Below the pieces are notes generated by a model. It ran no database searches and was not told the origin of the DNA. It saw only the letters and a program-made list of their open reading frames with translations. The position numbers and the translations under genes were made by a program. A DNA stretch of 40,862 nt from Deltaproteobacteria bacterium (lineage in GTDB: Bacteria; Bdellovibrionota; FAC87; UBA2466), in NCBI GenBank assembly GCA_016875135.1, contig VGSE01000003.1, positions 1-40,862 of the forward strand. The letters are read 5' to 3'. Shown one piece after another: positions 1 through 40,862 of this stretch. Position 1 is the stretch's first letter. Each line of letters starts with the position of its first letter.

Positions 1-1085
1 AGCTGCTGTTGACTGGGCGGTATGCTTACCGAGGGGCTAATCTGAGGCCCTTGCTCACTTCGGTCTGAGTTACCTCGAGAAACGTTAGGCCGCTGAGCTT
101 GACCTAACGCCTGTTGTAAAGCTTTAATTGCCTGGTCGCTCTCACGGTTTCTCTCATTAAACTGCCGTTTAAAAAGTTCTTCGTTTAGCTGTCGCTCTCT
201 CTCTCGATCGTCTTGTGCTCTTAGTAATAGATCCTCTAATTGATTAGTTCGAAAATCCCCAGGAACGATCGCATTTCCATTAGGAACCGTAGTAGGCGGA
301 ATAAATCCTCCGAGGGTTCCAGGCGTGGTAGGCGCACTGGGATCTACAACGGGAGGAGTTGGCCCCGTCGAATCTGTAGTGGCCTCTGCGTCAAGCTTGC
401 ACATTTTTGCGTCTTCTGAAGAATCTTTTATTGCCTTCCTAGCCGAATCACCGTTAACGCTCTCTTGATCAAACAAATTCTTATCCCAAGCATCGCCCTG
501 TAATAGATTAGCAATAGCCTCTAGCTGTTCAGAAACTTCCTTGTCGGCTTTTTCAAATTCGTTTTTGCTGTTTTCAAACCTAGTTGCTTTTTCCTTAAGG
601 CTCTTTTGAATTCGAACAACAAAAGTATTAATGCTCTTGTCAGTCAGAGTTCCTTTAGTTTCAAACTGCCCAATAACTTTCTGCTCAGAAAGGTGGGTTA
701 TAAATTCATTTAGGGTAGTCAAAAGAGCTAATGAGACCTTGTCATCAGTTGAACCCTCGCTACACTTTAACAACTTCTCAGCATATTTTTTTACCTCTTC
801 TAATTTCTTTTTAAGATCATTTATCTTTTCTGTAGTTAAAGTAATTTGACTTTGGGAGGCATCCTCGTCTTTCTTCAGAGTAAAAACAAAGGTGCCGTCT
901 TTTTTGTCACGTAAAACTTTGATTAACTCATCAAACTTTTCTGAAATCTTTGGTCTACCTGTCTCTCGACGGACGCTATTTCCCTGTGAATCATGTTCAC
1001 CAGGCCCTTCCGCATAGATTGCCTGGCTAGGCAGCAACGAACAGAGAAGTAAGAGCCCTGCCAATTTGATTTGATACCGTTTCAT
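1..1085 (-). CDS. Secreted/exported hypothetical protein, 3' truncated by window edge (signal peptide, charged helical body, Pro/Thr-rich linker, Arg/Glu/Gln-rich helical tail)
   Basis: Reverse strand is open from ATG at 1085 (MKRYQIKLAGLLLLCSLLPSQAIYAEGPGEHDSQGN...) to position 1 with no in-frame stop when I walked the codons. Contains ...GPTPPVVDPSAPTTPGTLGGFIPPTTVPNG... and ...RERERQLNEELFKRQFNERNRESDQAIKALQQALGQAQ... Absent from the supplied ORF track, presumably because it has no stop inside the window. Confidence 0.85.
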   Translation of the reverse strand, partial: MKRYQIKLAGLLLLCSLLPSQAIYAEGPGEHDSQGNSVRRETGRPKISEKFDELIKVLRDKKDGTFVFTLKKDEDASQSQITLTTEKINDLKKKLEEVKKYAEKLLKCSEGSTDDKVSLALLTTLNEFITHLSEQKVIGQFETKGTLTDKSINTFVVRIQKSLKEKATRFENSKNEFEKADKEVSEQLEAIANLLQGDAWDKNLFDQESVNGDSARKAIKDSSEDAKMCKLDAEATTDSTGPTPPVVDPSAPTTPGTLGGFIPPTTVPNGNAIVPGDFRTNQLEDLLLRAQDDRERERQLNEELFKRQFNERNRESDQAIKALQQALGQAQRPNVSRGNSDRSEQGPQISPSVSIPPSQQQ

Positions 1086-1740
1086 CTTCAACCCCGCTTT
1101 CACATTCACTTTAAACACATTGAGCGAAACCCTTAGGCTCCAACTCACTCCTCAACAAAATACACCTATAGAAATTGTATTTTGATAAAGTGCAATGGTC
1201 GTTCCACTTACTTGATTAGGCTCGCCTGAAAGCACTAGGAATTGTATTCCTTAAGTTTATTACAAAAATGAATGTCGTTTTTTTTTACAGTTTCAAGTTT
1301 TCTTATAACTAGGTTGTTGAATTGTTTTGTAAAAACCCCTCTCTGAGCCTTACAAATCGCTCGTGTTAGAAAAGTAAACAACTCTAGTTCACACAAAAGA
1401 ATACAGTGTTTTGACTAATGATTTTAATAACTCGGCTATTGAAACAGAAGCAGCTTGGTAATCATCTTTAGTTCAAACCAACGCAAAACTTTTGGCAATT
1501 TTTTTAATACCCGCCCCCTTTGAGTAGGCTTTTTAAGAGGTTCAAACGGCCATGAAGTTGGTTTAAGACACCGAATTTGTTAGCCTTTTGACGATGATGT
1601 GACTTATCAAACGAAACTCCAAGAAAACTTATCAAATCTTTTAACCTTGGTCCTCTATAGGACTTTGCAATTTAAGAAAAAATTATAAAAGAAGGTTGCT
1701 TAACAAGTCATTTTATCACGTATTTTCAGTGGGTTGCGCC

Positions 1741-1784
1741 GGCGTACAGGGGATGTAATGTCATTGACGCCTAAAACCCCCTGT
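1741..1784 (+). promoter_or_regulatory. GC-rich potential structured RNA/DNA element upstream of ferredoxin gene
   Basis: GGCGT(1741-1745)/ACGCC(1767-1771) and ACAGGGG(1746-1752)/CCCCTGT(1778-1784) are interleaved complementary pairs in an otherwise AT-rich intergenic region; CGCCGGCG palindrome at its 5' edge. Confidence 0.35.
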
Positions 1785-1816
1785 GTCATAAGTAGTGCCT
1801 AATAATTAGGTTTTTT

Positions 1817-2047
1817 ATGGCTGATAAAGAAGATCGTTACGAAGACAATGTCCTCGGGAAGTGGTACGTAGATAAAAAATGTATCCTCTGTAGCGTCTGC
1901 TCCGAAGCAGCTCCTAATAACTTTAAAGAAGCTCCAAGTGCAGATCATGATTTCGTGTTTAAGCAGCCCGAGACCCCCGAAGAGATTACGCAATGTGAAG
2001 AGGCGATGGTGGCTTGCCCTGTAGAAGCTATCGGAAATGATGGCTGA
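1817..2047 (+). CDS. Small ferredoxin, 4Fe-4S type
   Basis: KKCILCSVCSEAAPNNF...CEEAMVACPVEAIG: CxxCxxC plus CP motif of single-cluster ferredoxins. Confidence 0.85.
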   Translation: MADKEDRYEDNVLGKWYVDKKCILCSVCSEAAPNNFKEAPSADHDFVFKQPETPEEITQCEEAMVACPVEAIGNDG

Positions 2048-3170
2048 AGCACCCAAAATCCTTGTGGCCATGAACAGCTTCAAGGGCAGCCTCTCAAACC
2101 TAGAAGCCTGTCAAAGCGTCTCAAAATCCCTAACTGAACTAAAAATAACACACTCTATAGTCCCGGTGGGTGATGGTGGCAGCGGGACCGGAACAGCTCT
2201 GCAATCTACCTTGGGTGGCGAATTTGTCTCGATGGACTCAGCTGATCCCAAAGGCAGAGCCATCAAGGCCGCAGTTCTTTGCTTTCCCAATTCGATTAAT
2301 CCCCACTGCATTTACATCGATAGTAGCTCGGTTTGTGGATTCACCTTAATCCCCGACCCTGAGAAAAAGGCATTAGAAGCTTCAAGTCGTGGGCTAGGGC
2401 TTTTACTGCGCGAAGTGATTCAACGTTGGCGATCTTCTCTAAAAGACATTTGGATTGGCCTTGGAGATTCCGCCATTTCCGACATGGGAATCGGAATGCT
2501 CTCGGAACTTGGCGTGGCTTTTGTAGACTCTCAAAAAAAAGAGCTTTCTCCAACAACTGAAAACCTTTGTCTCATTTCAGATTTTTCCAAACCTAATATT
2601 AGTTTCGGAAACATCTCTCTGACTGTTTTATGTGACGTTTCAAATCCTGTCTGTGGGCCACAAGGAAGTGCCGTGACCTTTGCGCCACAAAAGGGAGCCT
2701 CAAAAGAAGAGGTCCTCTTAATTGCAAAAGGCATGGACAACTTTGCCTCGAGAATCGAACACAAGCTTCACCGATCGCTTAAATATATTCCCTTAACGGG
2801 ATCGGCAGGAGGTTTATCTGCTGCACTGCTGGCTTTTTTTAATGCAAATCTTGTCCCTGGGTGTCCCTTTCTTCTTAAACAAATTAACTTTGATAAAAAA
2901 CTTAACAATCACGATTTAGTTATCACCGGGGAAGGAAGAACCGATCTTCAAACCCTAAAAAGAAAAGCTCCAGCCGTAATTGCTCAGCATGCAAAGAGTC
3001 TCAATAAAAAATGCATCATCATTTCGGGCGCACTAGGGGAGGGGGCAAACCAAATTGCTGTTGAGCTGGAACTTTTTGGAATTCACGCATGCGGGAAAGA
3101 GCCGTCGGCGGCTGAAGCGTTGACGCAAAAAACCCTCGAGGTTTTTTCTTCATTAAAAGTTTCTAAATAA
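2037..3170 (+). CDS. Glycerate kinase (GK1 family)
   Basis: MNSFKGSLSNLEACQSVSKSL, VPVGDGGSGTGTAL, LTGSAGGLSAALLAFF, DLVITGEGRTDLQTLKRKAP motifs; overlaps ferredoxin end by 11 nt. Confidence 0.9.
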   Translation: MMAEAPKILVAMNSFKGSLSNLEACQSVSKSLTELKITHSIVPVGDGGSGTGTALQSTLGGEFVSMDSADPKGRAIKAAVLCFPNSINPHCIYIDSSSVCGFTLIPDPEKKALEASSRGLGLLLREVIQRWRSSLKDIWIGLGDSAISDMGIGMLSELGVAFVDSQKKELSPTTENLCLISDFSKPNISFGNISLTVLCDVSNPVCGPQGSAVTFAPQKGASKEEVLLIAKGMDNFASRIEHKLHRSLKYIPLTGSAGGLSAALLAFFNANLVPGCPFLLKQINFDKKLNNHDLVITGEGRTDLQTLKRKAPAVIAQHAKSLNKKCIIISGALGEGANQIAVELELFGIHACGKEPSAAEALTQKTLEVFSSLKVSK

Positions 3171-3178
3171 AGATTAGA

Positions 3179-3538
3179 TTATTTATCCGTTCCTGTCTTC
3201 TTCTCGGAATTATCGCCAAGATCGGAGTACATGACAGATCTGACGGTCCATTCTTGGGTCCGCTGATCGAGTTCCGTAGGTTGAACCATGAAAATCGTCT
3301 CCCAAGGACAAATCTTTGCACAGGCTTCACAACCAATGCATCTGTCTTGATCCACTTCAACAACTCTCATGAAATCGGGATGCTCAACTCCAGGAACCTG
3401 CTCAATACAATCCACAGGACAAACAGGAATACAGGCATGACATCCGGTACACCCGCGCTGATCAATCACCGCATGAGAACGCGGTGGCTTTTTGCGGTCG
3501 GCTTTACCTTCTGCTGGATTTCCTTGTTTCTTTTCCAT
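3179..3538 (-). CDS. 2[4Fe-4S] dicluster ferredoxin
   Basis: CTGCHACIPVCPVDCI and CIGCEACAKICPW: two CxxCxxCxxxCP motifs. Confidence 0.9.
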   Translation of the reverse strand: MEKKQGNPAEGKADRKKPPRSHAVIDQRGCTGCHACIPVCPVDCIEQVPGVEHPDFMRVVEVDQDRCIGCEACAKICPWETIFMVQPTELDQRTQEWTVRSVMYSDLGDNSEKKTGTDK

Positions 3539-3581
3539 ATCGTCGTTCTTATCTTATCAGACAGGCTGAAAGCAAGCTATC

Positions 3582-4364
3582 CTATAGCTTTTCCCACTCC
3601 ACCATTTGCCTGTCTAACTCCCTAATATCCCAACCATAAAACCCGCAGGGAGCCGACACCCAAAAGTTGGGTTCCTTCTCTAAAGATTTTGGCAAATTCG
3701 CGGTTCCCTTGGTTAAGCCCCCAAAAATGAGGGCCTTGTCCTTTTCCCGCATTAAATTTAGGTAAAATCGTTCTTCGTGCTCTCCCATAGCTTTTGAAGC
3801 AAAATCAAAAGCAAAAAAATCCAATACGCCTAGGTGATCTACAAAGGGTAGGGGGCGAAGGGTTGCGCAACTGTGGATTCCAATCCTCACATCAAAATCA
3901 ACATCCTTCACAGCCTGCAAAAATGCAGTATACCCCTCTACGATGTAAGGTTGTTCCTGTGTCCAAAATGGCTCATCTAACTGAAGCCAAAGCTCTCCCT
4001 TAAACGCCGCTTCGTTTAGTTGTTTTCTAAGTCCTTTCCAAAAATTAACCCAAAGAGGGGCTACTTCCAAAAACTTAGCACTTATTGATCTTGAAACTGT
4101 AAACGGACCCGCAATTTGTATTTTGAATCTAGGACTATCAACAAATTCATTTTGGAACATTTCAAGACAACTTGAAGCTTTTTCATCCCAGTATCCTAAA
4201 TCAAACCCTCGCAACACCTGTCCAATCATATCCTCTAAGGGATTCGAATCAGGTAACTGCGGAAGAAAGGGAAGGTGGGGCGAATGCTTTTTGACAAACT
4301 TTACGGCGTCAACGGGGTTTCGATGCGGAAGACTTCCCAAAAAATAAAACTTTCGCTTTTCCAT
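3582..4364 (-). CDS. Short MetE-C/UROD-superfamily protein (putative zinc-dependent methyltransferase)
   Basis: FLGSLPHRNPVDAVKFV, AGPFTVSR, LQLDEPFW, GIHSCATL (HxC) and SAPCGFYGW (CG) resemble MetE C-terminal/UROD-like methyltransferase motifs. Confidence 0.7.
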   Translation of the reverse strand: MEKRKFYFLGSLPHRNPVDAVKFVKKHSPHLPFLPQLPDSNPLEDMIGQVLRGFDLGYWDEKASSCLEMFQNEFVDSPRFKIQIAGPFTVSRSISAKFLEVAPLWVNFWKGLRKQLNEAAFKGELWLQLDEPFWTQEQPYIVEGYTAFLQAVKDVDFDVRIGIHSCATLRPLPFVDHLGVLDFFAFDFASKAMGEHEERFYLNLMREKDKALIFGGLTKGTANLPKSLEKEPNFWVSAPCGFYGWDIRELDRQMVEWEKL

Positions 4365-4367
4365 TTG

Positions 4368-5066
4368 TTAATCAACCAACTTTTTATTTATCTTTTTGGT
4401 TTCTTTTTTCTTAAGCGCCTTAGCAGCATCCTTCGAAACACGGTTAAACTGCTCAGAGAAGTGCTTTATAAAACTCTGCTTAACCTGCTCAACACTGGGA
4501 CATCCAGATCCTAATTCCTCTTTCATTGAGGTCATCACCGAAGCATTAAAACCACACGGATCAATGTTGGAAAACCCTGATAGGTCATTGCTCACGTTAA
4601 TGGCTGAACCATGAAAGGTAATCCACGAGGAAATCGCAATCCCGATGCTTGCGATTTTTTTGTTCTTTCCAGAAATCCAAACCCCAGTTGCACCTTCTCG
4701 TCTTTCGGCAGCTATTCCAAACTCTTTCAACAGTTGGATAATGGTTTCCTCAAGCCTTCGCAAATGCAGATGGGCATCCTTTTCTTTCGCTCGCAAAGTC
4801 AACAAGGGATAACACACCAACTGTCCAACGTTGTGAAATGTAGCCTCTCCGCCGCGCTCGATCGCAAAAGCATTTTTAAGTTTCCAAGGAATGAGTCCCT
4901 TGCTTTTTCGACCAAAGGTATAAACCTCAGGATGCTCAACGAGGATTAATCTATCGGGAAAATATTCGTTTTGCTTTTTCTGATGAACCACATCCAACTG
5001 CGAGTAGTAAGTGTCATTATAATCGCTAATCCCGCGGTCATCGATTTCAAAAAAAGCTATCGGCAC
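4368..5066 (-). CDS. lipB: Lipoyl(octanoyl) transferase
   Basis: LVEHPEVYTFGRKSKG, ERGGEATFHNVGQLVCYPL, SIGIAISSWITFHGSAINVSNDLSGFSNIDPCG. The track ORF begins at 5120, but a GTG at 5064-5066 just after the lpd stop gives VPIAFFEIDDRG... and avoids a 53-nt overlap. Confidence 0.92.
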   Translation of the reverse strand: MPIAFFEIDDRGISDYNDTYYSQLDVVHQKKQNEYFPDRLILVEHPEVYTFGRKSKGLIPWKLKNAFAIERGGEATFHNVGQLVCYPLLTLRAKEKDAHLHLRRLEETIIQLLKEFGIAAERREGATGVWISGKNKKIASIGIAISSWITFHGSAINVSNDLSGFSNIDPCGFNASVMTSMKEELGSGCPSVEQVKQSFIKHFSEQFNRVSKDAAKALKKKETKKINKKLVD

Positions 5067-5067
5067 T

Positions 5068-6492
5068 CTATCCTCGCTTCGGTTTGTAAATGTGAATGGC
5101 CTTGTAGAAGGCCGCTTCAACAGCTTCCGGCATCACCTCAGGCAGCGTGGGGTGCGTATGAATCGTCCTTACTAAATCCTCGACAGTGGCTCCCATTTCA
5201 ATGGCTAAAGCGGCTTCTGCGATCAAATTGGAAGCTTCAGGACCGACTATATGAACACCTAGGATGGCCTCCGTTTTTTCGTCGATAACAATCTTCGCCA
5301 TCCCCTCAGATTCGTTCATAGCAAGAGCCTTACCTGATGCCGCAAAAGGAAAACGCCCGACCTTAACTTTAAATCCTTTTTCAGTAGCCTCTTTTTCTGT
5401 CAATCCCGCCACTGCAATTTCAGGATCACAGAAAACTGCCCAAGGAACCGTTTTGTAATCTTTATAGGTCCGCTTTCCTGAAATAGTCTCTGCAACTAAA
5501 AGCCCGTCCATCGTCGCTCTATGCGCTAACTGAGGCGCTCCGGCCACATCACCAATTGCATAGATGTTAGATACGTTAGTCATACTCTGATTATTCGACA
5601 GAATATTTCCTCGTGGGTCCATCTTGATTCCAAGTTTCTCAAGGCCCATGTTGTCGGAGTTTGGACTTCTTCCCACGGAAACCAATATCACATCGGCCGA
5701 AACCGTCTGGGTTTTTTTGTCTTTGGTTTCAATCTCCAAATTAAGTTTTTTGGCTTTTAAAGGCTCTTTTTCTTTGATTCCGAGTGCTTTAGCCCCAGTG
5801 TGAACCGTGATACCAAAATGCTTCATCTTCTTTTGAACCAGCGCCACAAGCTCATTGTCGACAGTAGACAATAGCTGATCAAGGGCTTCAACAATAGTGA
5901 CTTTCGATCCAAGTTTCGCGTAAACCGTTCCAATTTCAATGCCAATAAAGCCACCACCCACCACCACCATCTCTTTGGGCACTTCTCTTAACGAGAGGGC
6001 TTCTGTAGAGCTCACAATGTTTTTCCCGTTGAAGGGAAGGATTGGAATCTGTGCAACTCGAGAGCCCGTTGCAATTACAAAACTTGTCGCAGTTATCGTC
6101 TCTTTTCCTGACTGACTTGCCACCTCTAGGGTTTTGCTATCCTTGAAAGTTGCAGTCCCTTTAATGATCTCAACACCATTAGCTTTCAACAGCCCCTGAA
6201 CTCCAGTCGTCAGTTTCTTAACCACCCCTTGCTTCCAGTCCTGCATTTTGGCCAGATCACAGTCGACGCCTTTGACGCTTATCCCAATCTCCTCCGCTTC
6301 ATTTTTCATCTTCCAGTACTGAGAACTGCCATAGATCAGAGCCTTTGAAGGAATGCATCCTACATTCAAACAAACCCCACCAAAGTTTTCTTTCTCTATG
6401 ATAGCGGTTTTTTTTCCTAATTGTGCAAGCCGAATAGCGGTCGGATAGCCTCCGGGGCCGGCACCAATCACAACAGCATCAAATGATTTCAT
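5068..6492 (-). CDS. lpdA: Dihydrolipoamide dehydrogenase (E3)
   Basis: GAGPGGYPTAIRLAQLG, GGVCLNVGCIPSKALI, YAIGDVAGAPQLAHRAT, HTHPTLPEVMPEA. Confidence 0.97.
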   Translation of the reverse strand: MKSFDAVVIGAGPGGYPTAIRLAQLGKKTAIIEKENFGGVCLNVGCIPSKALIYGSSQYWKMKNEAEEIGISVKGVDCDLAKMQDWKQGVVKKLTTGVQGLLKANGVEIIKGTATFKDSKTLEVASQSGKETITATSFVIATGSRVAQIPILPFNGKNIVSSTEALSLREVPKEMVVVGGGFIGIEIGTVYAKLGSKVTIVEALDQLLSTVDNELVALVQKKMKHFGITVHTGAKALGIKEKEPLKAKKLNLEIETKDKKTQTVSADVILVSVGRSPNSDNMGLEKLGIKMDPRGNILSNNQSMTNVSNIYAIGDVAGAPQLAHRATMDGLLVAETISGKRTYKDYKTVPWAVFCDPEIAVAGLTEKEATEKGFKVKVGRFPFAASGKALAMNESEGMAKIVIDEKTEAILGVHIVGPEASNLIAEAALAIEMGATVEDLVRTIHTHPTLPEVMPEAVEAAFYKAIHIYKPKRG

Positions 6493-7772
6493 GCAAACAC
6501 CAATCTTGAGGGTTCAGATAAAAAGTAAATAAGCCGGTTCATAAACCTAGCAGCATCAGCACCATCCACAACCCTGTGGTCAACCGACATCGAAAGGAAC
6601 ATCACATCGCCAATCACAATCTGATCATCTTTCACAACCGGACGTTTTCTTATGGCATTGACCCCGAGAATGGCGACCTCCGGATGATTGATCACTGGCG
6701 TCGCCAAGACCCCTCCGATAGAGCCGGCGTTCGTCACAGTAAATGTTCCACCTTTCATGTCGTCGAGTGCAATCTTTCCAGTTCTTGCTTTTTCAGACAA
6801 CAACTGAATTTCTGTGGCCAACTCCCAAATGGTCTTCCGATCAGCTGCCTTAATGACTGGAACCATGAGCCCATTAGGCGTGTCGGTGGCGACACCGATG
6901 TTGTAATCACCTTTTAAAATAATCTCCTGCTTCTCGTCATCCAAGGAGGAATTGAGATAAGGAAATTCCATTAGGGCTGGAATTAAGGCCTTAATGATGA
7001 AAGGCAAGTAAGTTAATTTAACGCCTCTTTTTTCTGCTTCCTCTTTGGCTGCGGCTCTTAACTTAACCACCGCTGACATGTCCACTTCTTCGACGTAAGT
7101 AAAATGCGCTGCCGTATGTTTGGAATAGGACATCGACTCTGCAATTTTCTTTCTTACCCCTTTTAAAGGAACTACTTGTAAAGCGCCCCTTGCCACGGCC
7201 GGCACGTTCGCTCTCTGAGCCACCGGAGCTGCAGTGACCGCCACCGAAGTATGAGATGTTCTTGGCGTCGCAGCTTGATGCCCTTCATACGCCAACTGCA
7301 CATCCATTTTAGTGACTCGCCCTTGAAGTCCTGTGCCTTTTACAGTTTTAAGATCAACACCCAAATCTCTCGCAAGTTTCCGTGTCGCTGGCGTAGCAAG
7401 GATATGGTAGGGTAGGGGCTCTTCACTTGCCACCACAGCTTCAACTATTCTTTCTGAAGACTTTGCCGAAATTGAAGCAGGTGGAACGCTGGCAATTTTG
7501 GGCTCTGTTTTTTGTGCAGGTTTAGAAGCCGCTGCCTTCCCAGCTTCTGCGATCCGAATAATCACTTTCCCCACTTCAATTGTTTGTCCTTCGTTAGCTA
7601 AAAGCTCTGAAACGGTTCCAGCCACTGGCGAAGGGATTTCCACAGTCGCTTTATCGGTCATCACCTCTACCATGGGTTGATCGGCTTCAAGAGCCTCGCC
7701 GGTTTTCACTAACCACTTAACAATTTCACCTTCGTGAACACCTTCACCGATATCTGGTAATTTAAAGTCCAT
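6489..7772 (-). CDS. pdhC: Dihydrolipoyllysine acyltransferase (E2 of pyruvate/branched-chain 2-oxoacid dehydrogenase)
   Basis: Lipoyl domain (VEVMTDKATVEIPSPVAG), peripheral-subunit-binding domain (ATPATRKLARDLGVDLKTVKGTG), catalytic SMSVDHRVVDGADAARF. Confidence 0.93.
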   Translation of the reverse strand: MDFKLPDIGEGVHEGEIVKWLVKTGEALEADQPMVEVMTDKATVEIPSPVAGTVSELLANEGQTIEVGKVIIRIAEAGKAAASKPAQKTEPKIASVPPASISAKSSERIVEAVVASEEPLPYHILATPATRKLARDLGVDLKTVKGTGLQGRVTKMDVQLAYEGHQAATPRTSHTSVAVTAAPVAQRANVPAVARGALQVVPLKGVRKKIAESMSYSKHTAAHFTYVEEVDMSAVVKLRAAAKEEAEKRGVKLTYLPFIIKALIPALMEFPYLNSSLDDEKQEIILKGDYNIGVATDTPNGLMVPVIKAADRKTIWELATEIQLLSEKARTGKIALDDMKGGTFTVTNAGSIGGVLATPVINHPEVAILGVNAIRKRPVVKDDQIVIGDVMFLSMSVDHRVVDGADAARFMNRLIYFLSEPSRLVFA

Positions 7773-7784
7773 GTTGTTTTCCCT

Positions 7785-8759
7785 CTAAAAATTTTTTACT
7801 TTACCCACAGCCAAAGCAACTCGCTCCGGATCTGGCATATAAATGTGCTCCAATGTGTAGGGGAACGGAGTGTCTAGTCCAGTCACCCTTACAATTGGGG
7901 CTTCAAGATACAAAATCGCTTCTTCGTTAATAAGCGCAGATAGTTCAGCGCCAAACCCACAGGTTTTAGGCGCTTCGTGCACAATCACAACTCGGCCGGT
8001 TTTTTTCACAGATTCTAAAATGGTCTCTTCATCTAAAGGAACTAATGTTCTTAGATCAATGACTTCGCAGTCCGCACCTCGAGGCTCGCACAACTCAGCG
8101 GCCTTCATGCAGACAGGAACCATAGCCCCCCAGCATAAAATCGTAATGTCTTTCCCCGGTCGAACCACGGAGGCCTTGCCCAATTCAACGGTATAACTTT
8201 CCTCAGGAACCTCTCCTTTGATCGAACGATAAATTCTCTTGGGCTCCAAGAACATCACAGGATCTTCATCTCTGATGGAGCTAATCAAAAGCCCTTTGGT
8301 ATCGTAGGGATTTGATGGAACAACCACTTTGAGTCCTGGCGTGTGAATAAAATAGGCCTCTGAACTTTGAGAGTGATAGTGTCCGCCTCGAATTCCTCCA
8401 CCGTAAGGAGTTCGAATCACCATAGGGCAGGTGAATCCCCCTCCGCTACGGTACCTTATTTTTGCAACTTCGCTCACGATCTCATCGAATGCAGGATAAA
8501 TGAAATCCATAAATTGAATTTCAGGTACGGGCCTTAATCCATTAACAGCCATTCCCATGGCCATTCCGATGATTCCACTTTCATTAAGTGGCGTATCCAT
8601 GACTCTCTCTTCGCCAAATTCTTTTTGAAGCCCTTCAGTAGCTCTAAAAACGCCACCGTTTACGCCCACGTCTTCACCCATTAGAACAACTCTTGAATCG
8701 TGAGTCATCTCACACATCAACGCATCTCGAACCGCTTGTACCAAAGTTAAATTCGCCAT
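7785..8759 (-). CDS. pdhB: 2-oxoacid (pyruvate) dehydrogenase E1 beta subunit
   Basis: MGEDVGVNGGVFRATEGLQKEFG, VMDTPLNESGIIGMAMGMA, RTPYGGGIRGGHYHSQS. Confidence 0.95.
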   Translation of the reverse strand: MANLTLVQAVRDALMCEMTHDSRVVLMGEDVGVNGGVFRATEGLQKEFGEERVMDTPLNESGIIGMAMGMAVNGLRPVPEIQFMDFIYPAFDEIVSEVAKIRYRSGGGFTCPMVIRTPYGGGIRGGHYHSQSSEAYFIHTPGLKVVVPSNPYDTKGLLISSIRDEDPVMFLEPKRIYRSIKGEVPEESYTVELGKASVVRPGKDITILCWGAMVPVCMKAAELCEPRGADCEVIDLRTLVPLDEETILESVKKTGRVVIVHEAPKTCGFGAELSALINEEAILYLEAPIVRVTGLDTPFPYTLEHIYMPDPERVALAVGKVKNF

Positions 8760-8768
8760 AAATTCCTC

Positions 8769-9968
8769 TTAAAGTGGAAATGCCTCACTAGTGTTTTCAA
8801 ACTGCCCACGAAGTTGAACTTCTTGCAGAAGTTCTTCCTTCTGTTTTTTAAGTTGCGGGGTTAGTTCAGCGTAAACATCCTCGAAGAGATCCATAGGATC
8901 GGGAGGTGGCTCTGCTTCGGCTCGCTCAACAGCTTCCGCTAACTTTTTCTTTAACTCCTCTTGAAGAGCTTTTTCTTTCTTTTCATCCCAAATTTTTTTG
9001 CTTTCCAAATAGGTTCTAAGCCGCTTGATGGGATCTCGCTTTGCCCAGGCTTGATACAACTTTTCATCCCGATATCTTGTCGGATCATCAGAAGAAGAAT
9101 GCGGACCCATTCTGAACGTTACACACTCAATTAAAGAGGGGCCCTCTCCTCGCCTGGCTCTATCTACCGCTTCCTTGGTGGCCTGATAAACAGCTAAAAT
9201 ATCGTTTCCATCGACTGCTATTCCAGGCATCCCATAACCGATTGCTTTATCAGCCAGTTTTTTTGCTCCCGTCTGCTTAGAGAGTGGGACGGAAATGGCA
9301 TACTGATTGTTTGTCACAATAAAAACTGACGGCGCTTTATAAGCTCCCGCAAAAGTAAGCCCTGTGTGAAAGTCGCTCTCCGAGGTTCCCCCATCGCCAC
9401 AGTAGGAGATAGCCACTTCTTTCGTCTTAGAAATTTTGGAAGCCATCGCGGCTCCGACCGCTTGAATCAGTTGGGTTGCTATGGGACTTGAAACGCTAAA
9501 CATTTTAATCTTGGGAAAACTATAATGGACCGGCATTTGTCTGCCCTTGGAAAGATCTCCTTGATTGCCCCACAAGTTACACAACATCTCGTAAATTCCA
9601 GCTCCTCGATACAGGAAGATCCCAGGCTCACGATAAGAAGGAAAAACCCAATCTTTTTCTACTAGTGCTGCTGCCGTGCCCGTTTGAATCGCTTCTTGAC
9701 CAAACGAGGGGACATAAAATCCGATTCGACCCTGTCGTTGAAGCATCATGCCTCTTTCATCAAAGGCTCGAGTTAAGGCCATATTTCGATACATTTTGAG
9801 AAGTAATTCTTTATCTAGTTTCGGATCCGCTTTAGGATCTACCGTACCATCTTCGTTCATCAGCCGGAAACAATCTTCCCTTAGAACAGAACAACTCATC
9901 GGCGCTTTTTCTGACTTGGTCGCTTGGTTTTTTATTTTTTTCTTCATTAAATCTGTTCCCGATTGCAT
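8769..9968 (-). CDS. pdhA: 2-oxoacid (pyruvate) dehydrogenase E1 alpha subunit
   Basis: RQGRIGFYVPSFGQEAIQTG, YCGDGGTSESDFHTGLTFAGAYKAPSVFIVTNNQYAISVP (ThDP motif), GPHSSSDDPTRYR. Confidence 0.95.
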   Translation of the reverse strand: MQSGTDLMKKKIKNQATKSEKAPMSCSVLREDCFRLMNEDGTVDPKADPKLDKELLLKMYRNMALTRAFDERGMMLQRQGRIGFYVPSFGQEAIQTGTAAALVEKDWVFPSYREPGIFLYRGAGIYEMLCNLWGNQGDLSKGRQMPVHYSFPKIKMFSVSSPIATQLIQAVGAAMASKISKTKEVAISYCGDGGTSESDFHTGLTFAGAYKAPSVFIVTNNQYAISVPLSKQTGAKKLADKAIGYGMPGIAVDGNDILAVYQATKEAVDRARRGEGPSLIECVTFRMGPHSSSDDPTRYRDEKLYQAWAKRDPIKRLRTYLESKKIWDEKKEKALQEELKKKLAEAVERAEAEPPPDPMDLFEDVYAELTPQLKKQKEELLQEVQLRGQFENTSEAFPL

Positions 9969-9970
9969 AG

Positions 9971-10867
9971 TTAGTTGGCCCTCGAACGCAATAATCCTTC
10001 AAGAAACTTTTCAGCGGCTCTATAAGAACTTCTTACGAGCGGTCCCGATGGAACGCAGAGAAACCCTTTCTCTAGTCCGACTTTTTCATACTCTTTAAAA
10101 ACATCTGGATGAACATATTCTTCGACGGGCAAGTGCCATGTCGTAGGTCTCAAATACTGCCCAAAAGTCACAATCTGAACTCCAGCAGCTCGCAAATCAT
10201 CCATCGCCTTGAAAATTTCTTCCCTGGATTCACCCAAACCCACCATCACTGATGATTTGGTGTAAATTTTAGGGAAGTACTCTTTGACCTTCTTTAAGAC
10301 GTCCAACGACTGCTGATATCCGCACCGCCTATCACGGACTGTTGAAGTAAGTCTTTCTACTGTTTCGATATTGTGAGCAATGACATCCACACCCGAAAGA
10401 CAAATACGCTCGATACTTTTTTCGTTCCCTTGAAAATCAGGGATTAAAACCTCTACTAAGGTCTCAGGACGTCGCTTTTTTATTTCCTCGACAGTTCGAG
10501 CAAAATGATCGGCTCCACCATCAGCAAGATCATCTCGATCGACTGAAGTTAAAACCACGTACCTGAGCTTTAATTCCGCTATTGCCGAAGCCACGTTAAC
10601 CGGTTCATTAGCGTCCAATTCTCTTTTGGGGTTTCCGCTCTTGACATGGCAGAACCGGCAAGCCCGCGTGCAGGTATCACCCATCAGCATTACGGTGGCA
10701 GTTCCCCCACCCCAGCACTCAGCTACATTGGGACAACGAGCTTCTTCACACACCGTATGAAGCTTCAAACCTCTTAACAGCTCTTTAATACGTGAATAAT
10801 TTTCGCCACCTGGGGGACGAATTTTAAGCCACTCCGGCTTTGGGGTTGTATGAGAAACTGAGGCCAT
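9971..10867 (-). CDS. lipA: Lipoyl synthase (radical SAM)
   Basis: CEEARCPNVAECW, MGDTCTRACRFCHV, VMVGLGESREEI, FGQYLRPT. Confidence 0.97.
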   Translation of the reverse strand: MASVSHTTPKPEWLKIRPPGGENYSRIKELLRGLKLHTVCEEARCPNVAECWGGGTATVMLMGDTCTRACRFCHVKSGNPKRELDANEPVNVASAIAELKLRYVVLTSVDRDDLADGGADHFARTVEEIKKRRPETLVEVLIPDFQGNEKSIERICLSGVDVIAHNIETVERLTSTVRDRRCGYQQSLDVLKKVKEYFPKIYTKSSVMVGLGESREEIFKAMDDLRAAGVQIVTFGQYLRPTTWHLPVEEYVHPDVFKEYEKVGLEKGFLCVPSGPLVRSSYRAAEKFLEGLLRSRAN

Positions 10868-10941
10868 AGTTACTTGAATTTGTAATAGAAAAAGGGGGGT
10901 TAGGCAATCTGCACGGTAGCGAAATTTCTAGGATATGAACC

Positions 10942-11598
10942 CTAAACCCCTCGTTGGTCCTCTCCCCAGATCTCTTTATGTTGTTGAGTCTGAAGAGTTA
11001 CGGGTGCCTTAGCCGACAAAATCCAACCGGCTAATTCGGCGGGTTTTACCAATCCGAAGGCTGGAGAATAGAGAACAGTGCACCGCTCATGAAGGCGGTT
11101 TTTGTGACAAATATCTTGCGCCCATTCAAAATCCTTTTGGGAAGCGACAACAAACTTGAACTGATCCTGTTTTTGGACCAGATCAAAATTGTCCCAGGCC
11201 ATCTTTTCAGATTCGCCGCTGTCGGGGCACTTAATATCAATGACTTTAATGACTTCCTGAGGGACATCTTTGACAGAGAAACTGCCGTTCGTTTCCAAAG
11301 AGACAATGTATTCCGCTTTGATGAGTGCGTTTAACAACTCTAAAGTCCCTCGCTGACTTAAGGGCTCACCACCGGTTACACAGGCATATTGAGTTTCAAA
11401 CGGTTTTATTTTTTCTAAGATTTCAGGGACGGTCATTAGGGTCCCTTCCCAATAGGCATATTTAGTATCGCACCAAGTGCAACGGAGATTGCAATAGGAT
11501 GTTCGGATAAATGCCGTGGGCTTCCCAGCTAATAGACTTTCGCCCTGGATACTATGAAAAATTTCATTAATTTTTATTTTTACTTCATCCATCAGCAT
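10942..11598 (-). CDS. queE: 7-carboxy-7-deazaguanine synthase (radical SAM)
   Basis: FHSIQGESLLAGKPTAFIRTSYCNLRCTWCDTKYA, VTGGEPL, LQTQQHKEIWGEDQRGV. TAATG overlap with atpC stop. Confidence 0.92.
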   Translation of the reverse strand: MLMDEVKIKINEIFHSIQGESLLAGKPTAFIRTSYCNLRCTWCDTKYAYWEGTLMTVPEILEKIKPFETQYACVTGGEPLSQRGTLELLNALIKAEYIVSLETNGSFSVKDVPQEVIKVIDIKCPDSGESEKMAWDNFDLVQKQDQFKFVVASQKDFEWAQDICHKNRLHERCTVLYSPAFGLVKPAELAGWILSAKAPVTLQTQQHKEIWGEDQRGV

Positions 11599-11990
11599 TA
11601 ATGGGAAATCTGCTGTCGGACTAAGGCGCGTTCTAACTTAAGTTGTTGTTTTCTAAAATCAGGATCACTTAAAATACCAATCAAAGCCTGTTCAGCTCGT
11701 TTCTGAGCTGTCTGAGCCCGAGCTTTATCAACATCCTTTGACTCTTCGACGGTATCTGCAAGAACTAAGACCTTGTTATTTCTGATTTCAGCGAAACCGT
11801 AACTAATAGCAAACTTACGTTCTCTACCGTCTTTGGTAAATACCAAGGGTCCTGTCTTTAACAGTGTTAACAGATCTGTGTGTCCATCCAAAATTTCTAG
11901 CTCGCCTTTGGCTCCCGGCAACTTAATGTTGTCCGCAGTAGCTCCTTCGACTAGCTTTTTCGTTGGAGTCACAATGTCTAGTTTAAGCAT
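11598..11990 (-). CDS. atpC: ATP synthase epsilon subunit
   Basis: KLDIVTPTKKLVEGATADNIKLPGAKGELEILDGHTDLLTLLKTG. Confidence 0.94.
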   Translation of the reverse strand: MLKLDIVTPTKKLVEGATADNIKLPGAKGELEILDGHTDLLTLLKTGPLVFTKDGRERKFAISYGFAEIRNNKVLVLADTVEESKDVDKARAQTAQKRAEQALIGILSDPDFRKQQLKLERALVRQQISH

Positions 11991-11993
11991 GAA

Positions 11994-13427
<1,434 letters not shown>

Positions 13428-13445
13428 TTAAAACTAAAAAATCCT

Positions 13446-14330
13446 TTATTTCATGGCCTCCACGCCACCTACAATTTCCATCAGCTCTTTTGTAATCGCT
13501 GCTTGTCGTGCTTTGTTGTAGAGCAAAGTGAGGTCCTCAATCATCTCAGATGCATTCTTGGAAGCATTCTCCATGGCTGACATTCGAGCCCCATGCTCAC
13601 TGGCAACTGATTCCAGCACGCAACGGAAAAACTGCATATAAAAGTGTTTGGGTACAATTTCGTTTAATATTTCTTCCTTGGAAGGTTCGAATATGTAGTT
13701 TTTAAATCGTTCGTCCTCTCCAACTTTTAATATTCCGACGACTCCCTCAGGCACTTCTGTGGCCACGGGTATCAATCTCTCAACAGTGACTCTTTGCTGA
13801 ATAGCAGATTTGAATTCATTGTAGACCAAATAAATGGCATCAAACTCTTCTTTTAAGTACGCATTTAGTATCTCTTGCGCGATATGAACCGCCTTAGCGT
13901 AGGTTACTTTGGCGAGAAGCCCTTCATGATACGTTGCTATGGGCTGTCTTTTCTTGAAAAAATCATTCGCTTTTTTGCCGATAACATCAAGTGTGACTTC
14001 GATCCCTTGGGCCTGTTTCGACTTAATAAATCGTTGCGCCTCTTTAAACACGCTCGCGTTATAAGATCCACAAAGACCTCGATCTCCTGCCACCACGACT
14101 AATCTAATCTTTTTTTCTTCTCGGCTAACAAGAAGGGGATGTTGAATACCTTCTTTTTTAAATAGAGAAAGCAAAATGGAGTAGATTCGATAGGCAAAAG
14201 GTCTGGTGTTGAGAATGGCCTCTTGTGCTCGTCTTAGCTTAGCAGCAGCCACCATTTTCATCGCCCGAGTGATCTGGCGAGTGTTTTGGACTGAGCTAAT
14301 CCGCTTTCGTATTTCCTTACGATCTGCCAT
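13446..14330 (-). CDS. atpG: ATP synthase gamma subunit
   Basis: RKRISSVQNTRQITRAMKMVAAAKLRRAQ ... ARMSAMENASKNASEMIEDLTLLYNKARQAAITKELMEIVGG. Confidence 0.98.
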   Translation of the reverse strand: MADRKEIRKRISSVQNTRQITRAMKMVAAAKLRRAQEAILNTRPFAYRIYSILLSLFKKEGIQHPLLVSREEKKIRLVVVAGDRGLCGSYNASVFKEAQRFIKSKQAQGIEVTLDVIGKKANDFFKKRQPIATYHEGLLAKVTYAKAVHIAQEILNAYLKEEFDAIYLVYNEFKSAIQQRVTVERLIPVATEVPEGVVGILKVGEDERFKNYIFEPSKEEILNEIVPKHFYMQFFRCVLESVASEHGARMSAMENASKNASEMIEDLTLLYNKARQAAITKELMEIVGGVEAMK

Positions 14331-14342
14331 GGTACCTTCTCA

Positions 14343-15851
14343 TTAAGCGAAACTTGCCCCAAATTCCTCTAATGCTTTAACAAGCACTGGTTTGACTTGG
14401 TCATCGATCGCTTTTTTCGTTCGAATGTCTTCAAAAAGCTTCGGATACTTTTGCTCAACAAAATCGAATAGTTCTTTTTCATAAGCGCCCACTCGAGAAG
14501 TGGGAATCTTGTCTAGGTACCCGTTTGTTCCAGCGTAAATAATCACAACCTGTTTCTCTACGGGCTGAGGGACATACTGCCCTTGCTTCAAGACTGCAAC
14601 CATACGCTCGCCACGGGCCAACTGATCTTGAGTAGCTTTATCAAGATCGGATCCAAATTGTGCGAATGCGGCCATTGCTCTGTACTGAGCTAGCGACAAT
14701 CGCAAGTTACCCGCAATAGCTTTCATCGCTTTTGTTTGAGCGCTACCGCCCACCCGCGACACTGATAAACCTACGTTAATGGCAGGTCGAACCCCTGAGT
14801 AAAACAGATCGGTATCTAAGAAAATCTGGCCATCAGTAATTGAAATCACATTGGTTGGAATATAAGCTGATACGTCGCCAGCTTGAGTTTCAATGATAGG
14901 CAAAGCAGTTAAGCTTCCGCCACCTTCTTTATCGCTGAGTTTAGCGGCCCTCTCCAATAACCGGCTGTGGATATAAAACACATCTCCAGGATACGCTTCC
15001 CGACCGGGTGGCCGTCTCAACAAGAGCGACAATTGACGATAAGCTGCTGCTTGTTTTGTTAAGTCGTCATAAACTATCAAGGCATGCTTACCATTATCTC
15101 GGAACCACTCACCCATTGTTACGCCCGCATAAGGAGCGATGTACTGAAGGGGGGCAGAAGCGCTGGCAGTGGCAGAAACTACAATCGTGTAATCCATTGC
15201 TCCAGCAGCCCTTAGCTTATCTACAACTAGCGCTACTGTTGAGTTTTTTTGCCCGATAGCTACGTAGATACAAAATACACCTTGGCCTTTTTGGTTAATG
15301 ATGGTGTCGATTGCAACTGCGGTTTTACCCGTTTGTCGGTCACCAATAATAAGTTCTCGTTGACCACGACCAATTGGAACCATGGCATCAATAGCTTTAA
15401 TGCCGGTTTGTAACGGCTCCCTAACTGATTGTCGCTTAACAATACCAGGGGCTTTAATTTCAACGTTTCTAAATTCTTTAGAGTTAAGAGCACCCATTCC
15501 ATCAATCGGTTGCCCTAAAGCATCAACAACTCTTCCTACAAGAGCCTCACCCACTGGAACTTGCAAGATTCTTCCGGTTCTTTTGACAATATTGCCTTCT
15601 TTGACTGCAGCAACATCACCAAACACCGCAACCCCGACACTCTCTTCGTCAAGATTTAAAACCACACCATATAGGCCGCCCGGGAACTCAACCATCTCTC
15701 CGGCCATGGCCCCTTGGAGCCCATAAATTCGAGCAACCCCGTCACCAACATTAAGAACAGTTCCAGTTTCTGCAACTTGAACCTCTTTATCAAAATCTTC
15801 TATTCGCTTTCGTATAATTTCACTAATTTCATCAGCGCGAATTTGTTGCAT
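14343..15851 (-). CDS. atpA: ATP synthase alpha subunit
   Basis: [18 protein letters not shown], canonical full-length protein ([13 protein letters not shown] start). Confidence 0.99.
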
Positions 15852-15862
15852 GTTTCCTCCAA

Positions 15863-16405
15863 TTAACCCGATATTAAATTTTCTTCGAAGCTATGTAACC
15901 AGCCCATTAATGAACCATCGTAAGTTCTTCCCCCGACAGTAGCTTTAATACCGCCGATTAAAGTGGGGTCCACTTTATACCTAGCTTCTACTTTTTTTCC
16001 TAAAATCGTCCGAAATTTTTCTTCTATTTTCTTTTTTTCGTTCGCTTCTAAGTTAGTTGCTGTTTCGACATTTAAAGAAACCACATTGGCAGATTCCAAT
16101 ACAATAAGCTGGAGTCGCTCAGCTATGGAAGCCACATGGTCTAATCGTTTGGCAACACAAAGAACTAACAAAACTTTTTTGGCCTCAACAGAAAGCTTGG
16201 CCCTTGAAACTAAATCCTCAACAATCAAGTTTCTTTCGGCTTCTGAATACACATGGCTAGTAAGAACGAAAGTGAGTTCTTTGTGGCCCTCTAAAATGAA
16301 AGCAAACTCTTTAAGTTCAGAAATAAGAGTGCGAGCCTTTGCCTCGTCTTTTAAATAATCAAAAATTGCCTTTGCATATCGCTGTGAAACTTTATCTTGT
16401 GCCAT
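15863..16405 (-). CDS. atpH: ATP synthase delta subunit
   Basis: [26 protein letters not shown]... [25 protein letters not shown]. Confidence 0.95.
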
Positions 16406-16874
16406 GGCCTACCAAACCTACAAACTCGGTCACAAGCTTGTGTTTTTCTTGTGCCGGTAAATGTTCTCCCAAATAAAGCTCCGCAAGCTCTACACTTCTT
16501 TCTATCGCTTCAGTTTGCAGCCCTTTTTTTGCTTTTAAAATTTCTCCGGAGCTCAAGAGCTCGGCTTCTTTTTTTATTCTTTCTGCTTCGTGAGTAGCTT
16601 CAAATAAGGTCTTGTCTTTAAATCTTTTCAGGCTGGCAACACCATTATTTTTATCCTGTTCAGCATGTGAATGGGCCTGCCTCCAGTTGCTCTCCCAAGT
16701 AAGCAATTCCTGTCGAGCTTCTTGCACCAGCTTCTCAGCTTCATCAATGGCTTTTTTTACCGCCTCTGATCGCGAGACCAAAAAGCTTGCAAATGGTTTT
16801 CTGCCAAAAAAAACAAAAATACCTACCATTACACTAAAATTGAGAACGCTTGCTATAACAACACTAGTTTCCAT
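16392..16874 (-). CDS. atpF: ATP synthase b subunit
   Basis: N-terminal TM segment then FGRKPFASFLVSRSEAVKKAIDEAEKLVQEARQ coiled coil; position between b'-type gene and atpH. Confidence 0.9.
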   Translation of the reverse strand: METSVVIASVLNFSVMVGIFVFFGRKPFASFLVSRSEAVKKAIDEAEKLVQEARQELLTWESNWRQAHSHAEQDKNNGVASLKRFKDKTLFEATHEAERIKKEAELLSSGEILKAKKGLQTEAIERSVELAELYLGEHLPAQEKHKLVTEFVGLVGHGTR

Positions 16875-16876
16875 CG

Positions 16877-17392
16877 TTATCCTTGCACCACCGGACGCTC
16901 AGCTTTGTTTTTTTTTAAATCAACCTTATCTCCGGTAATGTTGACCGCTTTTCCTATTAACTTGCTCGCAATTCGACTAGCAAAATCCGAAATCATTGGG
17001 GTCAATTCTGTACGCGCCTTTGTCGTGTCGGTTCCGATCTGTCTTCTTAAATCCTCTAACCTTTTTGAGGCTTCGTCTCTGGCGCTTTGAACTATTTTTT
17101 GCTCTTCGTCAGTTATTTTTTTCTTTTCTTCCTCAAGCCAAGTAGAATTTTTTTTGTGCTCAGCCTTGATAAAAGCCTCATAGTCTTCTTTTAACTTCGC
17201 CACTTTATGTTTGGTCTGTTCAGCCTCTTCTTTGAATCCGTGAGTTTTGTGTTCTCGAATATGAAAAAGTTCAATTAATGGTTTGAAAACCAAAATTTTC
17301 ATGACGGCAAAGCTTGATAGAAATAAGGCAAGCTGAATAACAAATTCGATCCCGAATTGTTTATCTAAGACCAGCCCTTCCATAACTTCCAT
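16877..17392 (-). CDS. ATP synthase b/b'-type subunit
   Basis: FVIQLALFLSSFAVMKILVFKPLIELFHIREHKTHGFKEEAEQTKHKV; second b-like gene immediately upstream of atpF. Confidence 0.85.
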   Translation of the reverse strand: MEVMEGLVLDKQFGIEFVIQLALFLSSFAVMKILVFKPLIELFHIREHKTHGFKEEAEQTKHKVAKLKEDYEAFIKAEHKKNSTWLEEEKKKITDEEQKIVQSARDEASKRLEDLRRQIGTDTTKARTELTPMISDFASRIASKLIGKAVNITGDKVDLKKNKAERPVVQG

Positions 17393-17435
17393 GACAACCC
17401 TCTATTGACATTGTTGTGGCAGTTTCAGTTGCTTT

Positions 17436-17464
17436 GATTTACAGCCCAAGCGCAGGCGTGTCAA
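17436..17464 (-). promoter_or_regulatory. Candidate sigma-70-type promoter for the minus-strand atp operon
   Basis: Minus strand: TTGACA (17464-17459), 17-nt spacer, TAAATC (17441-17436), about 40-50 nt upstream of the b'-type gene start. Confidence 0.5.
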
Positions 17465-17508
17465 GAAAGGGGATGAGTTTTTGCGCAGTATTTTTGGGAT
17501 CTTAGTCG

Positions 17509-17913
17509 TTAATTTGGTGCTTCTTGTCTAGGACGGCCCGAAAGGGGCCCGAGCATTTTGGTCTTTCCATCAAACACAGCCCCCTCTTCAATTTGAAGAA
17601 TGGCCGTTTGAACCGTGCCGCGAACAACGGCCGGAGCCTGAATTTCAACCCTCTGAGTGGCGTAAACATCGCCCGAAAAATGTCCTGAAATTACAACTAC
17701 ATCCGCCTCAATTTGCCCCGAAACTTGTGCATCGTCCCCAATAATGAGAATGTCAGGAGTAAAAATTTCTCCTTTAAAACTCCCATCGATACGGGCAGTT
17801 CCTTCAAATTGAAGTCGCCCTTCCAGGTGACACCCCTTTTGAAGAACTACCGTAACTTCGTGGCTAACCAGCGGTAGGTCAAATGGATCCGGTCGGCGAT
17901 GGAACATTTTCAC
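17509..17913 (-). CDS. Bactofilin family cytoskeletal protein
   Basis: LQKGCHLEGRLQFEGTARIDGSFKGEIFTPDILIIGDDAQVSGQIEADVVVISGHFSGDVYATQRVEIQAPAVVRGTVQTAILQIEEGAVFDGKTKM beta-helix repeats. Confidence 0.95.
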   Translation of the reverse strand: MKMFHRRPDPFDLPLVSHEVTVVLQKGCHLEGRLQFEGTARIDGSFKGEIFTPDILIIGDDAQVSGQIEADVVVISGHFSGDVYATQRVEIQAPAVVRGTVQTAILQIEEGAVFDGKTKMLGPLSGRPRQEAPN

Positions 17914-18799
17914 CTTTTAACTCATCTGCTAGGCGCATCAAGTCTTCACGCGATGCGTAGCTAAGTTGAATGAGCCCTTTTGTCTCGTTTCCAATGATTT
18001 TTACCATTGTTCCGTAAACTCGCTTCAAATCGTCTTCTAAAGCTCGAATGTGAACACTTTCTGGGCGCTCCGCATTATTTGGCCCATTTGCGTTATCTCT
18101 TAATACCTCGTTTACTTTACGCTCCGTTTCTCGAACGGACAGCTTTTTTCTTACGATCAATTCTCGAACGGCTAATTGATCCTCTGCCTTCTCCAAAGAA
18201 AGAAGGGCTCGAGCATGACCCATCGTAATTTTTCCGGCTGTGATATCTTCGCGAATGACAGCAGGCAGCTTTAAAAGTCGCAAAGTGTTCGCGACAGTAG
18301 CCCGATTTTTTCCGACTCGTGTAGCAATGTCTTCTTGAGACAATTGAAACTCATCCATTAATTGCTGGTACGCAATGGCCTCTTCGATGCAATTAAGATC
18401 TTCTCTTTGAATGTTTTCGATAATAGCCATTTCCAAAGAGGCTTGATCTCCATCGATTTCTTTTACCACAACCGGAACCTGTTTTAATCCGGCGCGTTGA
18501 GCAGCTCGCCATCGACGCTCTCCAGCAATAAGTTCATATCGGCCGTCTTTTTGCCTAACGACCAGCGGTTGAATTATGCCATGAACCCGTACCGACTCGA
18601 CGAGCTCATCAAGCGCCTCTTTCTGAAAAATTTTTCTCGGCTGATAGGTGTTGGGAACTATTTTTTCTATGTCACAGAAGAATAAATCTTTCTTTAGCTG
18701 CACGCCGGGCAATGTCCCTTCAGGGCCTTGAGCCTCAGGGATCAAAGAAGCAAGACCCCTTCCAAGTGGTTTTTTTCTGTCGATATCAAGGGTTGCCAT
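17879..18799 (-). CDS. parB: Chromosome partitioning protein ParB
   Basis: KKPLGRGLASLIPE, NTYQPRKIF, ELIAGERRWRAAQRAGLKQVPVVVKE, HTH region QEDIATRVGKNRATVANTLRLLKLP. Confidence 0.97.
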   Translation of the reverse strand: MATLDIDRKKPLGRGLASLIPEAQGPEGTLPGVQLKKDLFFCDIEKIVPNTYQPRKIFQKEALDELVESVRVHGIIQPLVVRQKDGRYELIAGERRWRAAQRAGLKQVPVVVKEIDGDQASLEMAIIENIQREDLNCIEEAIAYQQLMDEFQLSQEDIATRVGKNRATVANTLRLLKLPAVIREDITAGKITMGHARALLSLEKAEDQLAVRELIVRKKLSVRETERKVNEVLRDNANGPNNAERPESVHIRALEDDLKRVYGTMVKIIGNETKGLIQLSYASREDLMRLADELKGENVPSPTGSI

Positions 18800-19706
18800 A
18801 TTCTACGCCTTTCTTTTCTGTTGGTCCGATGTCGTTTAAAACTTCAATTGGAATTTCAGGAAGCTCGTCTGAAATGACTTCTTCAGTTAAAATCTTGGTC
18901 TCGATTTTTTCAACCGCCTTATCCCCACCCTCAAGACGCCTTATAACCTCCTGCGCCAAATTCAAATAACTTTGGGAACCAGTCGAGCTAATATCGTAAA
19001 GAAGAACCGGCTTACCATGACTGGGACTTTCACTTAATTTCACATTTCTTGGAATGACCGTATCGAAAACGGTGCTCTTGAAATGACTTTTTACCTCTGT
19101 AACAACCTGTCGAGATAAATTATTTCTTGAATCGAACATCGTAAGAACGATACCTAACTGCTGAAGCTTTTTATTAAGCCCCTTACGAATAAGTTCTGCT
19201 GTGTGAAGGAACTGCCCGAGCCCCTCCATCGCATAGTACTCACACTGCAGGGGAATCAAATAATAATTTGCAGCTGTCAAAGCATTCAAAGTCAAAAGAC
19301 CTAAAGATGGTGGGCAATCGATAAAAATATAATCGAACTTAATCCCTTCAGATCTTTCCAACTCTTCGAACGCATTTTTTAGTCTTAGCTCTCTAGCGAT
19401 AGCCTGAACTAATTCAATTTCGGCTCCGCTAAGATTGTTGTCAGAAGGACAAACTTTTAAAAATTCAAGCCCTGTAGGATAGATCGCTTCTCGAATTGGC
19501 AGCTCATCAATAAGAACGTGATAAATGTTTTTATCGGGAAAAAGCGCCTTATCTAAACCTAAACCACTTGAGGCATTTCCTTGAGGATCCAGGTCAACCA
19601 ATAAAACTTTTTTTTCTGCCGCTGCTACGGATGCCGCGAGATTCACTGCTGTTGTGGTTTTCCCGACGCCACCCTTTTGATTTGCAATTGCTATGATATT
19701 TGCCAT
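18786..19706 (-). CDS. parA: Chromosome partitioning ATPase ParA/Soj
   Basis: IAIANQKGGVGKTTTAVNLAASVA deviant Walker A, LLVDLDPQGNASSGLG, FIDCPPSLGLLTLNAL. Confidence 0.97.
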   Translation of the reverse strand: MANIIAIANQKGGVGKTTTAVNLAASVAAAEKKVLLVDLDPQGNASSGLGLDKALFPDKNIYHVLIDELPIREAIYPTGLEFLKVCPSDNNLSGAEIELVQAIARELRLKNAFEELERSEGIKFDYIFIDCPPSLGLLTLNALTAANYYLIPLQCEYYAMEGLGQFLHTAELIRKGLNKKLQQLGIVLTMFDSRNNLSRQVVTEVKSHFKSTVFDTVIPRNVKLSESPSHGKPVLLYDISSTGSQSYLNLAQEVIRRLEGGDKAVEKIETKILTEEVISDELPEIPIEVLNDIGPTEKKGVEYGNP

Positions 19707-19895
19707 AAATTTTTTCGGATTAAAATTAGATTATGTGATTGATATTTCTATCATATTTTTTTTTAGTGTACAAAATTTTTTACAATAAAAATTTATTTCG
19801 CCCACTTGATTTTTGGGGCATTGAGCCATTTGAAGACAAGAAAGACTGTCAAGTGAGCCACCAAGAAAACTTCTATACCAGCTCCCTTTAAGTAC

Positions 19896-19911
19896 TGTTC
19901 CACGTGGAACA
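19896..19911. promoter_or_regulatory. parS site (TGTTCCACGTGGAACA, perfect palindrome)
   Basis: Matches parS consensus (TGTTNCACGTGNAACA), between parA and rsmG. Confidence 0.93.
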
Positions 19912-19920
19912 AAAAACCGA

Positions 19921-20556
19921 CTATTTTGTTCCACGTGGAACGAAGTCAAAACTTTCGACTCTTCGGCCACCGCTCTCCATGGGAAGCTCATAGCAGAGCT
20001 CTCCGGTTTTTAAAAATTCCATCGGGGGATTTAAGGGTTCGCGACTTCCTCCCACATTAACTATGAGGGTACTTCCTTCTGTCATTCTTTTAGACATAAA
20101 CTTAAAAAGCTCGGGTGGCGGAAGAACCGCTCTTGCCAAAAACAATCCCTTTCGTTTTTCAGCAAGCATATCCCCCAAGAGAGTAAGGTTATCTATATTT
20201 AGGCTAGTAAGAACAGCCGAAAGAAATGTCTGCTTCTTAAGGCTGCGTTCAAATAATGTCACTTTAGCCTTTGGATATCGAATCGCGTAGACCACACCAG
20301 GAAAGCCGGCGCCAGTCCCAAGATCATAGACCTCTCTCTCTTTTCTTTTAGATTCTGCAAAGTCAGAGATAAAAATGCTGTCCATGTAGTGTGTAGCAAA
20401 CGATTTTTCGATACTCTTTTTCGAAACCAGCGCCATCCTCTCGTTCCAGTTTTTTAGCAGTGAAAAATGGCTCTCATAAAGTTCAAGTTCTCGGGGATCT
20501 AACTTTGAGAGGTTAGAGATACTCGGCGAGTGGGATAAAAACTTTTCCTTTAACAT
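19921..20556 (-). CDS. rsmG: 16S rRNA (guanine527-N7)-methyltransferase
   Basis: WNERMALVSKKSIEKSFATHYMDS, VYDLGTGAGFPGVVYAIRYPKAKVTLFE. Confidence 0.95.
   Translation of the reverse strand: MLKEKFLSHSPSISNLSKLDPRELELYESHFSLLKNWNERMALVSKKSIEKSFATHYMDSIFISDFAESKRKEREVYDLGTGAGFPGVVYAIRYPKAKVTLFERSLKKQTFLSAVLTSLNIDNLTLLGDMLAEKRKGLFLARAVLPPPELFKFMSKRMTEGSTLIVNVGGSREPLNPPMEFLKTGELCYELPMESGGRRVESFDFVPRGTK
19927..19942. promoter_or_regulatory. parS site (TGTTCCACGTGGAACG) inside the last codons of rsmG
   Basis: One-end mismatch to the perfect palindrome; 31 bp from the first site; encodes the C-terminal VPRGT of RsmG. Confidence 0.88.
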
Positions 20557-22454
20557 GTTATTTCTGTGGCCGCGCTTTTTTGTCGAATGTGAAAGAGCAA
20601 TGCAGACATAGCTGCCGGAGTTACTCCCGAGATCTTTGCAGCATCCGCTAACGTTGTCGGTTTAAATTTCTCTAGTTTCTCTTTGATCTCAATTGAAAGG
20701 CCAGAAACGCTCCCGTACTTTAATTCAGAAGGAATCATCATCCCCTGTAGCTTTCTGAGGCGCTCAATTTCTTGCTGTTGCATGGCCACATAGCCTTCGT
20801 ATTTAACTTCAACCTCTATCGTTTCAGCCGTTGCTTGATTAAGACTGACTGGGGGTTGGATCTCAGAGATCTCTAACACTTCAGACAATGAAAGTTCAGG
20901 TCTTTTCACTAATGCATCTAATGACTGAGCCTGACTAATTGGGTTTAAGCCCTTGCTCTTAAAAAGTTCAGAAACCAAAGAAGTCGGTTTTACGAACGTT
21001 TTCTTTAAAAATACTTTAGTCTGTTCAATAGACGACATTCGTTCTTTTAAAATAACCTTCTGATCCTCACTTAACAATCCCAAGTCCCCAGCATAGCTAC
21101 TCAATCTTAAATCGGCATTGTCCTCTCTTAACGACAACCGATATTCCGCTCTAGAAGTAAACATTCTGTAGGGTTCATTAACCCCTAAAGTAGTAAGATC
21201 GTCTATCATCACTCCCAAGTAAGCTTCTGTTCGAGACAGTATGAAGGGCTTTCGAGTTTGGCTTCTTAACGCAGCATTAATTCCAGCAAGCATTCCCTGT
21301 GCGGCGGCCTCTTCGTATCCAGAGGTACCATTAACTTGTCCCGCCAAGAACAAACCGGTTATGCTTTTGGATTCGAGAGATGCTTTTAATTGACGAGGAT
21401 CAATACAGTCATATTCAACGGCATAGCCATACCTTGCGATCTTTACCTCCGCACATCCTGGAATCGCTTTAATAAAAAGCTCTTGAACATCGGCGGGTAA
21501 ACTGGTCGAGATTCCGTTTGGATAAATCCAATTAGAATCTAGCGCTTCGGGCTCAAAAAATAGCTGGTGTCTTGGTTTGTCGGGAAACTTTACCACTTTG
21601 TCTTCTATCGACGGACAATATCTAGGACCAATTCCTTTGATCTCGCCACTGTAGAGCGGGGATCGATGAAGATTGTTCCTAATCACATTATGTGTGTTCT
21701 CAGAAGTAAAGCTTAAGAAACAGGGAACTTGGGGAAGGGCAATAGCACTTTCCCAAAAACTAAATTTACTGGGAGGATCGTCACCTCTTTGCTCCTCCAT
21801 CTTCGAAAAATCGATACTCTCAGCAATTAACCGAGCGGGCGTTCCAGTTTTAAGTCTGAGCAAAGTAAAACCAAGCTCTTTCAAAGAGTCTGAAAGCCCT
21901 AGGGAGGGGGCTTCACCAAATCGGCCCCCCTCTGATCTATCAAACCCTGTGTGCATTATAGCTCTCATAAAGGTGCCGGCAGTAATCACCACGGCTTTAG
22001 CCCGAACCTCCTCTTTCACACCCAAGGCATCTTGAACTACAATTCCCAGAATCGCAGAGCCCTCGACGAGCAAACCCTTTACTTCACCATGAAACACTTC
22101 TAGGTTTTTGGTGGTCTTAATGATCTTTTGCATTCTTAGAGCGTATTGCTTTTTGTCAGCCTGACACCGAGAAGATTGGACCGCGCTTCCCTTTCGGGTA
22201 TTAAGGCGTTTGAATTGAATGCCTGTGAAGTCGGCATTTTTTCCCATCTCTCCGCCGAGCGCATCAATCTCTTTTACCAATTGACCTTTGCCCACCCCCC
22301 CAACAGAGGGATTACAGGACATCTCGGCAATTTTGTCAGGGTTCATACTCACAAGAAGGGTAGAACTCCCCATACGAGCGGCCGATAGGGCGGCTTCGCA
22401 ACCAGCATGGCCTCCACCGATGACAATGACATCAAAATGTTTCACGTGGAACAT
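20550..22454 (-). CDS. mnmG: tRNA uridine-5-carboxymethylaminomethyl modification enzyme MnmG (GidA)
   Basis: HFDVIVIGGGHAGCEAALSAARMG, CNPSVGGVGKGQLVKEIDALGG. Start at MFHVKH (ATG at 22454, preceded by GGAAAG) preferred over the track start at 22472, which overlaps mnmE. Confidence 0.97.
   Translation of the reverse strand: MFHVKHFDVIVIGGGHAGCEAALSAARMGSSTLLVSMNPDKIAEMSCNPSVGGVGKGQLVKEIDALGGEMGKNADFTGIQFKRLNTRKGSAVQSSRCQADKKQYALRMQKIIKTTKNLEVFHGEVKGLLVEGSAILGIVVQDALGVKEEVRAKAVVITAGTFMRAIMHTGFDRSEGGRFGEAPSLGLSDSLKELGFTLLRLKTGTPARLIAESIDFSKMEEQRGDDPPSKFSFWESAIALPQVPCFLSFTSENTHNVIRNNLHRSPLYSGEIKGIGPRYCPSIEDKVVKFPDKPRHQLFFEPEALDSNWIYPNGISTSLPADVQELFIKAIPGCAEVKIARYGYAVEYDCIDPRQLKASLESKSITGLFLAGQVNGTSGYEEAAAQGMLAGINAALRSQTRKPFILSRTEAYLGVMIDDLTTLGVNEPYRMFTSRAEYRLSLREDNADLRLSSYAGDLGLLSEDQKVILKERMSSIEQTKVFLKKTFVKPTSLVSELFKSKGLNPISQAQSLDALVKRPELSLSEVLEISEIQPPVSLNQATAETIEVEVKYEGYVAMQQQEIERLRKLQGMMIPSELKYGSVSGLSIEIKEKLEKFKPTTLADAAKISGVTPAAMSALLFHIRQKSAATEITC
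22438..22453. promoter_or_regulatory. parS-like site (TGTTTCACGTGGAACA) within mnmG codons 1-6
   Basis: Matches TGTTNCACGTGNAACA; encodes FHVKH of MnmG. Confidence 0.9.
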
Positions 22455-22456
22455 TT

Positions 22457-23821
22457 TTACTTTCCGATACAAAAATCACTAAAAATTCTGCCTAAAACCT
22501 CATCAACTTCGACTTTCCCTACCACATTTTCCAGCTTAACCATAACTTTTCGGTTGGTTTCCGCAAGAATCTCTGGAGGGATTCCCATAGACACTTGAGA
22601 TTTCAGTACTTTTAGGGTTTCTGTTACCCCTTCTAGCCTAGCTGATTGAATAGCGGTTGGAGTGGGTCCCATGTGAGAAAGTCGTAAAGCTTCCACCTGA
22701 TTTTCCAGCGCTAGCCAAAAGGGTTCAATCCCCTTATCGCCTAAAACCGAACCCTGAACCGTAATTGAACTAAGTTCTTTAGGCTCTTGGCTCCAATCTG
22801 AACGGTCTTTTTTGTTCCAAAAGATAAGATGGGGGCTCGACTCAAACTTCTTCAGAAGAAGCCTTTCATCTTCTGTGATGCCTTGCGTCCCATCGACAAC
22901 CAAAATCCAAATCGAAGCGCTGGACAAAAACGCAGCACCCAACTCGATACCCTGTTTCTCAATTTCATTTGGAGTTGAACGAATTCCAGCGGTATCGGCT
23001 ATCATCCATGGTGACCCCAAAATTTCTATCTGTTCTTCGATGACGTCTCTAGTAGTTCCAGCTTCAGCAGAAACAATGGCACGGTAACGTCCCAACATGG
23101 AATTAAAAAGTGAAGACTTTCCAGCGTTGGGCCGCCCTACCAAAGCAATTTTTGGGAGCGCTTTCGAGCTTTTAAATCGTGAATACCTTTGAGTAACCTC
23201 TGAACACTCATGAATAAGCTTGTCAATTTGTTGTTCTGCTTGCTCAGAAACCGCCGAGTACTCTTCGGCAAAATCGACGGCCGTATCTAGAACCGCTTGA
23301 AGCTTGATCATCTGCGCTCTTAGATCGTTTACCTTTCTCTCAAGCCCGCCATCCCGCCTAGAGTAAACAGCCTCTAAATCCACAGAGTGAACGGCTTTAA
23401 ATAAGTCGGCTAGATTTTCAAGATCGGCCGGGGTTTGCTTTCCATTAAGTAAACTCCGATAAGAAAACTCTCCTCTTTCGGCAGGCCGCGCCCCCAAAAA
23501 TAAGAGTTCTTTTTCAAGAGCCCTAATGATTGCTACCGATCCATGGCAATGAAATTCAATGGTGTCATCGCCTGAGTGGGAGTTCGGTCCCACAAAAGAA
23601 AGCGCCACAATGTCATCTATTTTTTTTCCGTCAACGCAGTGAAGATCTCCAAACCAAATGTTTCGAGTTTTAGAGAATGGTTCCCTGCTCGGAACAAAAA
23701 GTTTATCAGCAATTGAAAAAGCCTCAGGTCCGGATAGTTTTAGCACAGCAACTGCGGTAGGTAATGTCCCCGTGGTTAACGCAAATATTGTGTCCTCTAA
23801 ACTTAAGTTCTTTCGCAACAT
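22457..23821 (-). CDS. mnmE: tRNA modification GTPase MnmE (TrmE)
   Basis: ALVGRPNAGKSSLFNSMLGRYRAIVSAEAGTTRDVIEE, IADTAGIR, C-terminal FCIGK. Confidence 0.97.
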   Translation of the reverse strand: MLRKNLSLEDTIFALTTGTLPTAVAVLKLSGPEAFSIADKLFVPSREPFSKTRNIWFGDLHCVDGKKIDDIVALSFVGPNSHSGDDTIEFHCHGSVAIIRALEKELLFLGARPAERGEFSYRSLLNGKQTPADLENLADLFKAVHSVDLEAVYSRRDGGLERKVNDLRAQMIKLQAVLDTAVDFAEEYSAVSEQAEQQIDKLIHECSEVTQRYSRFKSSKALPKIALVGRPNAGKSSLFNSMLGRYRAIVSAEAGTTRDVIEEQIEILGSPWMIADTAGIRSTPNEIEKQGIELGAAFLSSASIWILVVDGTQGITEDERLLLKKFESSPHLIFWNKKDRSDWSQEPKELSSITVQGSVLGDKGIEPFWLALENQVEALRLSHMGPTPTAIQSARLEGVTETLKVLKSQVSMGIPPEILAETNRKVMVKLENVVGKVEVDEVLGRIFSDFCIGK

Positions 23822-23823
23822 AA

Positions 23824-25443
23824 TTACGACGGTTGCGGAACGACTCCCTGCTTATCTTTCATGGAAACTTGCTGAATAACTCCTAAGATCGTGCTTACGA
23901 AAATATAAAGCGTTAATCCGGAAGGTAAGTTAATCATCATGAAGGTAAAAATAACCGGCATAAAATACATCATCTTCTGCTGAGTAGGATCCATACCAGC
24001 GCTCGGAGTCATTTTCTGTTGCAAGAACATCGCAATCCCCATGAGAACGGGATAGATGTAAAATGGATCTTTTGTCGACAGATCGTGTATCCAACCAAAA
24101 AATGGAGCATGAAATAACTCAATCGAGTTTCCTAAAACCGCGTACAAAGCGATGAAGACCGGCAATTGAATCAACATTGGAAAACAGCCTCCAGCCGGAT
24201 TTACTTTGTGCGTTTTGAATAGGGCCATTTGCTCTTCATTAAGCTTTTTTTGATCGTCTTTATATTTTTCTTTAAGTTCCGCAATTTTGGGCTGAAGTTT
24301 TTGCATTGCTTTCATCGACTTCATACTCTTTTGGGTCAAGGGATAAAATAAAACCCTTACCAAAATCGTCAAAAGAATAATTGCCACACCATAGTTATGA
24401 ATAAATTTATAGAAAAATCTCAGTAACTCTAAAAGCGGATAGGCAAAAACTGTAAACGTGCCGTAATCGATGAGTTGTTTTAACCCGGGACTTTTACTAA
24501 GCTCTTTGTAATCCTTCGGCCCCAAATAAAATTTAAACGAAAACTGAATCTCTTTTTGGCCTTCTTTTAAAACAATCGGATATCGAAGATAGGCTCCATT
24601 AAAACTTTCGGTTTTTTTGATAACAACATCCGGATTGATCTGTTGTGTTTGATTAATCACAACACTTGAGAAATATCTGTTTCCGAAAGCCAGCCATTCT
24701 GTATGTCCCTGATGCGCCACATCATTTTCGCTCCGTATCTTGTCTAGTGTTATCCTCTTAATTTCATCATTTTGATAATAAACCGCTTCCCATGACTTTA
24801 AAGGCTCCTGTGCATCAAAAGTCTCTGCGTCATGGGTCCCTACAGGTATGAGTAAATTGCCCCATTCCTTTTTGTTGTTCTTCAAGAAAGTCAGTTTAAA
24901 ATTAACGTCTATAAAGTTGGACTCTGGAGAAAAGCGATACTCTTTTACTAAAACAGCTTCTTTCGTTTTTTTAGAAAAAGAAAATAAATTGCCCTCTTGT
25001 TTGGCCTCAAACAATCCCCTCGAAAAACCACCCAATTGATTGTCTGAAAATAACGCTGCTGTTGTTAGTGAGCTCCTCTCAGGCGATACAAGCGTTACTA
25101 AAGGAGATTTATTATCGATAGTTTCGTGGTACTTAGGCAGTTTCGCCGACATCAGCTTTCCGCCGACCGCAGAAAAAACAACGCTTAGGGAGGAAGAAGT
25201 AAACTCGCTGGAAGCCACTTGCGGAACCGGACTAAACTCAGAAACAAACCCGGACGAACTCTGCGAATTTCCAGCCAAAGAACTATTTACTTGAGCCCCT
25301 TTAGGGTTAGATTCTGAAGTTTGAGCTGCATTGGTAACCGCACTCTTTGGATTCTGTTCAACGGGAACTGGAGCAAACCATCGAAGCCAGCCAAACCAAA
25401 TCAACAACATTAAGGCGACAGCTAACCAAGTCCGCGATGCCAT
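23824..25443 (-). CDS. yidC: Membrane protein insertase YidC
   Basis: TWLAVALMLLIWFGWLRW, TILVRVLFYPLTQKSMKSMKAMQKLQPKIAELKEKYKDD, GGCFPMLIQLPVFIALYAVL. Confidence 0.97.
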   Translation of the reverse strand: MASRTWLAVALMLLIWFGWLRWFAPVPVEQNPKSAVTNAAQTSESNPKGAQVNSSLAGNSQSSSGFVSEFSPVPQVASSEFTSSSLSVVFSAVGGKLMSAKLPKYHETIDNKSPLVTLVSPERSSLTTAALFSDNQLGGFSRGLFEAKQEGNLFSFSKKTKEAVLVKEYRFSPESNFIDVNFKLTFLKNNKKEWGNLLIPVGTHDAETFDAQEPLKSWEAVYYQNDEIKRITLDKIRSENDVAHQGHTEWLAFGNRYFSSVVINQTQQINPDVVIKKTESFNGAYLRYPIVLKEGQKEIQFSFKFYLGPKDYKELSKSPGLKQLIDYGTFTVFAYPLLELLRFFYKFIHNYGVAIILLTILVRVLFYPLTQKSMKSMKAMQKLQPKIAELKEKYKDDQKKLNEEQMALFKTHKVNPAGGCFPMLIQLPVFIALYAVLGNSIELFHAPFFGWIHDLSTKDPFYIYPVLMGIAMFLQQKMTPSAGMDPTQQKMMYFMPVIFTFMMINLPSGLTLYIFVSTILGVIQQVSMKDKQGVVPQPS

Positions 25444-25452
25444 AAATAACCT

Positions 25453-25683
25453 CTACCTTTCACCTATCGAATCATAACCAGATCCACCCCCAGGGCGGCA
25501 CTTAAACACTCGCTTCAATCCCAAGTAGGTTCCTTCTAGCAATCCTTTTTTCTTAATAGCCCCCGCAAAATAGTGAGAGCAGGTGGGCTCAAACCTACAA
25601 CAGCCACCAAAAGCAAAGAACTGATGAATACCTCTTGCAAAAAAAACAACCAAATCCGGCCAGCTTTTTAAGATCTTACTCAT
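25453..25683 (-). CDS. yidD: Membrane protein insertion efficiency factor YidD
   Basis: CCRFEPTCSHYFAGAIKKKGLLEGTYLGLKRVFKCRPGGGSGYD. Confidence 0.93.
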   Translation of the reverse strand: MSKILKSWPDLVVFFARGIHQFFAFGGCCRFEPTCSHYFAGAIKKKGLLEGTYLGLKRVFKCRPGGGSGYDSIGER

Positions 25684-26059
25684 CTGCCTTAGCTCCTTTT
25701 AGATACCCCTCAAAAGCCTCAAATTGTTGGCTTACAACAATATAGTCTAATGATTTCCAGTGCTTGGAAAGGCCGGCACTCCCCAAAACATTCAGATCTA
25801 TTTGTAGAAAGTTTTCCGCTCTTCTTCTAAAAACCTCCCGAAGGAGCCGCTTTATTCGGTTTCTAGCAACAGCTGAGCTTAACACTTTCTTCGACAACGA
25901 TATTCCCAATCTTCCTTTGCCCTGTTTAGTAAAAACAAAGCAAAAAAGATCGGTCTTAAATCGCTTAAATTTCGAGAACTGGAAATCTTTTTTCTTTTTT
26001 AATCTAAGCTGTTTAGCCAACTTTTGGCTCTGCGTCTCTCGTTGGTCTTGGGTCTTCAA
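25676..26059 (-). CDS. rnpA: Ribonuclease P protein component
   Basis: GRLGISLSKKVLSSAVARNRIKRLLREVFRR; between rpmH and yidD. Confidence 0.93.
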   Translation of the reverse strand: MKTQDQRETQSQKLAKQLRLKKKKDFQFSKFKRFKTDLFCFVFTKQGKGRLGISLSKKVLSSAVARNRIKRLLREVFRRRAENFLQIDLNVLGSAGLSKHWKSLDYIVVSQQFEAFEGYLKGAKADE

Positions 26060-26069
26060 AACAAAAGTC

Positions 26070-26219
26070 TTATTTTCCAGAAATAGTCGCTACAAGTTTT
26101 TTACGTCCCTTACGGCGACGCCTAGCTAGAAGAAGTCTTCCATCTTTACGGCTCATTCGCTTGAGCCAACCATGAGTTCGCTTTCTTTTTATCCGACTAG
26201 GTTGATATGTTCTTTTCAC
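26070..26219 (-). CDS. rpmH: 50S ribosomal protein L34 (GTG start)
   Basis: Minus strand GTG AAA AGA ACA TAT CAA ... = [49 protein letters not shown]. Not in the ORF track (49 aa, GTG start). Confidence 0.97.
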
Positions 26220-26434
26220 TTTAAACCCCTACTTAAGTTTATACGTACGTTTAAACCGGAGCATATTATGGGTTCCTGCCTCCCGTGTCAATTTTCTTTA
26301 TTTCCTTACGCATATCTGTCAAAAGGCTTGTGTGTAACCGCCCCCTTTAAGCCTCTCTTTTTCAGAATTAACCTGGCTCTTTCAAGCCAAGGTAAGTCGT
26401 CATTCTTTACCCCCCTCGTTTGTCAAGAAAACTA

Positions 26435-26487
26435 AGTTAGCAAATATGGTTCGAGTGTGTTGCCAAAAGATAGGGGCTTTGCTAACT
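26435..26487. promoter_or_regulatory. 10-bp inverted repeat upstream of dnaA
   Basis: AGTTAGCAAA (26435-26444) and TTTGCTAACT (26478-26487), perfect 10/10 complementarity, 33-nt spacer. Confidence 0.55.
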
Positions 26488-26518
26488 CACTCAATTCGGT
26501 AAATGGATTTTATATACT

Positions 26519-27820
26519 ATGGCTTCAAATTCCTGGACCCAAATAAGAGCGCATTTAAAGACCTCGCTCCCATCTCATGTTTACTCTTCTCTCGTAGAAC
26601 CAAGCTCTTTTTTTGAAAGAGACGATGCTTTAGAGATTCACTTTTTGGACAGATTTTCCAAAGAAAGTTTTGAGGAGAAGTGCCTTTCTCCCTTAAAAGC
26701 AGCTCTTAACGATCTTGCTCTAAGCTCCAAACGCGTAGAGCTTTTAATTCTCAAAACTCCGACGGCTCCAACTCAAGAGTCCGCTATCAGCCTTAGCTCT
26801 TTCAGCAGATTTGATCCTAAATACACTTTTGAAACTTTTGTCATTGGGTCCTCAAATCAATTCGCTCATGCTGCTTGCCAAGCGGTCTCAAAACAACCCG
26901 GCCAATGCTATAATCCACTCTTTATATTTGGCGGTGCTGGTCTTGGAAAAACCCATCTTCTTCGAGCCATCGGTTATGAGATTTCTAAATTTCAAAGTAA
27001 TTTGAAAATACTCTTTCTAACAAGCGAGGCTTTCACCAACGAACTGATACAGGCTATCCGCATCGACCGAATGCGGGAGTTTCGAGAAAAATACCGAACG
27101 GGGTGTGATGTTTTACTTCTCGATGACATCCATTTCTTAGCTGGCAAAGAAAGAACTCAAGAGGAGTTTTTTTACACGTTTAATTATCTTCATGAGTCTA
27201 GAAAACAGATCGTTATTACTTCAGACCGGTATCCTAAGGATATTCAAGGGTTGGAAAATCGACTTCAAACCCGCTTTGAATGGGGCTTAGTTGCGGATGT
27301 TCAACCGCCCGAAGTTGAAACCAGAGTGGCTATTTTGAAAAATAAAGCAGACGAGCAAAAAATATTACTTCCTGATGAAGTTGCCCATTATATTGCCTCT
27401 CATGTCACTTCTAACATCCGTGAATTAGAGGGATCTTTACATCGTCTCCAAGCCCATGCTTCATTAAATAATTCAAAGATTTCTCTAGATCTAGCACAGC
27501 ACACCTTGAGGGATTTGGTTCCAAAATTGCGACATGAGTTAACCCCTGATGGAATTTTGAAGCTCGTGGCCCTAACTTTTGGTTTAAAAATCTCTGAACT
27601 AAAATCGGATAAACGAGCGAGAAATCTAAGTGTGCCTCGACAGATCTGTATGTACCTTCTTCGTAAGCATCTCATGATGTCTCTGCCAGAAATAGGTACT
27701 TTTATGGGAAATAGACACCACACAACTGTTCTTCATGGAGTCAATGAGATCGTGAGCAGATCTAAAAAGGACCCAGAGCTCGAAATCAGCATTTCGAAAA
27801 TTGAGGGTTTGTTTCGTTAA
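26519..27820 (+). CDS. dnaA: Chromosomal replication initiator DnaA
   Basis: YNPLFIFGGAGLGKTHLLRAIG, DVLLLDDIHFLAGKERTQEEFFYTFN, RQICMYLLRKHLMMSLPEIGTFMGNRHHTTVLHG (DNA-binding domain IV). Confidence 0.98.
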   Translation: MASNSWTQIRAHLKTSLPSHVYSSLVEPSSFFERDDALEIHFLDRFSKESFEEKCLSPLKAALNDLALSSKRVELLILKTPTAPTQESAISLSSFSRFDPKYTFETFVIGSSNQFAHAACQAVSKQPGQCYNPLFIFGGAGLGKTHLLRAIGYEISKFQSNLKILFLTSEAFTNELIQAIRIDRMREFREKYRTGCDVLLLDDIHFLAGKERTQEEFFYTFNYLHESRKQIVITSDRYPKDIQGLENRLQTRFEWGLVADVQPPEVETRVAILKNKADEQKILLPDEVAHYIASHVTSNIRELEGSLHRLQAHASLNNSKISLDLAQHTLRDLVPKLRHELTPDGILKLVALTFGLKISELKSDKRARNLSVPRQICMYLLRKHLMMSLPEIGTFMGNRHHTTVLHGVNEIVSRSKKDPELEISISKIEGLFR

Positions 27821-27924
27821 AAGCCCTACCTTCTTTGATATCGCGCTGGGCAACTAACTTTCGAGGAGGTCTTTTTAAAAAAATACCCGTCTGTCTGGTA
27901 AAATTGATATACGTTACTATTGCC

Positions 27925-28200
27925 ATATGTGGATAAACCGGTATGCTTAAATTCTTACAAACTGTTAATAACTATGTTGAAAACATTGTTAATTGTTTGT
28001 TAATTGTTTGTTGAAAACTTGTTGATAACTTTTTATCCACAGTTCATCCACAGGTTTTAAAAAGTTATCAACAACGCTATCCACAAGAGGATCGTAAATG
28101 TTTTTGAAGACTTAGGTGAGTTATTAACATATTAACAATGCTAATTACTACTACTATAGATCTATATATCTATATAGAAAGAATAAAGATAATATAACGA
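27925..28200 (+). other. Chromosomal replication origin (oriC)
   Basis: dnaA-dnaN intergenic region with perfect DnaA boxes TGTGGATAA (27928-27936) and TTATCCACA (28033-28041), single-mismatch boxes TGTTGATAA (28020-28028), TCATCCACA (28044-28052), TTATCAACA (28065-28073), CTATCCACA (28077-28085), and an AT-rich unwinding-type segment (28121-28200). Confidence 0.93.
28145..28156 (+). promoter_or_regulatory. DnaA-trio-like element (TTA CTA CTA CTA)
   Basis: Complementary strand reads 3'-AAT GAT GAT GAT-5', matching the 3'-[G/A]AT-5' DnaA-trio repeat, next to weak DnaA boxes and followed by an AT-rich stretch. Confidence 0.65.
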
Positions 28201-28217
28201 AGATTTTTGGGGGATTC

Positions 28218-29372
28218 ATGAAACTGCAGATTTCGAAAAGCCAAATGTTGTTAGGACTCCAACGTGTACAAAACGTTGTTGAGAGAAGAACAACTATGCC
28301 TATTTTGTCAAATGCGCTTTTAAAAACTGAAAAAGCTGGTCTTTCGTTGTCTGCGACTGATTTAGAGGTTGGAATTCAGTCGGTTTTACCGGCAGAAATC
28401 ATGGAAATTGGCTCGATAACGGTTAAAGCTAGAAGCCTTTTAGATATTGTTCGAGAACTTCCGGATACTGTGATCCAATTTCAAACTAAAGAGAACAATC
28501 GTTTAGAGATCAAAGCCAATAAATCTGTTTTCAATATTGTTGGTTTACCTGCGGAAGATTTTCCCGAAATTCCTAGCTTTTCCTCTGAAGAACACCAACA
28601 ATTTGTACGAATGAACGGTCAAGCTGTTATGGCTATGCTAGACAAAACTTTATACGCCGCTTCTACCGACGAAGCGCGTTACCATCTTAATGGTGTTTAC
28701 TTTGAAACTTTAGAGAACCCGCCTTCGGGAGATCAAAAGAGCAAAAAAGTTTTTAGAATGGTAGCAACAGATGCTCACCGTCTTTCCTTAGTCGATAACC
28801 CCGAGACACTATTTGATGAAAACGCATGGAAGTTGTTTCAAGAGGGAATTATTGTCCCGCGTAAAGGATTGAATGAACTTAGAAGGCTACTCTCAGAGGG
28901 TAAAGAGGACTTTTTTGTTACTATCAGAGGTAAAATGCTTTTTGTTAAGAGAGATAATATCTTTCTATCAATGCGATTAATAGAAGGAAAATACGCTGAT
29001 TATCGTCGTATCATTCCTGATCAATCGATTAATACTATTATGGTCGACCGAGAAGCCTTTCTAGCATCGCTTAAACGAATTTCTTTGATGTCATCAGATA
29101 AATCCCGTAGTCTTACTTTTTGCTTAACACCAGGGGTTTTGCAACTTTCAAGTCAAAGTCCAGAACTGGGTGATGCGAGTGAAGAAATCAATGTCGATTA
29201 TGAAGGCGAGCAATTTAAGATAGGTTTTAATTCCCGCTATTTGATCGATGCAGTCTCTACGATGGAAGGAAAAAAGATTGTTTTAGAAATTCGAGGAAAA
29301 CAAAATCCCGGGGTTATTCGATCCTCTGATGGGCCTAATCACACCAGTGTGGTGATGCCGATGAGAATCTGA
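28218..29372 (+). CDS. dnaN: DNA polymerase III beta sliding clamp
   Basis: MKLQISKSQMLLGLQRVQNVVERRTTMPILSNALLKTEKAGLSLSATDLEVGIQ ... VVMPMRI C-terminus. Confidence 0.98.
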   Translation: MKLQISKSQMLLGLQRVQNVVERRTTMPILSNALLKTEKAGLSLSATDLEVGIQSVLPAEIMEIGSITVKARSLLDIVRELPDTVIQFQTKENNRLEIKANKSVFNIVGLPAEDFPEIPSFSSEEHQQFVRMNGQAVMAMLDKTLYAASTDEARYHLNGVYFETLENPPSGDQKSKKVFRMVATDAHRLSLVDNPETLFDENAWKLFQEGIIVPRKGLNELRRLLSEGKEDFFVTIRGKMLFVKRDNIFLSMRLIEGKYADYRRIIPDQSINTIMVDREAFLASLKRISLMSSDKSRSLTFCLTPGVLQLSSQSPELGDASEEINVDYEGEQFKIGFNSRYLIDAVSTMEGKKIVLEIRGKQNPGVIRSSDGPNHTSVVMPMRI

Positions 29373-29395
29373 TTTAGTAATAAAACCTAAAATAG

Positions 29396-31836
<2,441 letters not shown>

Positions 31837-31837
<1 letters not shown>

Positions 31838-34353
31838 TGGAAACAAAAGACTTACAACTTAGTCAGGTTAGCATTGAAGATCAGATGCGGGATGCCTATC
31901 TTGAGTATGCCATGTCCGTGATTGTCGGAAGAGCACTTCCCGATGTTCGAGACGGGATGAAGCCGGTACACCGACGAGTTCTGTATGCCATGTATGACAT
32001 GAGCAATACTTATGATAAAGCCTACAAAAAATCGGCTCGTATTGTTGGGGATGTCATCGGTAAATATCATCCACATGGGGATACTGCGGTTTATGAAACC
32101 ATGGTTCGGATGGCTCAAGATTTCAGTTTGCGTTACACTTTGGTAGATGGCCAAGGAAATTTCGGTTCTGTTGATGGAGATGCTGCAGCGGCCATGCGAT
32201 ATACTGAAGTTCGGCTCGCTAAAATAACAAACGAAGTTTTAGCCGATCTTGAAAAGGAAACGGTCAACTTCAATCCCAACTATGATAACTCTTTACAAGA
32301 ACCAGCAGTTCTCCCGACTAAAATCCCCACTCTTTTGGTTAATGGGTCGTCAGGAATAGCTGTAGGAATGGCAACTAATATTCCTCCTCATAATCTCGGA
32401 GAGATTGTAGACGGAATAAAAGCAGTCGTAGCTAACCCAGCGATAAGCATTTCTGAGTTGATGCAAATTATCCCAGGGCCTGATTTTCCCACAGCGGGAT
32501 TTATTTATGGAAGAAAAGGGCTTAAAGAGGCTTATCACACTGGGAAAGGGATTATCCATCTTCGCGCGAAGGCGGACGTAGAAGAGATAAAAAATGATAA
32601 GCAAAGAATAGTAATTACCGAAATTCCATATCAAGTAAACAAAGCGAAATTGATCGAGAGCATTGCAGAGCTTGTACGAGATAAAAAAGTTGAAGGGATC
32701 TCTGACATTCGAGATGAATCTGATCGGGATGGAATGCGAGTTGTTTTTGATTTAAAGAAAGGCGAAGACAGCCGAGTTATTCTCAACCAACTCTATAAAA
32801 ATTCTCAGATGCAGGTTTCTTTTGGAATAAGTATGCTTGCGTTGGATCATCAACAACCTAAACTCTTAAATTTGAAAGAATGTTTAGTTGCTTTCTTACA
32901 ACATCGAAAAGAAGTTGTAACAAAGCGAACCGTTTTTGACTTAAGAAAGGCCGAAGAAAAAGCACACATTTTAGAGGCTTTGAAGAAAGCAGTCGAAAAT
33001 CTTGATGAAGTAGTTTCTTTGATCAGAAAAGCCGCAAATCCAGCAGAGGCGCAAGAAAAGTTAATCGCTAAATTTAGTTTTACCGAAGTGCAGGCAAAAG
33101 CAATTTTAGAGATGCGGCTTCAAAGACTGACAGGCCTTGAGCGTGAAAAAATCGTTGCCGATTACAACGAGACCATGACGCTAATTGCTGACCTAAAAGC
33201 AATTCTTTCAGATGAAAAAAGGGTTCTTGCGATCATTGAAAAAGAGTTAGATGAAGTTAAAAAGAGTTTTGGAGATCCTAGAAGAACCGATTTTATCGAA
33301 GAACAAGAAGAGATGAGTGACGAGGACTATATCGTTGAAGAAGAGATGGTAGTCACTGTCACCTACTCAGGATATATCAAACGATTACCGGTTGATGCTT
33401 ATAGAGCTCAGCGACGAGGTGGTAAGGGTGTTATTGGGGCCGCAACTAAATCTGAGGACTTTATTCAGGATATTTTTGTTGCTAGCACCCACGAAAACAT
33501 TCTTTGCTTCACCGACCAGGGAAGAGTTTACTGGCTTAAAGTACATAAGATTCCCGAAGCCGGTAGGGCAGCTAAAGGCAAACCCATTGTTAATTTATTG
33601 AATCTAACTACTAACGAACGAATCCAAGCAGTTCTGCCGGTAAAAGAGTTTAAAGAAACAGAATTTGTGACCATTGTGACTCGACAGGGAACTATAAAAA
33701 AGACAACGCTAGGGGCTTTTGCTCGACCAATGAAAAAAGGAATCATCGCCATTACTACCGACGACGGAGATTCCTTGGTTGATGCTAAGATCACTAACGG
33801 AAACAATCACATTATTTTAGTCAGTAAATTTGGACAAAGTATCCGCTTTGAGGAACAAGATGTTCGTCCTATGGGTCGAACAGCTCGTGGAGTGGCCGGG
33901 ATGAGGTTAGACGAAGGGGATCTAGTGATTGGGATGGCCGTTGTTGCTCCAGATGATGCGACAGCGCAGGTTCTTACTGTTACGCAAAAAGGTTATGGCA
34001 AACGGACACTCTTGGATGAGTATCGTGTTCAGGGCCGCGGAGGATCTGGAGTCATCACCATGAAGATCACCGATAAAAACGGGCCGGTTGTGGCGGTTCG
34101 ACAGGTAAAAGATGAAGACGACCTAATCATCGCTTCAGACCGAGGCAAGGTGATTCGAACCCGAGTTTCCGAAATTTCGGAGGTTGGACGAGTTGCTCAA
34201 GGGGTTAGACTTATTACGATGGATGAGGGAGAAACGGTTGGAGCTGTTGCTAAAATAGTTGAAAAGGATGAAGAACAATCGGAATCAAAAATGCCTGAAG
34301 TAAGTCTAGAAAACAAACCCAAATCAGGCGAGGATTCTGGAAATGGTGCCTAG
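31837..34353 (+). CDS. gyrA: DNA gyrase subunit A
   Basis: [69 protein letters not shown] GyrA-box and acidic C-terminal tail. Confidence 0.99.
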
Positions 34354-35127
34354 GTTTTTTTTTTACTCTGCATTGTTTTCTTTATTGGGTGTACTGAAAA
34401 GAAACAAGAAAAGCTTTTAGAGGCCTCAGAAGTTAAGTTAACAGAAGGAAAATACTCCGAAGCGGCAGAGATCTTAAAGAAAGTTATTTCCATTAACCCT
34501 GAGAATAAGCTAGCCGTAAAAGCAATGTACAAGTTGGGCTTTACCCTTGAAGTTTACGGCAAAGATGTCGATGCAGCCATTTTTAACTATCAAGAGGCGA
34601 TTCGGTTAAGTTCAGACCCTGTTTCTGTCTATGAAATTCAAAAGAGAGTAGCCAATTTATTTTTTGAGCAAGCCAAAGATATCGAAAAAGCAGTGGAAGC
34701 TTATAAAAAGCTTGTGCAATTTAACCCCAACAGTTTAGAGCTAGATTTTTTCCAGCTTCGGATTGCAGAAGCGTTTTTTCGACAAAACAACTTTGAACAG
34801 GCTAGATTGGAATATCAAACGTTGATTGATAAAAACCCTAGGAGTGCCTACGTTCCAAAAGCACGTTTTGCTATCGGCAATAGTTACTATATGGAAGGCA
34901 AATACGATATTGCGATTGAAGCCTTTAAACAGCTAGCCAGGGCTCACTCCAGAAGTGAGCATGAACTAGAAGCTGAGTTTTTAATGGCGCAATGTTTGGA
35001 GCAGACCAACAAGCTGAAAGAGGCCATGCAAGTGTATGAAAACCTCAAACAAACGTACACCAACCCGAAAGTTGTTGAGTTTCGGTTGGCCGAGCTAAAA
35101 AAGAGATTAAAAAAAGAGGGAAAATGA
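34343..35127 (+). CDS. TPR-repeat lipoprotein with apparent frameshift at a T10 tract near the start
   Basis: ORF track gives 34525-35127, but the same frame is open back to 34354 and encodes [55 protein letters not shown] at 34343 (overlapping the gyrA stop) is one frame off across TTTTTTTTTT (34355-34364). Multiple TPR-like motifs downstream. Confidence 0.8.
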
Positions 35128-35345
35128 TAAAGCCGGACGCCAAAAAGTTACGTGTCGCGATTATGATGGGAAATGCAGTTATGACAAAGGCGCTCATGAT
35201 ATCGGCCGGTTGGTATTTTGGAAGTAAACTGGACAAAAAGTATGGAACGGGACCTTATGGGATGATTTTTCTGGTGGTTTTAGCTATGGGTTTAGGGGTC
35301 TGGTACATTCTTAGAACTGCAAAAAAGCTAAACTTAACCGAGTAA
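35124..35345 (+). CDS. Small AtpI/AtpZ-like membrane protein
   Basis: Two predicted TM helices (MISAGWYFGSKLDKKYGTGPYGMIFLVVLAMGLGVWYILR), located upstream of atpB; ATGA overlap with preceding CDS. Confidence 0.75.
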   Translation: MIKPDAKKLRVAIMMGNAVMTKALMISAGWYFGSKLDKKYGTGPYGMIFLVVLAMGLGVWYILRTAKKLNLTE

Positions 35346-35360
35346 TAGTTTTTAGAGTGG

Positions 35361-35445
35361 GGTTGATAGTCGTCGATCAACCTGGGATTTTGGGTTGATA
35401 AGGCAGGATCACCGTAGGCACTAGTCAAATCAATCCTTTGATTGA
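35361..35445 (+). promoter_or_regulatory. atpB leader with alternative stem-loops
   Basis: GGTTGAT (35361-35367), ATCAACC (35376-35382), GGTTGAT (35393-35399): the middle element can pair with either flank. Further hairpin TCAATC-CTTT-GATTGA (35430-35445). Confidence 0.4.
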
Positions 35446-35510
35446 ATCTTTATTGAAATATCAAAATATTAGGGGTATTACAGGCTGTTTAAAGTTGGAG
35501 TTAGAAAAAC

Positions 35511-36239
35511 ATGCAAAGTCATGGTTCTGCACATCATGGTCCTGAAAGCTGGTTAACCAAGCTTCCCTTTCTACCACATGACCGCGCTTGGGAAAGCGTT
35601 AATGGCGCAATCTTAGTGTTTGGCTTTATCTTTGTTGTTTCGGTTTTGTTCAACAAAGCGATAAAGGGAAAAATTCAAGAAAACGTCGTTCCAAGAGCCA
35701 AATTTGGACTTTTTGCTGTTGTGGACCTTATGGTAGAAGGGCTTTATAACTTGATAGTTGGCATTGTGGGCCATCACTACGGGGCCGAAGCCTTTCCCTA
35801 TATTGCTACAGTATTTATATACGTTCTTTTAAATAACTTATTAGGATTGCTGCCTCTATCAGCTTCTCCTAGTTCGTCCTTTCCCATAGCTTTCGCGTTG
35901 GGTTTGTCTAGTTTTATTTTTTACAATTGGATGGGAGTGAAAGCTAACGGAGTTTTGGGTTATGGTAAGCATTTTCTGATGGGGTTGGGGGTTTTTGGGG
36001 TTCCTATAGCGGCTTTTGAATTGGTATCTCATGTGATTCGCCCTTTTACTTTGGGGCTTCGTCTTAGAACCAACATGCATATTGATCATATGTTGGCTGG
36101 AGCTTTTGCGGACCTATGTAAGTGGATTGTTCCAGTTCCGTTGTTGCTTTTTGGGGTTGTGGTCTGTACGATACAGGCCTTTCTTTTTGCAGTTTTGACA
36201 GCTGTTTATGTACAGATGGCAACGGAACACGAAGAATAA
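35511..36239 (+). CDS. atpB: ATP synthase subunit a
   Basis: FIYVLLNNLLGLLPL, ELVSHVIRPFTLGLRLRTNMHIDHMLAGAF (conserved TM arginine), C-terminal FLFAVLTAVYVQMATEHEE. Confidence 0.95.
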   Translation: MQSHGSAHHGPESWLTKLPFLPHDRAWESVNGAILVFGFIFVVSVLFNKAIKGKIQENVVPRAKFGLFAVVDLMVEGLYNLIVGIVGHHYGAEAFPYIATVFIYVLLNNLLGLLPLSASPSSSFPIAFALGLSSFIFYNWMGVKANGVLGYGKHFLMGLGVFGVPIAAFELVSHVIRPFTLGLRLRTNMHIDHMLAGAFADLCKWIVPVPLLLFGVVVCTIQAFLFAVLTAVYVQMATEHEE

Positions 36240-36258
36240 TTTTTTTAGGAGGTAAGGA

Positions 36259-36576
36259 ATGAAGTTAATCAGTATGTCTAAGTTGGCGTTAATCGGAATG
36301 TTCATCTCCTCAGCAAGCGTATTTGCGGAAGAGGGTGCTCATGCAGCAACAAGTGGATCTTTTGGTCCCGTTGCAGTAGGTCTTGCAATGGCTTTGGCCG
36401 TTATCGGAGCTGCTACTGCTCAAGGTAAAATTGGGTCAGCATTCATGGATGGTGTTTCCAGAAATCCAGGAGCACAAAAATCCATGTTCGTTCCTTTGAT
36501 TCTTTCTTTAGTGTTTGTTGAAACACTAGTGCTATTTACCTTCCTAGTAGCGCAAAGCTTGCTCGGAAAATTCTAA
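36259..36576 (+). CDS. atpE: ATP synthase subunit c, with N-terminal signal-peptide-like extension
   Basis: GAATAQGKIGSAFMDGVSRNPGAQKSM loop and FVETLVLFTFLVAQSLL TM2 with ion-binding Glu; N-terminus MKLISMSKLALIGMFISSASVFAEEG. Confidence 0.95.
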   Translation: MKLISMSKLALIGMFISSASVFAEEGAHAATSGSFGPVAVGLAMALAVIGAATAQGKIGSAFMDGVSRNPGAQKSMFVPLILSLVFVETLVLFTFLVAQSLLGKF

Positions 36577-36604
36577 ACCAAATAAGTAACAATTTGGTTT
36601 TAAA
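36575..36604 (+). terminator. Stem-loop directly at the end of atpE
   Basis: AAACCAAAT (36575-36583) / ATTTGGTTT (36592-36600), 8-nt loop, followed by T; first of two tandem hairpins. Confidence 0.55.
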
Positions 36605-36612
36605 AAGAGTTT

Positions 36613-36650
36613 AAAAACCATCTGGATCTAGTGATTCAGATGGTTTTTTT
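36613..36650. terminator. Bidirectional Rho-independent terminator between atpE and uvrA
   Basis: AAAAACCATCTG (36613-36624) / CAGATGGTTTTT (36637-36648) followed by a T run; A run on the other side serves minus-strand uvrA. Confidence 0.9.
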
Positions 36651-36672
36651 CCTTTTAAATAGGCGATAGGGA

Positions 36673-39501
36673 TTACTGGTTTAGAACCGACTTTAGATAG
36701 TGGCCAGTAAAAGAATTTTCAACCTTCAATAGCCCTTCCGGGACACCCTGAAATAAAACGTCTCCACCTGCTTTGCCACCCCCAACACCAAGATCAATAA
36801 GGTGGTCGGCTTGTTTAATAACATCTAAATTATGCTCGATAACAACAACAGTATTTCCGTGGTCGACTAAGGTTTGAAGGATCTGTAGTAGCTTTCTAAC
36901 ATCTTCAAAGTGTAATCCTGTCGTAGGTTCATCTAGGATATAAATAGTTCGCCCGGTTGCTCTCTTGTTAAGTTCTTTAGCAAGTTTAATTCTCTGAGCC
37001 TCTCCCCCTGAGAGTGTGACAGCATTTTGGCCCACCTGTAGATATCCTAAGCCAACATCGAGCAGTGTTGTCAGTTTTGCTTTAATTTGAGGAACGCGTT
37101 CAAAGAAAAGAGCAGCCTGTTCTACTGTCATACTCAAAACATCGGCTATACTTTTGCCCCGATAATGAACATCCAAAGTTTCTCGGTTATATCTTGCCCC
37201 ACGACAAATCTCGCACTGAACATAAACATCGGGAAGGAAATTCATGCTGATTTTTAGATTGCCATCTCCGCTGCAAGAGGAACACCGCCCCCCTTCAACA
37301 TTAAAGGAAAATCGACCGGCGGTATATCCGCGGACTTTGGCTTCGGGAAGACCGGAAAAAAGAGCCCGGATGTCTGTGAAAAGGCCTGTGTAAGTTGCTG
37401 GATTCGATCTAGGCGTTCTGCCAATCGGACTCTGATCGACATAGATAACTTTGTCTAGGAACTCTATTCCTTCAATACCAACTAAGTGGTGAAGTGCTTG
37501 AGTCCTTCCGGAGAACTTTAATTGCAAGGCTTCCAATAGGGTATCGATAACCAATGTGCTTTTTCCCGAACCAGAAACGCCCGTAACACAGGTTAAAGTT
37601 CCTAAGGGAATGTCTACGTTAATGTTTTTAAGGTTGTTTTGTTTGGCCCCAATAATCTTTAAATATCTGTCATCATATGCAGACCTTCTTGTGTGCGGAA
37701 TTTCAATCCTCATTTTTCTAGAAAAATATTGTGCCGTTAGCCCCGTCTTTTCATTCTTTAAGTCCTTTGGGCTGCCACTAAAAAGGATTTCACCCCCATG
37801 CTCTCCAGCACCAGGGCCCATGTCGACAACGAAATCGGCTCTTTGAATGGTCTCTTCATCATGTTCCACAACTAAAACAGAGTTCCCTTGGTCACGGAGA
37901 GCCTCAAGAGTTTTAATGAGTTTGTCATTGTCTTTCTGATGCAGACCAATGCTGGGTTCATCCAATACATACAAAACCCCAACCAGGTTAGATCCGATTT
38001 GAGTTGCTAAGCGAATCCGCTGGGATTCTCCTCCGGATAGCGTCGTGGCCGACCGGGATAAAGATAAATAAGACAAACCAACGTTAATTAAAAAATTCAA
38101 CCGGGCGCTAATTTCTTTAAGAATGGGTTCGGCAATGACTAAATGGTGGTTTGGAAACGAGAGTTGTTGAACAAAACTTAATGTCTCCAAAACTGGCAAC
38201 TGAGAAACTTCGGCGATGTTTTTGCCACCAACTAGAACTGACAAGCTTTCTTTTTTGAGCCGTGAACCCTGACAGGTTATACAATCTCGAAAAGTGATGT
38301 ACTGCCCAAGTTCTGATTCTTCGATTGAGGAGCCTGTTTCTTCTAAGCGCTCTTTTAGAGTCGGAATCACTCCTTCGAATTTTTGTTTGAAGGCATGGGT
38401 GGAGCCCCATCCTTTGGCTCTAAACTCTATTTCTTCCGAACCCGACCCGTAAAAAATTAAATTTTGAGCGGCTTCCGGTATGTTTCTAAAGGGGTCGGTT
38501 AAGCTAAACGAATACTTTTCTGAAAGGGGTTGAAAGACTTTCTCTAACCAGGATTTTGATTTTTCTGCCCAGGGTAATATGGCTCCTTGCATGATGGATA
38601 AGTTCCCATTCGGCACGATTAGAGCTGGATCAAATGTCGGTAAAGAACCAAGGCCATTGCAATTGGAACATGAGCCGTGGGTGCTGTTAAAAGAAAAGCT
38701 TCTGGGTTCTACTTCCGGAAAGCTGGTCCCGCAATCTGCACATCCGTACCGGGTTGAAAAGAATCGGCTTGAGGGCTTGTCGTCAAACAAGCGAATTTCG
38801 ATAAGCCCGTTAGAAAGCTTGTTAGCTATTTCTAAAGCCTCCATCAAGCGACTTTCAATCCCTGTCTTTAGAACCAACCGATCAATGTAAATGGAGATAT
38901 CGTGTTTAAAGGTTTTCTTTAGTTTGATTGGCGCAGAAAGGGAGACCTCCTCACCGTCGATTTCCGCCCGGACAAATCCCTGACCGCGGATATCGGCAAG
39001 TTCTTTTTGAAACTCCCCCTTTTTTCCTCGTGCGATTGGAGCCAAAATCGCAAATTTGGTGGAAGGGACTCCTCCCATGATCTGCTCTCTTATTTGATCG
39101 AGAGTTTGGCTTTGGATCGGTTTGTGACAAACGTAGCAATGAGGAGTGCCGGTTCGCGCGTATAACAAACGAAGAAAATCATAGATCTCAGTTATCGTCC
39201 CAACAGTGGACCGAGGATTTCTAGAAACATTTTTTTGTTCTATCGATATCGCAGGGGAGAGACCCTCGATACTGTCGACTTCTGGCTTTTTCATTTGCTC
39301 CATAAATTGGCGAGCATAAGCAGAAAGAGACTCTAAATATCGTCTTTGCCCTTCTGCATAAATGGTGTCAAAAGCCAAAGAGGATTTTCCGGAGCCACTA
39401 AGGCCAGTGATAACGACAAGTTTGTTTCGAGGAATGTTAATAGAGACATTTTTTAAATTGTGCTCTCTGGCACCTTTGATGATGATCTCTTTACTTCCCA
39501 T
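36673..39501 (-). CDS. uvrA: Excinuclease ABC subunit A
   Basis: VVITGLSGSGKSSLAFDTIYAEGQRRYLESLSAYARQF, zinc-finger CxxC motifs, LSGGEAQRIKLAKEL, ILDEPTTGLHFEDV. Confidence 0.99.
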   Translation of the reverse strand: MGSKEIIIKGAREHNLKNVSINIPRNKLVVITGLSGSGKSSLAFDTIYAEGQRRYLESLSAYARQFMEQMKKPEVDSIEGLSPAISIEQKNVSRNPRSTVGTITEIYDFLRLLYARTGTPHCYVCHKPIQSQTLDQIREQIMGGVPSTKFAILAPIARGKKGEFQKELADIRGQGFVRAEIDGEEVSLSAPIKLKKTFKHDISIYIDRLVLKTGIESRLMEALEIANKLSNGLIEIRLFDDKPSSRFFSTRYGCADCGTSFPEVEPRSFSFNSTHGSCSNCNGLGSLPTFDPALIVPNGNLSIMQGAILPWAEKSKSWLEKVFQPLSEKYSFSLTDPFRNIPEAAQNLIFYGSGSEEIEFRAKGWGSTHAFKQKFEGVIPTLKERLEETGSSIEESELGQYITFRDCITCQGSRLKKESLSVLVGGKNIAEVSQLPVLETLSFVQQLSFPNHHLVIAEPILKEISARLNFLINVGLSYLSLSRSATTLSGGESQRIRLATQIGSNLVGVLYVLDEPSIGLHQKDNDKLIKTLEALRDQGNSVLVVEHDEETIQRADFVVDMGPGAGEHGGEILFSGSPKDLKNEKTGLTAQYFSRKMRIEIPHTRRSAYDDRYLKIIGAKQNNLKNINVDIPLGTLTCVTGVSGSGKSTLVIDTLLEALQLKFSGRTQALHHLVGIEGIEFLDKVIYVDQSPIGRTPRSNPATYTGLFTDIRALFSGLPEAKVRGYTAGRFSFNVEGGRCSSCSGDGNLKISMNFLPDVYVQCEICRGARYNRETLDVHYRGKSIADVLSMTVEQAALFFERVPQIKAKLTTLLDVGLGYLQVGQNAVTLSGGEAQRIKLAKELNKRATGRTIYILDEPTTGLHFEDVRKLLQILQTLVDHGNTVVVIEHNLDVIKQADHLIDLGVGGGKAGGDVLFQGVPEGLLKVENSFTGHYLKSVLNQ

Positions 39502-39508
39502 AACAATG

Positions 39509-40861
39509 CTATACGAGCTCTTTAAGCAAGGAGCTCACAGTGTTCTCTAACTTGGAGCGAATCTCATTTAGTCTGTCTTGTGAGGATGCCTCGAACCGCA
39601 ATACCAAAACAGGTTGGGTGTTTGAGGCGCGAACCAAACCCCACCCATCGCCAAACTCAACTCGAGCTCCGTCGATAGCGTTAACTTTAAGGCCCTGAGA
39701 CTGAAATTGTTTTAAGGCTCGTTCAACAACCGTAAATTTAATTTCATCAGGACAATCTTTTCTGATTTCCGGTGTGGAAAAAGATACGGGGAGGTCGGTA
39801 ATTAGCTCAGCAGTGGTCTTTTTGTTGATCGCTAAAATCTCTAGCAACCTAGCAGCAGCATAGATCGCATCGTCAAAACCATAGTACCGATCATTAAAAA
39901 AGATATGTCCTGACATTTCTCCAGCTAATAAAGCCCCCTCCTCTTTCATTTTTGCTTTGATAAGGCTGTGGCCGGTTTTCCAAAGAATGGGCTTTCCCCC
40001 ATGAAGAGCAATATCATTGAACAAACGATGAGAAGCTTTAACCTCAGAAATAATAGTTGCCCCAGAGTTTTCTTTCAGAATTTCTCTTGCATAAACCACT
40101 AAAAGCTCATCGCCATAGATGGGTTTTCCCGAGGGATCGACAACACCGATACGATCGGCATCCCCGTCAAAACCAATTCCGACGACGGCGTTAGTTTGCT
40201 TAACCTTTTCTGCTAAGAACGAGAGATTTTCGATTACTGTAGGGTCAGGGTGGTGGTTTGGGAAGCGCCCATCAAGATCAGAAAACAACTCTACAACTTC
40301 ACATCCGAGCTTTCGAAAGATTTCGGGCCCGATCATTCCACCCATGCCATTCCCACTGTCGACGCAAACCTTCAAATTGAGAGGATGTTTTATGTTCTTG
40401 AGAATCATTGAAGTATAGAGAGGCTTGATATCTTTTTCACTCAATGTGCCCTTACCGGATTCATACGAATCTTTTTGGACAATTTGTTTGAGGTATTGAA
40501 TTTCTTCTCCATGAATCGTTGTTTTGCCAACGCAAATTTTAAAGCCATTGTGCTCGGGCGGATTATGGCTTCCAGTGATCATGATGCCGCCGTCACTGTT
40601 TAATTCAAAGACCGAAAAATACAAAAGGGGTGTCGGCACAAGGCCGATATCAATAACATTAATGCCAGTAGCAAGGAGACCATCGATTAGTGATTGTCGA
40701 ATTCTGTCTGAGCTGATCCGGCAATCTCTACCCACAGTCAGAGTTTTCCCCCCCTTGCGTTTGACATAACTACCTATAGCCCTCCCCAACTTGGAGACAA
40801 CGTTATGAGGCAAATCTCTATCTGCAACGCCTCGGATATCGTATTCTCGAAAAATTTTTTC
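39509..40861 (-). CDS. Phosphomannomutase/phosphoglucomutase, 5' truncated by window edge
   Basis: TGSHNPPEHNGFK active-site serine loop, GIGFDGDADRIGVVD. The reading frame continues past the track's TTG start at 40813 to the window edge as EKIFREYDIRGVADRDLPHNVV, the family N-terminal motif. Confidence 0.95.
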   Translation of the reverse strand, partial: EKIFREYDIRGVADRDLPHNVVSKLGRAIGSYVKRKGGKTLTVGRDCRISSDRIRQSLIDGLLATGINVIDIGLVPTPLLYFSVFELNSDGGIMITGSHNPPEHNGFKICVGKTTIHGEEIQYLKQIVQKDSYESGKGTLSEKDIKPLYTSMILKNIKHPLNLKVCVDSGNGMGGMIGPEIFRKLGCEVVELFSDLDGRFPNHHPDPTVIENLSFLAEKVKQTNAVVGIGFDGDADRIGVVDPSGKPIYGDELLVVYAREILKENSGATIISEVKASHRLFNDIALHGGKPILWKTGHSLIKAKMKEEGALLAGEMSGHIFFNDRYYGFDDAIYAAARLLEILAINKKTTAELITDLPVSFSTPEIRKDCPDEIKFTVVERALKQFQSQGLKVNAIDGARVEFGDGWGLVRASNTQPVLVLRFEASSQDRLNEIRSKLENTVSSLLKELV

Positions 40862-40862
40862 A

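Follow-up and report, generated by a model that had tools for sequence, protein, structure and literature searches.

Bacterial replication origins are said to be so diverse that rules are difficult to discern. The stretch of DNA analysed here (the window; 40,862 nucleotides) carries an array of DnaA-box-like 9-mers between dnaA and dnaN, and it raises the question of whether their spacing follows a rule and which DnaA would read them. On the plus strand, the genes run in the order dnaA (26519 to 27820; open reading frame of 433 amino acids, DnaA1, matched by Pfam and TIGR00362 profiles), dnaN (beta clamp; open reading frame at 28218 to 29372), gyrB, and gyrA, and the minus strand upstream of dnaA carries mnmG-, mnmE-, and yidC-like genes and rnpA, with gene names assigned by eye from the translations. 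The 397-bp dnaA-dnaN intergenic region contains clustered DnaA boxes, as in an oriC of the dnaA-dnaN type. The source genome (G000) consists of 290 contigs, and GC skew, read within the 40.9-kb contig, turns from negative to positive at about 28 kb. The position between dnaA and dnaN, the downstream gyrB and gyrA, and this change of sign bear out the oriC proposed in an earlier, sequence-only reading of the window. An RNA or tRNA element was rejected, as the window has no Rfam or tRNA match. Close relatives are represented by metagenome genomes whose titles read Bdellovibrionales/Bdellovibrionaceae or "Deltaproteobacteria," several of them derived from lakes. We consider it highly probable that the region is the chromosomal origin of an uncultured freshwater Bdellovibrionota-type bacterium, combined with the two-arm platform and unwinding module described below.

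The left arm consists of six weak sites in the minus orientation: F1 (TGTTAATAA, 27963 to 27971, a weak box with A at position 6, or A6 class), F2 (TGTTGAAAA, 27975 to 27983), F3 (TGTTAATTG, 27987 to 27995), F4 (TGTTAATTG, 27998 to 28006), F5 (TGTTGAAAA, 28009 to 28017), and F6 (TGTTGATAA, 28020 to 28028). All 11 of the 9-mers quoted in the sequence-only reading were found letter for letter where it had placed them, and its left-arm steps of 12, 12, 11, 11, and 11 bp were reproduced on re-measurement. In the orientation of the boxes themselves, these steps run 11, 11, 11, 12, and 12 bp, and the constant quantity within the arm is a gap of 2 to 3 bp (3, 3, 2, 2, and 2 bp). The same reading had described about ten sites on one face of the helix. 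This description holds for neighbors, which at 10.5 bp per turn are displaced by 51 degrees (12 bp) or 17 degrees (11 bp), but not for the whole arm, as F1 to F6 cover 57 bp, or 5.43 turns, and drift by about 154 degrees.

As a null model for the array, we generated 5,000 versions of the 397-bp intergenic region by dinucleotide shuffling. A six-member chain with 11- to 12-bp steps appeared in none of them (the longest shuffled chain had three members), and the count of 10 boxes with at most two mismatches (null mean, 1.7) was never reached. At a looser cutoff of at most three mismatches to TTATCCACA, neither the number of boxes nor the chain was significant, because F3 and F4 are four mismatches from the consensus; therefore, the case draws its strength from the relatives. 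A chance origin of the array was ruled out by the shuffles together with conservation. Additionally, the genome has no second run of three TGTTNA slots phased at 11 bp.

All five genus members with a readable origin (G000 to G004) carry a consensus box, F0 (TGTGGATAA, 27928 to 27936, minus strand), 35 bp before F1. It was not found in other genera, save for TGTTAATCA at the equivalent place in G007. In the weak promoter-like site TTGCCA-16-TATGCT, the spacer overlaps F0. A side role of the array as a dnaN promoter is conceivable, with a promoter scan that gave two promoter-like matches versus 1.8 in shuffles, that is, no excess. The genus also conserves ATACGTTAC...TTGCCATATGT at 27909 to 27931, 54 to 33 bp before F1, and G007 and G014 have GCCATACAT at a comparable position.

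The right arm faces the left one in the plus orientation. It comprises R1 (TTATCCACA, 28033 to 28041, a consensus box with C at position 6, or C6 class), R2 (TCATCCACA, 28044 to 28052), R3 (TTATCAACA, 28065 to 28073; TTATCCACA in all four readable genus-mates), and R4 (CTATCCACA, 28077 to 28085). These boxes are mostly consensus, and their steps of 11, 21, and 12 bp leave one gap of 2 bp, followed by gaps of 12 and 3 bp. In each of the order's 12 readable origins, the distance from F6 to R1 is 13 bp, with a 4-bp junction between the arms. A perfect 17-bp inverted repeat (28019 to 28035 and 28058 to 28074) ties F6 to R3 across this junction; it is perfect in the window because R3 is TTATCAACA and not TTATCCACA.

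The array had been taken to end at 28085. Instead, it is followed by two further co-oriented boxes, DnaA-trios, and an AT-rich stretch. Sequence and comparison place R5 (TTATTAACA, 28121 to 28129, A6 class) and R6 (ATATTAACA, 28129 to 28137, 8 bp after R5) on the plus strand as the upstream and downstream boxes of an unwinding module, and place the trio array at 28146 to 28156 on the minus strand (top strand, TACTACTACTA; bottom strand, 3'-GAT-5' repeats). The AT-rich DNA at 28157 to 28200 is the presumed unwinding element, by analogy with the Basal Unwinding System and Bdellovibrio papers. R5 and R6 are tandem, co-oriented, and within 0 to 16 bp of at least three trios (TACTACTACTA), and together with the trios and the AT-rich DNA they match the Basal Unwinding System, as judged from their sequence. 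The spacer between box and trios is not GC rich; it reads ATGCTAAT (28138 to 28145) in the window and is AT rich or mixed in 11 of 11 origins of the order, compared with GG, GGCCC, or CCCCC in most other families. A GC-rich spacer before the trios is usual but not mandatory (PMC8235120). R4 and R5 are separated by 44 bp in the window, and 43 to 44 bp is also seen in several other families. The 9-mer abutting R5, TTAGGTGAG (28112 to 28120, plus strand), has TTARGTGAG variants at that place in other families; in many families of the phylum, among them Bdellovibrio-like ones, TTARGTGAG-like or CTTAGG sequences lie almost equally far from the trios.

The sequence-only reading had proposed that relatives be compared for conservation of spacing over sequence, and had named loss of the 11- to 12-bp periodicity in close relatives as grounds for abandoning the array. 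We sampled 15 genomes of the order, 12 of which had readable origins. In all 12, which are related and include five genus members near-identical in the arm, TGTT is present at offsets 0, 12, 24, 35, 46, and 57 (72 of 72 slots, with no insertion or deletion), so the periodicity is retained, and R1 follows at offset 70 from F1. Averaged over alignment columns, conservation reaches 1.00 in TGTT, 0.875 in the remaining bases of the 9-mers, and 0.75 in the gaps. Of 369 genomes of the phylum, 9 contain the six-slot pattern when either T or G is accepted at base 4. Each has it once, all belong to this order, and it always lies just upstream of dnaN; the reversed control pattern had no match among the 369 genomes.

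The ruler extends beyond the left arm. From R1 to R6 the distance is 96 bp in nine of 10 complete origins and 97 bp in the other; from R6 to the trios it is 17 bp in nine of 10 complete origins (nine of 11 order origins); and the full length from F1 to the trios is 183 bp in eight of 10. Identity of the R-side spacers to the window falls as low as 23 to 31% in G009, G010, and G013, with a change in length of at most 1 bp. Because the 183-bp length is kept while the spacers diverge, spacing is conserved more than sequence, and these results support strong selection on spacing in these genomes. The distances from the dnaA stop codon to F1 and from the trios to the dnaN ATG vary across the order. 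Furthermore, dnaA sits about 4 kb (L063, G010) or 6.6 kb (L064, G009) from the oriC/dnaN unit, with other genes between, and there the array keeps company with dnaN and the trios. Since it stays with them and away from dnaA, it does not serve to control dnaA, and dnaA autoregulation was rejected as its function.

Other families of the phylum bear on whether the 9-mers are DnaA boxes at all. At the equivalent place, they carry perfect TTATCCACA boxes in chains with 11- to 12-bp steps, and this, of all the sequence evidence, most strongly suggests that the weak TGTT slots are also DnaA sites, as had been assumed. Steps of 11, 11, 12, and 12 bp or of 11, 12, and 12 bp recur there with consensus-type boxes. 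Across 59 origins from these families, distances between same-strand boxes with at most two mismatches peak at 12 bp (88 pairs) and 11 bp (34 pairs), with further peaks at 23 to 24, 33 to 36, and 43 to 45 bp. In family f8 (L094, L096, and L099), chains of three to four perfect TTATCCACA boxes with 11- to 13-bp steps occur in both orientations, and each intergenic region has two box clusters.

Next to the spacing, we found a change in box class. Among boxes in 11- to 13-bp chains, A at position 6 is present in 62 of 69 from the order versus 11 of 110 from other families. The trio-side box R6 is of the A6 class in 11 of 11 order origins versus 2 of 27 in other families, and R1 to R4 and F0 are mostly C6. 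Additionally, base 4 is T in all 72 F slots and is never the consensus G. An order-specific change from TTATNCACA to TTATNAACA thus affected the left arm and R5/R6 and spared the right arm.

We then considered the initiator encoded beside the array. DnaA1 scores 229.7 bits for Pfam Bac_DnaA, 89.9 bits for Bac_DnaA_C, and 492 bits for TIGR00362, and the Pfam search gave no DnaA_N match for the DnaA1 of the window. Its AAA+ and helix-turn-helix domains are intact and its N-terminal domain I is barely recognizable; across the DnaA1 proteins of the order, domain I scores 22 to 28 bits or is undetected. In DnaA generally, individual residues are known to contact single-stranded DNA, to form the arginine finger, or to contact bases. 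The residue roles used here were drawn in part from PMC6669920. In E. coli numbering, DnaA1 retains I211/R245, R227, R281, R285, and R334 almost throughout, and it departs at T418 (L or R in the order) and D433 (H in the genus). The H at the otherwise conserved D433 (NRHHTTV; residue 400, window positions 27716 to 27730) is found in five of five DnaA1 proteins of the genus, with D retained elsewhere in the order. D433H was rejected as the cause of the TGTT boxes, as H433 is limited to the genus of the window and the TGTT slots are order wide. Family f10 has N at the D433 position and many TTATGCACA boxes (L195), which is possibly a shift in specificity. No near-consensus DnaA box was found within 460 bp upstream of dnaA1 in 13 of 13 genomes.

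In nearly all genomes of the order, the dnaA search also returned second matches, with about 30% identity. These belong to a full-length DnaA of about 460 to 490 amino acids with DnaA_N, AAA+, and helix-turn-helix domains, which we call DnaA2 and which is present in 14 of the 15 genomes. A full-length gene lies at L142 2959 to 4407 (minus strand); in the genome of the window, the last 64 amino acids, 98% identical to a genus-mate, are at the end of contig C160 (L174 5015 to 5209, minus strand). The neighbors of dnaA2 in G000, G002, G009, and G014 are a UPF0093 (HemJ-like) gene and/or xseA. Since G001 lacks the whole dnaA2-xseA locus, its lack of DnaA2 is probably an assembly gap. No DnaA2 ortholog was found in 44 other genomes of the phylum, where the best matches are ordinary DnaA; families f7 and f9 have weaker second DnaA-like proteins of another kind. 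DnaA2 forms one clade with a long stem (support, 100/100), in which the members from genera g1 and g6 group together as they do in DnaA1.

DnaA2 has all three domains of the family (DnaA_N, 44 to 60 bits; Bac_DnaA, 112 to 134 bits; Bac_DnaA_C, 79 to 91 bits), and against the TIGR00362 threshold of 343.9 bits, two proteins score above (345.0 and 367.5) and one scores below (309.9). K178, D235, D236, R285, and R334 (Walker A/B, arginine finger, and sensor II) are kept in 12 of 12, and V211/R245 (contact with single-stranded DNA) and R281 are missing. The recognition helix is changed in 12 of 12, with one residue deleted and with T435 to A and P423 to E exchanges (FGRDHATV), so that it departs from the canonical D-H-T-T. 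Domain decay is complementary: DnaA1 has a weak or undetected domain I and has kept its single-stranded DNA and filament residues, and DnaA2 shows the reverse. Of 12 genomes, nine have near-consensus boxes upstream of dnaA2, with positions of about -238, -226, and -101 the most common.

In all likelihood, this oriC has a two-arm DnaA platform that feeds a Basal Unwinding System on a fixed ruler. The six weak slots F1 to F6 and the four mostly consensus boxes R1 to R4 would form two opposed arms on which DnaA monomers bind head to tail with 2- to 3-bp gaps, growing toward the 4-bp F6-R1 junction, so that the array could act as the filament-nucleation platform suggested earlier. The complex would be coupled over the fixed 44 bp to R5/R6, this pair would load DnaA-ATP onto the adjacent trios, and the AT-rich DNA before dnaN would open. 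Points that weigh against this reading are the four mismatches of F3 and F4 to TTATCCACA, the failure of F1 to F6 to match the published NNWTCCACA consensus of Bdellovibrio bacteriovorus (PMC5124646), and the missing GC-rich spacer before the trios. A DnaA protein, DnaA1 or DnaA2, would occupy every slot, in a presumed order of filling, and the left arm may serve as a threshold device owing to its weakness. It is very improbable that the left arm is instead the site of another regulator, a dnaN or dnaA promoter-control element, or a phased-A-tract bend. Six near-identical slots could suit a repressor, and the overlap of F0 with a promoter-like spacer points the same way, but the distance to R1 to R6 and the trios is fixed, sister families carry perfect DnaA boxes in phased chains, the promoter-like matches are at shuffle level, and the invariant part is TGTT, not A-tracts.

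Within the two-arm platform, the slots could be filled by one initiator or by two. An arrangement in the style of E. coli, in which DnaA1 would fill all slots, the weak F1 to F6 last or only as DnaA-ATP and thereby timing initiation, and in which DnaA2 would act elsewhere as a transcription factor or regulator, stands at about even probability. It accords with the E. coli design of opposed weak arrays with 2-bp gaps and sites that mostly prefer DnaA-ATP (PMC6727663), and with the retention of the weak class, seen in the T at base 4 of every F slot. However, ATP preference is not readable from sequence, and this arrangement leaves unexplained both the class change in R5/R6, with R6 changed in every order origin, and its coincidence with DnaA2. 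Those two points are accommodated if DnaA2, alone or in a mixed filament with DnaA1, recognizes the TTATNAACA slots (F1 to F6 and possibly R5/R6), with DnaA1 reading R1 to R4 and controlling dnaA2 through the consensus boxes in its promoter. We put this attractive combination forward tentatively, on evidence that is entirely comparative. Box class and DnaA2 have equal taxonomic ranges, with DnaA2 confined to the order (0 of 44 others) and altered in its recognition helix throughout; the protein is a single clade in which g1 and g6 group as they do in DnaA1; boxes precede dnaA2 and not dnaA1; and the two proteins have decayed in complementary domains. Against it, the order is one clade with one origin of each trait, so that the correlation, drawn from a search of one phylum, has an n of 1 and the shared range, a single evolutionary coincidence, is suggestive. 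DnaA1 itself also deviates at T418 and D433, and G001 lacks DnaA2, albeit probably through its assembly. A general rule that any second DnaA-like protein predicts A6 arms was rejected, as families f7 and f9 have such proteins and no A6 arm. A two-initiator reading refines the two-arm explanation without contradicting it. In its fullest form, an origin built for two initiators, with two box classes on a fixed ruler shared or divided by two diverged DnaA proteins and with DnaA1 controlling dnaA2, it is doubtful.

The 183-bp ruler is near-exact to the base pair and the spacer sequence is free, which makes a spacing rule directly testable. The order is also a natural case in which one box base was changed at eight positions, the six arm slots and the unwinding pair, in one lineage, which also encodes a second DnaA whose recognition helix is altered. 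This clade thus makes testable in vitro the question of whether two initiators can share one bacterial origin. What is new here is the order-wide switch in box class and the second DnaA of the same order, both of which the sequence-only reading had missed.

Opposed arrays with 2-bp gaps are already known from E. coli, whose oriC has two such arrays of four weak sites each (PMC6727663). In that oriC (R5M-tau2-I1-I2 / C3-C2-I3-C1), the opposed weak-site arrays are anchored by strong boxes, with one constant gap to the box beside the unwinding element (PMC6727663). The locus resembles it in this general layout, closely in the left arm (gaps of 2 to 3 bp) and in part in the right arm, whose boxes are mostly consensus and whose gaps are 2, 12, and 3 bp. 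It differs in that six weak slots are in one arm and mostly consensus boxes are in the other, the arms converge on a 4-bp junction with gaps of 3, 3, 2, 2, and 2 bp, R4 is 44 bp from the tandem pair (compared with 55 bp from R1 to R5M in E. coli K-12), the tandem boxes are 8 bp apart and followed by clear trios, and the weak class is a single base change, C6 to A. The Basal Unwinding System was described in B. subtilis and is predicted in most bacteria; R5/R6 resemble B. subtilis DnaA-boxes 6 and 7 in being co-oriented tandem boxes with a short spacer, TACTACTAC trios, and AT-rich DNA upstream of dnaN (PMC8287927, PMC10721633). Here, however, both boxes are of the A6 class and 8 bp apart, with 9-mers that share one base, and ATGCTAAT replaces the usual GC-rich spacer. 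In B. subtilis, helical phasing became apparent when a distal box was moved (PMC6669920).

The oriC of Bdellovibrio bacteriovorus is likewise dnaA-dnaN intergenic, with a box cluster, an AT-rich unwinding element, and trios; it has eight boxes, two of them inside dnaA, with the consensus NNWTCCACA (PMC5124646). It differs in having no six-slot arm, and F1 to F6 do not fit its consensus. In the phylum set, no member of the Bdellovibrio-like family f6 has a chain longer than three boxes. In the H. pylori oriC1/oriC2 origin, five oriC1 boxes are separated by 2 bp, a spacing called optimal for the filament; as with our left arm, this run is located away from the unwinding element, at which a ts1/ts2 pair and trios are found (PMC8235120). 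That origin is bipartite and its box sequence differs, whereas ours is a single intergenic region. Two dnaA copies per genome are also found in Chlamydiales, and those of Waddlia both lie away from the GC-skew minimum (PMC2878342). In contrast, DnaA1 is encoded here at oriC, and DnaA2 is encoded beside the UPF0093 (HemJ-like) gene and xseA.
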